From contig JAKIVD010000006.1 of the NCBI GenBank assembly GCA_021647205.1, positions 62,001-126,000 on the forward strand: 64,000 nucleotides of DNA. Direction: 5' to 3'. Positions within the stretch are counted from its first letter, which is position 1; every line of letters starts with the position of its first letter. Below, in pieces: positions 1 through 64,000 of this stretch. A model generated the notes under the pieces. The model saw only the letters and a program-made list of their open reading frames with translations, did no database searches and was not told the origin of the DNA. Both the position numbers and the translations under genes were made by a program. Origin of the DNA: Bacteroidales bacterium. GTDB lineage: Bacteria; Bacteroidota; Bacteroidia; Bacteroidales; F082.

Positions 1-1737
1 CTTTTAATGTTACTTCGTAATCGAATGAAAAGTCGTATCTGTATTGCTGTAAAACCAGGTAGTTTTTTACAAACTCTATTTCATCGCTTAACTGAACGGA
101 TATCTCTTTTGATTTTTGGAGTACACTGCGGATAAGGTTGGAAAAGTTCACTAAAAACCGGTAAGCGGTTTTCTTATCTTTATTGTAAACCATATAACTG
201 GCGGTATTGATCACGTTGAATGTAAAATGCGGATCCATCTGGTTTTTAATGGTCAGTAATTCCAGTTCGGTCATTCGTTTTTCCTGTTCAAATTTTGCCT
301 GAAGTGACTTCTTCTGAAAATACATCACAACAAAAAACACAAATGATACCAGCAGATAAATGCCGAGGTAAAGCGGGAAACGCAGGTAGTGAACAGGGTT
401 TTCAAAATAGGTGTAGAAATAAACAAAATTGTTGGAATAAATTGAAAAGTTGGCTGAGTTGTCTTTGAACCTACATGGAGACAATATGAAACCAGGTTGT
501 ATGTTTTTGAAATCTACCTTTGCGGGCTTCGAAAAGTCGGGCCGGTATAAGTATGCAAAGTCCGCTCCTTCCTGCCAGTTAAAAATTTCATCGGAACCAT
601 CAAAATCTATATCAAAAAAATAATTGCGCTCGAGCTTTGTTTTAAATGGTTTTGAAAAACCAAGTTGCTTATCAATCTTATAAAAAACCTTTTGTTCCGA
701 TTCGTAAAAATATAATACAGGATGATTGTTTTCGGTTTTCTGGGCCAACCCTCTTTCTTCAGGCTCACTGAATTCTCTCCGATAAATCTCATTTCCACTC
801 AGGTCATACTTTTTCAGTATCCCCGGACTCTTTCCACGTGGTGGCCTGAAAAAAGCATAAACAAATACCTCTCCCTCTTCTAACTGCAAGATAGAATGAA
901 CGGTAGAAGTGAAGCCTCTGTTTTCAATCGGGGGGAAAACAAAATCCAGGCTTTGATTCAAAACGACCAACCAAGAACTGTGGTCTGTAAAATCAATATA
1001 AGGCAGCAACGAATCCTTCACGTTTTGCGGGGCATAATTTGAAGCTGAAAGAAATGTATTTCCCGATTTATCCTGTAAAACACTTTTAACACCAGCACTA
1101 ATACTTGCCGTTTTACTTTTTTTAAGTACATCATTCTTAATATCGTAAATAAAAACAAAACGGGGCAAGGCACTGTATGCTCCAACAACAGACCCTATTA
1201 TTTCTGAAAAACCATCATTATTCATATCGTAAAGAAGAAAACTGCCAACCAGAACATCCGGAGCCTGGTTATGAAAATTGTATTTGTCAATAAAAACTTC
1301 GAAATTGATCTTGGACAACCTTGCCGGATCAATAATATTTAAAAATAACGAATCATGCTGCCAGGTAAAGAAATATATTTCTTTGGCACTGTCATTATTG
1401 AAATCACCAAATTTTACCCATTGCCGGCCTGGCCATTGTCTTGAAAGGTTTATCTGATCGGTTGTCACCGCGAGTTTTGTTGCCGAACAATCCGTATCTA
1501 TTTGAATAGCCGGGGCAGTATAAATGCTGTCGTTGGCACTATTGTTTCCACTGTAGTGCAAGCAGACGCACTCGCTGTATAAATCATTGTCAAGGTCTGT
1601 AAAATAAATTTTCGATTGGTACCTATACACCTTATCAATCAGTTCGGTTTTGTATTTATCAAAAACTGGCGGCAGCAATACAATAATTATTGCACAAAAG
1701 ACATTGATTTTTCGGCTTCCCAGTCGCCTGACCTTTT
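1..1737 (-). pseudogene. LytS/YehU-type sensor histidine kinase, start lost, 3' end outside window
   Basis: One reading frame on the minus strand stays open from about 1837 down to the left edge. In order it encodes a basic stretch and a membrane helix (NVFCAIIIVLLPPVF), about 390 residues of extracytoplasmic sensor with FG-GAP-like calcium-loop repeats (DLDNDLYSE, DFNNDSAKEI, DMNNDGFSEI, DIDFDGSDEI), a second membrane helix near 320-365, a short coiled coil, and the start of a His_kinase (PF06580) domain with KNQMDPHFTFNVI, where the His before F is the expected phosphoacceptor. The ATPase domain lies outside the window. No ATG, GTG or TTG codon occurs between the in-frame stop at 1838-1840 and the first membrane helix, and the kinase-like sequence begins (KKVRRLGSRK) exactly where IS1380-like sequence ends. 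I infer loss of the start codon by an insertion-deletion. It may be silent. The family normally signals through a LytTR response regulator. Confidence 0.65.
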
Positions 1738-1955
1738 TTAAGTTGTCTGACTTTGAAAGTAAAAATGTACAGGTTCGCTTTGATCTGGAAGAGACCTCCA
1801 GCGATGGTGGATTACTTCTGTTAAAGGAAGTAGATAATCAGGCTGGCCTGATTGACAGCTTATCGGTTTGCCTACAGGACAATCGCCACCAAGGTTATGT
1901 AAAGCACAGTTTTGATTCAATGCTTCGCCAACGAATTATGCAAATGGGCCTTCGG
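1738..1955 (+). pseudogene. IS1380-family transposase remnant (N-terminal part)
   Basis: The plus-strand reading KLSDFESKNVQVRFDLEE continuing through TSSDGGLLLLKEVDNQAGL and RHQGYVKHSFDSMLRQRIMQMGL matches the N-terminus of IS1380-family transposases: the 'DGG-LLLL-E' block and the 'YV-HS---LRQRI' block. It has no start codon, because the sequence before KLSD belongs to the kinase on the other strand. The match ends after MGL, and the frame stops at 1976, where the family continues with a 'GYEDxND' region. Only about 70 of roughly 430 residues remain, and no terminal inverted repeats are recognisable. It is a dead fragment, head to head with the truncated kinase gene. Confidence 0.7.
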
Positions 1956-2539
1956 GAAAGCCTTTGGCATATTTGAGGTTTTACGAATTTAGACCACTGA
2001 AACCTAACCGCCTGTTCTTTAACATCTTGCCATGTTTTAGTATTCCCGCCAAGTTTTCACGACAAGAACTGACCGGAAAAACTATATCTTGATGTTTCAA
2101 TAACTCACAGAAAATCAGACATAAAGCAAAATCAAATCAAAAACAATGGATAACCATAATGAGTTGAGGTGTTTTTTGCCCTAATTTTGAATCTGTGATT
2201 ATTCAGTTTAAGTTTTAACAGGTAAATATGTACTTTCAAAACCTATCCGGGAATGCTTGCTTGTTTTACCAAATATTTTGGATGCTACAAATCCTTCCAA
2301 AGGTGCTGTACTTTGGGTGAAAGTACAAAATCTTGATGCGTTTTGCAAGTTTTTTTAACAAAACAGAAAAATAGTGGTTTCTGATTAGCGGGTTTTCTTA
2401 GTTGGTTTCGGGTTTCAGGTTTTTTGAGATATGAATGTTGAATGAAAAAGGGAGTTCACTCCTCCATCCTTCCAGCCATTGCGGTAAGTTACAATAATTC
2501 TAAATAAAAGAGAGGCTGACTTTTATTCATCTTTTTTCC
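1956..2539. other. Intergenic stretch without recognisable gene
   Basis: About 580 bases, AT-rich, with stops in all frames. It holds a small hairpin (TGTACTTT, five-base loop, AAAGTACA, about 2308-2328). It is probably decayed sequence left after the insertion and deletion that created the IS1380 remnant. I see no coding sequence or known RNA. Confidence 0.5.
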
Positions 2540-2547
2540 TACATTTG
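2540..2547 (+). promoter_or_regulatory. Bacteroidota -7 promoter element for the EF-G2 gene
   Basis: TACATTTG fits the TAnnTTTG consensus of the Bacteroidota primary sigma factor. It would give a leader of roughly 120 nt before the ATG at 2675. No clear -33 TTTG is visible at the ideal spacing. Confidence 0.45.
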
Positions 2548-2674
2548 CCCACCTAAAAAATTGGGGTGCTGCCTGTTCAGGGATTTTGAAATTCAACTAT
2601 TCTGATTTCCGAAAAACAGCCCGGCATTATTACGCAAGAATTAATGATTTAAAAACAATAAAAATTATTTGAGG

Positions 2675-4807
2675 ATGAAGGTTTATAAAACAGAAGAAAT
2701 TAGAAACATCGCGCTGATTGGGGGCGCAAAGTCGGGGAAGACCACCATGGCCGAATCCATGTTGTTTGAGGGGAAAATGATTACAAGAAGAGGCAGCATT
2801 GAAGATCACAACACGGCTTCCGACTACCGCCCCATCGAACTGGAACGCGAAAACTCAGTCCATTCCACCCTGTTGCATACCCTTTACAACGACAAGAAAA
2901 TCAATATTATCGACACGCCCGGATTTTCTGATTTTGTGGGTGAAACCATCGCCGCATTAAATGTAACCGACACCGCCCTGTTCCTGATTAACGGCCAGGC
3001 CGGTGTTGAAGCCACTACCGAAACGGCCTGGAGGCAAACAGTAGCCGCCAATAGCCCCGTGGTATTTTCCATCAACCAGCTTGACCACCACGGTGCTAAT
3101 TTCGATGATACCGTCCGCTCGCTGAAAGATTATTTTGGCGAAAAAGTAACGGTCGTTCAATACCCGGTCAATACGGGTGAAGGCTTCAACACCGTGATTG
3201 ACCTCATCCTGATGAAACAACTGAAGTTCAAGGATGGCGGCGGCGAACCTGAAGTGAGCGATATTCCCGATTCGGAAAAAGACAAAGCAGATGACCTTCA
3301 CCTGGCGCTGGTTGAAAATGCTGCCGAAGGGGGTGAACATTTAATGGAAAAATATTTTGAGAACGACACACTGACCATCGAAGAAATGCGTGAAGGTGTT
3401 GCATTGGGACTGATTACCCGCAGCATTTTCCCTGTTATGTGTTCATCGGCAAAGCATGGAATTGGCACAGCGAGGATACTGGACTTTATTACCAATTCCT
3501 GTCCCCCGCCGAACGACATGCCCGAACGGGCCACAACCGATGGAAAAACCTACAATTGTAATGTTTCCGACCCGACAGCTTTGTTTGTCTTCAAGACATC
3601 AATCGAACAACACCTTGGTGAAGTTTCGTACTTTAAGGTTTACGGTGGAGAGGTGAAAGAAGGCCTGGACCTGACAAACCCCAGAACCGGAAACAAAGAG
3701 CGCATTTCGCAAATGTTTGCACTCAACGGTAAAAACCGCGATAAAATTGACCGCGTTATGGCCGGCGATATTGCCACAACCATTAAACTGAAAGATGTGC
3801 GTACCGGCGATTCGCTGATGGACATGAAAAACGGGGATGCCGGCTTTGAGAGCTTTCCCATTCCCGAGCCTTTGTACACTGTTGCTATGAAAGCTGTTAA
3901 TTCGTCTGATGATGAAAAAATGGGGGCTTTCCTTAACGAGATGCACAAAACCGATCCCACATTGGGTGTTGAGTTTTCGCGTGAACTGAAGCAATTGCTG
4001 GTAAAAAGCCAGGGGGAATTTCAAATCAACACCGTTAAATGGTATTTAAAATCACTTAATATTGAGGTGGAAATTGCCATTCCGAAGACGCCTTATCGCG
4101 AAACCATCACCAAAACAGCCAATGCCGATTACCGCCACAAGAAACAATCAGGCGGTTCAGGACAATTTGGGGAAGTCCATTTGCGGATTATGCCTTACAC
4201 CGAAGGCTACCAGCACCCGACGGACATCCCTGTCCGCGGAACAGATGAGCACGACCTTCCCTGGGGTGGAAAACTTGTTTTCAACAACAGTATTGTCGGA
4301 GGTGCGATTGATGCCCGCTTCCTGCCGGCCATCCTGAAAGGGATTATGGAACGCATGAACGACGGCCCGCTGACCGGCTCCTATGCCCGCGATATTGTGG
4401 TTTATATTTATGATGGTAAAATGCACCCGGTCGACTCCAACGAGATATCCTTTAAACTGGCCGGACGAAATGCATTCAGTACCGCCTTTAAAAATGCAGG
4501 GCCAAAAATTATGGAACCAATCAACGATGTTGAAATCAGGGTTCCCGAAGAATTTATGGGTGCGGTAATGACCGACCTTCAGGGACGCAGGGGTATTATT
4601 ATGGGAATGAGTGCCGACGGCAAGAGCCAGGTAATCAAAGCCAAGGTGCCCGCATCCGAAATGGGGCGTTATGCTACTTCACTCAGCTCCGTTACTTCGG
4701 GACGTGGTACTTTTAGCATGAAATTCGATGCCTACCAGCAAGTGCCTTCCGATGAACAAGCCAGGCTGTTAAAAGCTTACGAAGAAGCACAGGAAGAGGA
4801 CGATTAG
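2675..4807 (+). CDS. EF-G2-type elongation factor G paralogue
   Basis: A protein of 710 residues with full EF-G architecture: GTPase domain, beta-barrel domain II, and domains III-V ending in the EF-G C-terminal fold. The P-loop is intact (GGAKSGKT, residues 16-23). The G3 motif reads DTPGF instead of DTPGH, so the catalytic histidine is replaced by Phe84. G4 is NQLD (134-137) instead of NKxD, and the switch I 'RGITI' region is not conserved. These changes match EF-G2 paralogues of the Bacteroidota; as I recall, one from Bacteroides thetaiotaomicron was reported to support translation without GTP hydrolysis. The usual fusA, next to the str operon genes, is expected elsewhere. The start is the ATG at 2675; a TTG two codons upstream is possible but unnecessary. 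A T-tailed hairpin follows at 4828-4866. The gene stands alone, transcribed towards rnc. Confidence 0.88.
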   Translation: MKVYKTEEIRNIALIGGAKSGKTTMAESMLFEGKMITRRGSIEDHNTASDYRPIELERENSVHSTLLHTLYNDKKINIIDTPGFSDFVGETIAALNVTDTALFLINGQAGVEATTETAWRQTVAANSPVVFSINQLDHHGANFDDTVRSLKDYFGEKVTVVQYPVNTGEGFNTVIDLILMKQLKFKDGGGEPEVSDIPDSEKDKADDLHLALVENAAEGGEHLMEKYFENDTLTIEEMREGVALGLITRSIFPVMCSSAKHGIGTARILDFITNSCPPPNDMPERATTDGKTYNCNVSDPTALFVFKTSIEQHLGEVSYFKVYGGEVKEGLDLTNPRTGNKERISQMFALNGKNRDKIDRVMAGDIATTIKLKDVRTGDSLMDMKNGDAGFESFPIPEPLYTVAMKAVNSSDDEKMGAFLNEMHKTDPTLGVEFSRELKQLLVKSQGEFQINTVKWYLKSLNIEVEIAIPKTPYRETITKTANADYRHKKQSGGSGQFGEVHLRIMPYTEGYQHPTDIPVRGTDEHDLPWGGKLVFNNSIVGGAIDARFLPAILKGIMERMNDGPLTGSYARDIVVYIYDGKMHPVDSNEISFKLAGRNAFSTAFKNAGPKIMEPINDVEIRVPEEFMGAVMTDLQGRRGIIMGMSADGKSQVIKAKVPASEMGRYATSLSSVTSGRGTFSMKFDAYQQVPSDEQARLLKAYEEAQEEDD

Positions 4808-4827
4808 GCTGAAGAAACAGGGAATTC

Positions 4828-4866
4828 AAAAAGGGTGCTCAAGTTAATTGTCCGCCCTTTTTTTAT
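4828..4866 (+). terminator. Intrinsic terminator after the EF-G2 gene
   Basis: AAAAAGGG and CCCTTTTTTT flank a loop of about 19 bases, followed by a run of T. It lies 20 bases after the stop codon at 4807. The A-run before the stem could also let it stop the opposing acpP-fabF-rnc transcript. Confidence 0.6.
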
Positions 4867-4885
4867 TTTGGACACAGTTTTAAAA

Positions 4886-5611
4886 TCAGGTTTTTTCAGA
4901 CAACTTTTGCCAGGCTTTTTCAGCAGCAATGTTCTCTGCACCCTTTATTGAGTAGTCCTGCGATTGGGCAATCGTTTCCCCGTTCACCACAACGGCCACA
5001 AAATATTGTTTCTTTTTCTTTTCAATAGCTTCGTCAACAACAGTAAACTGCAGGTCGACTTTTTCTTTTTGCGCCCATTCGATCATCCGGCTTTTGTAAC
5101 TGAGTTCAGTTTCAACCAATTGTTCCATGTCGAATTGAATATTGATAATCCTGTTGATGATGACTTTACGGGCAAACCGGTATCCCTTGTCAAGGTACAA
5201 GGCCCCGACAAAAGCTTCAAATGCATCGCCGGCAGCAGATTTGGAGTGATTGGGGCGGGAGGCATCTGACAGTATCAATTGTTGCAGGCCAAGTTTTTTT
5301 GATAATTTGTTCAACGAATTGCGGCTGACTATTTTTGAACGCATTTCAGTAAGAAAACCCTCGTTTTTATACGGAAAGCGCCGGAATAAATAATCTGCAA
5401 CAACGGCACTGAGGATGGCGTCGCCCAGGTATTCCAACCTTTCGTTGTTTAGTTTTAAACCGTTTATCTTAGTGAGTGTTGCAGACTTATGGCGGAGTGC
5501 AAGTTTGTACAAATGAATATTGTCAGGATAAAAGCCGAAAATATTCCTGATAGATCCGAGCAGTTGCTTTTCAGATGAGACGAATGACTTTAAAAAACCT
5601 TTTGAAATCAA
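4886..5611 (-). CDS. rnc: Ribonuclease III
   Basis: A double-strand-specific endoribonuclease that processes rRNA precursors and structured mRNAs. Its 241 residues fit the family. The signature NERLEYLGDA is at 56-65, and the second acidic cluster is in GDAFEAFVGALYLDKG with Asp129 and Glu132, so the Mg-binding residues are present. A double-stranded RNA-binding domain follows from about 165 (SYKSRMIEWAQKE to KGAENIAAEKAW). The start is TTG at 5611: no ATG or GTG lies nearby, and the N-terminal extension of about 25 residues before GFYPDN is typical of Bacteroidota RNase III. It is the last gene of acpP-fabF-rnc, 9 bases after fabF, an arrangement conserved in the phylum. Confidence 0.95.
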   Translation of the reverse strand: MISKGFLKSFVSSEKQLLGSIRNIFGFYPDNIHLYKLALRHKSATLTKINGLKLNNERLEYLGDAILSAVVADYLFRRFPYKNEGFLTEMRSKIVSRNSLNKLSKKLGLQQLILSDASRPNHSKSAAGDAFEAFVGALYLDKGYRFARKVIINRIINIQFDMEQLVETELSYKSRMIEWAQKEKVDLQFTVVDEAIEKKKKQYFVAVVVNGETIAQSQDYSIKGAENIAAEKAWQKLSEKT

Positions 5612-5620
5612 ATCCGGTTT

Positions 5621-6874
5621 TTATTGAATAAACTTCTTAAAGATAATAGATGCGTTGTGACCGCCAAACCCAAAAGTATTTGTCAGTGCAGCATTTACCG
5701 TGCGTTTGTGTGCTTTGTGGAAAGTAAAGTTCAATTTATTGTCAATTTCTGGGTCATCAGTAAAATGGTTGATGGTTGGCGGAATAATATCGTTTTTAAC
5801 TGCGAGCAGGGCGGCAATGGCTTCAACAGCACCAGCTCCACCGAGCAAATGCCCAATCATGGATTTTGTTGAATTGATATTGATGTTGTAGGCATGTTCG
5901 CCAAAGAGCTTGACGATGGCCTTGGGTTCAACAACATCACCCACAGGTGTAGAAGTGCCATGGGTATTGATATGTTGAATATCTTCGATGGTCATTCCTG
6001 CATCTTCGAGTGCTGCTTTCATGCACAAATAGGCCCCTAATCCTTCAGGGTGTGGGGCAGTCATGTGATAGGCATCACCCGACAAGCCGGCCCCGGCCAC
6101 TTCGGCGTAAATGCTGGCCCCGCGTGACAGGGCATGTTCCAGTTCTTCGAATATTAATCCACCACCACCTTCACCCATGACAAAGCCATCACGGTCTTTG
6201 TCGAATGGACGGGATGCAGTTTGCGGATCGTCATTGCGTGTAGAAATGGCATGTAAGGCATTGAAGCCGCCAACACCAACATTGGTAACAGCTGCTTCGG
6301 AACCGCCTGTAACAAAAGCATCTGCTTTTCCCAGGCGGATGTAATTGTAAGAATCGGATAAGGCATTGGCAGAGGAGGCGCAGGCCGAAACAGTGGCGAA
6401 ATTTGGACCCCTGAAGCCATGAATAATGGAAATATGCCCGGCAGCAATGTCGGCAATCATTTTTGGAATGAAGAATGGGTTAATCCGGGGTGTGCCGTCG
6501 CCTAAAGCAAAGGCTGCAATCTCATCATGAAACGTGCCCAGGCCGCCAATACCTGAAGCCCAAATGACGCCAATACGGTTTTTGTCTATTCCTGCATCAT
6601 TAAGTCCTGCATCTTCTACAGCCTCGTTAGCAGCAATAATACCATATTGCGCATAAGCATCCATCTTACGCGCTTCCTTTCGGTCGAAATACTCCCTGGC
6701 ATCATAGTCTTTGATTTCACAAGCAAACTTTGTTTTGTGTTTGCTGGTTTCAAAGTGTGTGATTTCGGCCGCTCCGCTATCACCCCGGATCAGGCCATCC
6801 CAATAATCACTGACGTTTTTGCCAATAGGAGTTATTGCGCCAAGGCCAGTAACGACTACACGCTTTAACTCCAT
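5621..6874 (-). CDS. fabF: 3-oxoacyl-[acyl-carrier-protein] synthase II
   Basis: A condensing enzyme of type II fatty-acid synthesis that elongates acyl-ACP with malonyl-ACP in the cytoplasm. The 417 residues span the whole ketosynthase fold. The catalytic triad is visible: Cys165 in TVSACASSA, His305 in NTHGTSTPVGD and His342 in SMIGHLLGGAGA. The loop at 395-410 (TNTFGFGGHNASI) is the typical FabF glycine-rich loop. The gene sits between acpP, 15 bases upstream, and rnc, so its carrier protein is made from the same transcript. Confidence 0.96.
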   Translation of the reverse strand: MELKRVVVTGLGAITPIGKNVSDYWDGLIRGDSGAAEITHFETSKHKTKFACEIKDYDAREYFDRKEARKMDAYAQYGIIAANEAVEDAGLNDAGIDKNRIGVIWASGIGGLGTFHDEIAAFALGDGTPRINPFFIPKMIADIAAGHISIIHGFRGPNFATVSACASSANALSDSYNYIRLGKADAFVTGGSEAAVTNVGVGGFNALHAISTRNDDPQTASRPFDKDRDGFVMGEGGGGLIFEELEHALSRGASIYAEVAGAGLSGDAYHMTAPHPEGLGAYLCMKAALEDAGMTIEDIQHINTHGTSTPVGDVVEPKAIVKLFGEHAYNININSTKSMIGHLLGGAGAVEAIAALLAVKNDIIPPTINHFTDDPEIDNKLNFTFHKAHKRTVNAALTNTFGFGGHNASIIFKKFIQ

Positions 6875-6889
6875 GATTTTTGTTTGATT

Positions 6890-7123
6890 TTATTGATGTT
6901 CTTCAATATAGCTGACTGCATTGCCAACTGTTTCAATTTTTTCAGCTTCTTCATCAGGAATTGACAGGTTGAATTCTTTTTCAAATTCCATGATTAATTC
7001 CACTGTGTCAAGCGAGTCGGCCCCCAGATCATTAGTGAAACTGGCCTCATTAGTTACTTCGCTTTCTTCAACTCCAAGTTTGTCAACAATAATACTGACA
7101 ACTTTTGAACGTACTTCAGACAT
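6890..7123 (-). CDS. acpP: Acyl carrier protein
   Basis: A carrier of growing acyl chains in fatty-acid synthesis. It has 77 residues and is strongly acidic, with [15 protein letters not shown]; Ser37 of DSL is the site for 4'-phosphopantetheine. It is the first gene of acpP-fabF-rnc. I did not find a good TAnnTTTG element in the roughly 200 bases upstream. Confidence 0.97.
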
Positions 7124-7295
7124 ATTAAAAATGTTTTATTGGTTAAATTACCTGCAAAGAAAGGCATTAATGAATAAATAACCAACAAAAAAGAAAAATT
7201 ATTGCCGTTTTTTTATCGCAACCGTTTGCGCATCAATAGTTTATTTAAAGCTTTAAAAATTACCTGATTAAAGGGGATGAATAAGGGAATAAGTT

Positions 7296-7303
7296 TAATT
7301 TTG
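7296..7303 (+). promoter_or_regulatory. -7 promoter element for purN
   Basis: TAATTTTG fits TAnnTTTG and lies 33 bases before the ATG at 7336. No -33 TTTG is visible at the right distance. Confidence 0.45.
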
Positions 7304-7335
7304 AATGCCGGATTTATTGACAGCAAGCCGTGCCC

Positions 7336-7905
7336 ATGAAGAAGATTGCCATTTTTGCCTCAGGAAACGGCAGCAATGCCGAACACATCAGCCGGTACTT
7401 TTTTCAAAAAGATAGTGCTGAAGTTCATTTGATCCTGACCAACAACCCCAATGCCGGTGTGTTGGCAAGGGCCGAAGATTTGAACATTTCTGCGGTTGTA
7501 TTCAACAGGGAAGAGTTTTCAGGTTCGGATAAAATCAATGACCTGCTGTTGGCTGCTGAAATTGATTTTATTGTATTGGCCGGATTTCTCTGGCTTGTGC
7601 CGTTAAACATCCTCCGGGCTTTTCGCAACAAGATTGTAAATATTCATCCGGCCCTGCTGCCGAAATACGGTGGAAAAGGTATGTACGGAAGTCGTGTCCA
7701 TGAAGCTGTAATTGCTTCGGGCGACAGCAAATCGGGCATTACTATTCATTACGTCAACGAAAAGTACGACGACGGACAGATAATTTTCCAGGCGGAAGTA
7801 GCCGTCAAACCTACTGACACAGCCGACCGCCTCGCGGCAAAAATTCACGAACTGGAGCACGCATATTTTCCGGTTGTTATTGAAGAAGTTGTTGAAAAGT
7901 TGTAA
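7336..7905 (+). CDS. purN: Phosphoribosylglycinamide formyltransferase (GAR transformylase)
   Basis: Transfers a formyl group from 10-formyltetrahydrofolate to GAR, the third step of purine synthesis. The 189 residues match the usual length. The N-terminal phosphate loop is FASGNGSNAEHI. The active-site region is NIHPALLPKYGGKGMYG, containing the catalytic Asn and His; the catalytic Asp lies in the stretch around VNEKYDDGQIIFQ. I chose the ATG at 7336 (MKKIAIF) over a GTG two codons earlier because the family starts directly at the first beta-strand. It stands alone, divergent from acpP. Confidence 0.94.
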   Translation: MKKIAIFASGNGSNAEHISRYFFQKDSAEVHLILTNNPNAGVLARAEDLNISAVVFNREEFSGSDKINDLLLAAEIDFIVLAGFLWLVPLNILRAFRNKIVNIHPALLPKYGGKGMYGSRVHEAVIASGDSKSGITIHYVNEKYDDGQIIFQAEVAVKPTDTADRLAAKIHELEHAYFPVVIEEVVEKL

Positions 7906-8097
7906 GCTTGGAAAGGCTTTCCAGCGTCCGTACGGAACCGGAACAGTCTGATTGGGATACAAAAGAACGGAGGAGTAGCATGAAAGAATGGAAGGGCAGA
8001 AAACCTCTGATAAACCCAAAAAAGTATAGTGAGAAAATATGTCTGATTCTGAGGTTTTTAGATTCAAATCTCCAAATTAGCACATTTTCAAATAGAA

Positions 8098-8643
8098 TCA
8101 ATACCCATTCCACTTCACAAACTTTTCCACCGGTTTTCTGATTTTTTTCCTGTGCTTGTACCCTTCGGGTGTGTAACCCAAAGTAATGAGCAAAGGGATA
8201 CTTTTTTTCTCAGGTACAGTGAGCAGTGATTTGATCGCTTTTTCGTCAAACCATCCCAGCATGCAGCTTCCCAACTCATCCTCGGCAGCCTGCAGGCAAA
8301 AGTGTTCTGCTGCAATGCCAATGTCTATCAAAGGGTATTCCTTTTTTTTAATCCGGCCACCCAATTCGGTAACGGCCTTTGGTTTTTCCATGACGATGGC
8401 CACAATAACAGGTGCTTGCGGGACGAAATTATTGAAGCTTTTCAGCGGGCCGATGGTTTTGCCGGCTACTTTTGCTTTTAAACCGGGCTCTTCAACAACA
8501 ACAAATGTCCAGGGTTGCGAGTTGCTGGCGGAGGGGGCCAGGCGGGCGGCTTCGAGACAGCGTTCAATTTTTTCACGTTCAACAGGGCGACCGGTGTATT
8601 TACGGTCGCTCTGCCGTTTTTCAATCAATTCCAATAACTTCAT
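8098..8643 (-). CDS. Nitroreductase family protein (FMN-dependent)
   Basis: A protein of 181 residues. The N-terminal LIEKRQSDRKYTGRPVEREKI and the APSASNSQPW motif at about residues 35-45 form the FMN phosphate and ring contacts of NAD(P)H nitroreductases. A Gly-rich C-terminal part has LLITLGYTPEG, then a basic KHRKKIRKP tail. The substrate cannot be told; chromosomal homologues reduce nitro compounds, quinones or flavins. The ATG at 8643 overlaps the stop of the upstream lipoprotein gene as ATGA, which suggests translational coupling; an ATG three codons earlier also exists. Confidence 0.85.
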   Translation of the reverse strand: MKLLELIEKRQSDRKYTGRPVEREKIERCLEAARLAPSASNSQPWTFVVVEEPGLKAKVAGKTIGPLKSFNNFVPQAPVIVAIVMEKPKAVTELGGRIKKKEYPLIDIGIAAEHFCLQAAEDELGSCMLGWFDEKAIKSLLTVPEKKSIPLLITLGYTPEGYKHRKKIRKPVEKFVKWNGY

Positions 8644-9110
8644 TCTTTCCATCTTTTCATTTCAAATTCAATACCTTTTTTACCCCTGCTGTTTTCTTTT
8701 CTTTTGGTAAAAACCGAATCATTCTCAAAATCGATCAAAATCCGGTTGGGGTAAACGGCTTCCTGATTTTCAAAATTAAACGAGCCAAACAATGTTTCGA
8801 CAAGGGGGTAGCGGTATGCCCCCAATTTGCCGGTATGCAAAATAACGAACAAGATACTGTCTCGGTCCCTTTCCAGCCGGTAACGTTCCAGCACCAGTTT
8901 GTTCCCTCCCCTTTCCGCGAACTGATAGCCCGTCAGCAGGGAATCGTTTTCCAGTGTCCAGCTTTCATAAACAATGACATTGCCTTTGGATTTCCAATGG
9001 CCATCCAGTTGTTTCAGCGTTTCGAATACTTCTTTCGGATGTGGGGAACAAGCCGTGAAAAACAATAACAAAATAAGGGGGGCAGGACTGAAGAATCGTT
9101 TGTTCATCAT
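8640..9110 (-). CDS. Small lipoprotein, DUF6265-like
   Basis: A protein of 156 residues with a type II signal peptide: a hydrophobic stretch ending in FTAC, so Cys20 or Cys21 would be lipidated. The body has LDGHWKSKGNVIVYESWTLE and later LVETLFGSFNFENQEAVYPNRI. The 'GxWxS...YExW' pattern resembles DUF6265-type lipocalin-like beta-barrels, but I recognise it only loosely. It is likely an outer- or inner-membrane lipoprotein of unknown function. The gene is translationally coupled to the nitroreductase, though the two have no obvious functional link. Confidence 0.75.
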   Translation of the reverse strand: MMNKRFFSPAPLILLLFFTACSPHPKEVFETLKQLDGHWKSKGNVIVYESWTLENDSLLTGYQFAERGGNKLVLERYRLERDRDSILFVILHTGKLGAYRYPLVETLFGSFNFENQEAVYPNRILIDFENDSVFTKRKENSRGKKGIEFEMKRWKE

Positions 9111-9240
9111 TTTTATTATTTTGAAATATTCACTATCAGTGGGGGGACAAACGGGTTCACCCGTCTGTTAACTAACTTTCATCTGGTCGAAGTTTTTTAT
9201 CTTTTATTTGTTTCGTCCCGGCAGGGTTTTGTATGCCGCT

Positions 9241-10584
9241 TTAACTTAGCCCCTTCCGAATCGCTTTGGTTTCTTTTTCAAAACCCGGTTTCCCCAACAA
9301 GGCAAACATATTCTTTTTGTAAGCTTCCACACCAGGCTGGTCAAAGGGGTTCACGCCCAAAACGTAACCACTTACTGCACAGGCCATCTCGAAGAAGTAA
9401 ATGAGTTGTCCCAAAATGCCGGCATTAATTTCCGGGATTTCAATCTTCAGGTTGGGCACCCCACCGTCAATGTGAGCGAGGGTGGTTCCAATTTCTGCCT
9501 GGTGGTTTACTTCTGACATAGGCTTGCCGGCGATGTAATTCAGTTTGTCGAGGTTGTTGCTGTCATGGGGGACGGTGAGCGTACTTCCAGGTTTTTCGAC
9601 CGAAATGACGGTCTCAAAAATGTTGCGCAAACCGTCCTGAATGTACTGTCCCATCGAATGCAAATCGGTGGTGAAACCAACCCCTGCCGGGAAAATCCCT
9701 TTCTGCTCCTTGCCTTCGCTTTCGCCGTACAATTGTTTCCACCACTCGGTGAAATAAAACAAACGGGGTTCGTAATTCACCATGATTTCGGTGGTTTTCC
9801 CGGATGTGTACAAAGCATTTCGCACGGCGGCATAAGCCGAAACAGGGTTGGTGACGATACGCGTACTTCCAGACAAATGGTTTTTCATTTTCCGCGCACC
9901 TTCCAGCAGTTCCCGAATGTTGAAACCGGCGACTGCAATGGGCAGCAAGCCCACAGGTGTAAGCACCGAATACCTGCCGCCCACATCGTCGGGAACCACA
10001 AAAGTCTCATAGCCTTCCTCATTAGAAAGCTGTTTTAAAGCGCCTTTCTCCTTGTCTGTGACGGCTGTTATGCGTTGTAGTGATTCTTCTTTACCATACT
10101 TTTTCTCCAGGTGGTTTTTCAGGATTCTGAATGCGATGGCCGGTTCGGTTGTAGTTCCCGATTTGGAAATAACCGCCAGACAGTAGTCTTTTTTATCCAG
10201 GATTTGCAGCAGTTCGCTGAGGTAATCTTCCGAGATGTTTTGTCCGGCATAAAGGACAACAGGGCCGTCGTTTTCTTTGAGCTGCACAAAATGATGTGAA
10301 AGGGCTTCGATAACCGCCCGCGAACCCAGGTAGGAACCTCCTATGCCAATCACTACGAAAACCTCCGATTTGCTTCGGATTGTTTCAGCCAATTGTTCAA
10401 TCTTTTCAATCAATTCATCGCGCGTGTTTTCCGGCAAATCCATCCAGCCCAGAAAATCGTTGCCGCGTCCGGTTTTGTTGTAAAGGGACTGAAAACTGTT
10501 GTCGATTTGCTGCTGGTAGCTTTGAACTGTATCTTCTGAGACAAAGTTCAACGCATTTGTATAATTGAATTTTATGTCAATCAT
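9241..10584 (-). CDS. pgi: Glucose-6-phosphate isomerase
   Basis: Interconverts glucose 6-phosphate and fructose 6-phosphate. With 447 residues it is of the short type common in Bacteroidota and Firmicutes. Visible motifs are the first SIS domain GIGGSYLGSRAVIEAL (about 80-95), the phosphate loop VISKSGTTTEPA (about 139-150), GGRYSVLTPVGLLP, and the C-terminal signature NPFDQPGVEAYKKNM with its catalytic Lys. The start ATG at 10584 is preceded within 30 bases by TAATTTCG, one base off the -7 consensus. It stands alone. Confidence 0.96.
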   Translation of the reverse strand: MIDIKFNYTNALNFVSEDTVQSYQQQIDNSFQSLYNKTGRGNDFLGWMDLPENTRDELIEKIEQLAETIRSKSEVFVVIGIGGSYLGSRAVIEALSHHFVQLKENDGPVVLYAGQNISEDYLSELLQILDKKDYCLAVISKSGTTTEPAIAFRILKNHLEKKYGKEESLQRITAVTDKEKGALKQLSNEEGYETFVVPDDVGGRYSVLTPVGLLPIAVAGFNIRELLEGARKMKNHLSGSTRIVTNPVSAYAAVRNALYTSGKTTEIMVNYEPRLFYFTEWWKQLYGESEGKEQKGIFPAGVGFTTDLHSMGQYIQDGLRNIFETVISVEKPGSTLTVPHDSNNLDKLNYIAGKPMSEVNHQAEIGTTLAHIDGGVPNLKIEIPEINAGILGQLIYFFEMACAVSGYVLGVNPFDQPGVEAYKKNMFALLGKPGFEKETKAIRKGLS

Positions 10585-10869
10585 ATTTCACTGTTTTTGG
10601 TGTGGCGAAATTAGGGAAAATTGGGGTGTGCGATACGGGTATTTTCAAAGTCCGACGTTTAGGCCTTCGGAAAAAATAAACGGGAAATGGGAAGTATGGC
10701 ATTTTTGTTCAGGCTAACAGGGTACGTTATTGGGCCTAAAAATACATGTCCACCTGCAAAATCATACTTAAAAAAGGAGGTTAACCTCCGTAATTTGGCT
10801 TAAAAACGAAGCTTGTCTTTACCGAATGACAATAAAAACTTGTGCCTTATTTTAAATAGTAAAATAGTG
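10585..10869. other. Intergenic stretch with a perfect palindrome
   Basis: About 285 bases between divergently transcribed pgi and the hypothetical gene. It contains the 14-base perfect palindrome GGAGGTTAACCTCC at 10776-10789, about 90 bases before the next gene. That is a size suited to a dimeric repressor, but no regulator gene is adjacent. I see no coding sequence. Confidence 0.4.
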
Positions 10870-10876
10870 TACCTTT

Positions 10877-11419
10877 ATGTCATTAAACTTTACTCCCATG
10901 GCACAGAAAGAAATCAAACTGCTGGAACAGCAAATCAGCCGCTTAAGCAACACGGGCTTCGACCTGGAGGCCTGGAAAAAATACACCATCATCGTACTGG
11001 CCCGGATTTTCGGCAGCAACGACGAAAAGATCAGGCAGGTTGAACAGCTTGAATCTGAGTTCAGTTCCTGGTCGTTAAGGGATGCGTCGGGCAACAAATC
11101 CTACGAAGAACGGACAAAAAAACTGGCCAAAGAGATTTTGACAGCAGCCATCGACGAGATTAAAGTGTTCGGGATTTCTGAAGACAGCCCTGACAATCAG
11201 GATAAAAACCTGGAGGACATCCTGAATATTATTCTCGACGAGTTAAAGGGATCGCAGGTTAAACAGTTGAAAACCATTTTGTCGTCGCGCCGGAGCAAAG
11301 CAGAGAAAAGCCGGAAAATTAAAGAACTGCTGGAAGGAATAGGTGAGTACGGGGCTTACGCCATACTCACCAATATGCTGATGCACCCGGAAATGGGGAA
11401 ACTGACGGAGAAGGCTTAG
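10877..11419 (+). CDS. Hypothetical cytosolic protein, mostly helical
   Basis: A protein of 180 residues without signal peptide or membrane segment. The first 60 residues look coiled-coil-forming (EIKLLEQQISRLSN, then LEAWKKYTIIVLARIFGSN), and the C-terminal half has charged helices and a run KLTEKA at the end. I do not recognise a family. A pattern of the form 'W...T......IFG' occurs in N-terminal domains of some defence and signalling effectors, but that is too weak to name a function. TACCTTTA (10870-10877), close to the -7 consensus, overlaps the first ATG, so the ATG at 10898 (MAQKEIKLLEQ) may be the true start. It is flanked by divergent pgi and convergent repeats. Confidence 0.6.
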   Translation: MSLNFTPMAQKEIKLLEQQISRLSNTGFDLEAWKKYTIIVLARIFGSNDEKIRQVEQLESEFSSWSLRDASGNKSYEERTKKLAKEILTAAIDEIKVFGISEDSPDNQDKNLEDILNIILDELKGSQVKQLKTILSSRRSKAEKSRKIKELLEGIGEYGAYAILTNMLMHPEMGKLTEKA

Positions 11420-11448
11420 TGGCTGTATAACTACTGACTGCATGGCGG

Positions 11449-11697
11449 TTAATTCACTTTTGCAATAATACCTCTTGGAAGTTTAGCGGTAAGACTCGTG
11501 GATTTCGACGCTGAAAGAGCGGTGGCACGAAGACCTTCCGGCGTGCAGAGCTCCTGGAAGCGTTTGACCTGTTGTAGAGCTGTTTCATTTAAATATACAA
11601 CTCTTCCGGAAAATAATTCTTCCGGAAAAACAACTCTTCCAGGTCGTTCCGACTCTGGAAGGTTGTTTTGGCTCTGGAAGGTTGTTTTGGCCGACAT
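11449..11697 (-). repeat. Repeat-rich patch containing a doubtful 82-codon ORF
   Basis: The stretch has two perfect tandem copies of a 19-base unit (CTCTGGAAGGTTGTTTTGG, 11653-11671 and 11672-11690), two copies of TTCCGGAAAA near 11604 and 11621, and an inverted pairing between AACTCTTCCAG (about 11633) and CTGGAAGGTT. A minus-strand ORF starts with an ATG that shares one base with the metF stop (TGATG) and reads through the repeats with the motif pair PGRVVFPEELFSGRVVYLNE. The one-base overlap looks like translational coupling, but the low-complexity content makes a dispersed non-coding repeat more likely. Confidence 0.45.
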
Positions 11698-12653
11698 CAA
11701 AATACCTGTTCAGCAATTTTGCGAATGTTATCCGATTTGCCCATCGTGTAGTAATGCAGGACGGGCACACCTTTCGCTAATAATTCCCTGGACTGCTGAA
11801 TGGCCCATTCCACGCCCAACTGTCGTACCTGTTTGTTGTCTTTGCACTTGAGCATTTCTTTTACCAGGTTTGCGGGGATGTCCACGTTAAAAGTTTTGGG
11901 GATGGACACAATCTGGTCCATGGTTGAGAGGGGTTTCAGTCCGGGGATAATGGGAACGGTAATTCCTTCGGCACGGCACCTGTCCACGAAATCAAAATAT
12001 TTTGGGTTGTCGTAAAACATCTGGGTGACAATGTAATGTGCCCCGGCTTCAATCTTTTTCTTCAGGAAATGGATGTCGCTGTCCAGGTTGGGCGATTCGG
12101 CATGTTTTTCGGGATAACCGGCTACTCCGACGCAGAAATTCATCGACCTCGTGTTTAGCAGTTCCTCATCCAGGTACATCCCTTTGTTCAGTTTATCAAT
12201 CTGCTCGACCAGTTCCAGTGCGTGTTGGTTGCCGTCGGGTTCGGGGATGAATTTTTTCACGCCCAATTGCGGGTCACCTCGAACCACCAAAACATCATTA
12301 ATGCCAAGAAATTGCAGGTCGATGAGGGCATTCTCGGTTTCTTCTTTGGTAAAGCCACCGCAAATAATGTGTGGGACAACATTCACCCCATAGCGGTATT
12401 TAATGGCGGCTGAAATACCGACCGTTCCCGGCCTTTTTCGGACGGTATGTTTTTTGATCAGGCCATTGGACAGGTTCTCATAAACCACTTCCTCCTGGTG
12501 ATAAGTAATGTTGATGAAAGAGGGTTTGAATTCCATCAGGGGGTCAATGACGCGTTCCGTCGATCCAAAATCCTGCCCTTTGAGGGGAGGGAGTAGTTCA
12601 AAGGAAAACAGTGTGCTTTTAGCATTTTTTATGTGTTCGATTACTGATTTCAT
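11697..12653 (-). CDS. metF: Methylenetetrahydrofolate reductase
   Basis: Reduces 5,10-methylene-THF to 5-methyl-THF, the methyl donor used by the MetH enzyme encoded just upstream. The 318 residues form the usual FAD-binding TIM barrel. N-terminal FSFELLPPLKG carries the catalytic Glu; FINITYHQEEV, GGFTKEETENAL, VVRGDP and the substrate loop IVTQMFYDNPKYFDF are typical. Its gene lies 140 bases downstream of metH on the same strand and is probably cotranscribed under the SAM riboswitch at 16866-16971. Confidence 0.95.
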   Translation of the reverse strand: MKSVIEHIKNAKSTLFSFELLPPLKGQDFGSTERVIDPLMEFKPSFINITYHQEEVVYENLSNGLIKKHTVRKRPGTVGISAAIKYRYGVNVVPHIICGGFTKEETENALIDLQFLGINDVLVVRGDPQLGVKKFIPEPDGNQHALELVEQIDKLNKGMYLDEELLNTRSMNFCVGVAGYPEKHAESPNLDSDIHFLKKKIEAGAHYIVTQMFYDNPKYFDFVDRCRAEGITVPIIPGLKPLSTMDQIVSIPKTFNVDIPANLVKEMLKCKDNKQVRQLGVEWAIQQSRELLAKGVPVLHYYTMGKSDNIRKIAEQVF

Positions 12654-12730
12654 TGATGTCTTTTTTCTGTGTTTAATAGCTCTTGGTATAATACTCTTTC
12701 GGTTTAAAGATTAATTAATCATTTTTTGTT

Positions 12731-12780
12731 GCCGGCGGCTGAAACCTACGGCGATAAACATGGCTTCCCTCCGGGACTTG
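12731..12780. repeat. Likely dispersed repeat between metH and metF
   Basis: The segment joins CCGGCGGCTGAAACCTACGG to CCTCCGGGACTTGATG. Read on the minus strand it gives 'AAGTCCCGGAGGGA' followed by 'GCCGTAGGTTTCAGCCGCCGG'. From memory, such 'GTCCCGGAGGGA ... CCGTAGGTTT' strings recur in intergenic regions of Bacteroidota genomes. Only one copy is in this window, so the repeat status is inference. Confidence 0.35.
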
Positions 12781-12793
12781 ATGTTGAAAATTA

Positions 12794-15700
12794 TCACTCC
12801 TTCAAATTCATTGCCAGCAGCTTTTTAACTGCTTCGGTTTCCAGGTTTTTCCTTTCGGAATAATCCTCCAACTGGTCGGGCAGCAGTTTGCCCACCTGAA
12901 AATATTGCGCATCGGGATGGGCAAAATAATAACCACTTACCGATGCTGCGGGGTACATGGCGAAGTTCTCTGTCAGTTTCACGCCGATTTTTTCTTCAAC
13001 ATTCAACAACTCGAAAAGGGTTCTTTTTTCGGAATGTTCGGGGCAGGCCGGGTAGCCCGGGGCGGGACGGATTCCGCGGTATCTTTCATGTAGAATTTCG
13101 GACAACCCAAGTTGTTCGTCAGCGGCATATCCCCAGTATTCTTTCCTCACTTTCTGGTGCAAAAGTTCGGCAAAAGCTTCTGCCAGGCGGTCGGCGAGTA
13201 CCTTGAGCATAATTGCACTGTAATCATCATTGTCTGCTTCAAACACCTGCAATTGTTTTTCGATGCCCAAACCTGTTGTTGCCACAAAAGCCCCAATATA
13301 ATCCTTTACCCCCGATGTTTTGGGTGCCACAAAATCTGACAGGCACAAATTGGGGATGTTGGGTGGTTTTTGTTCCTGGTTGCGCAGGAAATGAAAGTAC
13401 GTTCCATCGGCCAGTGCGACACTGTCGCCGTCGGCTTGCGCCGGAAAAATTCCAAGAACGGCATGGGCAGTCAGCCATTTCCTGCTGATAATTTCATCCA
13501 GCATTTTTTGGGCATCGTCGAACAGTTTTTGGGCTTCTTCCCCTTTAACCGGGTCTTTCAAAATGGCCGGGTATTTTCCGTTGAGTTTCCAGGCATGGAA
13601 AAAAAACGTCCAGTCGATGTAGTGCCTGATGGCTTCCAAAGGAAAATCCAACAAATATTTGGTTCCGCTAAAAGCCGGTTTTCGGATAAGTTCAGCTTTC
13701 CAGTCCGGCGCAAACTTATTCTTCCTTGCAGTAGCCAGGCGGATGTATTTTTTTTGTTTCTTATTGGTGCGGTTTTTCTCCCGAAGCTTTTCATACTGCT
13801 GTTCAATTTCTTCGACAAAGGTTTGTTTCTCCTTCACTGAGAGCAACTTACTGACCACACCAATCACTTTGGAGGCGTCGCGCACGTGTACCACCGGATG
13901 TCCGTAAACCGGATCAATTTTAACGGCTGTGTGAATGGGGGAAGTAGTAGCCCCGCCAATCAGCAGCGGAATATGCAAACCCTTCCGTTTCATTTCTTTG
14001 GCCACAAATCCCATTTCCTCCAGCGAAGGGGTAATCAACCCGCTCAGGCCCAGCACATCAGCTTTTTCTTCTTTTACTTTTTCCAGAATCCGGTCGGCGG
14101 GAACCATCACCCCGAGGTCAACTACTTCGTAATTGTTGCAGGCGAGAATCACGCCGACAATATTTTTTCCAATGTCGTGAACGTCGCCCTTTACCGTTGC
14201 CAGAACAACCTTTCCGGCATGTTGCCGGCCTTCCTCCTTTTCCATTTCGATGTAAGGCAAGAGGTAAGAAACAGCCTTTTTCATCACCCTGGCGCTTTTC
14301 ACCACCTGGGGAAGAAACATCCTGCCGTCGCCGAACAGTTCGCCCACAATGTTCATTCCGTCCATCAGCGGCTGTTCAATTACATCCAACGCACGGGGAA
14401 GTTGTTGCCTGGCCTCCTCAACATCCTGCTCAATAAACTCAGTCTTCCCTTTAATCAGGGCATGCTTCAAGCGTTCATTGACCGTTTGCCTGCGCCATTC
14501 GTCATCCTTTACCGCCTGTTTGCTGCCTTCGTCTTTCATCTTGTCGGCATAAGCCAGCAACCTTTCGGTGGCATCTTTTCGGCGGTTGAGTACGACGTCC
14601 TCCACCAACTTACGCAAGTCGCCGGGAATTTCATCGTAAATCTGCAACATGCCCGGGTTTACGATTCCCATGTCCATTCCGGCCCGGATGGCGTGGTACA
14701 GAAAGACAGAATTCATGGCCTCGCGCACCGCATTGTTTCCCCTGAAGGAAAATGACAGGTTGCTGACCCCTCCGCTCACTTTGGTGTAAGGCAGGTTCTC
14801 TTTTATCCATTTCGTGGCATTGATGAAATCGACAGCGTAGTTGTTGTGTTCGTCAATTCCTGTACCGATGGCCAGGATGTTGGGGTCGAAAATAATGTCC
14901 TCGGGCGGGAAAGCTGCTTTTTCGGTGAGCAGGGAATAAGCTCTTTGACAGATCTCAATTTTTCGTTCGTAAGAAGCCGCCTGTCCGTCTTCGTCAAAAG
15001 CCATTACCACCACGGCCGCACCGTAATTCCTGATGGTTTTTGCCCGTTGGATAAATTCTTCTTCCCCGTTTTTCAGGCTGATGGAATTAACGATACATTT
15101 ACCCTGTACACACTTCAGCCCTGCTTCGATGACTTCCCATTTCGAGGAGTCGATCATGATGGGCAGGCGGGCAATTTCGGGGTCGGAAGCCAGCATGTTG
15201 AGGAATCTGACCATTTCTTTTTCGGCATCCAGCATGCCGTCGTCGAGATTGACATCCAGAATCTGTGCCCCGCCTTCTACCTGGTCGAGCGCGACGGAGA
15301 GGGCTTCTTCGTACTGCTCCTCGCGGATGAGACGGGCAAATTTTCGCGAGCCGCTGACATTGGTGCGTTCGCCAATATTGATAAAGTTTTTATCCCGTTC
15401 AATTTTCAATGGTTCCAGCCCGCAGACTTCGGTAATGTGTCGGGGCTCCGGTATTTTCCGAGCTGTTTGTTTTAGGGCAATTTCTGCAATTTTTCGGATG
15501 TGTGCCGGGGTTGTTCCACAACAACCACCCACAATATTTACAAAACGATTTTGCGTAAAATCGCGGATGTGCAGGCCCATTTCTTCCGGTGTTTCATCGT
15601 ATTCACCAAACTGGTTGGGCAGGCCGGCATTCGGGTAAACACTCACGTTAAAGGGGGCAATGCGCGAAAGTTCTTCGAGGTGGGGCCTGATTTGTTCGGC

Positions 15701-16441
15701 ACCCAGCGAGCAGTTTAACCCCACACTCAGCAGGTCGAGGTGGGCAACAGACTGAAAAAAAGCCTCCAGTGTTTGTCCCGACAATGTCCTTCCGCTGGCA
15801 TCGGCAATGGTGCCCGAAACCATCACCGGAATTTTCTCACCCCTTTCCGCGATCAGTTTTTCGATGGCAAAGAGCGCTGCTTTTCCGTTGAGGGTGTCAA
15901 AAATGGTTTCCACAAGCAGGAGGTCGGCACCCCCTTCCATCAGGGCTTTGGCTTGTTCGTAATAATTGTCGCGCAATTCGTCGAAGGTAACATTTCGGTA
16001 AGCCGGATCGCTTACCTCGGGCGACATGGAAGCTGTTTTGTTGGTTGGTCCCATGGCCCCGGCAACGAAACGTGGTTTTTCCGGATTTTGTTCAGTAAAC
16101 TTATCCGCCGCTTTTCGGGCGATTTGTGCCGCGCTTTTGTTGATTTCGTAAACGAACTCTTCCAGTCCGTAATCGCTTTGCGAGATACGGGTTCCGTTGA
16201 AGGTGTTGGTCTCGATAATATCGGCCCCGGCTTCTAAGTATTCCTCGTGGATGGATTGAATAATTTGGGGTTGTGTCAGGTTCAGCAGGTCGTTGTTGCC
16301 TTTTTGAAGGTTTGCAGAATCCTTGAATTCTTTTCCCCTGTAATCTTCTTCTTCCAGCTTAAATCGCTGGATCATGGTCCCCATTGCGCCGTCGAGGACG
16401 AGGATGCGGGTTTTGAGTTCTTGTTTTATATTTGGTTTCAT
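12794..16441 (-). CDS. metH: Cobalamin-dependent methionine synthase
   Basis: Transfers the methyl group of 5-methyl-THF to homocysteine through cobalamin. The 1215 residues contain all modules in order: homocysteine domain with zinc cysteines in NCSLG and [11 protein letters not shown] (to about 330), pterin-binding domain ([19 protein letters not shown] onward), B12 cap and Rossmann domains with [15 protein letters not shown], whose His is the lower cobalt ligand, and the SAM-binding reactivation domain with [15 protein letters not shown]. The start is the ATG at 16441; an in-frame TTG at 16462 precedes it but reads through unrelated leader. The leader is about 560 nt and carries a SAM-I riboswitch and four palindromes. 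metF follows. Confidence 0.97.
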
Positions 16442-16481
16442 TGGATGTTTCGTTTTTAACAATTTTCAACTTTGCAACACT

Positions 16482-16703
16482 CCTCCGGATTTAAAATCCG
16501 GAGGTTTGATTTGGGTTGTTCATATATTTGCTTTTCAGGGTCGGGATTTGAAATCCCGACCAGCGTCGATTAACTCTCCGTTATTTGAATTCGATTTGAA
16601 CCAAGCCAAAAATTTGGGGTGTTCTATTTCTTCAACCTGCTAAGAGCAAAAGCCCACTTAGCAGGTTTTCAGACCCGCTAAGCCGGCCTGGACTTAGCGG
16701 GTC
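16482..16703. repeat. Cluster of four palindromes in the metH leader
   Basis: Four hairpins lie in a row: CCTCCGGATT/AATCCGGAGG (16482-16504), GGTCGGGATTT/AAATCCCGACC (16539-16561), CCTGCTAAG/CTTAGCAGG (16636-16665) and GACCCGCTAAG/CTTAGCGGGTC (16672-16703). The first two share the core GGATTT-AAATCC, the last two share GCTAAG-CTTAGC, so they form two pairs. They resemble REP-type palindromes more than terminators, as none has a T-run. They are transcribed between riboswitch and start codon. Confidence 0.7.
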
Positions 16704-16865
16704 GAAATAATCAAAAAAACAATCTTACTATCCCCTAACATTTTATCCTGATTTTTAAACATTTTCAACTTATTAGAAGGTAAAATAATAAATAGTTAAT
16801 TTCCAATGAGTAATCAGTTCAACTTTAAACCTACGACTTTAAACTTTAAACTAAATTGTTTCTCT

Positions 16866-16971
16866 TTTATCATTTCCACGCCGTTGGCGCAGTTAGGTAT
16901 TGGCACCTTTTCCCGTGTGGGAAGGTTGCCAGGGCTTCGCAGAGCCTAATCTCTCCACCCTTCTTTATAAA
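16866..16971 (-). promoter_or_regulatory. SAM-I (S-box) riboswitch upstream of metH
   Basis: On the minus strand the aptamer reads, in order: P1 strand TTTAT, GAAGGGTGGAGAGATTAGGC, the conserved GGCAACC (16924-16930 on plus), a variable P3 stem, the conserved GGTGCCAA (16900-16907), the CCTAACTGCG stretch that can form the pseudoknot and P4, then GGAAATG and the closing P1 strand ATAAA. These are the SAM-I core elements. It should reduce metH-metF expression when S-adenosylmethionine is plentiful. No T-tailed hairpin follows directly, so the output mechanism is unclear. Confidence 0.85.
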
Positions 16972-17008
16972 TCAAGAAGCCCCGGAAACGGGGATTTGAA
17001 TTATGGGG

Positions 17009-17016
17009 CAAATATA
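17009..17016 (-). promoter_or_regulatory. -7 promoter element for riboswitch-metH-metF
   Basis: TATATTTG on the minus strand (CAAATATA on plus) fits TAnnTTTG exactly. It predicts a transcript start near 17003, about 30 bases before P1 of the SAM aptamer, with a CCCCG-GAAA-CGGGG hairpin between (about 16980-16993). Confidence 0.6.
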
Positions 17017-17195
17017 GGTTATTTTTTTATTGTCCATTCGTAACAGGAAAACCTTTGACCTAGCTTTTCAACAAGCTCAGGTTAATCTTTGAAATTTTCG
17101 ATATGCATGCTGCTTACAGGTACTTACGGTGTTGAAATAATTATTCTCCTGTGTTATTCAGCAGGTTACCCCTTTGCTTTAACAGAGGTTTTGTT

Positions 17196-17477
17196 TTATT
17201 TCTTTCTCCCGCAGGTCCCTTTAGAGCTACCACCAAAAAACGCGGACACCCCAAGGATAAAACCAAAGTTGTACCAGGCCCCGTTGTTGTTTATTTCATA
17301 CATTCCCACACCATCAACAAAAAGGCTGATTATAAAAGTGAAAAGGGAAATAAAACCATGCCACAACCCCATCAGAAAACCGGCAGGTTCCGTGTTAAAC
17401 CCCTCACTTCCGGGTGCACAGGAAGTAAAAGCCAAGGCTACGGTGGCAATCATCAAAAAGTTGAAATATTTTCTCAT
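17196..17477 (-). CDS. Small membrane lipoprotein, hypothetical
   Basis: A protein of 93 residues with a type II signal peptide ending FTSC (Cys20), then a hydrophobic stretch GFLMGLWHGFISLFTFIISLF and a second, weaker one in WYNFGFILGVSAFFGGS. I recall similar short proteins with 'GLWHGFIS' and 'NNNGAWYNFGFILG' scattered in Bacteroidota genomes, without known function. It stands alone, 180 bases upstream of the metH promoter. Confidence 0.75.
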   Translation of the reverse strand: MRKYFNFLMIATVALAFTSCAPGSEGFNTEPAGFLMGLWHGFISLFTFIISLFVDGVGMYEINNNGAWYNFGFILGVSAFFGGSSKGTCGRKK

Positions 17478-17637
17478 TTTCGATATCGAATCAATGAATA
17501 CTGGCGCTAAGATAGTTAATTAATTGTTCGGTTTAATTTGGTTTAAGATGAAATAGAAATCCACAGCCGTTTCGTTCTAAAGTACAAAAAAGTTAAACAT
17601 CCCAATAATTTTCAGGAATTTTAAGTAGCTTGCCGCC

Positions 17638-18279
17638 ATGAATACAAAAGAAATAAAGGCTATAATTTTCGATTTTGGCGGTGTAATCATTGACATTGAT
17701 CCGCAGCTGACGATTAACGAGTTTGTGAAACTGGGCTTCAGCGATGTGCAGAAAACCAAAAGTGATGCGTTTACGCAACTGATCAGGAAATTCGAGCGGG
17801 GAATATTAACCCCGGAAGTTTTCCGCGGTAAAATGAAGAAATTTCTTGGCATTGAGATTTCAGACCAGCAATTTGACGATGCCTGGAACGCCCTGCTCTT
17901 TGATATTCCGAACGAACGTATTGAGATTATTGAACAGGTAAAGGAAAACTACCAAATCTTTTTACTGAGCAATTCCAACGAAATACATTACGATTTGTAT
18001 GTCCGCGATTTACAACTCCGTTTTGGCTACCGCGAATTCGCCGATTTGTTTCACAATGCTTATTTTTCCTTCGACCTGCATTTGAGCAAACCCGATATTG
18101 AGGTTTACGAATTTGTAATTAATCAGCACGATCTTGATCCGGATAAAACCTTGTTTATCGATGACAATACCGACAACATAAATACGGCGCAACAGGCCGG
18201 TTTGCAAACCTATCTTTTACAAAAACCGGAAAGGGTAAGGGATATTTTCAGTAAAGGTTTGCTGAAGGATATTAAATGA
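17638..18279 (+). CDS. HAD-superfamily hydrolase, subfamily IA
   Basis: A likely cytoplasmic phosphatase of 213 residues. HAD motif I is IIFDFGGVIIDID with nucleophile Asp12; the second position carries Gly instead of the general-acid Asp, as in the YihX-like glucose-1-phosphate phosphatase branch ('DFGGV'). Motif II is LLSNSNE, motif III the Lys in SKPDIEVYEF, motif IV FIDDNTDNI. The helical cap spans about residues 25-95. The substrate cannot be told. It converges on the tRNA-dihydrouridine synthase gene. Confidence 0.85.
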   Translation: MNTKEIKAIIFDFGGVIIDIDPQLTINEFVKLGFSDVQKTKSDAFTQLIRKFERGILTPEVFRGKMKKFLGIEISDQQFDDAWNALLFDIPNERIEIIEQVKENYQIFLLSNSNEIHYDLYVRDLQLRFGYREFADLFHNAYFSFDLHLSKPDIEVYEFVINQHDLDPDKTLFIDDNTDNINTAQQAGLQTYLLQKPERVRDIFSKGLLKDIK

Positions 18280-18311
18280 CGGAAGGGCAACCCTGTTCCA
18301 AAACCTTTCTT

Positions 18312-19292
18312 TTAAGAACAATAAAATTCACGGGCTTTTTCCAGGACCACTTCTACCTCCGATGCGGTTTGGGCCTCCATCAGTTTAATTCTGAATGGTT
18401 TAAAATTAGGGTAACCTTTAAAGTAATCACCCCAGTGTTTTCTTATTTCCAGCACGCCGCGTTTTTCACCTTTCCACTCACATGATTTCTCCAGTTGGAT
18501 TTTGCTGACCCTGACACGCTCGCTAAAATCAGGCAGGGGAAGTTCTTCCCCTGTTTCCAGAAAGTGTTTTATTTCCCTGAAAATCCAGGGGTTTCCATAC
18601 ACGCCCCTGGCAACCATGAGGCCATCAACACCAAAAGTGTCTTTAAAATATTTTGCTGATTTGGCACTCACCACATCACCATTTCCAAACACGGGAATGT
18701 GCATGCGCGGGTTGTTTTTCACCTCTCCAATTAAGGTCCAGTCGGCCGGGATACGCGGCCTTTGGGTTCGGGTCCGCCCATGAATGGTCAGGGCTTTGAT
18801 GCCGACATCCTGCAGCCTTTCGGCGATGTCCACAATTTCTTTGTGTTCATCGTCGTAGCCCAGCCGTGTTTTTACCGTTACCGGCAGCTTTACCGACTGC
18901 ACCACTGCCTCCGTCATTTTCACCATTTTCGGGATGTCGTTCAAAATACCGGAACCGGCGCCTTTGGCCACGACTTTCTTCACCGGGCAACCGAAATTAA
19001 TGTCAATCAAATCGGGATTTGCCGTTTCGGCATACTGGGCTGCTTTCACCATCGAATCAATATCGTGGCCAAATATCTGGATGCCGATGGGGCGTTCAAA
19101 CTCTTCAAAGTCCAGCTTCTTAACACTTTTTGCCGCATCGCGGATCAGGCCCTCCGACGAGATAAACTCGGTGTACATCATGTCGGCACCAAACATTTTG
19201 CATACAAAACGGAAGGGGGGATCGGTAACGTCTTCCATGGGTGCAAGCAAGATAGGAAAGTTGCCAAGTTCGATGTTGTCAATTCTAACCAC
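18312..19292 (-). CDS. dusB: tRNA-dihydrouridine synthase (DusB type)
   Basis: A flavin enzyme that reduces uridines in tRNA D-loops. The 326 residues form a TIM barrel with LAPMEDVTDPPFR at the N-terminus, the catalytic cysteine in DINFGCPVKKVVAKGAGS (Cys102), the FMN contacts TVKTRLGYDDEH, LTIHGRTRTQ, VFGNGDVVS and GVDGLMVARGVYGNPW, and a helical C-terminal domain. The motif order and spacing fit DusB best among the Dus types, but the symbol is an assignment by resemblance. Its promoter (TATTTTTG at 19334-19341) lies back to back with that of the CPBP protease gene. Confidence 0.88.
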   Translation of the reverse strand: MVRIDNIELGNFPILLAPMEDVTDPPFRFVCKMFGADMMYTEFISSEGLIRDAAKSVKKLDFEEFERPIGIQIFGHDIDSMVKAAQYAETANPDLIDINFGCPVKKVVAKGAGSGILNDIPKMVKMTEAVVQSVKLPVTVKTRLGYDDEHKEIVDIAERLQDVGIKALTIHGRTRTQRPRIPADWTLIGEVKNNPRMHIPVFGNGDVVSAKSAKYFKDTFGVDGLMVARGVYGNPWIFREIKHFLETGEELPLPDFSERVRVSKIQLEKSCEWKGEKRGVLEIRKHWGDYFKGYPNFKPFRIKLMEAQTASEVEVVLEKAREFYCS

Positions 19293-19333
19293 TGCCGAAA
19301 GTTTAGGGTGATGTTCACTTGAATACAGTGGCG

Positions 19334-19350
19334 CAAAAATATTAATTTTG
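19334..19350. promoter_or_regulatory. Back-to-back divergent -7 elements
   Basis: The minus strand has TATTTTTG at 19334-19341, 42 bases before the Dus gene. The plus strand has TAATTTTG at 19343-19350, 24 bases before the CPBP protease gene. They are separated by one base, so RNA polymerase can probably bind only one of them at a time. Confidence 0.55.
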
Positions 19351-19374
19351 CCCGTTCGTTAAATCCCGGTTTGA

Positions 19375-20298
19375 ATGAAACGCATGGCCTACCTTACTAG
19401 CAGTTCTGCATTTAGCAAATTAATGTTGCTTTTCGGGCTCATTCTTGTTTTTTCAATCCTTTCAGGACTCTCGGGATTGCTGATTGGCAAATTGTATTTT
19501 GACACTTCGCTTACCGAGCTTTCCGGCATCATTGCCAATCCCCAAAACGCGGAAGCCATTAACTTTATGAAGTTTTTTCAGCTGATCAATCAACTTGGCA
19601 TTTTCATTCTTCCCGTACTGGTTTACTCTTTCTTTGTCAGCAATTCTCCCGGTGCTTACCTGAAGATGGGCAAAAAACCTTCGGCTGCAAGCCTGCTGAT
19701 TGCCGGGCTGGTAGTTTACTCTGTTTTGCCTTTTCTGAATTACCTTGCCGATATAAACCAGCAAGTTGTTCTGCCTGAAATATTTTCGGGCATTGAGCGA
19801 TGGATGAAAGACAAAGAGTACCAGGCCACCCGGTTGACGGAAATGTTATTAAAGACCGACAATCCCGGAGGATTAAGCCTGAACCTTTTAGTTGTTGCCG
19901 TGGTTCCGGCACTTGGCGAGGAGTTGCTTTTCAGGGGTGTGCTGCTGCGCCTGATGAAGGAGCTTACTAAAAGCCTCCACCTTGCCGTGATGATCTCTGC
20001 TTTTTTGTTCAGCGCGGTGCATTTGCAGTTTTACGGTTTCCTCCCCCGTTTTCTATTGGGGCTTATCCTGGGTTATTCATTTGTTTTTAGTCAAAACCTG
20101 TGGGTACCGGTTTTCCTGCATTTTATCAATAACGCCTCCTCGGTAATTATTTATTACCTGCATTACAACGGTTACATTAAAATCAGCATGGAGAGTTTCG
20201 GCACAACACCCAACCCTGTTTATATTGTTGGCAGCCTGCTTGCCACGCTATGGTTAATGATGATGTTGTACCAAAAGGAAGGGCGGTTTGTGGTATAA
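19375..20298 (+). CDS. CPBP-family intramembrane metalloprotease
   Basis: A polytopic membrane protein of 307 residues with about eight hydrophobic segments. The three CPBP (Abi/CAAX) motifs are present: Glu182-Glu183 with Arg187 in GEELLFRGVLL, His216 in FSAVHLQF, and the later His in VPVFLHFINNA. Family members cleave prenylated or other membrane substrates; some act only as chaperone-like factors. The substrate is unknown, and the neighbours give no hint. Confidence 0.9.
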   Translation: MKRMAYLTSSSAFSKLMLLFGLILVFSILSGLSGLLIGKLYFDTSLTELSGIIANPQNAEAINFMKFFQLINQLGIFILPVLVYSFFVSNSPGAYLKMGKKPSAASLLIAGLVVYSVLPFLNYLADINQQVVLPEIFSGIERWMKDKEYQATRLTEMLLKTDNPGGLSLNLLVVAVVPALGEELLFRGVLLRLMKELTKSLHLAVMISAFLFSAVHLQFYGFLPRFLLGLILGYSFVFSQNLWVPVFLHFINNASSVIIYYLHYNGYIKISMESFGTTPNPVYIVGSLLATLWLMMMLYQKEGRFVV

Positions 20299-20322
20299 AA
20301 AAAGGCGCTTGTGCAGCGCCTT
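20297..20322 (-). terminator. Intrinsic terminator of the exbB-exbD operon
   Basis: On the minus strand AAGGCGCT and AGCGCCTT pair around a five-base loop, followed by seven T (20297-20303). It lies about 35 bases after the last exbD stop, and its tail overlaps the stop of the convergent CPBP gene. Confidence 0.7.
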
Positions 20323-20355
20323 CTCTCGTAAAAAGAATACTACCCTATTATCTTT

Positions 20356-20823
20356 CTACTTTTTTTCCACTTTTTTCCGGGTTGAATAATTGATTTTAAA
20401 CGCCCCTGATTTGCGCAACTCCTGTTTCACATCAGTTACGATGCCCATTTTTGTTTTACCGTCCACTTTCAGCGAAGTCGTTATCAACCTCCTGTCAGCT
20501 TCGTCACGGGCTTGACGTTCCTGTGCAATAAACTCCTGGATATCGTCCACATCTGCAAAGTAATCATTCAATTGAATACGTGCATTTGTTCCGTATATTT
20601 TAGAATTTTTCGGTTCGCCGATGTAGATAAAACTCACCAGCGATTTTCGTTCAAGCTTTTGAATCTCGGTTGCTTCCGGCATCTTCTGCTGTACCCTTAC
20701 CGTTACTTCGCGCATGGTTGTCGAAACCATGAAGAAGAACAGCAACATGAAAATAATATCGGGCAATGACGAGGTGTTGATACCTGGAGACTCTTTTCCT
20801 TTTTTTGTTTTAAATCTCGACAT
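20356..20823 (-). CDS. exbD: ExbD/TolR-family biopolymer transport protein (second copy)
   Basis: A protein of 155 residues with a short basic cytoplasmic N-terminus, one membrane helix containing the essential aspartate (SSLPDIIFMLLFFFMVSTT) and a periplasmic domain. It works with ExbB as a proton-driven stator that energises TonB, or in Bacteroidota perhaps another envelope machine. It starts one base after the stop of the first exbD and is the last gene of the four-gene operon. The C-terminal end, KINYSTRKKVEKK, is unusually basic. Confidence 0.9.
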   Translation of the reverse strand: MSRFKTKKGKESPGINTSSLPDIIFMLLFFFMVSTTMREVTVRVQQKMPEATEIQKLERKSLVSFIYIGEPKNSKIYGTNARIQLNDYFADVDDIQEFIAQERQARDEADRRLITTSLKVDGKTKMGIVTDVKQELRKSGAFKINYSTRKKVEKK

Positions 20824-20824
20824 A

Positions 20825-21403
20825 TTAATTTCCTCCTATATCTTCTGGTTCAGCTTCGGACACCCGAACAGGCACAATTTTATTGATGGCCTTGATCTTG
20901 TTTTTATCTAACAAAGCTTTGTATTTCATCCCAAAAAGCTCAACCGATTTTTCATCCTTCATTTCGTTAAAGGCACGCGCCAGCTCGTTTTGAACCTGGA
21001 TGTACATATCGTAAGAAGTACCGCGGTCATTTTTCAGGGAGACAATCCCTTTTGAAGCGGGCACCTCCTTTCCCAGTTCATCGATATATCTTGTTGTTAC
21101 CTCCGGGTAATCCGGGTTGTCGGGATGAATGGCCATAAAATCTTTCACTTTATCTTTTAATAAAGCAATATCCATTCTTTTTCCATCAACCATCAGGTCG
21201 TTCCGGCTGTTCAGCAATATCTTCAGTACATTTCGCTGGTTTACGTCAACATCTTCATCCGGATTTTCAACGGGTGGTGGCAGCTTCCTGGTAATACCTG
21301 TATCCACGTCCATTGTTGTTGTAACAAGGAAGAAAATAAGCAGGAGGAAAGCGATGTCAGCCATCGACCCGGCATTGATTTCCGGTGCAGCTTTTCTGGC
21401 CAT
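20825..21403 (-). CDS. exbD: ExbD/TolR-family biopolymer transport protein (first copy)
   Basis: A protein of 192 residues. The helix MADIAFLLLIFFLVTTT carries the conserved aspartate near residue 16. The periplasmic part is longer than in the second copy and has a lysine-rich end. Two unequal ExbD proteins behind one ExbB is a common Bacteroidota arrangement; the pair may form a heterodimer inside the ExbB pentamer. It lies 6 bases after the upstream membrane-protein gene. Confidence 0.92.
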   Translation of the reverse strand: MARKAAPEINAGSMADIAFLLLIFFLVTTTMDVDTGITRKLPPPVENPDEDVDVNQRNVLKILLNSRNDLMVDGKRMDIALLKDKVKDFMAIHPDNPDYPEVTTRYIDELGKEVPASKGIVSLKNDRGTSYDMYIQVQNELARAFNEMKDEKSVELFGMKYKALLDKNKIKAINKIVPVRVSEAEPEDIGGN

Positions 21404-21409
21404 AATTAT

Positions 21410-21826
21410 TTATTTAAACATTTTAACAACAGACGAATACAAAACCGATAGGACTGTCAGCCCGAAAGCAATGTAAGTGGTATAAAGTCCCACTCCCACT
21501 AATTTTGAAGTGTCGGCAGTTATTTCCAGGTCTTCCAGTTGGTAATCGGAATAATAGTTTTCTGCCAGCGAATAGGCAATCACAACCACCACAACGGCCA
21601 CACCAATACTGATGAGTAACTGGATGATGTTCTGTGGGTTGGTTATGAAACCATAAACCGGGGAGATAACCATTACGGCCACACCAACAACAAGGAGCAA
21701 TTTGCCCAGGTTAATGAACGTCTCAGAGTCAATGACCTTGAAATAGAACAAAAGTCCTGAAAGGGCCACAAATGCCAGTAGCAGGTACAATATCCATCTG
21801 GTAATATTGGCTATTTTATCTTTCAT
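21410..21826 (-). CDS. Four-helix membrane protein within the exbB-exbD operon
   Basis: A protein of 138 residues with hydrophobic segments at about 10-30, 38-60, 65-90 and 110-132. It has no enzymatic motifs. It is placed between exbB and exbD with gaps of 5 and 6 bases, so it is cotranscribed and probably works with the ExbB-ExbD complex. I know such an insert in Bacteroidota operons only as a hypothetical protein. Confidence 0.8.
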   Translation of the reverse strand: MKDKIANITRWILYLLLAFVALSGLLFYFKVIDSETFINLGKLLLVVGVAVMVISPVYGFITNPQNIIQLLISIGVAVVVVVIAYSLAENYYSDYQLEDLEITADTSKLVGVGLYTTYIAFGLTVLSVLYSSVVKMFK

Positions 21827-21831
21827 GATCT

Positions 21832-22665
21832 TTAATTTTTACTTTTCTTGTTGTAACCGGCAAGGATGTCGATGAAAGCAATTGAACTGTCTTCCATATC
21901 AAGCACCAGGCTTTCAATTTTTGAAATGATGTAGTTGTAGAAAATCTGAAGAATAATTGCAACAATCAGGCCGAATACCGTTGTCAACAGTGCTACTTTA
22001 ATACCGTCGGCAACAACGGTTGGCGAAATGTCACCGGCAGCTGCAATGTCGTCAAACGCTTTAATCATCCCGATAACCGTTCCCATAAATCCGAGCATGG
22101 GGGCCAGGGCGATAAATAACGATATCCAGCTCACTCCTGATTCCAGCCTTCCGGTAACCACACTGCCATAGGCAACAATGGATTTTTCCACTTCGGCCAT
22201 GCCGTCATCGAAACGGTTCAGGCCTTCGCTGAAAATACTGGCAACAGGCCCGCGTGTATTTCTTACCACCTCTTTGGCCTCTGCGATACCGCCGCTTTCA
22301 AGCGCCGACTCAACACCTGTAATGATTTTCTTTGTGTTTACCGAAGCCATGCTCAGGTAAATAATACGCTCAATACTGATGGCCAGGCCAAAAATAAGGG
22401 TGAGTAAAACAATTCCCATAAAGCCGGGACCACCTTCGATAAATTTTTCCTTCAACACCTGGTGAAACGACTTGGATGCTTCAGTTTCGTCGGCAACCAC
22501 CTGATCGGCTATCTGAACAGCTTCTTCCTGTGGTGCAGCAACACTGTCCTGTACTGCTTCGGTTGCAGCACCTTCACCTTCTGCGGCATTGTCTTGTGCA
22601 AAAACATTTGACAGCCCAAATGTGACCAGGGCAAAAATCGAGAGAAACGCAATAAATTTTTTCAT
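21832..22665 (-). CDS. exbB: MotA/TolQ/ExbB-family proton channel protein
   Basis: A protein of 277 residues. After an N-terminal signal-like helix (FIAFLSIFALVTFGLSNVFA) comes an Ala/Glu-rich periplasmic stretch, then three membrane helices. The typical ExbB/TolQ core is LFIALAPMLGFMGTVIGMIKAFD (split by the MotA_ExbB motif) and GIKVALLTTVFGLIVAI. The start is the ATG at 22665; the TTG seven codons upstream is not needed. With the two ExbD proteins it makes a proton-driven motor. It is the first gene of the operon, 54 bases after its -7 element. Confidence 0.92.
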   Translation of the reverse strand: MKKFIAFLSIFALVTFGLSNVFAQDNAAEGEGAATEAVQDSVAAPQEEAVQIADQVVADETEASKSFHQVLKEKFIEGGPGFMGIVLLTLIFGLAISIERIIYLSMASVNTKKIITGVESALESGGIAEAKEVVRNTRGPVASIFSEGLNRFDDGMAEVEKSIVAYGSVVTGRLESGVSWISLFIALAPMLGFMGTVIGMIKAFDDIAAAGDISPTVVADGIKVALLTTVFGLIVAIILQIFYNYIISKIESLVLDMEDSSIAFIDILAGYNKKSKN

Positions 22666-22718
22666 GATTTTGAAAATTGATTTCAATTAAACGGGTTACT
22701 TATTTATTTAATGAACGA

Positions 22719-22726
22719 CAAATTTA
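22719..22726 (-). promoter_or_regulatory. -7 promoter element for the exbB operon
   Basis: TAAATTTG on the minus strand (CAAATTTA on plus) fits TAnnTTTG and gives a leader of roughly 48 bases. It lies between exbB and tRNA-Ser, in a very AT-rich stretch, so a chance match is possible. Confidence 0.45.
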
Positions 22727-22766
22727 AAAATTAATTTTTAATTATTGTCCGATTTTATTTTTCAAA

Positions 22767-22855
<89 letters not shown>

Positions 22856-22948
22856 TCCTAAAAAAGTTTGCCAAAATTAAATAAATATTGCAGACCACAA
22901 AGGATCAAGAAGATTTTGACCGGCTTTTAATGACTGAGCAAAATAGCC

Positions 22949-22956
22949 TATTTTTG
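22949..22956 (+). promoter_or_regulatory. -7 promoter element for the 23-kb secreted protein gene
   Basis: TATTTTTG fits TAnnTTTG. The first in-frame ATG (22960) starts four bases later, so the ATG at 23026, which begins the signal peptide, is the more likely start. Confidence 0.45.
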
Positions 22957-23025
22957 TGAATGTCTCTAACGAACTTAACTAAAATGGACTTTCTGCCGAA
23001 CCTCTACTGCCTTACCGGAAAACAG

Positions 23026-25092
23026 ATGAGAAATTGCCGTGCTTTTTTTTGCTTTGTTTTGATTATTATTTCATTCCGGGGACAGTCGGAAGGCACCAAA
23101 GAAATTATGCAAAACCCCGTTTACGACGGCAGGATTTTGCTCGACTCCGATTTCGGTGGGTTTGCCCTGTACAATTGTGACCCCAGAGACCGCTTGAACA
23201 TCCGGATTAACAAGCCGGGCGAAAAAATTCTTTTTGGCTTTGGAACTTCTTACAATTTTGATGCGCTCGAACAATATGTAGCCAATGATGTAAGCTACCG
23301 GATAATCGATCCTGACGGGGAGATTGTTGTCAACTCTGCCATGCAGGCTTTGTCGGGGCCCGGTTTTATCGGATATTATCAGCAAGCTGTCGCAGGCCCG
23401 AATATTTTTGATCCCCAGGGATACGACCCCCTGGTTGTAGTTTGCAATAAAACCGGGGATTACTTTGTTGAATTTGACCATCCGGATATCATTTACGGGG
23501 GGAGAAGGGAACTGAAATATTTTGACATAACGGTTGCCGGTACAGACAACAAAGCTGTTCCGGGGCGTGTCTGGTCCAAAGCATGGATGTTTTCCGTATC
23601 AACAAAAGGAGGCGATCCCTATGACAATCCCTTCTACGGGAAACTTTTTATCCTCACAGATGATGGCATCGTTACCTCGGTGGACTTCAACGGGATGAAA
23701 CCGTACGTTTTCACGCTTTCCGCTAACGGAACAGGAGTGCAAAACTCAGGGAACCCGGTGGCAGACCGGAAATCGGTCTTGTTCAAATCAACCTATCCCC
23801 AGTACAAAGTTTTCCTCAACGACCCTGACCAGGACGTGTTTCCATCAGGTTCTTTCGGGCTACTTACAGCCCCGACGCAGATTACCGGAACAGAACCGCC
23901 GTATTGCATTAATGTGAATACAAGCCAGGCAGGTGCTGTTGAGGTTCTGATAAACTTCAATGGGATTCCGGGTTACCAGGCCGGTACCCGCGATGTATTG
24001 ATCGCAAAAAATGTGGAAAGTGGCACATCCTGCATCGAATGGAATGGAAAAGACGGATTCGGCAAAGTAATTGAACAGTGCAGCAATCCCATCGGCTTTT
24101 ACATTACCTTTATCGGCGGGCTGACGCACATGCCCATTTATGATGTAGAAACAAATACCAACGGTTTTATCATCGAACTGGTCCGGCCGAAAAACGCCGA
24201 ATCGCACCTTGCCCTGTATTGGGACGACAGCAACATTCCGGGTTACTCAACACCGCCCTCCGAAGGATGCGACGGTACCCTGGGCTGCCATGAATTTGGT
24301 TATTTTTTTGGCGATGAACATACCATTAATACCTGGTGGTATTCAACGAGTAAAATAACAGACAGCCTGACACTTTTCAGCGTTGGCGTTTCACTTGACA
24401 GTGTGTTGGTGAAGGAGCAAAAATGCTCGAATGTACAAGATGGCCTTATTGAAGTTTTTATCGGTGGGGGAACTCCACCTTATACCTATTCCCTGGATGG
24501 CGACAACTTTCAACCTTCACCGGTTTTTCAAAAACTGGCCAAGGGCAACTACATCCTGACGGTACGCGACAAAAATAATTGTGAGAAGAAACAAGCCGTA
24601 AACGTGAAGCTGAGTACACTTATTTCTGCTGATTTTGAAGCGGAGACCGGTGATGTTTATAATCTTGTCGATTTTTTTTACCAGGGTGACGGTGCTAATT
24701 TTTATCAATGGGATTTTGGTGACGGTTTTGTTTCCGGAATCGAAAACCCATCTCACCAATATACTGTCGATTCGGTATACTATGTTCAATTGATCACCGG
24801 AAGCGGCCCTCCTGATTACTGTTCTGATTCAATGACCAAAATGATAGAAGTGTATCCCGAATTGCAAATTTATGCACCAACTGCCTTCAGCCCGAACAAC
24901 GATCAGCTAAATGATACTTTTAAATTATTCGGGGTTGGACTGTATGGTTTTCAGGTTTATATTTTTAGTTCGGGCGGTACACAAATCTTTTACTCTGACA
25001 ATAACATTCCTGGGACGGTAACTATCTTGCTGAAAAATGTAAACCAGGTGTTTATACCTACATTGTTATTGCCAAAGACTGGAAAGGGATGA
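23026..25092 (+). CDS. Secreted T9SS type B protein with PKD domain, C-terminus frameshifted
   Basis: A protein of 688 residues as it reads. The signal peptide is MRNCRAFFCFVLIIISFRG. A large beta-rich N-terminal region without a recognised family follows, then a SprB-like repeat (CSNVQDGLIEVFIGGGTPPYTYSLDG), a PKD-like domain (YQWDFGDGFVSGIENPSHQY) and the start of a gliding-type C-terminal sorting domain (APTAFSPNNDQLNDTFKLFG). After 25008 the frame is wrong. From 25011 another frame gives WDGNYLAEKCKPGVYTYIVI and then KDWKGMIKQKKGTLSLLR with a stop at 25130, the expected end of that domain. One base is therefore missing near 25009. As it stands, the protein would lack its export signal for T9SS. 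It could be a real mutation or a sequencing error. Confidence 0.8.
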   Translation: MRNCRAFFCFVLIIISFRGQSEGTKEIMQNPVYDGRILLDSDFGGFALYNCDPRDRLNIRINKPGEKILFGFGTSYNFDALEQYVANDVSYRIIDPDGEIVVNSAMQALSGPGFIGYYQQAVAGPNIFDPQGYDPLVVVCNKTGDYFVEFDHPDIIYGGRRELKYFDITVAGTDNKAVPGRVWSKAWMFSVSTKGGDPYDNPFYGKLFILTDDGIVTSVDFNGMKPYVFTLSANGTGVQNSGNPVADRKSVLFKSTYPQYKVFLNDPDQDVFPSGSFGLLTAPTQITGTEPPYCINVNTSQAGAVEVLINFNGIPGYQAGTRDVLIAKNVESGTSCIEWNGKDGFGKVIEQCSNPIGFYITFIGGLTHMPIYDVETNTNGFIIELVRPKNAESHLALYWDDSNIPGYSTPPSEGCDGTLGCHEFGYFFGDEHTINTWWYSTSKITDSLTLFSVGVSLDSVLVKEQKCSNVQDGLIEVFIGGGTPPYTYSLDGDNFQPSPVFQKLAKGNYILTVRDKNNCEKKQAVNVKLSTLISADFEAETGDVYNLVDFFYQGDGANFYQWDFGDGFVSGIENPSHQYTVDSVYYVQLITGSGPPDYCSDSMTKMIEVYPELQIYAPTAFSPNNDQLNDTFKLFGVGLYGFQVYIFSSGGTQIFYSDNNIPGTVTILLKNVNQVFIPTLLLPKTGKG

Positions 25093-25326
25093 TCAAACAA
25101 AAAAAGGGAACGCTTTCACTCCTCAGATAAAAAGACCCGAAATTCAAAACTTTTGCAAATAATCACCGTATAATTTGCTTTAGTCCAATATTTTATTCAA
25201 ATTTGCATCAGATTGAGAAACAACAAGTACTACGTATTCCTTTTTCGTATTGCGGTTTCAACCTGACATGCCCGGTTAATAACCAGGTAATCAGGTTATA
25301 AGAAGTAATGCAAAAACAAAGCAGGC

Positions 25327-27531
25327 ATGAAATATTTAAAACTATTTCTGATCTTTCTTATTGTGGTTGATGCGACGATGAGCCGTGCGCAAATAGGAAT
25401 TCAAACGAACAACCCCGATGCCTCGTCAGCCCTTGATATTGTTTCAGGCAATAAAGGTTTGTTGGTCCCCAGGGTAACTTTAACGAGTGACCTGACGAAC
25501 CCAAGCCCCGTAAGCTCACCGGCCACCGGACTGCTTGTCTTTAACAATGGGGCCAACCAGCCCGTCGGGTTTTATTATTGGGGAGGCGCTACCTGGATGA
25601 AACTTGAAACAGGCACCGGTACCATCACCAGTTGGGAATTAACGGGTAATGCCGGGACAACGGTAGGGACAAACTTCCTGGGAACCACAGATGCCGAAGC
25701 ACTTGCCTTTAACACAAATAACATTGAAAGGATGAGAATCCTGAGCAATGGACAGATTGTAGTTGACAACGGCTACACCCCTCCCTATTCCGACAACAAA
25801 TTTACGGTAACGGCGAACAGTACGCACGATGATGCCATTAATGGATATTCTACCAGCGGAATAGGTGTTTATGGTTATTCTGGTTCGGGCTACAGTATTC
25901 ATGGAAACTCATGGAGCACTGTATCAGTTTATGCAAGAAGCCAGGCAGGGGGCGGAACAGGCCTTGTGGCAGCCGGCAATAACGTTGCCGGGGTGTACCC
26001 GACCGGCGGTGCAGGGGCATCCTTTATCGGGGGGCCCTATGGTACTTATTCAATAGCTGTAAATGAAGATGGGACCGGTATAGCAGCATCTGGTAATAAT
26101 GCCACTATGAGCACCATTGTCGGTGGAAGCGGGGGTGCTTTTTCCGGAACCAAATACGGTATTTTTTCGAGTACGGAAAATACAACCAATGGCATTGGTA
26201 TTGGTGCCATTGGAAACGGGGGCGGTACACTATATGTTCCCTCCACGGGGGCAGGAGCTGCTTTTACAGGCAACGACGGGGTTTTTGGTAAAGGGACAAA
26301 CACAACCGATGGCATCGGCATTATTGGCGTGGGCAACAATTACAATACTTACAATACAACCATGACAGGAACAGGCGGGGCCTTCTCGGGCTTCGACGGG
26401 ATCTATGGCCATGCAAGCACCTCTGATGGTATCGGGGTTATCGGTTTAGGAAATAATGGAGCCACTTACAATACCTTAGCCGATGGTACAGGAACAGGGG
26501 GTGCGTTTACCGGCTACCACGGGCTTTACGGACATGCTGTCAATACTACCGAAGGTACTGGTGTTGTTGGCGTAGGGAATGACGGAACCAATTACCACAC
26601 CCTAACAAATGGGAGCGGTGGGGCATTTTCGGGTTACAACGGCTTATATGGCTACGCAGAAAATGCCACGGGCAACGGTGTGGTCGGTCTTGGAAATAAC
26701 AACAGCGTTCTGTATACTTTTTCCAGTGGCAGTGGCGGTGCATTTACCGGCGCAACAAATGGAATCGCAGGTTTTGGAACCACAGCAGGTGGATCAACTT
26801 ACGGCGTTTGGGGAGAATATACCGGTGGTGGTAACAATGATGGGATTGGTGTTTATGGAAAGGCCTGGCCAAATAGTGGCTGGGGGTATGGCGTAATCGG
26901 GCAGGGCAGGTATTATGGTGTTTTTTCGTCTGGCAACTTTGGGGCCAGTGGCAGCAAATCTTTTGTAATCGACCATCCTATCGATCCCGAAAATAAAATA
27001 CTCAAACATTATACTATTGAGTCGCCGGAAGTACTAAACATGTACAGGGGCAATGTTTTGTTGGATGAGAATGGCGAAGCAGTTGTTACCCTTCCGGATT
27101 ACTTTCTCTTTATCAATATTAATTTCTCCTATGCTTTAACACCGATTGGTCAACAGGCCCCTTATCTGTTTGTGAAAGAAGAAATTGATGATGAAGGACG
27201 TTTTATCATTTCCGGTGGAAATCCCGATCAGAAAATCTCCTGGGTAGTTTACGCTGAAAGAAATGACTTGTACATGCAGCGGGAACGAAAAACAAATCCT
27301 GAAATGGTGGAGATAGAAAAGAAACCAAATGAAAGAGGAAAATACTTAGTGCCTGATCTGTACGGTCAACCACCTGTGAAAGGGTTCTTTTATATGGGAA
27401 AAAGTATTGTGGCGAAGACCCCGTCAAAGCACAAAATCCAAAGCAATAAAACCAACAGCACAAAGATGATAAATGAGCTGAAAACAACAAATTCAAAGGC
27501 GGAACAGATTGAAGAAATCAAAGATAAATAA
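25327..27531 (+). CDS. Secreted glycine-rich repeat protein with tail-fibre-like features
   Basis: A protein of 734 residues. The signal peptide ends near SRAQ (about 23). Residues 24-95 (IGIQTNNPDASSALDIV, KGLLVPRVTL) form a module that I know from the N-terminus of many Bacteroidota secreted and phage-tail-like proteins. Residues about 180-500 hold some eight imperfect repeats of 42-48 residues with the pattern GGAFSG-x-GIYGHA ... GIGVIGVGNN. A C-terminal domain follows (SFVIDHPIDPENKILKHYTI, SPEVLNMYRGN, PIGQQAPYLFVKEE, ISWVVYAERND), then a low-complexity Lys/Asn tail. It lacks a T9SS signal. It probably forms an extended surface or fibre-tip structure. It is 6 bases from the next gene, so cotranscribed. 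Confidence 0.8.
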   Translation: MKYLKLFLIFLIVVDATMSRAQIGIQTNNPDASSALDIVSGNKGLLVPRVTLTSDLTNPSPVSSPATGLLVFNNGANQPVGFYYWGGATWMKLETGTGTITSWELTGNAGTTVGTNFLGTTDAEALAFNTNNIERMRILSNGQIVVDNGYTPPYSDNKFTVTANSTHDDAINGYSTSGIGVYGYSGSGYSIHGNSWSTVSVYARSQAGGGTGLVAAGNNVAGVYPTGGAGASFIGGPYGTYSIAVNEDGTGIAASGNNATMSTIVGGSGGAFSGTKYGIFSSTENTTNGIGIGAIGNGGGTLYVPSTGAGAAFTGNDGVFGKGTNTTDGIGIIGVGNNYNTYNTTMTGTGGAFSGFDGIYGHASTSDGIGVIGLGNNGATYNTLADGTGTGGAFTGYHGLYGHAVNTTEGTGVVGVGNDGTNYHTLTNGSGGAFSGYNGLYGYAENATGNGVVGLGNNNSVLYTFSSGSGGAFTGATNGIAGFGTTAGGSTYGVWGEYTGGGNNDGIGVYGKAWPNSGWGYGVIGQGRYYGVFSSGNFGASGSKSFVIDHPIDPENKILKHYTIESPEVLNMYRGNVLLDENGEAVVTLPDYFLFININFSYALTPIGQQAPYLFVKEEIDDEGRFIISGGNPDQKISWVVYAERNDLYMQRERKTNPEMVEIEKKPNERGKYLVPDLYGQPPVKGFFYMGKSIVAKTPSKHKIQSNKTNSTKMINELKTTNSKAEQIEEIKDK

Positions 27532-27537
27532 ACCTGT

Positions 27538-29061
27538 ATGATGAATTTCGGCCATCAACTGCTAAACCGCTTACTGTTTACAACAGCATTGCTGATGTGT
27601 GGGCATTTTGCCCACGCCCAGTTCACCATCATGCCCAGCAGCTACATCACCATCAGGGAAGGCTCCACGCTCCGAATAGGAACAGACCTTTACATCAACA
27701 GCAACGCCACTGCTTCGGGATACCTGGTTGACCGGACCGTTGACGGTGATGTTGTAATTGCAGGGGACATTACCGTAGAAAGGTACATGAGCGCCAATTA
27801 CTGGCACAATACCTCTTCACCGGTGAGTACTGCCAATAGCAGCGTTTACCCCGGTACCGAGCTGGTATTTTATTACGATGAAACACTAATTATTAACGAC
27901 TGGATGTTTGGATGGGTTATGTACAGCGGGGCCTTGTCAGTGATGAAAGGCTACGATGTATATTTCGATCAAAACCCCGTAACTGTGTTGTACACGGCAA
28001 CAGGTACCCAAACCATCAATACCGGCTCCTTCAATTCGCCGGTTACAATAAGTTATTGGGACAACGGAGAAGTAGATCCGCACCGGGGCTGGAATTTACT
28101 TGGAAACCCCTATCCGTCCCCTGTTGACTGGCAGGTGAGTTCCGGTTGGGATAAATCAGATATTAACGATGCCAAATATATCTGGGACGGCCCCAACGAT
28201 AATTATACGATTTGGATTGGTGGGGGATCACCCATCGGCATCAATGGCGGAACGCGTTATATCCCTTCAAACCAGGGCTTTTGGGTTCAGGCTGTTCAAA
28301 ATGGCAGCGTACAGGTGACCAATTCTTCCCGTATTGGCGAAACACCTGCCACACCCGACTACTACAAAAACAAAACCATCGGTTACCCTGTATTGGATTT
28401 AATGGCTCATGCCAACGGGCTTACCGATGAATGTATGATTCGTTTTCTTGATGGGGCGTCTGAGGCATTCGACCTGAATTACGATGCCACAAAACTATTC
28501 AGCCAGGGGAACGAAGTCCCGCAAATAGCCACGATGTCAGAAAATATCAACCTTGCAATAAACTCACTGCCCGAGCTAAAAGATGAATTAATGGTCCCCT
28601 TAAGTTTTCAGTGCAAGAAGGCCGGGTATTACACAATCGGTTTAACAGACGTTACCAACCTTGATGCTTTTGTAAAAGTTTACCTGAAAGATGAATTGGA
28701 GCAAAAAACCATTGACCTGTCCGCTAATTTAAGCTACCGCTTCTATCATGACCCCATGAACAGGAAAAACAGGTTTAAAATCTATTTCAACCCTTCTGAG
28801 GATGTTATTAATAATATCGGCCCCGAAGATTATTTTTCAGTTTTTGCGAATCGGGGCGGCATCTCCATATTAAAAAATACTAACAAGTTACTCACAGGCC
28901 GCATTTGGGTTTATAATACATTGGGGCAGCCCGTTTATTCCACAGAATTAAGCAGTAACAGCGAAATGCTGTTAAAATTAATGCTTGCCTCTGGATACTA
29001 CTACGTAAGTATTATAACGCCCCAACAGATTAGCAACCATAAAATTTTTATTAGTAATTGA
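27538..29061 (+). CDS. Secreted T9SS type A cargo protein
   Basis: A protein of 507 residues with a signal peptide ending in FAHAQ (about 28). Domains: a beta-helical N-terminus (SSYITIREGSTLRIGTDLYI), a module typical of Bacteroidota surface proteins (VERYMSANYWHNTSSPV, then RGWNLLGNPYPSPVDW and YIPSNQGFWVQA), and a C-terminal T9SS type A domain (GRIWVYNTLGQPVYSTEL ... YYYVSIITPQQISNHKIFI). The C-terminal domain should direct it through the outer membrane and attach it to the cell surface. It shares the GNPYPS/QGFWVQ module with the large proteins at 44923-47199 and 48169-51513. It precedes the PapD-like chaperone gene. Confidence 0.88.
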   Translation: MMNFGHQLLNRLLFTTALLMCGHFAHAQFTIMPSSYITIREGSTLRIGTDLYINSNATASGYLVDRTVDGDVVIAGDITVERYMSANYWHNTSSPVSTANSSVYPGTELVFYYDETLIINDWMFGWVMYSGALSVMKGYDVYFDQNPVTVLYTATGTQTINTGSFNSPVTISYWDNGEVDPHRGWNLLGNPYPSPVDWQVSSGWDKSDINDAKYIWDGPNDNYTIWIGGGSPIGINGGTRYIPSNQGFWVQAVQNGSVQVTNSSRIGETPATPDYYKNKTIGYPVLDLMAHANGLTDECMIRFLDGASEAFDLNYDATKLFSQGNEVPQIATMSENINLAINSLPELKDELMVPLSFQCKKAGYYTIGLTDVTNLDAFVKVYLKDELEQKTIDLSANLSYRFYHDPMNRKNRFKIYFNPSEDVINNIGPEDYFSVFANRGGISILKNTNKLLTGRIWVYNTLGQPVYSTELSSNSEMLLKLMLASGYYYVSIITPQQISNHKIFISN

Positions 29062-29261
29062 TAATTTGTATTTTTGGAAAATTCTTGTTTTGACTATTTA
29101 TGTCTGAGACTACATTTTCACTAATATAAAAATTCAGTATCTCCACCTGAAAATGGATATTTACTGAATTATTAGCTAAATACTTACACAATTTTGCAAC
29201 CTTCACACGAATTGAACGTAACAGCAACTAATTGAAAAATTAATTTTGAAAATAAAATAAA

Positions 29262-30077
29262 ATGAAAACAACCAAACACTTATCAACATTCTTAGCATTA
29301 ATAGCTTTTTTGATTTCCGGTACCACATTGGTAGCGCAGGAACTTGAAGTATCACCAACACAGCTTTCGTTTAACGCAAACCCCGGTTCGTCGCAAACAA
29401 GGCAATTGTTTGTAAGAAACAAAGCGAAAACTGAGCAGTCCTTTATTTTTAATATTGGCGACTGGCTTCAGGATGAAAATGGGGAAGTGTCTTATTTTGA
29501 ACCCGGAACAACGGGCCGCTCCTGCGCTGACTGGATTACCGTCTCTCCTTCGCTGATTACTTTACAGCCTAACGAATCGGCCAATGTAAATGTAACCATG
29601 CTTGTCCCTAACGACGACGCATCAACAAAATGGGCTGTCATATTTGTAGAATCTGCCGTTGAGCGGACAGGTGCCAAGGCAATTGATAAAGCGATCAGCA
29701 TGGGCGTTCAAATTAGTGCCCGTATTGCGGTTTCCGTTTTCCAATCCCCGGAAAGCAATAATTTCTATAAGGGGACTATTGAAGGTTTAACCGAAAAAGT
29801 TGACAGCGAGAATAACCGTACTTATGAAACAATGGTTGTAAACCTGGGCGACAAGATTTTAAACTGCAAGGTTTATTTTACGGTTTCTAACCTGGCCACA
29901 GCAGAAGAATTTACTTCAACACCCATTGAATTTGCGCTACTTCCCGAATCAAACAAAAAAGTAGAATACACACTCGAAAAACCACTTGAGAAAGGAAAAT
30001 ACTCTGTGGCAGCTATTCTCGATTATGGAAATACTGATGAACTGGAGGGCATACAGCTCGACGTCGACATCAAGTAG
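29262..30077 (+). CDS. Periplasmic PapD-like pilus chaperone
   Basis: A protein of 271 residues with signal peptide to about 25 (GTTLVAQ). Two Ig-like domains follow. The first has ELEVSPTQLSFNANPGSSQT and ADWITVSPSLITLQPNESAN, which is the strand layout of PapD/FimC-type and DUF916-type domains, where the beta-sandwich caps an incomplete Ig subunit. The second runs from about 155 to the end and ends in ILDYGNTDELEGIQLDVDI. The critical Arg-Lys pair of classical chaperones is not obvious to me. Its neighbours are three related exported small proteins and an usher-like barrel, which strengthens the chaperone reading. The gene is followed after 14 bases by the MORN gene. A weak -7 candidate (TATTTTTG) lies at 29069-29076. 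Confidence 0.65.
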   Translation: MKTTKHLSTFLALIAFLISGTTLVAQELEVSPTQLSFNANPGSSQTRQLFVRNKAKTEQSFIFNIGDWLQDENGEVSYFEPGTTGRSCADWITVSPSLITLQPNESANVNVTMLVPNDDASTKWAVIFVESAVERTGAKAIDKAISMGVQISARIAVSVFQSPESNNFYKGTIEGLTEKVDSENNRTYETMVVNLGDKILNCKVYFTVSNLATAEEFTSTPIEFALLPESNKKVEYTLEKPLEKGKYSVAAILDYGNTDELEGIQLDVDIK

Positions 30078-30091
30078 AGGGTTTTTGATAT

Positions 30092-31210
30092 ATGAAAAAG
30101 CAAGCTGTATTGTTGTTATCCACCTTGTTTTTTTCCGGGTTTTCGTTCTCACAAACAAAGCAAGTTGTTGATACTGGTTACTACTACCAGGATTCCTCTT
30201 TCGTTTTAAAATCGATAGTTACCTACGAAGTAACAGGGGAAGGGGACACCTTAAAAAACGGGCCTGCCGTTTATTACTACGTAACCGGTAATGTTTTACA
30301 AAGAGGTGCTTACAAACACGGAAAGATCCATGGAACCTGGACAAGTTATTATGTTGACGGTACTGTTAAAAATGTCGGAAATTATGTAAACGACTCATTG
30401 AATGGAGAAGTCTCGTTGTACTACAAAACAGGCCGGCTTAACGAAACCAGGATTTACCGCAACAATTTGCTCAATGGTATTGTAAGCGGTTATTATCCGG
30501 ATGGAAATATCAGTTATCGAATAAATTATGTTGACAGCGCTCAGAATGGATTGTATGAAAAATACTACGAATCGGGAAAGTTAAAAGAAAAGACATCTAT
30601 TCACGGGCAGTATTTTTTTGGTGAATACAAATCGTATTATGAGAACGGACAAATTGAAAAAGAATACAACTATTCAGGATTTGAAATAAACGGACCCTAT
30701 AAAGTATATTACGATAACGGCAACCCCATGATAATTGCTTTCTACGAAAATAGCAAACCACAAGGACTGATGGAAATCTTTCATAAAAACGGTTGTTTAT
30801 ACGAAAGTGGCCAGTTGGACCATGGTGTAAGAAAAGGGGAGTGGATTACTTATTTTGACGATAGTACACGCTACATGCAAGGGCGCTACGTAAACGGGTT
30901 ACCAGAAGGAATGTGGAAAGTTTACCACAGCAACGGCGTACTGAAACAAGAAGGCATTTACAAAAAAGGAATTTCGGAAGGAAAGTGGAAATACTATTTT
31001 GACAATGGCCAGATACAAAAACAGGGGCTTTACAAAAACAATAAGGAACAAGGCCTCTGGTTGCATTATTATGAAGATGGACACATGAAACTTCAGTTGT
31101 ACTACAATATGGGCGCACTTGAGGGTGTTTGTACCGCATTCGACAAAGAAGGAAAAATTGTTGAACAGGTGGAGTACCTGAATAATGTCATGATAAAAAA
31201 AATTAAGTAA
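30092..31210 (+). CDS. Exported MORN-repeat protein (YwqK-like)
   Basis: A protein of 372 residues with a signal peptide ending near FSFSQ (20). From about 50 to 360 it consists of 12-13 repeats of about 23 residues with the pattern YY-x-G-x(3)-x-G-Y-x(3)-x-x-G-x-W (GAYKHGKIHGTWTSYYVDG and similar). These are MORN repeats, which make a flat beta-hairpin stack. Annotation pipelines often call such proteins 'YwqK antitoxin-like'; I see no toxin. It lies between the chaperone and the first subunit gene, so a role in scaffolding or sizing of the surface structure is possible, but this is inference. Confidence 0.8.
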   Translation: MKKQAVLLLSTLFFSGFSFSQTKQVVDTGYYYQDSSFVLKSIVTYEVTGEGDTLKNGPAVYYYVTGNVLQRGAYKHGKIHGTWTSYYVDGTVKNVGNYVNDSLNGEVSLYYKTGRLNETRIYRNNLLNGIVSGYYPDGNISYRINYVDSAQNGLYEKYYESGKLKEKTSIHGQYFFGEYKSYYENGQIEKEYNYSGFEINGPYKVYYDNGNPMIIAFYENSKPQGLMEIFHKNGCLYESGQLDHGVRKGEWITYFDDSTRYMQGRYVNGLPEGMWKVYHSNGVLKQEGIYKKGISEGKWKYYFDNGQIQKQGLYKNNKEQGLWLHYYEDGHMKLQLYYNMGALEGVCTAFDKEGKIVEQVEYLNNVMIKKIK

Positions 31211-31249
31211 ACAAAGTTGTGTTAATGCTTACTTCGGTAAATCCTGAAA

Positions 31250-31819
31250 ATGAAACATACACTATTTCTGGTCATTTTAGTTTTTGTTCTGGTAGTAAAA
31301 CCGCTGAACGGACAGGATATTCCCCCTCCCAACCCTTACATTAACATCAACATCATTTCTGGTAACGCCATTCAGTTTATTTTTAGCGATATAAACCAAT
31401 ACATTGACGGAATTTTAAATGGTGGCCAGTCAACTTTTATCAGGATAGGCTGCATTGCCGATTGGAAACTCCAGTTCCATACAGACCAGGCCATGTTTTA
31501 CGGACAAAACAACCCGGCACATACAATGGAACTTAATAATGTCGGGCTGGTCGTTGTTTCGACAGGGACAAACCTTGACGATGGGACAAATATTATTAAC
31601 TACGCCAAAACCCTGCCCCTGGCACTGCAAAGCACACCGGTTCTGCTGCTTACTAAAGGAAGCGGGAGCAACAAAGGTTATGGGTTGCGGAATGCATTTA
31701 CCCTGAATTGGGAAATGGGAACCCGAAGGGGAAACATGAACAGCCAGACCATGCTCGAACAGGCATTGTACCCGGATATATATAATTTGGACATCATTTT
31801 AACACTCTCATTCTATTGA
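31250..31819 (+). CDS. Exported small beta-protein, subunit-like (first of three)
   Basis: A protein of 189 residues with a signal peptide to about 22 (VVKPLNGQ). The mature chain is beta-rich without cysteine pairs. It aligns with the next two small proteins: an N-terminal stretch beginning ININIISGNAIQFIF, the central DWKLQFHTD motif followed by ELNNVGLVVVSTGTN, and the C-terminal FTLNWEMGTRRGNMNSQTM with an alternating end LDIILTLSFY. An alternating hydrophobic C-terminal strand is what donor-strand-exchanging subunits often have. There is no T9SS signal and no lipobox. I infer a minor subunit of a surface fibre. Confidence 0.65.
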   Translation: MKHTLFLVILVFVLVVKPLNGQDIPPPNPYININIISGNAIQFIFSDINQYIDGILNGGQSTFIRIGCIADWKLQFHTDQAMFYGQNNPAHTMELNNVGLVVVSTGTNLDDGTNIINYAKTLPLALQSTPVLLLTKGSGSNKGYGLRNAFTLNWEMGTRRGNMNSQTMLEQALYPDIYNLDIILTLSFY

Positions 31820-31892
31820 ACACAAAATCACGCATATAGGAATATTTTTAATGCAAAAATTTGCCAAAATGATTTTTTTTTAACATTGTTTT

Positions 31893-31922
31893 TTTGATAT
31901 CTCAATATTTTATATATATTTG
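31893..31922 (+). promoter_or_regulatory. Strong Bacteroidota promoter for the middle subunit gene
   Basis: TTTG (31893-31896) and TATATTTG (31915-31922) are 18 bases apart, close to the optimal spacing of -33 and -7 elements. It is the best promoter in the window. The predicted leader is about 115 nt and A-rich with many CAA repeats, which is typical of well-translated Bacteroidota genes. Confidence 0.7.
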
Positions 31923-32042
31923 TATCGTGTTGGAGCAGCACAAAACAACAAGCAAAAAGAAAAACAACAAAGATTAAGCAACAAACAAGCGACAAGTAAC
32001 AAGCAAAAACCCATATTTTTTTATTCACTAAATTTTTTTATT

Positions 32043-32636
32043 ATGAAAAAATTAATTATTATTTTATTGACTTTGTTTGCCATGCAAACAACAAGCGTAT
32101 TAGCTCAAACAGATATTGTCAACTTTGAGGCAATTCTGCTTGACGTAACAACAATTACAGTTACGGCCGGACAGGATATTTCCGTAACATTTGCAACCAG
32201 TGATGACTACAACAATGGTTTCGATGTGATTACTCCGGTTACCACTGTTGAGGTGGTTGCACTTCTCGACTGGGAGATGAGTATTTCAGCCCCTGATTTT
32301 GACAATGCCGATGGTGGCGGGGACATTATCCCGATCAACAATGTAGGTGTTTGGTGTGAGGCAACCGGTGTTCACCAGTTTGGTGTCGAATTGACCTGTC
32401 TTTACACTACAATTACCACCCCGGTGGGCCTGACCAATGCAGATCAGTTGTTAATTGGCAACGGAACCGGAAACAACGGTGATGCCGCTGACAACTCTTT
32501 TAACCTGAACTGGGAAATGGGATCAATGAACGGTTCGATGAACCCAAACAGCATGTTCTCTCAGGTTGCTGACGGGACAATCGGAAGTCTTGGTACTTAC
32601 AATACTGTTATTACATTGACCCTGACGACACTTTAG
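32043..32636 (+). CDS. Exported small beta-protein, likely major subunit (second of three)
   Basis: A protein of 197 residues with signal peptide to about 22 (QTTSVLAQ). The start is the ATG at 32043 directly after the A/T-rich leader. It shares with its neighbours an N-terminal ITVTAGQDISVTFATSDDYN, central LDWEMSISAP followed by IPINNVGVWCEATG, and C-terminal FNLNWEMGSMNGSMNPNSMF and VITLTLTTL. It is rich in Asp, Asn, Thr and low in Lys, as usual for surface subunits. It has its own strong promoter and a T-tailed terminator, so it can be made in large excess over the proteins of the surrounding operon, as expected for a major fibre subunit. The role is inference from order and architecture. 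Confidence 0.7.
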   Translation: MKKLIIILLTLFAMQTTSVLAQTDIVNFEAILLDVTTITVTAGQDISVTFATSDDYNNGFDVITPVTTVEVVALLDWEMSISAPDFDNADGGGDIIPINNVGVWCEATGVHQFGVELTCLYTTITTPVGLTNADQLLIGNGTGNNGDAADNSFNLNWEMGSMNGSMNPNSMFSQVADGTIGSLGTYNTVITLTLTTL

Positions 32637-32654
32637 TCTGTAATTTTCTTGTTT

Positions 32655-32692
32655 AAAAAAGGAAACATGGGTCAACCGTGTTTCCTTTTTTT
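32655..32692 (+). terminator. Intrinsic terminator after the middle subunit gene
   Basis: GGAAACA (32661-32667) pairs with TGTTTCC (32679-32685) around an 11-base loop; six A precede and seven T follow. It lies 19 bases after the stop. It may be partly bypassed to reach the usher-like gene, or the next gene may use its own element TACCTTTG (32707-32714). Confidence 0.75.
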
Positions 32693-32706
32693 GTTCAGGA
32701 TTGTGA

Positions 32707-32714
32707 TACCTTTG
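32707..32714 (+). promoter_or_regulatory. -7 promoter element for the third subunit and usher-like genes
   Basis: TACCTTTG fits TAnnTTTG exactly and lies 9 bases before the ATG at 32724, behind the terminator at 32655-32692. A TTTG at 32690-32693 is closer than ideal. It gives a very short leader. Confidence 0.45.
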
Positions 32715-32723
32715 CGTGCTATA

Positions 32724-33371
32724 ATGAAGTTTTCCCAAACAGCCCATAAAATCTTTACAGGTGTATTGTTTCTTCTTGCACCTTGTGTTTCTTTTTCGCA
32801 GGAAGACAGCAAAACACTGGATTTTGAATCGAACCTGCTTTCGGTGATTCAACTCAACATCGATCCGGATGTTCGGCTGGAGTTTGGGATAAGAGAGGTC
32901 AACGACAAACTCTACCAGGTTACAAAATACCCCGACGATGTTATTTTCAGTGTGGAATCTACCGAGGACTGGACGCTGTCAATTTCAGCAACAAGCGCTT
33001 ATTTCAAAGGGGTTCAGGATTCAAGCCTGACCATACCGGTCGATTTTGTGGGTTTAGTGGTAGAAAGTCATGGCAACAACTTTGACAATGGTAAGTTTTC
33101 TAATATTATCAATGCGACAAAAGATACCATCGTTGAATTATCGGAAAAAAAAACAATGTTGTTGACAAACGGGCGGCGCCATAACATTGGGGATGCGAAA
33201 GACAATTATTTTGTATTGCGATGGGTATTCCTTTACAGGGATGACCCAAAAAGAATGAGGGAATTCTATAATTTTAAAATGGCCAATGATTTATTTCGGG
33301 TTGGTGTCAGGTTAACATTAACAAAAAGTATAGACCCTACACAATCAGAGCCGCTCAATGTAATAAAGTAG
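32724..33371 (+). CDS. Exported small beta-protein, subunit-like (third of three)
   Basis: A protein of 215 residues with signal peptide ending CVSFSQ (about 24). I chose the ATG at 32724 because the reading upstream of it runs through the terminator. Shared features are the N-terminal SVIQLNIDPDVRLEF, central DWTLSISATSAYF followed by PVDFVGLVVESHG, and a C-terminal alternating strand VGVRLTLTK. It is more charged than the other two, and the 'NWEMG' motif is changed to LRWVFLY. It lies only 7 bases from the usher-like gene, so it may be the base or tip subunit made together with the assembly protein. Confidence 0.65.
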   Translation: MKFSQTAHKIFTGVLFLLAPCVSFSQEDSKTLDFESNLLSVIQLNIDPDVRLEFGIREVNDKLYQVTKYPDDVIFSVESTEDWTLSISATSAYFKGVQDSSLTIPVDFVGLVVESHGNNFDNGKFSNIINATKDTIVELSEKKTMLLTNGRRHNIGDAKDNYFVLRWVFLYRDDPKRMREFYNFKMANDLFRVGVRLTLTKSIDPTQSEPLNVIK

Positions 33372-33378
33372 CAACAGC

Positions 33379-36300
33379 ATGATTCAAAGAGCCATAAGAT
33401 TTCTTGTGATTGCTCTGTTATTGTTTGCTCATCAGGTTCTTTTTTCACAAAACCAGGATGGGAAAACAGCTGGGTCGGCTTTGGAAGCACATTTTATCAA
33501 ACCCGAATATACCCAGGAGGCCGGTATTTTAGGCTTCAATGTCATTGTTGTTTTCAACCCTTCACGGGTACCCGTAAAAATAAAACCCGAACTGGTTGTC
33601 CCCGAAGGATGGGCCATATTCAGTACAGCCATCACCCAAACTACTGTCCCGCCCAACGACAGTGTAATGATACCTTTCAGGATACGTATCCCCGGACAGG
33701 CAGATTCTGATGAAAAACACGAACTCTTACTGAATGTATTTTCGGCCTCAAACGAATTGCTCCTGCAAACTAAATGCTTGGTGCAACCCGTTAGTTATCA
33801 CAGTTGGCAATTGGTCATTCCGCAGAGGAGGGTTTACTTTTACCCCCGCCTGAAACTGGCCGAATTCGATGTGATTATAGAAAACAACGGAAACACCCAT
33901 GAACTGGTCCGCCTCGATGTTCAACCCGATTATAAAGTAAAAATTGGAAATGGCAGCGACTGGGAAACAGGCCAGCAGTACTACCTTGGCCCACAGCAGG
34001 ATACAACCCTTCATTTTCGTGTTTACTACACCAACCCGCAGGAACGGCTGTTCGACATCAGTAAAATACAGATAATCGCCATTACCGATAACAACCAGGA
34101 TGAAAAAACCGTGCTGATTGAAAAATATATCGACACTTATGATCCTTTTCACCTCAATTACTACCTGCCACACATGACCGAAGCAGGTTTAAGGATGAGC
34201 AGCACAAGTTATGATGTTACCCCATTTTTTAATGCCAGGGGAAAGCAACTGTTTAGCAGGAAAAGTTCGTTTGATTATTACTTCTCAAACTATAATGTAA
34301 ACGAATCGGAAAACTTTATCGCCAACAGCATTTACCGTTTCATTTACAATTGGAACACAATGAAAATAGGTGTCGGTGCCATCGGCTCAACCCTGGGACG
34401 AAACATCTACAGCCAGAATGCAATCATGGTTTCAAATATTTTTAAACTCAGCAAGACAAGTGATGTTGAAATATTTATCAGCCAGGACTTTGTTGACCCC
34501 ATCAGCAGTGTTGCCGGTGGGTACACCTTTACGAAAAAAGACCTGCGGCTATATGCAACTGTCGGCTACAACCGCGACAGGGTACGAATGGTGAATACAG
34601 GCTCTTTTTTATTCAGGACCAGCCAGATTCAATTGTTCAAGGGCCATTCTGTCAATGCCATTCTTTACGCATTGCGTGAAGATCATTCTTTTACCAAACC
34701 CTACACGCTTCAGGGCTACGCCTGGGATGTGAATTATTACGGGCGCATCGGACAAAAATTTACCTTTCAGTTGATCAATAATTTTGGCTCGCCCGACTTG
34801 CCCGGTTCAAGAATGGGCTTGTTAAAAATAGGGGCAAACATGAAGTTCATGCCCGTCAACCCAAAAAAGTACTTCACGGCTACTTATGTAAACATGTCCC
34901 GCGATTTTTACAATTATACCTTTCTTGGCGAAAAGCGCCGCAATGTTGTTTTGCACGATCAATACATGAACCTGCTGTATCATTCCGATGCCAAAAAAAA
35001 GAACCGCTGGTTTATCGGCCCGAGTATCGAGCTCTATCAATCCCTTACCCCTTTGTATTCAAACGACAGTGCGTACGCCGACTACAAAGTGCAAAAAGTT
35101 AAACTGGAATTTTACAGCTATTTGTGGAGCCATTTGAAATTCGATGTTAAAGCCGGCATCAGAAATATTTCGTATTCGGCAGACTATATAGAGATTGCCG
35201 AGCAAAAGTATGATTTGAATTTTATCGCCGACTACAACCTTAACGGTTACGGCATACGCCTCAGGTATGATTATGGCCCGATGATAAACAGCGGTTTGTA
35301 CCAGGCTGCAACCGAAATCGATTTCAACGCCCTCTCGCTGGCCCCGTATATTTCGAAATACTATTTTAAAAAGCGGTTGAATGTCCGCCTTTTTGCAAAC
35401 ATGATTTACCGCTTCGACCTGGATTATGCTTATGTCAATTTCATACCCAAAATTGAAACCTTTCTTGTCAGGGACTGGTATGCGGTTTTGGGGGGCAGTT
35501 ACACCTACAACCAGCGAAAAAATGAAGAGTTCGATTACAGTCACTACAATTACTACCTCGAGTTTTCAATAAAAAAGTACTGGGGGAAAACTGAAAGGAC
35601 CAAGCGGGGGAAGAAACTTCGCCGGCTTAAAGTTGTATTGTTCCAGGACGAAAATGGAAACGGCGAACAAGACCCGTGGGAAAACGGCGTGCCCTACGTC
35701 AAAACACGGCTGACCTTGATCACACCGGTAGAAGAAGATGAAGCCGCTTTCTTTCCTGTTGATATTACTCTTTTGTCCAACGAAAAAGGAATCGTTTTCT
35801 TCAAACAAATCCCCAGGGGGGTGTATGATATTTCGCTTAAATCGCTGAACGACCTGAAAGAATATTTTTATGTGGACAAGCTGAACGAAAGCATCAGCCT
35901 TTCAACAAACAGAACGGTATACATCCCCTTCCAAAAGGCAAGCCGGATTGAGGGGGAAATCTCTATGAGGCTCAATCAGTATTCTCAGGAAAATGGGGAA
36001 AACATGGACCTTGCCAATATTAAAATAACTGCCTACAACAAACTGGGGAACAGCTATTCCTCGTTTACTGCCAAAGACGGCAGCTTCGTTATTTTTGCTC
36101 CGGGCGAAAACACCTATCACCTGCGGATGAAGAATGTTTTTGGAAACAACTACGCCATCCTCCAAAACGATATTTCGGTGGCTGTTTCCGATACAACCGA
36201 AACTTTTGTGGTTTTTGATGTTGTGGAGCAAAACCGTAAGATTAACTTTAAGAAAACCCTGGCAGAAATTCCTGATAGCCTGAGGAACAAACCGCTTAAA

Positions 36301-36663
36301 ATTAAAGTGCTGCCCGGTAAGATTTACGAAAACGAAGCCGCCAGGGCAGCCCTCCGTGATTCAGTCCCCGAATTCGACCTGAATGTTTACCCCGTTGAAG
36401 AATATCCAATGACTGACGGCCTGTTTTATGTAGTTGTAAAGAAAACGGAAATTAAATACGATGCCGTTGCCTACATCAGGATAGTTAAAGAAAACGGGCT
36501 TAAATCGTTTTTGGGATTTGATGCTGAAAAAATGACATATTACGTTTTCACGATGCGCACAAGTAAAAAATCAGAAACACAGCAGGAAATAAAACGGGTA
36601 GAGTTATTGGGGATAGAAGATGCCCGGATACTGAAGTTCAAAGCAGGCAAGCCCAGCAAATAG
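33379..36663 (+). CDS. Large outer-membrane usher-like beta-barrel protein
   Basis: A protein of 1094 residues with signal peptide to about 23. Residues about 35-250 form two Ig-like domains (NEW3-like, with NTHELVRLDVQPDYK). Residues about 255-735 alternate hydrophobic and polar residues with many aromatic ends (YYFSNYN, FRYDLDYAY-type stretches), as in an outer-membrane barrel of 20-26 strands. From about 745 comes LKVVLFQDENGNGEQDPWENG, an SdrD/Cna-B-like calcium-loop domain as in C-terminal usher domains, then a carboxypeptidase-regulatory-like domain (ASRIEGEISM onward). The last 90 residues (LFYVVVKKTE to DARILKF) look like a SPOR fold. I infer an usher that assembles the three small subunits with the PapD-like chaperone. 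It differs from classical FimD ushers in having N-terminal Ig domains; its family is unverified. Confidence 0.55.
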   Translation: MIQRAIRFLVIALLLFAHQVLFSQNQDGKTAGSALEAHFIKPEYTQEAGILGFNVIVVFNPSRVPVKIKPELVVPEGWAIFSTAITQTTVPPNDSVMIPFRIRIPGQADSDEKHELLLNVFSASNELLLQTKCLVQPVSYHSWQLVIPQRRVYFYPRLKLAEFDVIIENNGNTHELVRLDVQPDYKVKIGNGSDWETGQQYYLGPQQDTTLHFRVYYTNPQERLFDISKIQIIAITDNNQDEKTVLIEKYIDTYDPFHLNYYLPHMTEAGLRMSSTSYDVTPFFNARGKQLFSRKSSFDYYFSNYNVNESENFIANSIYRFIYNWNTMKIGVGAIGSTLGRNIYSQNAIMVSNIFKLSKTSDVEIFISQDFVDPISSVAGGYTFTKKDLRLYATVGYNRDRVRMVNTGSFLFRTSQIQLFKGHSVNAILYALREDHSFTKPYTLQGYAWDVNYYGRIGQKFTFQLINNFGSPDLPGSRMGLLKIGANMKFMPVNPKKYFTATYVNMSRDFYNYTFLGEKRRNVVLHDQYMNLLYHSDAKKKNRWFIGPSIELYQSLTPLYSNDSAYADYKVQKVKLEFYSYLWSHLKFDVKAGIRNISYSADYIEIAEQKYDLNFIADYNLNGYGIRLRYDYGPMINSGLYQAATEIDFNALSLAPYISKYYFKKRLNVRLFANMIYRFDLDYAYVNFIPKIETFLVRDWYAVLGGSYTYNQRKNEEFDYSHYNYYLEFSIKKYWGKTERTKRGKKLRRLKVVLFQDENGNGEQDPWENGVPYVKTRLTLITPVEEDEAAFFPVDITLLSNEKGIVFFKQIPRGVYDISLKSLNDLKEYFYVDKLNESISLSTNRTVYIPFQKASRIEGEISMRLNQYSQENGENMDLANIKITAYNKLGNSYSSFTAKDGSFVIFAPGENTYHLRMKNVFGNNYAILQNDISVAVSDTTETFVVFDVVEQNRKINFKKTLAEIPDSLRNKPLKIKVLPGKIYENEAARAALRDSVPEFDLNVYPVEEYPMTDGLFYVVVKKTEIKYDAVAYIRIVKENGLKSFLGFDAEKMTYYVFTMRTSKKSETQQEIKRVELLGIEDARILKFKAGKPSK

Positions 36664-36674
36664 GGCGCTCCTGT

Positions 36675-39600
36675 TTATTTCACCACGGTTACCGTACCCC
36701 TGTAAAGGACCGGGCGCATTAAATAGTCTGTTCCGGTAATCTTGTACATGTAAGAACCGGGCGGAACAGGATTGCCGGCCACGTTCGTGCCATCCCACTG
36801 GTTCTCGAAATTATGCGTACTCCAGACTTTAGCTCCCCAGCGGTCGTAAATGTAAAGATGGTAATCAGTAATGGGTGTGCCTTTTATTTCAAACACATCA
36901 TTTATACCGTCGCCGTTGGGTGTAAATGCATTGGGGATAAACATCATTACCTCTTCGGTAAGTGCTACCATGGCCATGGTCGTGTCCCAACATCCGTTAA
37001 TGGTTTCTACCCGCAGCGAAATATAATAATTTCCGGCCTGTTCGTAAGTGTGCGTCGGGTTTTCTTCCCCGCTGGTGTTGCCATCCCCAAAATCCCAAAG
37101 GAACTCATACCAGGCTGAGTCGGCCAGGCTCAGGTTAGTGAAATCAATATCCGGGAGGTCCATGGTAGTAATCCAGGGGTCGGCCTCAAAACCGGCCTCG
37201 GGATTGGGGTTGACCTGGATCAGGTTTGGTTTGGATATCTCGGCAAAACAACGCTCGCTATTACTCACTTTCAGGTCAACCGAAAACAGTCCGGCCGTGC
37301 TGTATTCGTGACTGGGGTTTTGCAGGCTTGAAGTGCTGCCGTCTCCTAAATTCCATTCATAAGTTGCCCCGGGAAAAATATCCTGCGAAAGATCGGTGAA
37401 CTGAACCTCAACAGGCAAACAACCCTCCAGAACATCGGCTGTAAAGTCAGGCGAAGGCAGGGGGTTCACCAATACCGTCATGGTGGTGTCATCTTCACAA
37501 ATGTATTGTTGAACATGCAGGTAAACCGTGTAAGTATTCGGATTGGTGTACGCATGCACCGGATTGGGCAGCGTACTCGTTGCGCCGTCGCCAAAGTCCC
37601 AGTCAAAATCTTTACCCGTTGCATCGTCGCCATAAGTAAACTGAATATCTTCACCCGTACAGGCTTCCTCATCAGGCTTAAAACTAAATGCGGGTGAAGG
37701 TTGCGGGAACACTTCGTAAGAGGCCGAAACCTGCTTGTCGATGCAATAATCGGAAGAGGCCGTCAAGGTATAAGTGTAAACCCCGGGAACCGTCTCGTTG
37801 CGCATGATGCTCTGCGTGGTTTCACCACCGGGTGTCCACAGCCAAACGTTGGCCTGGTTGGCAGTAAAGGTAACCGCTTCTCCCGGGCAAACTTCTGCAA
37901 CGGATGGCGAAACGGTAATCTCGGGGAGAAAGTGATCAACAAAAACAACAAGCGAATCGTATTGTACTTCGTTACATTTGTCAAGAATGTAAAGAATATA
38001 CTGGGTGGTATCAGGGGGCGAGACAACAATACTGGGCCCGGTGCCGACTTCATTTGGCGGTGAGACGGTGTTCTTATACCACACATAATTGTTCGGGTCG
38101 TCACCCAGCGAAGGCGTAAATGTAATCAGCATGACAGAGTCGCCTTTGCAAATGTATTTGTCGTCGCCAATATCCAGTTTACCGGTCTGGTCAACAGTAA
38201 AATTACCGCTGGCCTCGTTGCCGCAAACATCGGTAACATTGAACTCTGCCTGCCAAACCTGCTCAATATAATTGTTGTCGTAATTAATTGTAAAAGGATT
38301 TCCGTTTCCGAGCAAGGTTGACGGCACATCCGTAACATTGTACCAGGTACATAAATTGGAAACAAAGCCGTAACCGGGAAAATCATTGGCCGGCATCCAC
38401 ATGGCTTCCACTTGTTGCGACATGCCCGGCGCACAGAAAGACAGTGGCGGGATTTCCTGCAATTCAATGGGTTTGTTGATAATTTTAACAGTTCCTTCCG
38501 AGCTGTTCAAACAACCGTCGGAAACAATTACCGAAACAAAATCGGGTGAATTGTTTACCGTATGGCTGTATGTCTCAACAGGCGGAACGGGGTTGCTTGG
38601 CCAGGAATAGACCACCGGTAAAACCCCGCCCTGTGTTTCAGCTACAATGTTCAGGTCGATGGTTTCTTTGCAAAAGGCTTCGTATTGTTTAAAGCCCGGG
38701 GCAGGGTCGAAGGTAAAAGTAATGGGGTCGTTGTGGCGGAGGTCGAAAGAAATCTTACCGCTGAAACTCCCCCCGCCAATGGGAGGGACCGGCCCGTCGC
38801 AGGGATCGGTTTTGTAAACAAATTTCACCTGGACCGGACTGTCAGAACCAATGTCCCTTGCCGATACCCTGACCGTACGAACAGAATCGCCGCCCGTAAA
38901 CCAAATGGTGTCGTTGGTGATCAGCTCATCATTCATGGAACCTTCATAACGCACATCAATACTGTCACGATAAACAGAACTTTCGATACGGAACGGAATG
39001 GGGTATTCCATCAGTGCGAGCAAAGGTTTCTCAAGCGTAAAGGTAACCAGCAGGTCGGCACAGTTCTCAATAACCTGTTGTCCAAATTCCCCTGTCCCGC
39101 CTGATGTGTTCTCGAAGGCAGAATCGACAGTCCAGCGTGGGTTGTATTCGCCCCCGGTAAAACTGCCACCTTCTACAAACACAGCCGAGTTAATGGAAAA
39201 ACCCGTGTATTCTTCGTAGCCGGGTTGTGGTGGTGTATAATAAAAATCGGCAATGGCAATTTTTATTTTTTGTTTCAGGCAAGGTGTTACCTGTTTTCGG
39301 ATTATCAAGCTCCCGATCGGACTGTTCACCTTGGTCATCGCGTCGAACTCGGTGCCGAGGTCAACATCATCTTCCGTGGGGTTTTGCCGGTAAAGCGCGG
39401 CGTTTTTATTGGCATTGATTTCATAAACCGAAACCCATTGTGGCGGGTCTCCCGGTGGGGGCGGGTCTGGCGGGTAAATCTGCGCCAGGTTTGTGGTGTC
39501 GGTGTCGGGGCGGTTGGTAATAAATATCCCCATCATATCAAACATCTGATCGGATGGCCCCGCAAAACCGGTCAGGTCAACGTCGGGCTTGTCGGGGCCG

Positions 39601-40142
39601 AACTTTGGGGAAGGATATTCTTCGGATGCGAAAATGTATGTCAATTGTATCAAATTGCTGTAGGGCGTGTACCAAAACTCCAGCACCGCTGCATCGCCCA
39701 AAGTATCGAAAGGGATATTGAAAATATCCATGTTTTTATAAATATCGCGGTACAGCCGCCAGATAGAGGAATCGCCCGAAGGCGGGCCTTCGTAATTATT
39801 GAATTTGTGCGTGGCGGCACCAGTCTGGTTATTGCCGGTGGCCTGGTCAATTTTCCCCGTGGAAAGAATCAGTCCCGAATCGACGCCGATACCTGCCAGC
39901 CCCCCCCTCCAGAATTTGCCAAAAGCAGCAGCATTTCCTTTGTATTTTATGCTTGCCGTATCGAACACACCGCCGCCACCATGCAAAACATTAAGCACCA
40001 GATCACGTACCTGGTCGCCAACACCCCCCGGAACATCGGGGTCGAGCGGCGTTACAAAAATCGACGGATTGCTCACCTGTGCCAGCGTTAACTGCGTGAA
40101 TAACAAGAATATCACAAACAGAGGGAAACGATTTGTTTTCAT
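36675..40142 (-). CDS. Secreted T9SS type B protein with choice-of-anchor L and PKD domains
   Basis: A protein of 1155 residues with signal peptide to about 21. Residues about 30-330 form a choice-of-anchor L domain (LNVLHGGGGVFDTASIKYKG, GIGVDSGLILSTGKIDQATG, IFASEEYPSPKFG). A middle region of Ig-like repeats follows, then at least three PKD domains with the motif DWDFGDGAT, EWNLGDGST and LWDFGDGNT. It ends in a gliding-type C-terminal domain (FIPNAFTPNGDGINDVFEIK, IYDRWGAKVWST, YMYKITGTDY) that exports it by T9SS and links it to the surface. It may act as an adhesin. It converges on the usher-like gene, with 11 bases between the two stops. Confidence 0.92.
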   Translation of the reverse strand: MKTNRFPLFVIFLLFTQLTLAQVSNPSIFVTPLDPDVPGGVGDQVRDLVLNVLHGGGGVFDTASIKYKGNAAAFGKFWRGGLAGIGVDSGLILSTGKIDQATGNNQTGAATHKFNNYEGPPSGDSSIWRLYRDIYKNMDIFNIPFDTLGDAAVLEFWYTPYSNLIQLTYIFASEEYPSPKFGPDKPDVDLTGFAGPSDQMFDMMGIFITNRPDTDTTNLAQIYPPDPPPPGDPPQWVSVYEINANKNAALYRQNPTEDDVDLGTEFDAMTKVNSPIGSLIIRKQVTPCLKQKIKIAIADFYYTPPQPGYEEYTGFSINSAVFVEGGSFTGGEYNPRWTVDSAFENTSGGTGEFGQQVIENCADLLVTFTLEKPLLALMEYPIPFRIESSVYRDSIDVRYEGSMNDELITNDTIWFTGGDSVRTVRVSARDIGSDSPVQVKFVYKTDPCDGPVPPIGGGSFSGKISFDLRHNDPITFTFDPAPGFKQYEAFCKETIDLNIVAETQGGVLPVVYSWPSNPVPPVETYSHTVNNSPDFVSVIVSDGCLNSSEGTVKIINKPIELQEIPPLSFCAPGMSQQVEAMWMPANDFPGYGFVSNLCTWYNVTDVPSTLLGNGNPFTINYDNNYIEQVWQAEFNVTDVCGNEASGNFTVDQTGKLDIGDDKYICKGDSVMLITFTPSLGDDPNNYVWYKNTVSPPNEVGTGPSIVVSPPDTTQYILYILDKCNEVQYDSLVVFVDHFLPEITVSPSVAEVCPGEAVTFTANQANVWLWTPGGETTQSIMRNETVPGVYTYTLTASSDYCIDKQVSASYEVFPQPSPAFSFKPDEEACTGEDIQFTYGDDATGKDFDWDFGDGATSTLPNPVHAYTNPNTYTVYLHVQQYICEDDTTMTVLVNPLPSPDFTADVLEGCLPVEVQFTDLSQDIFPGATYEWNLGDGSTSSLQNPSHEYSTAGLFSVDLKVSNSERCFAEISKPNLIQVNPNPEAGFEADPWITTMDLPDIDFTNLSLADSAWYEFLWDFGDGNTSGEENPTHTYEQAGNYYISLRVETINGCWDTTMAMVALTEEVMMFIPNAFTPNGDGINDVFEIKGTPITDYHLYIYDRWGAKVWSTHNFENQWDGTNVAGNPVPPGSYMYKITGTDYLMRPVLYRGTVTVVK

Positions 40143-40321
40143 TCTTAGACTGGTTAAACCTATTCAGTTTTAAGGGTTCGCAATTTATATAAAAAATGCG
40201 TCCACGTATTTATAACAAGTAAAAATTGTAAGCTCCGGTACTGTTTTCGTTGGTCTGACTGTTCTATAGGACAACATATAAGTCCGATACGTTGCCCCTG
40301 TCGGAGAATTTAAGCCCACCC

Positions 40322-40352
40322 AAAAAAAACCCGGCCGAAAATACCGGCCGGG
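40322..40352 (-). terminator. Intrinsic terminator of the small TonB_C-like gene
   Basis: On the minus strand CCCGGCCG and CGGCCGGG pair around a seven-base loop (40330-40352), followed by eight T (40322-40329). It lies about 50 bases after the stop at 40405 and protects the promoter region of the 1155-residue gene. Confidence 0.75.
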
Positions 40353-40404
40353 CTACCAAAAAACAACAGGCCGAAGCCCTGGAAATATATGGCGGTTTAT
40401 GGAT

Positions 40405-40761
40405 TTAAACCTTGAGCAATTTAAACTTTATCCGTACCAGGACCTGTTGCCCGGCAAATCCTTCCAGCTTCTCAGTTTTCAGCTTCCCCAGCTTTTTTGT
40501 TACATATTCTTTCATTATCGGGTCAACGCTGTTGACACAGTCCACATGCAGCGAGCCGTCTTCACGGACAATTACTTTGACCATCACACAACATTCAAAG
40601 TTTTTGCCGATGGCAAATTGAGGATAAGTCAATTCCTTTTTAATCACTTTCAGGACTTCTTTTCTTGCACTTTTGGTGGCTGCGGGCAATTCACCGGAAA
40701 AGGCCGTGGATGACAAAAACAATCCTGACAATAATAATACGGTTGCGATTCTTGTTTTCAT
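40405..40761 (-). CDS. Small exported TonB_C-like protein
   Basis: A protein of 118 residues with signal peptide to about 22 (SSTAFSGE). The body has YPQFAIGKNFECCVMVKVIVREDG and ends ALITQQVLVRIKFKL-like strands (GQQVLVRIKFKLLKV). The order 'YP..A......V.V.V...G.....V' resembles the C-terminal domain of TonB. It lacks the membrane helix and Pro-rich linker of real TonB proteins, so it cannot transduce energy alone. Its function is unknown. It has its own terminator and stands alone between a T9SS protein gene and glnS. Confidence 0.7.
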   Translation of the reverse strand: MKTRIATVLLLSGLFLSSTAFSGELPAATKSARKEVLKVIKKELTYPQFAIGKNFECCVMVKVIVREDGSLHVDCVNSVDPIMKEYVTKKLGKLKTEKLEGFAGQQVLVRIKFKLLKV

Positions 40762-41063
40762 GATTTTAAGTTTTTAGTGAAAAATTGATTAATTCATTAA
40801 CAGTTGCACAGGTTGTTTAACGAATCCTGTGCCACTTTTTTCATCTCTCTGTTTAGCAGGCTTCTAAGCCGTTTCTCGAAAACCACCGGCGCAACAATTT
40901 GTTCGGCTGCAAACACAGATTGTACATCTTCGAACACTTTGTAGTATTATGACTATTAAATATTTAAGTAAATCTCAACTTTCATTTGAACAATAAACCA
41001 GGCACGGTTTATCTTGAAAATTCCCTCAGGGTTCTCCCCTTTTTCAGGTACCGCTTTTCTGTT
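40762..41063. other. Intergenic stretch before glnS
   Basis: About 300 bases between the divergent small TonB_C-like gene and glnS. I find no coding sequence, RNA or strong repeat in it; the promoter element for glnS starts directly after it. Confidence 0.4.
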
Positions 41064-41071
41064 TAGTTTTG
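41064..41071 (+). promoter_or_regulatory. -7 promoter element for glnS
   Basis: TAGTTTTG fits TAnnTTTG and lies 33 bases before the ATG at 41104. Confidence 0.5.
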
Positions 41072-41103
41072 CAGCTTGTTTTATCGTGCTAATGAATTGA
41101 AAT

Positions 41104-42804
41104 ATGTCTGATCCTGAAAACGAAAAATCCCGAAAAAATTCGGGCTTGAATTTTATCGAATCCATCATCGAGGAAGATTTATTTAACAACAAAAACCAGG
41201 GGCGTGTGCACCTGCGTTTCCCGCCCGAGCCCAATGGTTACCTGCACATCGGCCATGCCAAATCCATTTGCCTCAATTTCGGGCTTGCCAAAACTTACGA
41301 CGGCCTTTGCAACCTGCGTTTTGACGACACAAACCCCGAAAAGGAAGAGGTGGAATATGTCGATTCCATCATGGAAGACATCAGCTGGCTGGGCTTCGAA
41401 TGGCACGACAAACCTTACTACGCCTCCGATTATTTTGAACAATTGTACGACTGGGCCGTACAGCTGATTAAAAACGGGAAGGCCTACGTTGACGAACAAG
41501 CTCAGGAAAAAATCAGCGAACAACGCGGTGTGCCGACACGGCCCGGAACGGAAAGCCCTTTCCGGAACAGGCCGCCTGAAGAAAGCCTCGGCTTGTTTGC
41601 CCGCATGCGCGATGGTGAATTTGAAAATGGCACAATGGTGCTGCGCGCCAAAGTGGACATGGCCTCACCCAATATGCACATGCGCGACCCCATCATGTAC
41701 CGCATTTTGCACCAGCACCATCACCGTACAGCCGACAAATGGTGCATCTATCCCATGTACGACTGGGCGCACGGGCAATCTGATTTTATCGAAGGCATCA
41801 CCCATTCGGTTTGTACTTTGGAATTTGAATTGCACCGTCCGCTTTACGACTGGTTTCTTGATCAACTGGCCGACGAGCGTTACCGTCCGCAGCAAATCGA
41901 ATTCGCACGGCTCAACCTGAGTTATACCGTAATGAGCAAACGCAAATTGCTCGAACTGGTCCGCGAAGCGTACGTAAACGGCTGGGACGACCCACGCATG
42001 CCGACCATCTCGGGGCTGCGCCGGAGGGGCTACACCCCGCTGTCCATCCGCAATTTTGCCGACCGCATCGGTGTGGCCAAACGTAATAATGTCATCGATG
42101 TCGGCCTGCTGGAATTTAGCGTCCGCGAACACCTGAACCAAATTGCGCCCCGTGTTTTTGCCGTGCTCGATCCCGTAAAGGTCATCATCACTAATTTTCC
42201 GGAAGGGGAAGTTGAACAGATGGAACTGGTGAACAATCCCGAAGACCCGGATGCCGGCAGCCGGAGGGTCCCTTTCAGCAGGGAAATTTATATTGAGCGT
42301 GACGATTTCATGGAAGACCCGCCCAAAAAATTCTTCCGGATGGGCCCCGGCCGCGAAGTCAGGCTCAAAGGTGCCTACATTGTAAAATGTGAAGATTTTG
42401 AAAAGGATGAAAACGGCAGGCTGACTGAAATTCATTGCAGCTATGACCCCACATCAAAAAGCGGGGGAACAGGTGCCAGCCGCAAAGTAAAAGGCACCCT
42501 CCACTGGGTCTCGGTGCAGCATGCCATCGATGCCGAAGTCAGGCTTTACGACCGCCTGTTTTCGGATGAAGACCCGAACGGCCACAATGACAAAGACTTT
42601 AAAGATTTTATCAATCCCGAATCACTCAAAACTTTAACCAATTGTAAGCTGGAGCCGTCTTTGAAAAGTGCCGTGCCGGAAGATAAATTCCAGTTTCAAC
42701 GACTGGGCTATTTTTGTGTCGATAAGGACAGCACACCGACGCAGCTTGTTATTAACCGAACCGTGCCGCTGCGCGATCCCTGGGCAAAAAAAAGCAAACG
42801 GTAA
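41104..42804 (+). CDS. glnS: Glutaminyl-tRNA synthetase
   Basis: Charges tRNA-Gln directly with glutamine. The 566 residues match bacterial GlnRS. The class I signatures are present: HIGH at 48-51 in [15 protein letters not shown] and MSKRK at 277-281. The catalytic domain, acceptor-binding insertion and the two C-terminal anticodon-binding beta-barrels (from about 345) are complete. Its presence matters because the window also contains gatD and gatE, which make Gln-tRNA by the indirect route from Glu-tRNA-Gln. Together these two routes are redundant unless tRNA-Gln isoacceptors are divided between them. Confidence 0.97.
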
Positions 42805-43125
42805 ATTGCTGCCTTTTGCCGTGAAAACGAAAAAACTTTTCGCGTAATTCCACAAAAATTAAGGGGCGCACCTGCGCGACTTGTCCGGCAGATGGTATTT
42901 TTCAGCAAACCGTTCATGCTGCCGGTGCTGAAAATACCCCCCGCCCCAACCTCCGTTAAAGCCTGTTCTTTGCACCGCGCAAGCTGCTAATAACCAGCTT
43001 CTAATAAACTTATAATTTGCAATTCCCAAGGCATCTTCCCCGAAAGTGCTTCAGTGAAACTGTAACCCTGCGCATTTTTTCACGTATTTTTTTTGGAAAA
43101 AGTGAATATTCTTTTGTTTTATTTC
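42805..43125. other. Intergenic stretch after glnS
   Basis: About 320 bases with short C-rich runs (ATACCCCCCGCCCCAACC near 42935) and no open reading frame with coding character. No T-tailed hairpin is visible behind glnS. Confidence 0.4.
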
Positions 43126-43133
43126 TATATTTG
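43126..43133 (+). promoter_or_regulatory. -7 promoter element of the first T9SS/tiny-protein module
   Basis: TATATTTG, identical to the elements before the middle subunit gene, riboswitch-metH and the 1114-residue cargo gene. It gives an A-rich leader of about 125 nt before the ATG at 43259. A -33 TTTG at ideal spacing is not visible. Confidence 0.5.
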
Positions 43134-43258
43134 CCTACTCTTCGGAATCAGTTTTTTCATGAAATTGATTTTTCAAGGGGACGAGCGTTCTTACTTATTT
43201 ACAAGCAAAGTAACAAATATGAAAAACAAATGATTAATTAACAATTAAGGTATGTATT

Positions 43259-44884
43259 ATGAAAAAAACTTTATTCTTACTTTCGCTACTCAGTCTGACG
43301 GCCCTGGGCTTTAGTCAGATTACTTTGGAAAGCGGTGCGAATCTGATTGTCTCCAACGGCTCAACGGTAATTGCCAACGATGGCATCGTCAACAACGGCG
43401 GCTCCATCGACAATGCAGGTACCATCGAGATCAAGGGCGACCTTGAGAACAACACCACCGCTTTAACCGCAAGCACGTCAACGGGAACCATCAGCTTTAA
43501 TGGTACTGTTGCCCAGAAAATCACCGGTTCTGCCGATGCTGATTTTTATGGAAAATTAGAAATTAATAATTCCAGTGGCGTGTCCATTGACACCACTGCC
43601 GCAGGAGTCGGTTCAAACCAGACCATTAACGATACCCTGGTTTTTACTTCCGGTTTGCTGACCTTGAACGGCTTCAACCTCAGTATGGGATCCGTTGACG
43701 CCACCGGCGCCGGCGCCACCCAATACGTACAAACCAACAGTACCGGAGTTGTTACACGTAACGTGCCGGCAGATGGGGCAACCGATGTTGTTTACCCTGT
43801 GGGAAACACCGCGTACAACCCCATTACGCTTCAAAACAGCGCAACGGCTACCGCAGACAATTACAGCGTTCGCGTTGTGGATGCAGAGCCTGCCGGCGCT
43901 TCGACAGACCACTTTGTTGACAGAAGCTGGGAAATTACCGAAGCGGTAGCCACCGGTTCCGATTTAACCGTTACACCCCAATGGAACAGTGGGGAAGAGC
44001 TCCTCAGTTTCGACCGTACCAACAGCAGTATCGGTCTGACCACGGATGGCGGAATAACCTATACCTGGGGTGCAACAGCTGCTGCTGCAGGCGTTGACCC
44101 TTACACCAACAGTGGCACCGGCTTTACAGATGTGGGCACGTTTACAGTGGGCGATTATTTCTACTCGGGCAAAAGCTTCGACCTGAAACTTATCCTCGCC
44201 GGCGCCTACAACGGTACCGACATGAACAACACGCTGGAAACAGCCGGTTTAATCCCGACCACCGATCCTTACGGATTGAGCACCACCGTTTCGGCAGTGC
44301 CTGCCGGTGCTGTTGACTGGATTAAAATTGAATTCAGGGACAAAACAGACCATGCCAGCATACTGCAAAGTTTTGCCCGTTTTGTGGACACCAACGGACA
44401 GGTGATTGAAGAAGACGGCACCAACTTTAAAATAACCGGCCTTACTTTGGACAATTATTTTGTCGCCGTACTGCACCGCAACCACATGGGTGTGGTTAGT
44501 TCGGCAACGGTTGACCTGAATGTAGCTTCACCGGTTTACGACTTTACCACCGCGCAGGCACAGGCCTGGCAAAACGGAGCCATTTCAACCAATGCTGCCA
44601 TGGATTCTCTTGCAACCGGCGTGTATGGATTGTGGGAAGGCGATGCGAATGCTGATGGCCTGATTGTTTACAATGGCGGGAGTTCCGACAGAGTATTGAT
44701 ACTTGATAAAGTTGGCGGGGTTGCAAACATGACTACAGTTATTTCAAATGTTTACGATCTTACAGATATTAACATGAATGGAAATGTTGTGTATAACGGA
44801 GGGAACTCTGACAGGATCCGGATACTCGATAATGTTGGCGGTGTTGCTAACATGACTGTTGTACTTAATGTTCATTTGCCATAA
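43259..44884 (+). CDS. Secreted beta-helical protein with calcium-loop-like C-terminus
   Basis: A protein of 541 residues with signal peptide to about 19 (TALGFSQ). The N-terminus (ESGANLIVSNGSTVIANDG, VNNGGSIDNAGTIEIKGD) is a beta-helix of short repeats like those in adhesins. A central part has NITLQNSATATADNYSV-like strands and a WEITEAV module. The C-terminus has two copies of a loop motif: GDANADGLIVYNGGSSDRVL with ILDKVGG, and MNGNVVYNGGNSDRIRILDN. This repeats the known 'GDxNxDGxIxYxG...NDR..IL..VGG' ending of Bacteroidota surface proteins and resembles dockerin-like calcium loops. No type A or B T9SS domain is present. It precedes a T9SS type A gene by 38 bases. Confidence 0.75.
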   Translation: MKKTLFLLSLLSLTALGFSQITLESGANLIVSNGSTVIANDGIVNNGGSIDNAGTIEIKGDLENNTTALTASTSTGTISFNGTVAQKITGSADADFYGKLEINNSSGVSIDTTAAGVGSNQTINDTLVFTSGLLTLNGFNLSMGSVDATGAGATQYVQTNSTGVVTRNVPADGATDVVYPVGNTAYNPITLQNSATATADNYSVRVVDAEPAGASTDHFVDRSWEITEAVATGSDLTVTPQWNSGEELLSFDRTNSSIGLTTDGGITYTWGATAAAAGVDPYTNSGTGFTDVGTFTVGDYFYSGKSFDLKLILAGAYNGTDMNNTLETAGLIPTTDPYGLSTTVSAVPAGAVDWIKIEFRDKTDHASILQSFARFVDTNGQVIEEDGTNFKITGLTLDNYFVAVLHRNHMGVVSSATVDLNVASPVYDFTTAQAQAWQNGAISTNAAMDSLATGVYGLWEGDANADGLIVYNGGSSDRVLILDKVGGVANMTTVISNVYDLTDINMNGNVVYNGGNSDRIRILDNVGGVANMTVVLNVHLP

Positions 44885-44922
44885 CCAGTCTCTAAGTTAC
44901 TAAATTATTAAAATTTATAATT

Positions 44923-47199
44923 ATGAAAAAATATATTATTATCACAATTAGTTTTATTTTTCTCACAATTGCTTCAATTGCCCAGACGTTTGAATTCAGA
45001 ACTTTACTGGATGAGCATGACTATATTGCAGTACAATTGCGGCAAACAACTTTAGGTAGTCAACCTGATCCGCTAAGTACTGCCGATGACATTAATGATA
45101 TGGTTTTTGAAATCAGATGGCTGCAATCTCTTGGGGATGTTGATGTTGATATAATCTGTACTAATTACTATATAACTGAATCAGGATTACGAACTGCCTC
45201 AGGATCATATTATTTTCAGGATTTTAGTATTTCAACAGCTTTTATAAGTCCTGATGATTTTGTGTTAAACGAATGGAAAACAATTGCTACTTTACAATCC
45301 ACTATAACAAGCGGAAGTACGTCCGGCGCGTTCGATGTGGCCCCTGACGGGTGGCCTACCGTTACTGACGTCCTAATAATAACAATAGGCTGGGATGGCA
45401 GCGCTTCAACAGAATATACCGCATCTGAAATTACCGGCGCGGCTAATAATACACCAATCCCGACAGTTGTATATGATTTGGTTTGGACTGGTGCAACAGA
45501 CGCATTCTGGGATAAGGCAACAAATTGGGAGACAGCTTGTGGAGGTACTGGTTCAGTACCTAACACGGGTAATAACTGCTTTATCCCTAGTGGTTTAACG
45601 ACTTACCCGTCTGATTTCTTCGCAGCAAGTTTCACAAATCAACCAACTTGTGATTATTTACGTATTTCAAGCGGTGCATCCCTCACACTAAAAGATATAG
45701 ACGCATTGAGTGTACAACTCACTTACACCGTTAACAATGATTTAACAGTTTACGGAACGTTAACAAGTATTCCAAATAGTCAATTAACCGTTACCGGCAG
45801 CACCTACATCGATGCTGCGAATGGCCTTGTTGTAGAAGCAACATCTGCAGGCATCGGCTCTTTCATCGACAACGGGACCATTACTTACGGAACCAATGGC
45901 ACAGCCAAGGTGCAAACCTATATTACAAATGGGGCCATTGCCGGAAGTTTTTACATGCATACTGTTGGACCTGCTGTTGATGAAGAAAACTATACAGGGG
46001 CCGGGACAGGCGCATTCCTCCAGGCCTTTGACGTAGCCCCGGGCAATACCTTTGCTTATTCTTTTGATGAACCCTCAGGAGCCTGGGTAAACCAATTCTC
46101 CTATACCTATCCGGTGCTGACAACTGACGGGATTGGCATGTCAACCGACGATGCCACGGCTTATACCATGAACATGAGCGGTGCTTTAATGACCGGAAGT
46201 ATTACTTCTATAGCACTTACTTATACTCCTGTTACCGGTGGCAATGAGTTGATCAGCAACCCCTATGCATCGGCTATCGATTTTGACCTTTTCTATGCGA
46301 ACACAGGGAATTCGTCCGTCATCAATAACAAAAACTGGGTTTGGGATGCCGTTGGTGGTAATTACCTTGCCCGTTCTGGCGGAAGCGGTGGCGATCAGTT
46401 TATGCAGGTAGGCCAGGCCTTCTTTGTGGAAACAACTGCTGCAGGAACGCTTGCATTTGACAACACCAACCGGGTGCACAGTACAACCCCTTTCAGGGAG
46501 GTAATGACGAATATTCTTTCCCTGGACATTAGCGGGGGCGATTATGGCTATTATGACCAATTGGTCATCCGTTTTGAAGAAGGCGCCACCACGGGTTACG
46601 ATTCTGAAATTGAAGCCATCAAGTGGAACAGCATGTACGAAAACGCCACGCAAATCAGGAGTATTGCCGAAGACGGCACCGAGCTTTCAATTAACGTCAT
46701 GCCCGAGTTGAACCTACAGGGCGACATGGTGAGTGTTCCCGTGAATTTCCAGTGTGGCTACGACGGGGAATATACTTTCACCGCCAGCGACCTGGAAAGC
46801 TTTGAGTACGGAACGGAAATCTGGATTGAAGACAAACAGGACAACTACCAGTGGCACCATTTGTCACCCGGTCACGAAACCTACACCTTTACCGCGGGTC
46901 CTGACGATGCGCACGACCGCTTCATCATCCACTTCTTCGGCCCTACTTCGGTCAACGACTTTGAAGCGCAGGATGTGCTGATTTACGGTTTAAACGAATA
47001 TGCCTATGTGAAGAACCTGAGCAAAAATGAGGTAATCAAAGAAGTCTATATTTACAGCCTGGCCGGAACCATGATCATGAACAAGCAGGTCCCGGAACAA
47101 AACATCTACCGTTTCTTTGTGTCGAACCATGACGGCTATTATATCGTCAGGGTGGTTACCGACAAGAACATTTACACCGAAAAGGTATTTGTACACTAA
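44923..47199 (+). CDS. Secreted T9SS type A cargo protein
   Basis: A protein of 758 residues with signal peptide to about 20 (TIASIAQ). The N-terminal half has a discoidin-like or cadherin-like beta region without a family I can name. From about 300 comes the shared surface module: VQTYITNGAIAGSFYMHTVG, ELISNPYASAIDFDLF, MQVGQAFFVET. The C-terminal 75 residues form a T9SS type A domain (DVLIYGLNEYAYVKNLS, VYIYSLAGTMIMNKQV, YYIVRVVTDKNIYTEKVFV). It is followed after 54 bases by a tiny protein gene with an AP[ILV]G motif. Confidence 0.88.
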   Translation: MKKYIIITISFIFLTIASIAQTFEFRTLLDEHDYIAVQLRQTTLGSQPDPLSTADDINDMVFEIRWLQSLGDVDVDIICTNYYITESGLRTASGSYYFQDFSISTAFISPDDFVLNEWKTIATLQSTITSGSTSGAFDVAPDGWPTVTDVLIITIGWDGSASTEYTASEITGAANNTPIPTVVYDLVWTGATDAFWDKATNWETACGGTGSVPNTGNNCFIPSGLTTYPSDFFAASFTNQPTCDYLRISSGASLTLKDIDALSVQLTYTVNNDLTVYGTLTSIPNSQLTVTGSTYIDAANGLVVEATSAGIGSFIDNGTITYGTNGTAKVQTYITNGAIAGSFYMHTVGPAVDEENYTGAGTGAFLQAFDVAPGNTFAYSFDEPSGAWVNQFSYTYPVLTTDGIGMSTDDATAYTMNMSGALMTGSITSIALTYTPVTGGNELISNPYASAIDFDLFYANTGNSSVINNKNWVWDAVGGNYLARSGGSGGDQFMQVGQAFFVETTAAGTLAFDNTNRVHSTTPFREVMTNILSLDISGGDYGYYDQLVIRFEEGATTGYDSEIEAIKWNSMYENATQIRSIAEDGTELSINVMPELNLQGDMVSVPVNFQCGYDGEYTFTASDLESFEYGTEIWIEDKQDNYQWHHLSPGHETYTFTAGPDDAHDRFIIHFFGPTSVNDFEAQDVLIYGLNEYAYVKNLSKNEVIKEVYIYSLAGTMIMNKQVPEQNIYRFFVSNHDGYYIVRVVTDKNIYTEKVFVH

Positions 47200-47253
47200 T
47201 TTTTCTAACAGACTAACAAATAAATAATGTATAACAATATTAAATTGATAAAG

Positions 47254-47487
47254 ATGAAAACATTCAAAAAAATAACCGGACTTCTAATTCTCATTTTATT
47301 CTTATCGCCACTGGCACAGCTGATGGCACAGGGTCCGCCCCCTCCTCCGGGAGGTTCCGGCACCGGTGACGAGCCCATTGGCGGAAATGCCCCCATTGGC
47401 AGTGGCCTGATTATATTAACTGCGCTGGGAATTGTTTACGGAGGTAAAAAATTGTACGACCTGCGAAAAGAAGCCATAGAGGAATAG
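47254..47487 (+). CDS. Tiny sorting-signal-like protein (Gly/Pro-AP[ILV]G-helix-basic), first copy
   Basis: A protein of 77 residues. The start ATG at 47254 (MKTFKKITG) begins the signal peptide, which ends MAQ (26). The rest is a Pro/Gly linker (GPPPPPGGSGTGDEPIGG), the motif NAPIGSG, a membrane helix (LIILTALGIVYGG) and a basic tail KKLYDLRKEA. The tripartite motif-helix-basic layout is that of sortase-type C-terminal signals such as PEP-CTERM; the best match I recall is the 'PID-CTERM' group. Nothing remains between signal peptide and sorting signal except the linker, so the signal is almost the whole protein. It follows a T9SS cargo gene, as its two paralogues at 47618-47830 and 47910-48143 do. 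Confidence 0.75.
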   Translation: MKTFKKITGLLILILFLSPLAQLMAQGPPPPPGGSGTGDEPIGGNAPIGSGLIILTALGIVYGGKKLYDLRKEAIEE

Positions 47488-47510
47488 CGTCAGGCTATTT
47501 TATAAATCTC

Positions 47511-47549
47511 AAAGCCCTGTGTTTGCTATAGCAAACACAGGGCTTTTTT
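47511..47549 (+). terminator. Intrinsic terminator of the plus-strand module
   Basis: A perfect 30-base palindrome (arms GCCCTGTGTTTGC and GCAAACACAGGGC, 47514-47543) with three A before and six T after. It ends the 43259-47487 transcript and may also stop the opposing one. A second, GC-rich pairing (about 47555-47616, CCCGCCGGGT copies) lies next to it and lacks a T-run. Confidence 0.8.
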
Positions 47550-47617
47550 GTCCCCACCCGCCGGGTTATGCAAGGGTTCCCCCCCAACCCGCCGGGTGCA
47601 AAGCCACCCGGGGCGGG

Positions 47618-47830
47618 TTAATGCTTCAACTTAAATACTTTTCTTCCACCATAAACGGCACCCATACCGAGCAAGAGAAAAAGACCGGTGCCAACGGGCG
47701 CATTGCCCCCGGGCACCTCATCACCCGTTCCCCCGTGTCCGCCGGGGGGGTTGGGCGGGCCCTGTGCCATGAGCCCCGCCGAAAGAGTAAGAATAAATAT
47801 CCCTGATAATATGTATTTTATTTTTTTCAT
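47618..47830 (-). CDS. Tiny sorting-signal-like protein, second copy
   Basis: A protein of 70 residues with signal peptide to about 22 (SAGLMAQ), linker GPPNPPGGHGGTGDEVPGG, motif NAPVGTG, helix LFLLLGMGAVYGG and basic end RKVFKLKH. Every element matches the first copy. It is the last gene of the minus-strand module, 79 bases after the third copy. Confidence 0.75.
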   Translation of the reverse strand: MKKIKYILSGIFILTLSAGLMAQGPPNPPGGHGGTGDEVPGGNAPVGTGLFLLLGMGAVYGGRKVFKLKH

Positions 47831-47909
47831 GAGTTTAAATTTTATCGCGGCGACACAAAGAAAACAGTAATCATGTCTTTGCGCATCCGCTTATCTTTGT
47901 ATTTGCTAA

Positions 47910-48143
47910 TTATTCATTGTCGTCCTGATTCCTGAGTTCAAAAACTTTTTTCCCACCGTAAGCAGCTCCCAAGCCAACTAACACAAGCATTCCGCTACCC
48001 AAAGGGGCGCTGCCACCGGGTGGTTGGTCGCCGCCGCTGCCATGGTCGCCGGGCGGGTCGGGCGGATTGGTACTTTGGGCTGGCATTCCTCCCGAAAGAA
48101 ACAGGATGAACAAACCGCTTACTATGATTTTTATCTTTTTCAT
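47910..48143 (-). CDS. Tiny sorting-signal-like protein, third copy
   Basis: A protein of 77 residues with signal peptide to about 22 (SGGMPAQ), linker STNPPDPPGDHGSGGDQPPG, motif SAPLGSG, helix MLVLVGLGAAYGG and tail KKVFELRNQDDNE. It follows the 1114-residue T9SS cargo gene after 25 bases, the mirror image of the plus-strand module. The acidic tail end differs from the other two copies. Confidence 0.75.
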   Translation of the reverse strand: MKKIKIIVSGLFILFLSGGMPAQSTNPPDPPGDHGSGGDQPPGGSAPLGSGMLVLVGLGAAYGGKKVFELRNQDDNE

Positions 48144-48168
48144 TGCTGTATAATTTGAAAAACCGGTT

Positions 48169-51100
48169 CTACCTGATCATCACTTTCTGAACAATGGTTT
48201 GCTTGTTGCTATGGACACGAACGACATAAACACCTGCTTTTTCATTGAGTTTAAAACTGCAAAGTGTTGACGGCTCAAGTTGGCCTGCGAACACAAGCTG
48301 TCCCATTACATTGAATACCTCCACCCCGGCAGCCTCTTTTGGCAAGCTGCCCGATTTAACGTAAACCGTGTTTTGATAAGCATACACGGTGGTTTTGTTG
48401 ATGACCGGTTTTTCCCCCGTACTGGTTATCCCGTAAAAATGCAGGATAAAACGTCCCTCGTCGTCCGTTGTCGAAGCTATAAAATCATATAGCTGCTGCG
48501 CGCGCAAATCAATGGTTTTTTCCAAAAAGAGGTCTTCAAGGTAGATTTCGCTGTTGGGATAGAAACTATCGACCCCTTCAAAAATAAGGTGGTGCGCTGT
48601 ATTGGCACCGGCCCTGAAATGAAGTGGCAATTCGTAAGATGTGTAAACGTATGGCAGGTAGTTTTTGGAAAATATTTCCTCATTGCTCACCGTCCATATC
48701 TGGGGTGCAGTGGCACTGCCAAACAGTTTGTGCGAGTCAAATGCAATGTCCCAGGCTTCGGAGGCTTCGGCCCTGAAACCGACACGGTTCACATCGTAGT
48801 AGGTATTTTCATCATTGGTAATTCTGATGATCAGGGTTTCATCTTCAGTTTCCACACGACTGCTTTTGTAATTGTTGGCGCTGTTGTGCACCCTTGCCGA
48901 TGCCGGGATGGTAAGTCCGTTGGTGGCATTGCTCACCTGTACGAAGTACCCATTGGTTGAAGGGATGATTCCACCAGCACTGATATCCGAATAATTACCT
49001 GCCGGTTCGTTCCAGATTTTTGCCACGGCACCGATATTTGTCAGCGACCAGTCGGCAGACGGTGAATTCCATGTTATTGCCGACGGGAAAGGGTTACCGA
49101 GCAAATGCCAGCCGTCAGCGACAAACGACAATGCTGACCAGGCAACATCAGCGGTGTTCAGCGTACCAACAAAGTCTTTGGTGCCCGAAGTCTGAAAGGC
49201 ACAGAGGTAACCTTTTCCATTGGTGAAGTTGGTAAAATGGCCTTGTTTGTAATTTTGCCAGATACTGCTTGGTTCATCCCACTGGTAAAGGTCGTTCAGG
49301 GTGGAAGCCGGATCGAAACTGCTGCCTGCTATCAGCATGTTGTTTACAGGCGAACCGATGTTGTGCCAGCCGTTGGGCGCTACATCGTAACCGGTAAAAT
49401 AGCGTTGTACCGTGGCCGCACCGCTTACCGCCCCGTCAACAATAACCGATCCGTTTCCTATTGCATCACCCTGAACGGTCAGCATGGCCTGTGCCCTTGA
49501 TTTGACGGCAGCGATGGAAAGGTTTCCGTAAACGGTTAAAGGTACCGCCGGTGAAACATCCAGCAGTGCATCCGAATTTAAGGTGAGGTCGTAACAGGCT
49601 GCTTCACTATAAATGACGCAGCCGGCCATTGTATAAGGAATGCTGACATTAAAGGAAGCATCGGGGATGTACCCATAAGTGCCCGGCCAGTTGCCCCCTT
49701 TTTCGTTCCAGTCGTCAATATTTGTTCCGGCGCCCTGCCATACTACATCTTCTTTGTGTGCCGAGGGCGTCATGTCGGCCACATTGGCCAGTCCGGGGAT
49801 GTCCCATTCAGCAGCCGTCCAGCTTGTGTCGGGTGCAGTAACGCTGCGGAGGCGGACGGCTTTGGTGTCAGTGTATTCCCATGCCTGGCCAGACCCGTCC
49901 ACGTTAATTACCCCAAACGCATCGATTAATGTGCCCGTTGTGTGATCGCCACCGTAGTATAAATAATACCCGTCATCCCCGTTGCCTGATGTGCCACCGA
50001 AATCATAATCAGCCATAAAGCCGTAATTTACATTAAAGAAATCAGTAACATCCCCATTGTTGTTGGCAGCAACGTATTTGCCGCCTGCCACAATCGAGCC
50101 GGTCAGTTTTTTATCTTCCCAGGTAGCCCCGCCATTTGTCTGTCGGCTCAGGTACCAGTCTTCCAAATCAAAGTCAATTGTTGAAGCGCTCAGGTTGTAC
50201 AATTCAACAAACCTGGCCTGGTACACATCTTTTGGGTCTGCCACCTCGGAAATTATCAAATCGGTATTCGCCGCATCTGTTGTTGCACTTGTTTGTTGAG
50301 GGCTATTCGTTTTGTAATTCACCGAACCATTGTCGCCGTTGTAAGGATAAATCTGAAAATAATACGTAGTGTTAGGTGCCAGTCCGATAAATTGGTGGGC
50401 CTGTACTCCCGTGGCAACATTTTGCACCAACTGACTGTTGGCTTCTGTGCTTCCGTCAGTGGGGGCAACAATATCGCCATAGCCCACACTGCTCCCTTTA
50501 ATCAGGTAGCTCGCTGCTCCTGCTGCATCTGTCCAGCTTACGGTAATTTCCGAAGCGCTGTTTGTTGTTGCTGCAAAGAGTGTCGGGTCTGCTGCAGGCT
50601 CTGTGGCAAGTGTTGTGGTATCGTCTGTAACACCGCTTGAATATGTTGGTGTGGCATCCACCGACCAGGCTTTGTAGTAATAGCGGGTGTCGGCGGTGAG
50701 GCCGGTGTGGCTTGTTGAGGTTCCGGCGCCGTTGTACAGCACGGTACCCCCACCCGTAATCGGGTCGCCAACAATGTAGGTCCCCGAAGGTGTCCCAAAA
50801 ATACCATCCGACGACCAGGCCACCATGACATCGTCGTTGTTTGCATTTTTCGTCCAACTTAAGTCGATCTGATCGGTGCCGGCCGTGGTGGCAGCGAAAT
50901 TTGTCGGGTTGGAGACGCCTCCGGCTGCTACACCTTCAACAAGAACATTATCAAACCGGTGATATTCTGTACCTGCATTGTTATCAGCTTCCAGATAAAC
51001 AACCAGAGTTGTCCCGGAAAGACCTGCTACAGAAACAGTCTGATCAACAAAATCATCATTAAAGAAAGCAAACTGAGTAATGGTTCCCCCGTCAATCTGG

Positions 51101-51513
51101 TAAGATGCTTTAATGAAATCCAGGTCTTCAAGTGTTCCCGACTTCGAGAAGTCGACCGAAATAGAAACATTGGAATATCCGGAAATGCTTATTGATTCAG
51201 AAGTCCACAAGGCTCCGTCACCGGTACCACCGGCCTGTTGAGTACCATCAACGTCCCTTGCTTCAAGCAGGGAATTCTGAACTCTATACCAGTCAGTAGT
51301 CGCGCTTAAATTGCAATTTGTAACATCCACAGTCCATTTACCACTAACCGGAGCCGTAACGCCGGTGTTCGTTCCAACAGGAATCGGGCCTGTAGCACCA
51401 ACCCCATCATCTGCAGGATCATTAAAGTCTTCTGTCCAAATTGTTGTTTGTCCAAAAGAAGATAATATCCCGATTGAAAATAACATAAAAACCAAAATTG
51501 TAAACTTTTTCAT
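48169..51513 (-). CDS. Large secreted T9SS type A cargo with lamin-tail and fibronectin III domains
   Basis: A protein of 1114 residues with signal peptide to about 21 (LSSFGQ). In order: a MAM/LamG-like beta-sandwich (residues 25-210), two or three fibronectin type III domains (VSNPTNFAATTAGTDQIDLS, FAATTNSASEITVSWTDAAG), a lamin-tail domain (LIISEVADPKDVYQARFVEL to DDGYYLYYGGD), the shared surface module (VQRYFTGYDVAPNGWHNIGS, GWHLLGNPFPSAITW, GYFVQVSN), and a T9SS type A domain (VEVFNVMGQLVFAGQL ... GVYVVRVHSNKQTIVQKVM). It is probably cell-surface attached. Its long leader starts near 51766. Confidence 0.9.
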   Translation of the reverse strand: MKKFTILVFMLFSIGILSSFGQTTIWTEDFNDPADDGVGATGPIPVGTNTGVTAPVSGKWTVDVTNCNLSATTDWYRVQNSLLEARDVDGTQQAGGTGDGALWTSESISISGYSNVSISVDFSKSGTLEDLDFIKASYQIDGGTITQFAFFNDDFVDQTVSVAGLSGTTLVVYLEADNNAGTEYHRFDNVLVEGVAAGGVSNPTNFAATTAGTDQIDLSWTKNANNDDVMVAWSSDGIFGTPSGTYIVGDPITGGGTVLYNGAGTSTSHTGLTADTRYYYKAWSVDATPTYSSGVTDDTTTLATEPAADPTLFAATTNSASEITVSWTDAAGAASYLIKGSSVGYGDIVAPTDGSTEANSQLVQNVATGVQAHQFIGLAPNTTYYFQIYPYNGDNGSVNYKTNSPQQTSATTDAANTDLIISEVADPKDVYQARFVELYNLSASTIDFDLEDWYLSRQTNGGATWEDKKLTGSIVAGGKYVAANNNGDVTDFFNVNYGFMADYDFGGTSGNGDDGYYLYYGGDHTTGTLIDAFGVINVDGSGQAWEYTDTKAVRLRSVTAPDTSWTAAEWDIPGLANVADMTPSAHKEDVVWQGAGTNIDDWNEKGGNWPGTYGYIPDASFNVSIPYTMAGCVIYSEAACYDLTLNSDALLDVSPAVPLTVYGNLSIAAVKSRAQAMLTVQGDAIGNGSVIVDGAVSGAATVQRYFTGYDVAPNGWHNIGSPVNNMLIAGSSFDPASTLNDLYQWDEPSSIWQNYKQGHFTNFTNGKGYLCAFQTSGTKDFVGTLNTADVAWSALSFVADGWHLLGNPFPSAITWNSPSADWSLTNIGAVAKIWNEPAGNYSDISAGGIIPSTNGYFVQVSNATNGLTIPASARVHNSANNYKSSRVETEDETLIIRITNDENTYYDVNRVGFRAEASEAWDIAFDSHKLFGSATAPQIWTVSNEEIFSKNYLPYVYTSYELPLHFRAGANTAHHLIFEGVDSFYPNSEIYLEDLFLEKTIDLRAQQLYDFIASTTDDEGRFILHFYGITSTGEKPVINKTTVYAYQNTVYVKSGSLPKEAAGVEVFNVMGQLVFAGQLEPSTLCSFKLNEKAGVYVVRVHSNKQTIVQKVMIR

Positions 51514-51779
51514 CTTATAATGTGTTTATTAGTAAAAAATGAATTTCTGCTTATTAAACAATGAGACTTTGCAACAAACCCTATCTTGTCAATCCCCCCG
51601 GCTGGTTCGCCCGGTAGGAGAATTCGATGATCTGACAACTCAAATGTAAAGGTTCTGTATTCCACGATTTTGGGGTTCAGTAAGGCCTCTCGCAGTAATT
51701 GTGTGAGGTTTTGTGGGGTAAAAAGTTTTTTGACTGGATAGTACATCAGTACAAGTAACTTTTGCAGATAGCAAATATA
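51514..51779 (-). promoter_or_regulatory. Promoter and long leader of the 1114-residue cargo gene
   Basis: TATATTTG on the minus strand (51772-51779) fits TAnnTTTG and gives a leader of about 250 nt, the second longest in the window. It encodes a possible short reading (PVKKLFTPQNLTQLL, later SDHRILLPGEPAGGI) with weak coding character. It may be decayed sequence or a structured leader; I recognise no riboswitch. Confidence 0.4.
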
Positions 51780-51935
51780 CCTTTTTAAAGCTTCGAAAGC
51801 AAGCAAAAAATGAATTTAAAAGCCATCTAAATTAAATCTGCCAACAGGCTGATGTATGGGCTATTGGGGCCAAATCCTAAAAAGGTTGTCAGGATAAACC
51901 CGGGCTTTTTTAACTGTACGAAAGGCAGTGGTGGA

Positions 51936-52394
51936 TTATTGGTTTCCCCTGACTATCAAACCCACTTCAACCAGTCCGGGGGTTTCCGTTTTGGTCATTT
52001 TGTTTTCAACCCGGACTTTGCAAATACCTGCCTTTTTGAAATGAAGGCTGTCGCTTACGGGAAGTTCAATGTCCCAAAGCTCCCCCATGCCTTTGGCTTT
52101 CCATTCGCCGTTTTTTTGTTTCAGCTTAAAGTGATATTCAGCAGTCCGCATTCCCCCACCGGGCATATAAAAAGTAATGTTGGCGTCAAGGTAATCGTAG
52201 GGAAAATTGGTGTGGTGCCGAAGTGCTAAATAAAAATCCAGGTAGTCGCCGGCCTGTACCGGAACCTCGAAGAATAAAATATCGAAGCGGTTCCAGCTTA
52301 CATCTTCAAACTTCTTGTGCTCTTTAAAAACAACAGGCTGTCCACAGGAATACAAAAGAAACAATACAGGGAAGAGGAAAAATTTCGTTTTCAT
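51936..52394 (-). CDS. gldH: Gliding motility/T9SS lipoprotein GldH
   Basis: A protein of 152 residues. The start is the ATG at 52394 (MKTKFFLFPVLFLLYSC); the lipobox is LYSC with Cys17. The body has the GldH features: VSWNRFDILFFEVPVQAGDY, the LRHHTNFPYDYLDANITFY block, GEWKAKGMGELWDIELPV and a C-terminal TETPGLVEVGLIV. GldH is needed for gliding in Flavobacterium and is found in non-gliding Bacteroidota with a T9SS. The -7 element ends five bases before the ATG, which suggests a leaderless mRNA. It lies 420 bases upstream of the cargo gene on the same strand. Confidence 0.85.
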   Translation of the reverse strand: MKTKFFLFPVLFLLYSCGQPVVFKEHKKFEDVSWNRFDILFFEVPVQAGDYLDFYLALRHHTNFPYDYLDANITFYMPGGGMRTAEYHFKLKQKNGEWKAKGMGELWDIELPVSDSLHFKKAGICKVRVENKMTKTETPGLVEVGLIVRGNQ

Positions 52395-52399
52395 GCCAT

Positions 52400-52407
52400 C
52401 AAAAATA
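52400..52407 (-). promoter_or_regulatory. -7 promoter element for gldH
   Basis: TATTTTTG on the minus strand fits TAnnTTTG. With its G five bases before the gldH ATG, transcription would begin at or within a base or two of the start codon. Confidence 0.45.
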
Positions 52408-52474
52408 AAGTATTTATTCAGTTGGAAAATCAAAAATATACTGATGCAGAAAAACACGGGTGAATCTTAACAAA

Positions 52475-52566
52475 CCAGCGGTATCAGCGTCCAAATATTG
52501 CTGCCGCAGATTGACGCGGAAACAGGCAGATAAATAAGATCATAACAGATCAGCGTTATCAGCGTC
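52475..52566. repeat. Two near-identical direct repeats between gldH and rnhA
   Basis: CCAGCGGTATCAGCGTC (52475-52491) and TCAGCGTTATCAGCGTC (52550-52566) lie 75 bases apart. Between them stands GCCGCAGATTGACGCGG, which resembles the same theme. Strings of the type 'ATCAGCGTTATCAGCGTC' recur in intergenic regions of various bacteria as dispersed repeats. I know of no function. Confidence 0.55.
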
Positions 52567-52626
52567 TAAAAAACAACCTTCCGCTTCAATATTTTAGCAA
52601 CGCAAGCCCGATAAATAGAAAGATCT

Positions 52627-52634
52627 TACATTTG
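52627..52634 (+). promoter_or_regulatory. -7 promoter element for rnhA
   Basis: TACATTTG fits TAnnTTTG; the ATG begins four bases after its G, so a leaderless mRNA is predicted, as for gldH. Confidence 0.5.
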
Positions 52635-52638
52635 CCCG

Positions 52639-53268
52639 ATGGCAAAGAAAGCAAAATATTATGTTGTCTGGCGGGGCAAGAAACCAGGCATCTACCACAG
52701 TTGGGAAGACTGCAAAAAACAGGTAACAGGCTTTGAGGGCGCACACTATAAATCGTTTACATCAGCCGATGAAGCTAAATCAGCTTTCAACAAATCTTAT
52801 TGGGAAATCGTAGCCCGGAAAGGGAAAAAAGACCTGAAAGAACTGACCGGCAAGGACAAACCCATCCTCAACAGCATTTCTGTCGATGCTGCCTGCAAGG
52901 GGAACCCGGGTAGGCTGGAATACCGCGGCGTTTATACCGATACCGAAACTTTACTTTTTGAACGCGGCCCTTTCGAGATGGGTACGGTTAATATTGGTGA
53001 ATTCCTGGCCATTGTGCTTGGCATGGCCTGGATGAAAAAACATAAAATTACCGACATGCCCATTTATTCCGATTCGCGCACCGCCATTGCCTGGGTAAGG
53101 AACAAAAGGGCCAACACCAAACTCAAAAAAACGGCAGCGAATGCTGTCCTTTTCGATGCGTTGAACAAGGCGGTTGAATGGTTAAAAACCAACAACCCCA
53201 AAATAAAAGTGCTGAAGTGGAACACCAGAGAATGGGGGGAAATTCCCGCCGACTACGGTAGAAAGTGA
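52639..53268 (+). CDS. rnhA: Ribonuclease H1 with N-terminal viroplasmin domain
   Basis: Degrades RNA in RNA-DNA hybrids. The 209 residues split into an N-terminal hybrid-binding (viroplasmin, caulimovirus VI-like) domain at 5-50 (YYVVWRGKKPGIYHSWEDC and FEGAHYKSFTSADEAKSAF) and an RNase H domain from 75. The four acidic catalytic residues are visible: Asp83 (SVDAACKGNPG), Glu121 (NIGEFLAIVLG), Asp145 (IYSDSRTAIAW) and Asp205 (IPADYGRK). The N-terminal domain is shared with eukaryotic RNase H1 and is common in Bacteroidota. It stands alone before the aldolase gene. Confidence 0.94.
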   Translation: MAKKAKYYVVWRGKKPGIYHSWEDCKKQVTGFEGAHYKSFTSADEAKSAFNKSYWEIVARKGKKDLKELTGKDKPILNSISVDAACKGNPGRLEYRGVYTDTETLLFERGPFEMGTVNIGEFLAIVLGMAWMKKHKITDMPIYSDSRTAIAWVRNKRANTKLKKTAANAVLFDALNKAVEWLKTNNPKIKVLKWNTREWGEIPADYGRK

Positions 53269-53378
53269 CATTTGGATATTCCTTCCCATCACTCCAATAC
53301 GCCAATATTCCCTTGCTCCTGCACCCCCGCCCCAATATTCCACCACTGATTTATTGGATTATTCTACTGAAAATAGCT

Positions 53379-53386
53379 TAATTTTG
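53379..53386 (+). promoter_or_regulatory. -7 promoter element for the aldolase gene
   Basis: TAATTTTG fits TAnnTTTG; a TTG at 53354-53356 lies 22 bases upstream. The leader is about 28 bases. Confidence 0.55.
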
Positions 53387-53419
53387 ACGTTTGTTTAACC
53401 CTCTTAAATACTGATCAAA

Positions 53420-54496
53420 ATGACGAAGATCTCAGATAAAATAGTACCCGGTGTAGCCTCCGGAAGTGATTTGCAATTTATTTTTGAAGCCGCCAAAGCC
53501 GGGCAGTTTGCCCTTCCGGCAGTAAATGTAGTGGGAACGAACTCCGTTAATGCAGTGATGGAGGCCGCGGCCAAAGTGAACTCACCCATAATCATCCAGT
53601 TTTCGAACGGGGGTGGCGCTTTTTATGCCGGAAAAGGAATGAAAGCCGAAGGGCATCAGGCTGCCGTTGCCGGTTCAATATCGGGGGCGCTGCACGTTCA
53701 CCAGCTGGCAGAAATGTATGGCATCCCCGTGATTTTGCACACCGACCATGCTGCAAAAAAGCTATTGCCCTGGATTGATGGTTTGCTGGATGCCGGTGAG
53801 CGATATTTTGCCAAAAACGGAAAACCGCTGTTCAGTTCGCACATGCTCGACCTGTCGGAAGAACCGCTGGAAGAAAACCTGGAAATCAGCAAGAAATACC
53901 TGGAACGCATGGATAAAATGGGCATGACACTGGAGATTGAGCTGGGTATTACCGGAGGTGAAGAAGACGGTGTAGACAACACCAATATCGACAGCTCAAA
54001 GCTCTACACCCAGCCCGAAGAAGTGGGCAGGGCTTTCGAAGTGCTTTCGTCGGTAAGCAAGCGTTTTACGGTTGCCGCTGCATTTGGCAATGTTCACGGA
54101 GTTTACAAGCCCGGTAATGTAAAGCTCGAACCGGTAATCCTGCACAATTCACAAAAATATATCGAGGAAAAGTATGGGACCGGTGCCAATCCGGTGAATT
54201 TTGTTTTTCACGGCGGGTCCGGTTCAGAGCCGGCAAAAATCAAAGAGGCCATCTCCTACGGGGTGGTCAAAATGAATATTGACACGGACACACAGTGGGC
54301 GTATTGGGACGGTGTGCGTGCTTACGAGTCCAAAAATCACGACTTTCTGCAAGGGCAAATTGGCAATCCCGAAGGGGAAGATGTTCCCAATAAAAAATAT
54401 TACGACCCGCGCAAATGGCTCAGGGCCGGTGAAGAGTCCATGGTGGAACGGCTGGTGCAGGCCTTCGCAGATTTGAATTGCCTGAACCGCTATTAG
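53420..54496 (+). CDS. fbaA: Class II fructose-bisphosphate aldolase
   Basis: Cleaves fructose 1,6-bisphosphate in glycolysis and acts in reverse in gluconeogenesis, using zinc. The 358 residues match the class IIA (E. coli FbaA) type. Catalytic Asp109 and zinc ligand His110 lie in VILHTDHAAKK; the acidic ELGITGGEEDGVDN block, the zinc ligand in GNVHGVYKPGNV and the phosphate loop FHGGSGSEPAKI follow. The gene stands alone behind its own promoter and is convergent with gatD. Confidence 0.96.
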   Translation: MTKISDKIVPGVASGSDLQFIFEAAKAGQFALPAVNVVGTNSVNAVMEAAAKVNSPIIIQFSNGGGAFYAGKGMKAEGHQAAVAGSISGALHVHQLAEMYGIPVILHTDHAAKKLLPWIDGLLDAGERYFAKNGKPLFSSHMLDLSEEPLEENLEISKKYLERMDKMGMTLEIELGITGGEEDGVDNTNIDSSKLYTQPEEVGRAFEVLSSVSKRFTVAAAFGNVHGVYKPGNVKLEPVILHNSQKYIEEKYGTGANPVNFVFHGGSGSEPAKIKEAISYGVVKMNIDTDTQWAYWDGVRAYESKNHDFLQGQIGNPEGEDVPNKKYYDPRKWLRAGEESMVERLVQAFADLNCLNRY

Positions 54497-54538
54497 CAGT
54501 GGGTTGGTTACCGGCCTACCTCCCTGCCTCCAGGCAAC

Positions 54539-55924
54539 CTACTTGTGGACATTCCGTACAAATTCTTCGACCTCAGGAACACCTCCCTGATAAACGAGGT
54601 AACCGTTGTACGGTTCACGTAAGGTGATTTCGTCGTTCACGGGATCCAGCATCATTTCTTTTACTTTGGCGGGGTCTTTGGTTTGTCCCAGTATCCAGCT
54701 CAATTTTACCCAGGCCACTTCGGGTAACATATTCCCTGCCGGGACGATGCCTCTGGCCATCATGTCGCGGCCCGTATCATAAACAAACATGTGGGTATAA
54801 CCCCAAAGTGTTTGCAGGGTCATGTACATGTGGACACCTTTTTTCTGTGCCCTTTCAATGGCAGGATACAACTCTTTGTTTACATGGCCGAGGCCGGTGC
54901 CCACAATAATAATCCCTTCGTAACCCTTTTCCACCATCGCATCAAGCACGTCGGGGTGCATGTGGGGGTAGTAGTACAGCATACTTACTTTGTCGGAGAA
55001 ATAGGGCAATATTTTTACGGCTTTGTCCTGGCGGCGTTTGTTGTAGTTTTTTTTGATGGGGACAATCTCTTTCCTGCTGATGCGTGCGAGCGGGGTGTCG
55101 CCAATGGTACGGAAGGTGGAACGGTAGGAGGAGTGCATTTTTCGGACACGGGTTCCTTTGTGCAGCAAACCGTACTCGTCGGAAGTGGGGCCAAACATGC
55201 ACACCATGACTTCGGCAATATCCGATTCGCCGGCAGCTTTCATTGCATGCATCAGGTTTAAGGCGGCATCGGAACTGGGGCGGTCGGACGAACGCTGCGA
55301 CCCTACCAGCACCACGGGAACAGGCAGGTTCTGGCACATGAAAGTGAGGGCAGCGCCGGTATGGTGCAGGGTATCGGTGCCATGGCCGATGACGATACCG
55401 TCTACACCGTTTTCTATCTCTTTTCCGATGGCTTTGGCGAGGGCAATGTATTGGCGCGGACCCATGTTCTCGCTGAAGACGGCAAAGACTTTCTCCGTTT
55501 CCAGGTTACAGATATCAGCCAGCTCGGGAACGGCACCGTACAATTCGCCGGGCGAAAAAGCCGGGATGACAGCCCCCGTACGGTAGTCGAGCCTTGAGGC
55601 AATCGTTCCCCCCGTACCAAACAGCTTTACTTTTGGGAGGCCTTTGGTATAAGGAAATTCTTTCTCAGGAATTTTATAATTGGCTTTCTTGTAACCGGTT
55701 TCCTTCATGCTGTGAATGGTACGGATGTCGATGCCAATGTTGTAACCGGTTGCTATTTTCACCACAATGTGTTGGTCGTCATCGTTTTCTGCCCGTGGCA
55801 AGACCGTTCCCTCAAAGGTGCCGCGGGTGGTGTCAACTTTGGTGGTTCCCCAAACCCTTACCTTGTACTTTTTCAACACGTCCAGTGCCCCGCCTTTGTA
55901 TCCCTGAAAAATATCGTTACTCAT
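54539..55924 (-). CDS. gatD: Glu-tRNA(Gln) amidotransferase subunit D, archaeal type
   Basis: The asparaginase-like subunit of GatDE, which releases ammonia from glutamine or asparagine for amidation of Glu-tRNA-Gln. The 461 residues start with the GatD-specific N-terminal SH3-like domain (about 15-80: GTTKVDTTRGTFEGTVLPRA). Then comes the type I asparaginase fold with its nucleophile region GTGGTIASR (103-111) and second catalytic motif GHGTDTLHHTGAAL (180-193). Plain asparaginases lack the N-terminal domain, so the pairing with gatE upstream leaves little doubt. GatDE is typical of archaea and rare in bacteria. The gene lies 175 bases downstream of gatE, across a pair of palindromes. Confidence 0.9.
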   Translation of the reverse strand: MSNDIFQGYKGGALDVLKKYKVRVWGTTKVDTTRGTFEGTVLPRAENDDDQHIVVKIATGYNIGIDIRTIHSMKETGYKKANYKIPEKEFPYTKGLPKVKLFGTGGTIASRLDYRTGAVIPAFSPGELYGAVPELADICNLETEKVFAVFSENMGPRQYIALAKAIGKEIENGVDGIVIGHGTDTLHHTGAALTFMCQNLPVPVVLVGSQRSSDRPSSDAALNLMHAMKAAGESDIAEVMVCMFGPTSDEYGLLHKGTRVRKMHSSYRSTFRTIGDTPLARISRKEIVPIKKNYNKRRQDKAVKILPYFSDKVSMLYYYPHMHPDVLDAMVEKGYEGIIIVGTGLGHVNKELYPAIERAQKKGVHMYMTLQTLWGYTHMFVYDTGRDMMARGIVPAGNMLPEVAWVKLSWILGQTKDPAKVKEMMLDPVNDEITLREPYNGYLVYQGGVPEVEEFVRNVHK

Positions 55925-55953
55925 GTTGTGTTTTTTTTATTGTATTAACCCAA

Positions 55954-56080
55954 CCCATTCCCCTCCAAGGAGGGGAATGGGGTACTGCAAGTTATATTAT
56001 TTGCCGTTCTTATGTCCGAATTCTCATTTATTTCATTGGTTGTGAAATTACCAGAAAATCAACTCCCCTCCCGGGAGGGG
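55954..56080. repeat. Two palindromes between gatE and gatD
   Basis: CCCATTCCCCTCC and GGAGGGGAATGGG (55954-55981) form a strong hairpin; CCCCTCCCGGGAGGGG (56065-56080) is a perfect palindrome. Both share the core CCCCTCC-GGAGGGG. Neither has a T-run. They may be dispersed repeats of the Bacteroidota or lower the level of gatD relative to gatE. Confidence 0.6.
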
Positions 56081-56099
56081 CCGGAGGTGGGTTTTACAG

Positions 56100-58061
56100 C
56101 TAAATCATTTTACTCAATTCCGTCAAATCCATATTTCCCAGTGCCAGGTTCCTCAGTTGCCCCATTACCCAGTTTCTTTCATCGCCCTTGCCCGGGCTTC
56201 CCCCCCTGCCGTTAAACTTTTCTTTCAGAAGCGGAATCTTGCTGATAATTTCATCTTTTTCAATCCTTTTAAATTTAATACTTGTCAGTACAGAATCAAA
56301 ATCCAGTTTGGGGTGCTCAATGATTTCAGGGAGCATTTTTTCGGCCAGTTGTTCATGCAAGCCCTTTTCTTTCAGGTAGCGAAAGAGCCTGTAAATATTT
56401 TCGTAATCGCATTTACCGCTTGTCGTTTTTCTGCCTTCGGCGTATTTAAGGCCGTGGCCGATGAAGGTACCGACGAAAGCCGGGCGAATGTTCAGCACAT
56501 TAATAATTCGTTCCACCAGCGGGAATAAATTTTTGGAAAAAATGTAGGTGTAAGTGTCTTCGGGTACACCCCATCTTTTCAGTTTTTTGTAGCGGTCGAT
56601 GATTTCCTCCGGCAGGTTTTGACTGAGCTGTTGAATGTACGCATCTTCCAGCGGAATAGGTGCCGAGTCGGTATCAGGATACATCCGGTCAGCGCCGGGA
56701 AGGACACGTTCAAAAATGGTCGTCCCATCCTCCAGCGATTTCCTGGTTTCTTCCGGCACACCTTCAAAAGCCATCAGACAGCGTTCTTCGATGGTTTCCA
56801 GAGCAGTTTTCACATCTTCCTCCGCTGCCCAGAAAACAAGCTGGGCATCCTCATCTTTGGCTTTCAGAAAAGTGGCGATGGCAGCCCATTCCTTTTTGGT
56901 CAGTTTCGACCGGAAGGCTTCGGAATGAAACAGGTTGGGCTTTTCAAGGCAGGCAATTACTTTTAAGCGGTCGCTAATTTCGTTGGCGAACATTTTCCCC
57001 GGTTGGGTAAACCAGGAAAGCATTCCCAGAAAATAAGGCAGGTTTACGGCGATGAGCTTGAGTCCGGCTTTGGCTTGTTTTTTAAGGTGTCTGTTTTCCA
57101 ATTGCAAATTCCCGCCCAGTTCAAGAAATTTTATCTTCCATTTCCCGGGCCTGGGAACACGCGTTTTCAACCTGTTGCGCATCAGCAGCAAAGACCATTG
57201 CCGAAAAGCTTCGTTGTGGGTGAGTTCGGGTATCCATTTGGTGTGTGCCACGCCTTTTATTTCCACGCGCGACCCGCCCCGGCAGCTCACATTTACATCC
57301 TGGCGGCCGGCACCCATACCGGTTCTTACTTTTCCGGTACTGCGGTTCAAAAAGCGGATGTAATTGCAGGTTTCCATCACCTCGTCAGGGTTCACACAGT
57401 CAGGGTAAGTAACGGTTTCTATCAAGGGCATGCCCAGCCGGTCGGTTTTGTAAGTGCGGGTATGCCCGATGTCGGAAATTTCGCGGCAGGAATCTTCTTC
57501 TATGCTCAATTGAATCAAGCGGATTTTTTTATGTGGCAGCTCCAGTTCGCCCTCCACACCAAGAATGGCCGTGCGTTGAAAACCGGCAGGGATGCTGCCG
57601 TCGAGGTACTGTTTGCGCGTGATGTGGACCTCTCCCACTACATTCAATTTTGAGAGCAGGGAAATTTCCAAAGCAATCTCGAGCGATTCGCGGTTCAGCG
57701 GAAAAGGCGGCGTGTCGTCAATTTCGTAGGTGCAGGCCGTTTCGTTTTTGATGCGGTACACAATTTCTTTGCGTGTTTTAAACTCCATCAGCGCCGTGCC
57801 GTCGTATTCCCCCAGTTCGCTCAGTGTTGGCCGCATGTGGCGGATGATTTCCGCATCGTAATCATCGCTGTGGTTGTAAAAACCGGCCGGGCAGTGACAG
57901 AACATTTTCTCTTTCGTCAACAACTGCTGGTGAACCTCAAGCCCCGACATAAAACCAATCGTGTCGTAGGTTTGCCGGTTTGCCTCTTTCCGGGCTACGT
58001 AGCCGGCCTGCGCCATGGTTTCGCGGTAATTGCGCTTCGGATCAAATTTCACTTTCTGCAT
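56100..58061 (-). CDS. gatE: Glu-tRNA(Gln) amidotransferase subunit E, archaeal type
   Basis: The kinase and amidation subunit: phosphorylates Glu-tRNA-Gln and amidates it with ammonia from GatD. The 653 residues belong to the GatB/GatE family: FMSGLEVHQQLLTKEKMFCH (38-57) and the metal- and ATP-binding region with GMGAGRQDVNVSCRGGSRVE, plus an insertion between about 330 and 430 and a C-terminal helical YqeY-like tail (from about 500). GatE, not GatB, is indicated by the 'RQDVN' segment and the insertion. The gene has its own -7 element (58088-58095). It forms a module with gatD, though glnS is also encoded in the window. Confidence 0.9.
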   Translation of the reverse strand: MQKVKFDPKRNYRETMAQAGYVARKEANRQTYDTIGFMSGLEVHQQLLTKEKMFCHCPAGFYNHSDDYDAEIIRHMRPTLSELGEYDGTALMEFKTRKEIVYRIKNETACTYEIDDTPPFPLNRESLEIALEISLLSKLNVVGEVHITRKQYLDGSIPAGFQRTAILGVEGELELPHKKIRLIQLSIEEDSCREISDIGHTRTYKTDRLGMPLIETVTYPDCVNPDEVMETCNYIRFLNRSTGKVRTGMGAGRQDVNVSCRGGSRVEIKGVAHTKWIPELTHNEAFRQWSLLLMRNRLKTRVPRPGKWKIKFLELGGNLQLENRHLKKQAKAGLKLIAVNLPYFLGMLSWFTQPGKMFANEISDRLKVIACLEKPNLFHSEAFRSKLTKKEWAAIATFLKAKDEDAQLVFWAAEEDVKTALETIEERCLMAFEGVPEETRKSLEDGTTIFERVLPGADRMYPDTDSAPIPLEDAYIQQLSQNLPEEIIDRYKKLKRWGVPEDTYTYIFSKNLFPLVERIINVLNIRPAFVGTFIGHGLKYAEGRKTTSGKCDYENIYRLFRYLKEKGLHEQLAEKMLPEIIEHPKLDFDSVLTSIKFKRIEKDEIISKIPLLKEKFNGRGGSPGKGDERNWVMGQLRNLALGNMDLTELSKMI

Positions 58062-58087
58062 CGTTTATTCCCTAAAAAAATAAAGCC

Positions 58088-58095
58088 CAAATGTA
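58088..58095 (-). promoter_or_regulatory. -7 promoter element for gatE-gatD
   Basis: TACATTTG on the minus strand (CAAATGTA on plus) fits TAnnTTTG and lies 27 bases before the gatE ATG. A host-type promoter suggests that the genes are expressed, whatever their origin. Confidence 0.5.
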
Positions 58096-58395
58096 GGGAA
58101 AAAGAGGGCAGGCCAAGGGATATTTGTAAGGGATTCTGACGGAAAAAGCTATGGTGTTAAAAAACCGGACAAACGCTTTGGCCTCTATATAAACGAATAG
58201 TCAGCTTAGGGCCTTTTGTTAATTCTTTGCATCTTTTTTCCTGATTACGAAGTTTCCTTCCTTTGTGGCAAAATATACTTCCATAAGCTGTTGACAAAGT
58301 TACGGAATTTGTGTTGTTGGTGATCAGGTGGATTTCCATTTCCAAAAACGGGATGCAAATCCGGTGGGTTTCCTCAGAATAAACCCAACAATAAA
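58096..58395. other. Intergenic stretch before gatE
   Basis: About 300 bases between gatE and the stop of the threonine aldolase gene. I find no plausible gene, RNA or repeat. Confidence 0.4.
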
Positions 58396-59451
58396 CTAAA
58401 TAAGGTTCTGTTTCAGCGCTTCCACAAAGCCCTCAATATCTGCTTCGGTGGTATCCCATGAACACATTAAGCGTACTTCTTTCCGTCCGGCTTCCCCTTC
58501 GGGTGATTCGTTCCAGAGATGAAAGAAATATTCCTTCTGTAGCGCTGTGATAAGTTTTTCGGGCATCAGTACAAAAACCCCGTTGGCTTTAACGTCCTGT
58601 GTAATTTGAAGCGATGAGAACGGGCTCAGTGCCCTGGCCAGGTTTTGCGCCATTTTGTTGGCAGCAAGTGCATTTTTTTTCCAAAGCCCGTCGCTTAAAT
58701 AGCGGTGGAACTGGGCCGAGATGTAGCGCATCTTCGAGTGCAGCTGCATTCCCTGTTTGCGCAGGTACTCAAAATCTTTTGCCCGGTTTTTGTTGAAGAA
58801 CACCACGGTTTCGCCAAACATCAAGCCGTTTTTTGTTCCGCCAAACGAAAGTACATCGACCCCTGCGTCGGTTGTCATGCTCTTAAAATCTGTGTTCAGG
58901 GCGGCAACTGCATTGGCAATGCGTGCGCCATCGAGGTGAAGAAACATATTGTTGCGGTGGGCAAAACCGGCCAGTTCCCTGATTTCATCAGCCGTGTAAA
59001 CAGTTCCCATTTCAGTAACCTGTGAAATGCTGATGACCCTGGGCTGTGCATGGTGCTGGAACCCGATACTTTTTAATAAAGGCTCAATCTGTGCGGCTTT
59101 TATTTTTCCGTCCCGGCTTTCAATTTCCAGTATTTTGCTTCCCATGAATTTTTCGGGGGCTGCACATTCGTCCTCGTTCAGATGGGCTGTTTTGGCCGAG
59201 ACAACGGCATGGTAGGAACGCATCAGCTGGCTTACCCCCAACACATTGGCAGCCGTTCCGTTGTAAACAAAAAACACGGAAATGTCGTCTCCGAAATGTT
59301 CCCTGAATTGTGCGATGGCCTGCTCGTTGACCGGATCGCCCAGTTCACCATAAGCAGGGTTATGGCCACGGTTTACTTCGGCAAGTGCCTGCATGATTTC
59401 GGGGCAAACCCCCGACCAGTTGTCGCTGGCAAAAGATTTTTTCGTTTTCAT
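58396..59451 (-). CDS. Low-specificity L-threonine aldolase family protein
   Basis: A PLP-dependent enzyme cleaving threonine or allo-threonine to glycine and acetaldehyde. The 351 residues show the beta-eliminating lyase fold: DNWSGVCPEIMQAL at the N-terminus, VFFVYNGTAANVLGV, HLNEDECAAPEKF, LHLDGARIANAVAAL (Asp and Arg near the PLP ring) and the Schiff-base lysine in LSFGGTKNGLMFGE. The last region, EVRLMCSWDTTEADIEGFV, matches the small domain. It lies 29 bases after rlmN on the same strand, so the two are probably cotranscribed. Confidence 0.9.
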   Translation of the reverse strand: MKTKKSFASDNWSGVCPEIMQALAEVNRGHNPAYGELGDPVNEQAIAQFREHFGDDISVFFVYNGTAANVLGVSQLMRSYHAVVSAKTAHLNEDECAAPEKFMGSKILEIESRDGKIKAAQIEPLLKSIGFQHHAQPRVISISQVTEMGTVYTADEIRELAGFAHRNNMFLHLDGARIANAVAALNTDFKSMTTDAGVDVLSFGGTKNGLMFGETVVFFNKNRAKDFEYLRKQGMQLHSKMRYISAQFHRYLSDGLWKKNALAANKMAQNLARALSPFSSLQITQDVKANGVFVLMPEKLITALQKEYFFHLWNESPEGEAGRKEVRLMCSWDTTEADIEGFVEALKQNLI

Positions 59452-59480
59452 TGTTTATGGGTTTTCATCAAAAGGTTATC

Positions 59481-60500
59481 TTACTTCAGCATCTCTTTCG
59501 TGGAAAGCAAACCACAGGCGGCATCAATGTCCTGGCCGCGTGAAGCACGGATTGTTGTCGTTATCCCTTTGGCAATAAGTGCCTCTTTGAACTCCATCAG
59601 CCTTGCTTCGTCGGTACCTTCGAGCGGGGTTTCGGGGATGGGGTGGAAGCGGATGAGGTTGATGCGGCATTTGATACCATTCAGCAAGCGCGCGAGTCCG
59701 TTGACGTGCCGCAGAGTGTCGTTCATCCCTTTAAAAACAATGTATTCGAAAGATATTCGTCTTTGGTTCTCAAAATCAAATTGTTTGATTGCAGCCACTA
59801 CATCTGCCAAAGGATATTCCTGGTTGACCGGCATCAGCAGTTTTCTTTCCACATCAAAAGGGGTGTGCAGGCTCACTGCAAGATGGCAGTCGCTGTGTTC
59901 GGCAAAGATTTTCATGGCCGGTACAATGCCGATGGTCGATACCGTAATCCGTCGCGGACTCCAGGCAAATCCCCAGTCAGCAGTGAGTATTTGAAGACTT
60001 AACATAACCTCGTCCAGGTTGTCGAGCGGTTCGCCCATCCCCATGTACACAAGGTTAGTAAGTGATTGGAATTCGGGAATACTCCTCACCTGGTTCAGAA
60101 TCTCCCCGGCAGTTAGTTGTCCCTGCAGTCCTTGTTTTCCCGTCATACAAAACAGGCAGCGGCGCTTGCAACCGACCTGGGAAGAGAGACAGAGGGTACG
60201 GCGTTTTGTTTCCGGAATAAATGCTGACTCGATAAATTGTCCGGGTTTGACCTCAAAGAGGTACTTTTTGGTGCCGTCGGCAGATTCCTGCACATTGTTG
60301 AACTTTTGCAAGCCGAAGTTGTACTTTTCGTCCAAAAGCACCCGTGCTTTTTTTGAAAGGTTGCTCATCTCCCCGATGGAAGTGATGTCTTTTTTGTATA
60401 GCCAATCCGCAATCTGTTTTGCGGTAAAGCCGGGCAAGGACAGTTCATCGGTAAGCTTTCGGATTTGCGAAAGTGTTTTCCCAAACAGGTTTTCTTTCAT
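59481..60500 (-). CDS. rlmN: 23S rRNA (adenine-2503-C2)-methyltransferase
   Basis: A radical-SAM methyltransferase for A2503 of 23S rRNA and A37 of certain tRNAs. The 339 residues contain the iron-sulfur motif CKRRCLFC (CxxxCxxC) in LSSQVGCKRRCLFCMTGKQG and MGMGEPLDNLDEV, and the late cysteine in RGQDIDAACGLLS, which resolves the methyl adduct. I chose the ATG at 60500; a GTG at 60521 lies only a few bases behind the -7 element at 60526-60533. Confidence 0.95.
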   Translation of the reverse strand: MKENLFGKTLSQIRKLTDELSLPGFTAKQIADWLYKKDITSIGEMSNLSKKARVLLDEKYNFGLQKFNNVQESADGTKKYLFEVKPGQFIESAFIPETKRRTLCLSSQVGCKRRCLFCMTGKQGLQGQLTAGEILNQVRSIPEFQSLTNLVYMGMGEPLDNLDEVMLSLQILTADWGFAWSPRRITVSTIGIVPAMKIFAEHSDCHLAVSLHTPFDVERKLLMPVNQEYPLADVVAAIKQFDFENQRRISFEYIVFKGMNDTLRHVNGLARLLNGIKCRINLIRFHPIPETPLEGTDEARLMEFKEALIAKGITTTIRASRGQDIDAACGLLSTKEMLK

Positions 60501-60525
60501 GGTTGCGCTTTCATTTTTCACGGGT

Positions 60526-60533
60526 CAAAATTA
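60526..60533 (-). promoter_or_regulatory. -7 promoter element for rlmN
   Basis: TAATTTTG on the minus strand (CAAAATTA on plus) fits TAnnTTTG and lies 26 bases before the ATG at 60500. Confidence 0.5.
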
Positions 60534-60631
60534 GTGTTAATTTTACAGGGACGGCATGGCGGTCTTTAGCATTGCAGCTTGAAGCAAACCACAACGGTTC
60601 ATCCCGTCTCCGGACTTTCGGCTCCCAACCG

Positions 60632-61273
60632 CTACAGCTTCCTGATCAACATCAACCCATCCCTTACCGAGAGGATGACCTGTTCGACACGCTGGTCGTT
60701 TTTTACATGCTCGTTAAAGCGCCGGATGCCCTGTGTTTCCTTATCAGGACTGTCATCCTTGACGGCTTTTCCGTTCCATAAAACATTGTCAACCAGAAAA
60801 AAGCCGCCCGGTTTTACTTTTTCGAAGGCGAGTTCGTAATAATCGAAGTATTGTTCTTTGTCAGCATCAATAAAAACCAGGTCGAACTGCTCATCAAGTT
60901 TGGGGATAATTTGTAAAGCATCGCCCAACAACAGTTTAATTTTTTCCTCCATCCCGGCCAGTTTAATGTACTTGTGAATCATCGCTTCCAATTCTTTGTT
61001 GACCTCAATGGTAAAAAGCAGTGCGTTGTCTGGCAGGCCCGCAGCCATTGCAATGGCCGAATAGGCCGTAAAAGTCCCGATTTCAAGTACCCGTTCCGGC
61101 CGGATCATCCTGCAAACCATTTCCAGAAATTTTGCCTGCACTTTCCCTGCAAGCATTTGAGGGAAGTAGGTGGTTAAATTGGTTTCGCGGTAGTTTTGCT
61201 GCAATATCCTGCTGACGTCGCTGGTGTGGTTTTCGATGTATTTCTCGGTTTCGTAATCAATTATTGCTTTCAT
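60632..61273 (-). CDS. SAM-dependent O-methyltransferase (CCoAOMT/COMT family 3)
   Basis: A protein of 213 residues with the class I fold. The SAM-binding motif is RVLEIGTFTAYSAIAMA (about 80-95), the metal ligands lie in FDLVFIDADKEQYFDYYE, with VDNVLWNGKAVKD after it. Bacterial members methylate catechol-like compounds, but the substrate cannot be predicted. Its ATG overlaps the stop of the peptidase gene as ATGA, so the two are translationally coupled. Confidence 0.9.
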   Translation of the reverse strand: MKAIIDYETEKYIENHTSDVSRILQQNYRETNLTTYFPQMLAGKVQAKFLEMVCRMIRPERVLEIGTFTAYSAIAMAAGLPDNALLFTIEVNKELEAMIHKYIKLAGMEEKIKLLLGDALQIIPKLDEQFDLVFIDADKEQYFDYYELAFEKVKPGGFFLVDNVLWNGKAVKDDSPDKETQGIRRFNEHVKNDQRVEQVILSVRDGLMLIRKL

Positions 61274-62496
61274 TTTCCTTTGTAGATGAGTAAACTTAAG
61301 TTTTCGGGGATGAATATTTCATTGGCTGTTTCCAGCACTTTTTTGCCTGAGATCGTATCAATTTTTTCAATCAGTTCTTTTACCGGCCTCAATTTCGTAT
61401 TGTGCAGGTGGTTTTTGGCCATGGAGAGCATTTCGTTGAGTGGCGACTCAAAATGAATGGCCAACTGTCCCTTGATCTGTTGCCTGGCACGGTGAAGTTG
61501 AATGGTCCCCAGCGGTTTGTCCATCAGTTTTCTTAATTCCCTGCTGACAAGTTGAATTACTTTACCAAGCTGTTTTTTGTCGGCACCAAAGTAAATGGAG
61601 AACACGCCGGTGTCGGAATATGGCTGAAACGCAGACTCGATGGCATAGGCATAACCATGTTTTTCGCGGATGGCGAGGTTCAGCCTTGAATTGAGTGCCG
61701 GGCCACCAAGCAGGTTGCTCAGCAAAAGCAAACTGAGTTTATTCGGATGGGAGGCCGGATAGGCAATATTCCCCATTATGCAGTGCGATAAGTACGACTC
61801 TTTGTTGATGCGCTTTTCCGTTTTTTTGTATTGAGTGAAAGGAACCCGCCGGTCTTTTTTTTCGGTTGGCTTGATGTGTCCGAAATATTTTTCCGCCAGT
61901 CTGATCAACTTATTGAAATGAATATTCCCCACCGAGGCAATCACCATTTGCCTTGTACTGTAGTTGCGTTTGACAAAACGGAGGATGTCTTGTTTTTTAA
62001 ATTGTTCCACCTGTGCAATGCTTCCCAGGATGTTTCTTGCCAGGGGATGCCCATCAAAAATCCGGCTTTCAAAATCGTCAAAGATCATTTCGGCGGGACT
62101 GTCGTTGTAAGAGTTTATCTCATCAACCACCACTTCTTTTTCCTTTTCAATTTCTTTTCGCGGAAAAACAGAACTGAAAGCCACATCGGCAAACAACTCC
62201 AGGCTTTGTGCATAATAAGGGCTTAAAAAAGAGGCGTAAATACAGGTTTCCTCTTTGCTTGTGAACGCATTGAGATCGCCACCGAGGTTTTCTATCCGGC
62301 TTAAAACATGATAAGCCTTGCGTTTCTCCGTCCCTTTGAAAATCAGGTGCTCAATAAAATGGGCCAGGCCGCTTTCCCTGTCCGATTCATCCCGTGAACC
62401 GGTATCGACCATTAACCCGCAATGCGAAACGCTGCCCTGTAACTGACGATGAATGAGTTTAATACCATTGTTCAATATGTGGTAATGGTAGTCCAA
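61270..62496 (-). CDS. M16-family zinc metallopeptidase (processing-peptidase-like)
   Basis: A protein of 408 residues. The inverted zinc motif is HFIEH (46-50), and the third ligand lies in VVVDEINSYNDSP. Two homologous halves (1-210, 215-408) and the length fit the mitochondrial-processing-peptidase-like M16B group. No signal peptide is seen, so it may act in the cytoplasm. The start is TTG at 62496: an in-frame TGA lies 18 bases upstream and no ATG or GTG in between. TATTTTTA (62524-62531), one base off the -7 consensus, fits this start. Confidence 0.9.
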   Translation of the reverse strand: MDYHYHILNNGIKLIHRQLQGSVSHCGLMVDTGSRDESDRESGLAHFIEHLIFKGTEKRKAYHVLSRIENLGGDLNAFTSKEETCIYASFLSPYYAQSLELFADVAFSSVFPRKEIEKEKEVVVDEINSYNDSPAEMIFDDFESRIFDGHPLARNILGSIAQVEQFKKQDILRFVKRNYSTRQMVIASVGNIHFNKLIRLAEKYFGHIKPTEKKDRRVPFTQYKKTEKRINKESYLSHCIMGNIAYPASHPNKLSLLLLSNLLGGPALNSRLNLAIREKHGYAYAIESAFQPYSDTGVFSIYFGADKKQLGKVIQLVSRELRKLMDKPLGTIQLHRARQQIKGQLAIHFESPLNEMLSMAKNHLHNTKLRPVKELIEKIDTISGKKVLETANEIFIPENLSLLIYKGK

Positions 62497-62573
62497 TTTA
62501 TTGGTGTGCAGTCATTTTATTGGTAAAAATACGAAGATTCCGATTCGGTGTGCATTAAATCGATAGCTTTCCT

Positions 62574-62581
62574 TATTTTTG
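62574..62581 (+). promoter_or_regulatory. -7 promoter element for the potassium channel gene
   Basis: TATTTTTG fits TAnnTTTG and lies 23 bases before the ATG at 62605. Confidence 0.5.
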
Positions 62582-62604
62582 AAAATCATTAAAACCTCTA
62601 CTTG

Positions 62605-63258
62605 ATGGGCCGTCATATCGAACCAAGAGCCAGACACAACCTGGTACTTTTCATCCTCAATGTGGTTTACATTTTCGTGATTGGGATTTTTGAGGGGCTG
62701 GGCGACCTGCATTTCGTTTATTTTACTTGTATCTCCCTTATCTTCTTTGTTTCCATCCTTACGATCAAGGACACCAGCAAGCGTTATTTTTATCTGCCGA
62801 CAGCCGTGGTAATTCTTACCTGGGTTACCGAGTTCCTCGACATGCCCTATCTTTCCCGCATCACCGGTATTGTTTCCACAATCTTTTTTCTGTATGTGAT
62901 TGTTTTGCTGATTATCAGGGTGGCCAACAGCAAATCGGTCGGAACATTGGAATTCCTTGAGTCGATTAATGTTTATTTGTTGTTGGGGATTGCAGCTGCG
63001 ATACTTTTTGGTGCCATCTATTCATTCGATCACAGTGCCTACAATCCGCCCGGTGAGATATTGAAAAGCCATTCCGATTTTATTTACTATGCTTTTGTAA
63101 CCATGACGACCCTTGGCTACGGTGATATTACACCCAACGATTCGGTTGCCCGCTCGCTGTCCATTTTTTTCAGCGTGGCGGGACAACTTTACCTGACAAT
63201 GATCATTGCGATGCTGGTTGGGAAATACCTCAGCCGCGAACCGAAAGACCAAACGTAA
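62605..63258 (+). CDS. Potassium channel family protein
   Basis: A protein of 217 residues with about six hydrophobic segments; the last two form a pore module around the selectivity filter TMTTLGYGDITP (about 167-178). The first four (HNLVLFILNVVYIFVIG, ISLIFFVSILTI, AVVILTWVTEF, FFLYVIVLLII) have too few positive charges for a typical S4 voltage sensor. No cytoplasmic RCK domain is attached. It is likely a K+ leak or stress channel. It is convergent with the cupin gene, with 8 bases between. Confidence 0.88.
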   Translation: MGRHIEPRARHNLVLFILNVVYIFVIGIFEGLGDLHFVYFTCISLIFFVSILTIKDTSKRYFYLPTAVVILTWVTEFLDMPYLSRITGIVSTIFFLYVIVLLIIRVANSKSVGTLEFLESINVYLLLGIAAAILFGAIYSFDHSAYNPPGEILKSHSDFIYYAFVTMTTLGYGDITPNDSVARSLSIFFSVAGQLYLTMIIAMLVGKYLSREPKDQT

Positions 63259-63266
63259 AACGGCAA

Positions 63267-63617
63267 TTATTCGAATTGTTTCGGCACCCCGCAAATCATC
63301 ACGAAATCTTTTTCTGCCGATTTGTTCCGGTATTGGTGCTTTTCGCCGGGCATCACCAAGGCAAAATCGCCTTGTTTGATGGGTTGTTCCCTGCCGGCTT
63401 CATTGACCAGCGCACCCTCGCCCTGAATACAGTAATTCATGTGTTCGTAGGGGTGTTGGTGGAAAGGGGTAAACCCTTCAGGCTCAATGGTGAAAACACG
63501 GTAGGTGTAAACCGGCACATCATCGGCAGCACTAAGCGGCATTTGTTTCCAGGCACCGCTGGCACCTTCTATATTGACTTTGTTTTTTTCGACTTGATTA
63601 AGGGAAATGACCTTCAT
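63267..63617 (-). CDS. Cupin domain protein
   Basis: A protein of 116 residues made of one cupin barrel. The metal motifs are FTPFHQHPYEHMNYCIQGEG (HxHxxxxE-like, with an extra His) and QGDFALVMPGEKHQYRNKS (second His). Small cupins of this kind bind metal and often act as sugar- or organic-acid-modifying enzymes or as sensors; a specific role cannot be given. It lies 56 bases behind the stop of the GldN-like gene on the same strand. Confidence 0.85.
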   Translation of the reverse strand: MKVISLNQVEKNKVNIEGASGAWKQMPLSAADDVPVYTYRVFTIEPEGFTPFHQHPYEHMNYCIQGEGALVNEAGREQPIKQGDFALVMPGEKHQYRNKSAEKDFVMICGVPKQFE

Positions 63618-63673
63618 GGTATTAACTATTTACAGGGATTTGTAACTACATTGAAACGCATAGCAATGCGCCA

Positions 63674-64000
63674 TTACTTTTTATTGAGGTTCTTTTCAAA
63701 TTCCTTGTCAGGAAAAATCCAAAACAAGGGTTGCCAGCGCTCCATGTTCATCACCACACGGCGTGCCACCGGGGCAATGCCCACAATTTTTTTTTCGAAT
63801 GACAAATCTTCGGGGTTCATTTTCCATTCTTCCAAAAACCGGATGCGCAAAATATCTTCCTGAACAATGTTGTAAATAATCACGCTGTCGTAGGATTCGT
63901 AAGGGGGTTCAACCTGGGTCAGCCGAACAACGGAAGTGTCGGAAAGTATCGATGAAACCTCGGCAGGGGTGATCGGGTTGTTGTAATAATCGTAAGCCTG
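63674..64000 (-). CDS. GldN/PorN-like T9SS ring protein, 3' part
   Basis: The right edge cuts the gene: the frame is open to 64000, giving the last 108 residues. Visible are YDYYNNPITPAEVSSILSDT, YDSVIIYNIVQEDILRIRF, the LEEWKMNPEDLSFEKKIVGI APVARR block (with IGIAP-type ending) and ERWQPLFWIFPDKEFEKNL. The pattern 'RI.E.W.......KIVGIAP...........PLFWI..P' is that of GldN/PorN, the periplasmic ring subunit of the type IX secretion system and gliding machinery. If right, gldM, gldL and gldK would be expected just beyond the edge. Its short end, without a long C-terminal extension, makes a divergent paralogue possible. Confidence 0.6.
   Translation of the reverse strand, partial: QAYDYYNNPITPAEVSSILSDTSVVRLTQVEPPYESYDSVIIYNIVQEDILRIRFLEEWKMNPEDLSFEKKIVGIAPVARRVVMNMERWQPLFWIFPDKEFEKNLNKK

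Follow-up and report, generated by a model that had tools for sequence, protein, structure and literature searches.

A Bacteroidota gene cluster that likely builds donor-strand pili with a PapD-superfamily chaperone and a barrel protein lacking detectable homology to FimD/PapC

Positions 29262-36663 of the window, by which we mean the whole 64,000-nucleotide stretch of Bacteroidales DNA that was analysed, contain six open reading frames, all on the + strand. An earlier, sequence-only reading had listed them as a PapD-like protein, a MORN protein, three related exported beta-proteins and a 1094-residue protein in a row, and this listing held. A PapD-type two-domain chaperone (CHAP) comes first and a MORN protein next, followed by three pilin-like proteins that are related to one another and exported by Sec (S1-S3); the last is an outer-membrane protein of 1094 aa that we call USH (Table 1). 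Every same-family locus with a sufficiently long contig shows the order B3-chaperone-MORN-S1-S2-S3-USH, so that this is a gene cluster and not a chance arrangement; the conservation of gene order in relatives, which the sequence-only reading had named as a check, was thus borne out. Conservation of B3 is limited to the window's family, and the MORN_2-repeat protein is kept in that family and in locus L044. The motif before S2 has a like place in two same-genus relatives and is absent from ten more distant loci.

Table 1. Features of the locus and their positions in the window.
Feature	Position (strand)	Description	Evidence or status
B3	27538..29061 (+)	Secreted, with a type IX sorting tail; immediate upstream neighbour of CHAP in the window's family	Membership uncertain
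CHAP	29262..30077 (+)	Exported two-domain PapD-superfamily chaperone, 271 aa	
CHAP residues 147-160	29700..29741 (+)	Candidate G1 donor strand	Alignment of 42 chaperones; role inferred
MORN	30092..31210 (+)	Exported 372-aa protein with MORN_2 repeats; role unknown	Pfam MORN_2 (E 7e-38), conserved place
S1	31250..31819 (+)	Pilin-like subunit lacking an N-terminal donor strand	Candidate tip
Promoter motif	31893..31922 (+)	Bacteroidota-type, TTTG-N18-TANNTTTG, before S2	Weak evidence
S2	32043..32636 (+), ATG	Pilin-like subunit bearing an N-terminal donor strand	Candidate shaft subunit
S2 residues 23-35	32109..32147 (+)	Free N-terminal extension, candidate donor strand	Role inferred
S3	32724..33371 (+), ATG	Pilin-like, with donor strand and C-terminal tail	Candidate accessory or base subunit; role inferred
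USH	33379..36663 (+)	Candidate outer-membrane assembly platform, 1094 aa	AlphaFold2, VIA, Pfam of relatives, gene order
USH residues 36-250	33484..34128 (+)	Two N-terminal Ig-like domains	AlphaFold2, NPCBM_assoc/FixG_C matches
USH residues 265-735	34171..35583 (+)	Barrel of ~26 strands, no inserted plug	AlphaFold2, VIA
USH residues 750-950	35626..36228 (+)	C-terminal beta-sandwiches (SdrD_B / carboxypeptidase-regulatory type)	
USH residues 1016-1086	36424..36636 (+)	SPOR-type peptidoglycan-binding domain	Secondary structure order, relatives

CHAP has a Sec signal ending in AQ, weak PapD_N and PapD_C matches at the right places and no transmembrane end. Single-sequence phmmer searches of the PDB with CHAP and USH returned nothing useful. 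For profile comparison, the chaperones and ushers of E. coli K-12 were picked by coordinates. The CHAP profile matched the E. coli PapD-type chaperones across both domains (hhalign probability 95.7, E 1e-8). It also scored against the pilins of its own system (E 3e-5), probably through shared signal peptides, and the PapD comparison was therefore redone on the mature parts with decoys. Mature CHAP alone gave an hhalign E of 1.4e-6 against the E. coli chaperones, versus 0.24 for a reversed decoy and 0.04 for the best of 40 shuffles. CHAP belongs to the PapD superfamily; the relation to PapD/FimC that the sequence-only reading had proposed checking is thus present. The CHAP profile also reached the Gram-positive WxLIP proteins, with a PDB match to EfmWxLIP1 (E 4e-7, positions 38-265), and WxLIP is the best solved relative of CHAP. 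The candidate G1 strand shows alternating hydrophobics (V149, I151, A153, I155, V157, V159). The R8/K112 pair of PapD was found in none of 12 chaperones in the window's family; among class and phylum relatives R8 is present in 10/14 and K112 in 4/14.

The three subunits are mutually similar (~25-35% identity, with E down to ~1e-18 between S1- and S2-type proteins). Their Sec signals end in AQ, SQ or GQ with no lipobox cysteine at the signal end, and none of the three matched Por_Secre_tail or CHU_C, the type IX C-terminal sorting domains. The AlphaFold2 model of S2 (pLDDT 92.5) adopts a pilin fold whose N-terminal strand is free; the extension, residues 23-35, has no secondary structure in the model and carries alternating hydrophobics in common with TLP-1. 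The best PDB matches of this model are the TLP-1a/b fibres (Z 10.8, VIA), and below these 39 of the 48 other listed chains are chaperone-usher pilins. The small proteins had been expected to be incomplete Ig folds, and this held insofar as the chaperone-usher pilin fold is predicted. In all aligned family members the first strand of S1 lacks a preceding extension (QDIPPPNP start). Subunits that have a donor strand are found alongside others that lack one, and two-domain FimH-like proteins with a C-terminal pilin domain were found in class relatives. Comparing the pilins with their E. coli counterparts by hhalign revealed nothing beyond signal peptides, and no WxL domain was matched by 47 subunits in Pfam or by any in the PDB. 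DUF4402 was also considered, and it was not found.

TLP-1a and TLP-1b (PDB 9ikj, 9ikk) are reported to be pond-water fibres from the CryoSeek study (PNAS 2024 e2417046121). The subunit profile matches TLP-1 with E 6e-10. Homologues of TLP-1, up to 59% identical, lie in operons ordered chaperone, TLP, second subunit, USH. When 18 loci were chosen by TLP alone, CHAP and USH accompanied the homologue in 15, and two others were cut by contig ends. This type of locus is likely the genomic home and assembly machine of the TLP-1 cryo-EM fibre; no assembly genes are known from the organism that makes TLP-1 itself.

Scanning genomes with the single USH sequence returned no relatives. The alignment A1 was too diverse for patterns, and the many OmpA proteins that matched the broad USH profile A1 via the C-terminus only were discarded. 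N-terminal Ig domains, a barrel and SdrD/Cna-like C-terminal domains had been claimed for the 1094-residue protein; the Ig domains, the barrel and SdrD_B held (AlphaFold2, Pfam), and the SPOR domain had been missed. In the AlphaFold2 model this last domain is ordered beta-alpha-beta-beta-alpha-beta. Pfam found SdrD_B in 25, SPOR in 5 and OmpA in 4 of 30 USH relatives, and in loci L040-L043 an OmpA domain stands in place of SPOR at the C-terminal end. Fold matches to the barrel (VIA) were led by MtrB (Z 18.7) and included PapC (14.6), LptD (14.5) and TonB receptors (~14). The MtrB match was taken to reflect barrel size only, because nothing nearby suggests electron transfer. PapC stands among other large barrels in these matches; the usher barrel has ~24 strands, and ~26 are predicted here. 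No Ig-like plug was found, the gaps between predicted barrel strands all being at most ~20 residues. A soluble or TonB-dependent-receptor fold, which would have spoken against the sequence-only reading, is not what is predicted: the model shows a large outer-membrane barrel that lacks the plug of a TonB receptor, and the receptor reading was dropped. The usher family PF00577 had no match in the window's genome and none among the 30 USH relatives, and hhalign of USH against seven E. coli ushers gave a probability of 0.4, with nothing beyond signal peptides. USH has no detectable homology to FimD/PapC.

The combination of chaperone, pilins and big barrel protein was met again in 20 or more families of Bacteroidota. 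Among 395 genomes sampled evenly from the phylum, CHAP adjoins USH in 13 of the 13 that bear USH, and no large barrel other than USH accompanies CHAP and pilins in all branches.

We propose that the locus likely builds donor-strand pili by means of a PapD-superfamily chaperone and an usher analogue. The tool-based evidence consists of homologies, predicted folds, gene order, donor-strand-like termini and kinship in sequence with an actual fibre, TLP-1; that strands are transferred and that the fibre is exported by way of USH is inferred, as are the topology and the parts played by the subunits. S1, S2 and S3 would reach the periplasm via the Sec pathway as incomplete Ig folds, where the G1 strand of the chaperone would fill the subunit groove. 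The complexes would then be delivered to USH, its N-terminal Ig domains facing the periplasm and its roughly 26-strand barrel serving as the pore. There the N-terminal strand of another subunit would replace the chaperone strand, and the fibre would leave the cell. S1 would be the tip because it lacks a donor strand, with S2 as shaft and S3 as accessory or base subunit, and the SPOR (or OmpA) domain would anchor the platform to peptidoglycan. Counting against this explanation, loci L040-L043 have pilins and USH with no chaperone adjoining them, USH shows neither a detectable relation to FimD/PapC nor a plug, its barrel matches other large barrels as well, and the R8/K112 pair is absent from the chaperones of the window's family.

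The sequence-only reading had called this an independent chaperone-usher-like assembly system, which holds in part: independence is possible only for the usher, CHAP being of the PapD superfamily. For that reason the system is probably a diverged branch, its usher either exchanged for another protein or altered past recognition. A bolder reading, toward which we lean only slightly, is a phylum-wide class of Bacteroidota pili that combines a PapD/WxLIP-type chaperone with a peptidoglycan-tied outer-membrane platform of separate origin from FimD/PapC, TLP-1 being one product.

A donor-strand fibre might be made with CHAP while USH is merely an anchor or another outer-membrane component, the subunits crossing by a different route such as type IX. 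The absence of a detectable relation to known ushers and the peptidoglycan-binding ends favour an anchor, and B3 with its type IX tail sits upstream. However, type IX sorting domains are missing from S1-S3, conservation of B3 does not extend beyond the window's family, and no other large barrel stays with CHAP and pilins in every branch, so we regard this alternative as unlikely. Less plausible still, and in our view very unlikely, is that CHAP, instead of acting transiently as a chaperone, stays permanently in a complex bound to the wall or surface, as WxLIP does with WxL. WxLIP being the best solved relative of CHAP is in its favour, as is the Pfam WxLIP peptidoglycan-binding domain model, matched by 18 of 24 CHAP members (the window protein falls below the cut-off). 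Against it, CHAP has no membrane-spanning end, neither Pfam nor the PDB gives the subunits a WxL match, and a large barrel and subunits of a fibre-forming family are among its partners.

That the locus is a type V (FimA/Mfa1) pilus variant can be all but ruled out. Type V pili occur in the same phylum and donor strands have been proposed for them too (PMC5789003), but no type V family was matched in Pfam, S1-S3 lack the lipobox cysteine, the S2 model shows another fold, and no chaperones or ushers are described in P. gingivalis, the type V model (PMC5789003).

The family might have been described already under another name; no published description of the system was found in the literature searched, a scope that excluded preprints and most subscription papers. 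If the proposal is true, Bacteroidota gain a dedicated chaperone-usher-type pilus pathway, and TLP-1, whose fibre structure was known before its source, gains a likely genomic home and assembly machine. PapD chaperones and Gram-positive WxL interacting proteins are joined by sequence, which bears on the evolution of donor-strand assembly. The four-gene TLP-type operon is small enough for direct testing.

Type V pili are the main fimbriae described in Bacteroidota, with no known helper proteins (PMC5789003). They resemble the locus as surface fibres of this phylum for which strand donation is proposed, and differ in their protease-processed lipoprotein precursors, unrelated subunit families and the lack of a described chaperone or usher. 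The Gram-positive WxL/WxLIP system shares the CHAP-WxLIP profile relation (4e-7), and a strand inserted by WxLIP is predicted to complete its partner (PMC10599100); in contrast, the locus has subunits without a WxL domain, a CHAP without membrane anchor and an outer-membrane platform. With the chaperone-usher systems of Proteobacteria (Fim, Pap, archaic Csu/CupE) the locus shares a PapD-superfamily chaperone, a pilin fold with N-terminal extension, an extension-less subunit as likely tip, and genes clustered with a large outer-membrane barrel. Unlike in those systems, USH lies outside PF00577 and lacks a plug; it has a pair of Ig domains at the N-terminus, different C-terminal domains and an end that binds peptidoglycan, and the window's chaperone is missing the R8/K112 pair. 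TLP-1 differs from S2 in its longer subunits (236-237 aa) and has only ~13% identity to it over the fold, yet the subunits are homologous, including the N-terminal donor strand, and the closest TLP homologues lie in the four-gene form of the locus.

The six-gene locus likely encodes a chaperone-usher-like pilus system, made up of a PapD-superfamily chaperone (CHAP), pilin-fold subunits (S1-S3) common with the cryo-EM fibre TLP-1, and a sequence-unrelated outer-membrane platform (USH) whose usher-like role is inferred. The source genome is that of a 3.5 Mb Bacteroidota.

Genes of the locus, and larger two-domain pilin-like proteins encoded at loci of related genomes
Feature	Location	Strand	Remark
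CHAP-MORN-S1-S2-S3-USH locus	29262-36663	+	six genes
CHAP		+	first gene of six; 271 aa
MORN_2-repeat protein	30092-31210	+	372 aa
S1		+	189 aa
S2		+	197 aa
S3		+	215 aa
USH		+	last gene of six; 1094 aa
Two-domain pilin-like protein	L077 8653-9684		
Two-domain pilin-like protein	L078 8270-9298		
Two-domain pilin-like protein	L080 7217-8236		
Two-domain pilin-like protein	L081 11167-12600		
Two-domain pilin-like protein	L082 11976-13349		
Two-domain pilin-like protein	L084 3834-5267		

Single-sequence matches of CHAP to PapD_N and PapD_C are weak, yet correctly positioned, and Pfam searches over 24 CHAP members found PapD_N in 13 and WxLIP in 18. The CHAP profile matched ten E. coli K-12 PapD-like chaperones with a probability of 95.7 and E of 1e-8, in a collinear alignment that spans both domains. 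With signal peptides removed E was 1.4e-6, compared with 0.24 for a reversed profile and 0.04 for the best of 40 column shuffles. The closest solved structure is WxLIP of Enterococcus faecium (profile, 4e-7), a protein predicted to complete the WxL sandwich by strand insertion (PMC10599100). Hydrophobic residues alternate along the G1-like segment of CHAP, from V149 to V159. The PapD R8/K112 pair is missing from CHAP of the window's family; R8 is kept in 10 of 14 class and phylum relatives.

The predicted structure of S2 (pLDDT 92.5; residues 23-35 without secondary structure) was matched by a structural aligner best to TLP-1b (Z 10.8) and TLP-1a (Z 10.3), and chaperone-usher pilins made up 39 of the 48 remaining rows at Z about 6, among them CfaB/CfaE, CsuA/B, CupE, PapA, PapK, PapH, FimA, FimG, FimI and the FimH pilin domain. 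Foldseek gave the same outcome. A Z near 6 would be weak by itself, and the weight lies in the identity of the matched proteins. By sequence, the subunit profile matched TLP-1 with E of 6e-10. An N-terminal extension with alternating hydrophobics is present in S2 and S3 and absent from S1, whose start, QDIPPPNP, is constant across the window's family. A tip subunit needs no donor strand, as is established for FimH, and by analogy a tip role for S1 would fit this absence.

TLP is reportedly named after a pond in Beijing (CryoSeek abstract), and the CryoSeek authors are reported to describe donor-strand exchange for these fibres; according to a review (PMC12967142), conclusive identification of the pond fibres was not achieved. 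Searching 395 genomes of the class with 88 N-terminal residues of TLP-1b, taken from an alignment, found a homologue in 30, with identity up to 59%. In 15 of 18 loci picked on the TLP match alone, with neighbours not known beforehand, CHAP and USH both lie within about 7 kb of the homologue; contig ends cut two of the others, and one, L212, is solitary. The L212 homologue (7557-8348) has no chaperone or usher genes nearby, and the same genome has a complete locus, L211. The commonest order is CHAP, TLP homologue (about 260 aa), second subunit (about 210 aa) and USH. Among the loci compared, the TLP homologue carries an N-terminal strand, NVTITMDLQPILQLNM or similar, which the second subunit lacks.

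In the model of USH (pLDDT 83.2), two Ig-like domains are followed by a barrel of about 26 strands, then by sandwich domains and last by a SPOR-type end; since the pTM is 0.54, the placement of these domains relative to each other is unsure. Over 30 relatives, Pfam found SdrD_B in 25, carboxypeptidase-regulatory domains in 16, SPOR in five and OmpA in four. The barrel matches PapC (Z 14.6) and also MtrB (18.7), LptD (14.5) and TonB receptors (about 14), so the fold alone is insufficient to call it an usher. Because PF00577, the proteobacterial usher family, was not found anywhere in the window's genome and no relation was detected between the USH profile and seven E. coli ushers, we do not class USH in that family. 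That it acts like an usher is inferred from where its gene sits in the cluster, how large it is and what kind of partners it has.

Gene order from B3, a secreted protein with a type IX sorting tail, through CHAP, MORN and S1-S3 to USH is identical in all loci of the window's family with a long enough contig, at identities of 61-82% for CHAP and 33-72% for USH. Exported proteins B2 and B3 are encoded upstream of CHAP, a position conserved among relatives. In other families of the order (L040-L044), USH has 996-1191 aa with pilin-like genes upstream, and L044 alone has an adjoining chaperone gene. Outside the window's family, L044 is the only locus that includes the MORN_2-repeat protein, which matches a Leptospira adhesin family of NCBIfam below threshold. 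CHAP, pilins and a USH of 910-1340 aa are clustered in class and phylum relatives. Among 395 genomes sampled evenly from the phylum, 13 have USH (E<=1e-10), and CHAP adjoins it in all 13; over the loci examined the two are adjacent in at least 20 families.

USH of L040-L043 ends in an OmpA-type domain, and pilins are present there without a chaperone gene alongside. Large exported PKD-domain proteins with type IX sorting tails flank the locus in the window (22960-25092 and 36675-40142, - strand). At three further loci (L167-L169), more distant CHAP matches adjoin genes for four small exported proteins and for one of 1003-1240 aa, which gave no match to the USH profile; these loci may represent another branch of the system.

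S2 is preceded, at a distance of 150 bp, by a Bacteroidota-type promoter motif, which recurs at a comparable position in both same-genus relatives; it was not found there in ten more distant loci, and the window as a whole contains no more copies of the motif than chance predicts. It is only weak evidence, consistent with separate expression of S2 as a shaft subunit. Six relatives (L033, L035-L039) have two additional genes before S2, identified only in L036 (6620-9127), where one encodes a sensor kinase that also carries a receiver domain and the other a response regulator of the NarL type. Such a pair inside the operon suggests that the fibre is under local control.

We did not find the system described in the literature searched, and because that search left out preprints and many subscription papers, an earlier description elsewhere cannot be excluded. 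The proteins of 339-477 aa listed for related loci have a pilin-domain-like C-terminal part and an additional N-terminal domain, and in having this extra domain before the pilin domain they are like FimH-type two-domain tip adhesins. By profile, CHAP is related to the Gram-positive WxLIP of WxL systems. With proteobacterial chaperone-usher systems the locus shares the chaperone superfamily and the pilin fold, whereas its platform is unrelated in sequence to their ushers.

Follow-up and report, generated by a model that had tools for sequence, protein, structure and literature searches.

According to a 2022 review, the Glu-tRNA(Gln) amidotransferase GatDE is nowadays confined to archaea, a restriction which the same review uses in arguments on LUCA and on GlnRS never having entered archaea; archaeal GatDE has been reported to read the A1-U72 base pair of tRNA(Gln) (PMC9499178). 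A survey of bacterial GluRS and GlnRS equates the absence of GatCAB with the lack of an indirect route and makes no use of the term GatDE (PMC3927822). Bdellovibrio, Deinococcus and Thermus combine GlnRS/AsnRS with GatCAB, which there serves Asn (PMC4206432). In the open-access literature searched, no paper describing a bacterial GatDE has been found; since database models already label such proteins GatD and GatE, specialists may have seen the names.

The window analyzed here, a stretch of 64,000 nucleotides from a Bacteroidales bacterium, contains a gatE-gatD pair on the minus strand, with gatE (56100-58061, 653 aa) transcribed first and gatD (54539-55924, 461 aa) second. An earlier note on this DNA had read both ORFs as complete GatDE genes, and this reading holds, as the coordinates match and the catalytic residues are intact. 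Among the NCBIfam models, GatD reaches 496.7 bits against TIGR02153 (cut-off 324), and GatE 392.2 bits against TIGR00134 (cut-off 319.6) and 459.8 bits against PRK04028 (cut-off 456), whereas the best GatB model yields just 116 bits for the GatE protein with a cut-off of 338. The Pfam domains of the two proteins are GatD_N, the asparaginase N and C domains, and GatB_N. GatD, the glutaminase/asparaginase subunit, accordingly combines GatD_N with a type I asparaginase domain, whose catalytic T-T-D-K residues (T107, T183, D184, K262) are identical in all 166 aligned GatD rows. For GatE, the kinase/transamidase and tRNA-binding subunit, 34 positions have been found invariant across both bacterial clades described below, archaeal GatE and GatB, including E42, H44, E188-D190 and R253/D255/N257. 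The AlphaFold model of GatE (mean pLDDT 80.6) aligns to archaeal GatE 2d6f_D with a Z of 30.5 over 492 residues, its residues 305-437 match the AspRS insertion domain, and residues 598-653 match YqeY (8xjg, Z 6.0). The amidation cradle, the AspRS-like (GAD) insert, the helical domain and the YqeY-like tail are all found, and therefore the tRNA-holding parts of archaeal GatDE are present. Strong purifying selection acts on the pair, with dN/dS values in close pairs of 0.04-0.08 for GatE and 0.02-0.06 for GatD, which argues that both proteins are in use.

The nearest solved structures are those of archaeal GatD and GatE, 1zq1 from P. abyssi and 2d6f from M. thermautotrophicus, with which the window proteins share the two subunits, the domain order and the catalytic residues at an identity of about 45% for GatD and 34-36% for GatE. 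Unlike archaeal GatDE, the pair resides in a bacterium, beside GlnRS and a tRNA(Gln) with U1-A72, and 22 positions are fixed differently in both bacterial clades. A tail segment of the Bacteroidales-type GatE has diverged between these clades (WIMGQL..A.GN versus MG..M..LRGK in the other one). In bacterial GatCAB, GatB resembles GatE in the core for the kinase and amidation steps as well as in the YqeY tail; unlike GatB, GatE contains the AspRS-like insert, lies on a branch separate from GatB (100/100), and has an asparaginase-type GatD as its partner instead of GatA/GatC. In retaining a tRNA-dependent amidotransferase beside a direct synthetase, the system resembles Bdellovibrio, Deinococcus and Thermus, with GatDE here in the place of their GatCAB for Asn.

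The direct route to Gln-tRNA(Gln) is encoded in the same window. The glnS gene noticed earlier at 41104 (41104-42804, plus strand) specifies a real GlnRS, which scores 748 bits against TIGR00440 (cut-off 426), and in this respect the bacterium departs from the archaeal indirect Gln-tRNA pathway, in which GlnRS is missing. The genome (3.53 Mb in 46 contigs, 98.5% complete) holds a single copy of GatE, one GluRS, and one tRNA-Gln, with anticodon UUG and U1-A72. Regarding gatCAB and a second gltX, for both of which a search had been proposed, the result is negative in this 98.5% complete genome: there is no GatB, no true GatA has been found (a GatA-like amidase attains 212 bits, the cut-off being 481), and GluRS is encoded once. 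A GatCAB in the sense of a GatB over its cut-off together with a true GatA is thus represented neither by the window protein nor elsewhere in the genome.

GatDE is not peculiar to this bacterium. GatE over the cut-off occurs in 122/295 sampled genomes of the order (∼41%), and a threshold of E ≤ 1e-40 yields 126/295 genomes and 83/184 genera. A phylum-wide sample contains it in 30 of 395 genomes, namely the window's own and 29 others, all in other classes. When GTDB species contigs were scanned with bacterial GatE peptides, at least 568 relatives have been obtained, the best 80 of which are nearly all from Bacteroidales, including the isolate Perlabentimonas gracilis, and also comprise a few Saprospiraceae, Aminicenantes and other MAGs. 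Four GatE-bearing genomes consist of a single contig (G132, G294, G124 and G605), so that contamination is no explanation for the gene; in G605, gatE and glnS share one contig of 4.81 Mb, and gatB is absent. The two genes of the pair occur together: whenever gatD has been found (118/118 loci), it follows gatE on the same strand, and in 114 of these loci it is the immediate neighbor. Across the compared loci no conserved neighbor family has been found besides gatE and gatD, and the pair stands alone.

GlnRS has been found in 129 of the 142 GatE-bearing genomes tested, one of the 129 being a fragment, which bears out the conflict with the textbook view of GatDE as an archaeal enzyme that had been pointed out for this locus. 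Most of the 13 genomes in which GlnRS is missing are incomplete MAGs or have GlnRS-bearing congeners, and three GlnRS-lacking genomes possess GatCAB (G287, G314 and G251). GatDE as the sole route was considered for G428 and G468, which have neither GlnRS nor GatB, and was rejected, as GlnRS is present in their congeners G633, G570 and G661 and missing contigs are therefore the likelier cause. GatCAB is rare in the order, with G478 as the only instance among the GatE-bearing genomes tested there, and in other classes GatB occurs in 22 of the 29 GatE-bearing genomes, 19 of which combine GlnRS, GatB and GatE.

The history of the genes has been followed in a GatE tree of 135 rows rooted on GatB, in which bacterial GatE forms one branch beside three archaeal GatE, all of them euryarchaeal (from P. 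abyssi, M. thermautotrophicus and a Natrinema plasmid, the last copy being frameshifted). The same arrangement emerges from a mixture-model tree of 26 rows, with support of 88/83 for the bacterial, 100/99 for the archaeal and 100/100 for the GatB branch. GatE thus stands apart from bacterial GatB and together with archaeal GatE, as far as the latter is represented by these three sequences, from which the root position of bacterial GatE relative to archaea gains a first indication. The bacterial branch splits into two clades: the Bacteroidales-type one, whose aligned sample has 63-68% identity with the window protein, and one made up of GatE from other classes, for which this identity is about 43%. 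The closest relatives of the window proteins are from Bacteroidales, with up to 71% identity for GatE and 88% for GatD. Family labels require 54 changes on the GatE tree in comparison to 109 after shuffling, none of 200 shuffles being as low, and 51 in comparison to 92.7 on the GatD tree. This clustering argues that inheritance has been mostly vertical; an Aminicenantes pair (L150, L155), G156 (L063) and G592 are likely transfers. The wide vertical presence together with GlnRS, named in the earlier note as an observation that would speak against its picture of the locus, is therefore what the order displays. Horizontal acquisition, as suggested there, fails in its recent form, given the Bacteroidales neighbors, the family-following trees and the occurrence in 122/295 genomes; the Bacteroidota lineage may still have received the genes from archaea very long ago. 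Bacteroidota GatDE is an ancient branch, mostly vertically inherited, probably often lost and kept alongside GlnRS, and this bacterium shares it with much of the phylum as an old inheritance.

Regarding the substrate, tRNA-Gln has been compared in 76 genomes, 38 with and 38 without GatE, which provided 76 UUG and 32 CUG tRNA-Gln. U1-A72 is carried by all 76 UUG and 32 CUG sequences, G2-C71 is present in both groups, A73 nearly always, and the archaeal A1-U72 in none of these sequences; the identity elements suggested for inspection consequently depart from those of the archaeal indirect pathway, in genomes with and without GatE alike. A G6-C67 pair is found in tRNA-Gln(UUG) in 24/38 genomes with GatE versus 6/38 without (p 5e-5), and in tRNA-Gln(CUG) in 11/20 versus 0/12 (p 0.002). 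With phylogenetic control on the GlnRS tree the association is not significant, with 2-3 of 6 independent pairs pointing the same way and 0 the opposite way, and it may be taken as a weak hint from sequence at a link between tRNA(Gln) and GatDE. One of the likely transfers offers a close comparison: G592 contains GatDE, its congeners G494 and G676 do not, and their tRNA-Gln(UUG) is identical. GluRS occurs once per genome examined, and Arg358 (T. thermophilus numbering) is present in every one, even in the GlnRS-lacking G287 and G314; it therefore cannot settle whether GluRS charges tRNA-Gln, and is uninformative as a discrimination marker. None of the GluRS columns separates genomes with GatE from those without better than shuffled labels do, and the enzyme of Bacteroidetes has been filed as tRNA(Glu)-specific (PMC3927822).

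From these observations, GatDE most likely amidates Glu-tRNA(Gln) in parallel with, or as a back-up to, GlnRS, a reading to which we assign a probability of roughly 55%. It is favored by the family cut-offs, the intact catalytic residues, the complete set of GatE domains and the dN/dS of 0.02-0.08, by the constant pairing of gatD with gatE (118/118) in surroundings that indicate no different pathway, and by the presence in 122/295 genomes, the family-following trees, GlnRS in 129/142 genomes and the shared contig of G605, and weakly by the higher frequency of G6-C67 in genomes with GatE. By analogy to archaeal GatDE, GatD would hydrolyze Gln or Asn, and the ammonia freed would pass to GatE, which would use ATP to phosphorylate the tRNA(Gln)-bound Glu at its gamma-carboxyl before amidating it; on Asp-tRNA(Asn) a member of the family would show no activity. 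Low-level charging by GluRS would be the simplest source of Glu-tRNA(Gln), and the enzyme would have to work on a bacterial tRNA(Gln), in which U1-A72 takes the place of the archaeal A1-U72. Parallel amidation is weakened by the single GluRS per genome without a GatE-linked column and its published classification as tRNA(Glu)-specific, by the uniform U1-A72 together with a G6-C67 pair that loses significance once independent pairs are compared, and by the GlnRS-bearing congeners of the candidates for GatDE dependence, G428 and G468.

The same findings bear on other roles. GatDE might act in quality control only, repairing rare erroneous Glu-tRNA(Gln) made by GluRS or GlnRS, a dispensable and often lost function that would be most useful under Gln shortage; the patchy presence (∼41% of the sampled order, and G592 as opposed to G494/G676), the almost constant company of GlnRS and a GluRS that is not visibly non-discriminating fit such a role, the strong purifying selection on GatD and GatE does not, and we regard it as unlikely. 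Somewhat more doubtful appears a repurposed GatDE, which would amidate another misacylated tRNA, a tRNA-like RNA or an RNA-borne carboxylate. In this form, evolution in a large part of the Bacteroidota may have adapted the enzyme to some substrate different from Glu-tRNA(Gln), or given it a special role on a bacterial U1-A72 tRNA(Gln), with selection acting on it independently of GlnRS, which would account for its occurrence beside GlnRS and, in other classes, often GatCAB as well, up to the extreme redundancy of GlnRS, GatB and GatE in 19 of the 29 genomes. The lack of an archaeal-type first base pair in tRNA(Gln), and the tRNA-Gln(UUG) identical between G592 and its GatDE-free congeners, point in the same direction, but GatDE has retained its regions for tRNA binding along with every active-site residue, and no conserved neighboring gene would furnish another substrate.

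Two further proposals are both very improbable. A recent, isolated acquisition from an archaeon, perhaps as a passing passenger, could draw on the fact that some transfers occur, as Bacteroidales-type GatE is found in two Aminicenantes MAGs (possibly mis-binned) and in G156 of another class, and G592 is placed away from its own family. The window proteins, however, are up to 71% (GatE) and 88% (GatD) identical to Bacteroidales relatives and only 34-36% to archaea in GatE, the family labels cluster, and bacterial GatE has at least 568 relatives, so that the distribution and both trees refute a recent import. A pair in decay and without function, left over from an ancestral indirect pathway that GlnRS has superseded, would agree with the patchy presence in the order and probably frequent loss; the complete ORFs, invariant catalytic residues and dN/dS of 0.02-0.08 speak against it.

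Present in hundreds of Bacteroidota genomes, and nearly always beside GlnRS where tested, Bacteroidota GatDE challenges the archaea-only view and the arguments on LUCA and GlnRS entry built on it; the interest of the find lies more in a branch of bacterial GatDE that has been overlooked than in a peculiarity of this locus. If active on the host tRNA(Gln), the enzyme must read a bacterial-type tRNA, and, if active beside GlnRS, it would be a case of an amidotransferase retained next to the direct synthetase. Such bacteria are natural organisms for genetic tests of both Gln-tRNA routes.

At the locus itself, the Bacteroidota-type promoter proposed in front of gatE has not been borne out: the exact -33/-7 consensus (TTTG-N17-23-TAnnTTTG) is absent upstream of the gene, and occurs in the window 4 times as compared to 4.1 expected from shuffles. 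A one-mismatch candidate, TTTG at 58173-58170 with TAGCTTTT at 58151-58144, has been rejected as evidence with the exact pattern at chance level. The gatE-gatD spacer (55925-56099, minus strand) measures 175 nt and exceeds most of the corresponding gaps in relatives, the majority of which do not go beyond a few tens of nt. It contains the short palindrome CCCTCCNNGGAGGG twice, at 55961-55974 and 56066-56079.

Two genomes of Bacteroidota outside the window's class (G287 and G314, both 99% complete) encode GatDE and GatCAB along with one GluRS, but lack GlnRS. As it is the sole GluRS and no GlnRS accompanies it, this enzyme should need to charge tRNA-Gln; the arginine at position 358 (T. thermophilus numbering), usually read as a marker of discriminating GluRS, has been kept in both proteins. 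For the window's own genome, a lipoprotein-like, GatA-related amidase (contig C36, 18648-20045) has been rejected as GatA, since its score of 212 bits lies below the cut-off of 481.

Comparison of coordinates has revealed a tRNA-Gln gene, mostly with the anticodon CUG, no more than about 2.5 kb from glnS in 14 of 40 GatE-containing Bacteroidales genomes (G399, G418, G434, G442, G444, G462, G487, G491, G493, G496, G502, G511, G570 and G608; raw counts, kinship ignored), and in none of the 13 genomes lacking GatE for which the place of glnS is known. The glnS of the window's genome has no tRNA-Gln gene nearby. The tRNA-Gln of Bacteroidales (e.g., L301, L303, L307) falls into two structural kinds, of 72 nt and of 73-74 nt, the latter with a longer D-loop (AATTGGCAA) and a longer variable region, and both kinds occur in genomes with and without GatE.

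The gatE-gatD spacer (55925-56099) contains two palindromes CCCTCCNNGGAGGG (55961-55974 and 56066-56079), against 0.06 expected in the window, which perhaps represent an intergenic element present in repeats, or an attenuator. Among the GatE sequences, that of genome G357 is an outlier, basal in the bacterial branch, with 35% identity to the window protein and deviating sequence features, e.g., RLTPSE in place of RPTLSE. Three gatE genes of Bacteroidales type (L150, L155, L166) lie on contigs that carry the labels Candidatus Aminicenantes and Archangium sp., reflecting either transfer or mis-binning. A further, unannotated gatE copy, spread over two frames and apparently frameshifted, is located on a 987-kb plasmid of the haloarchaeon Natrinema thermotolerans (CP031304.1; L184).
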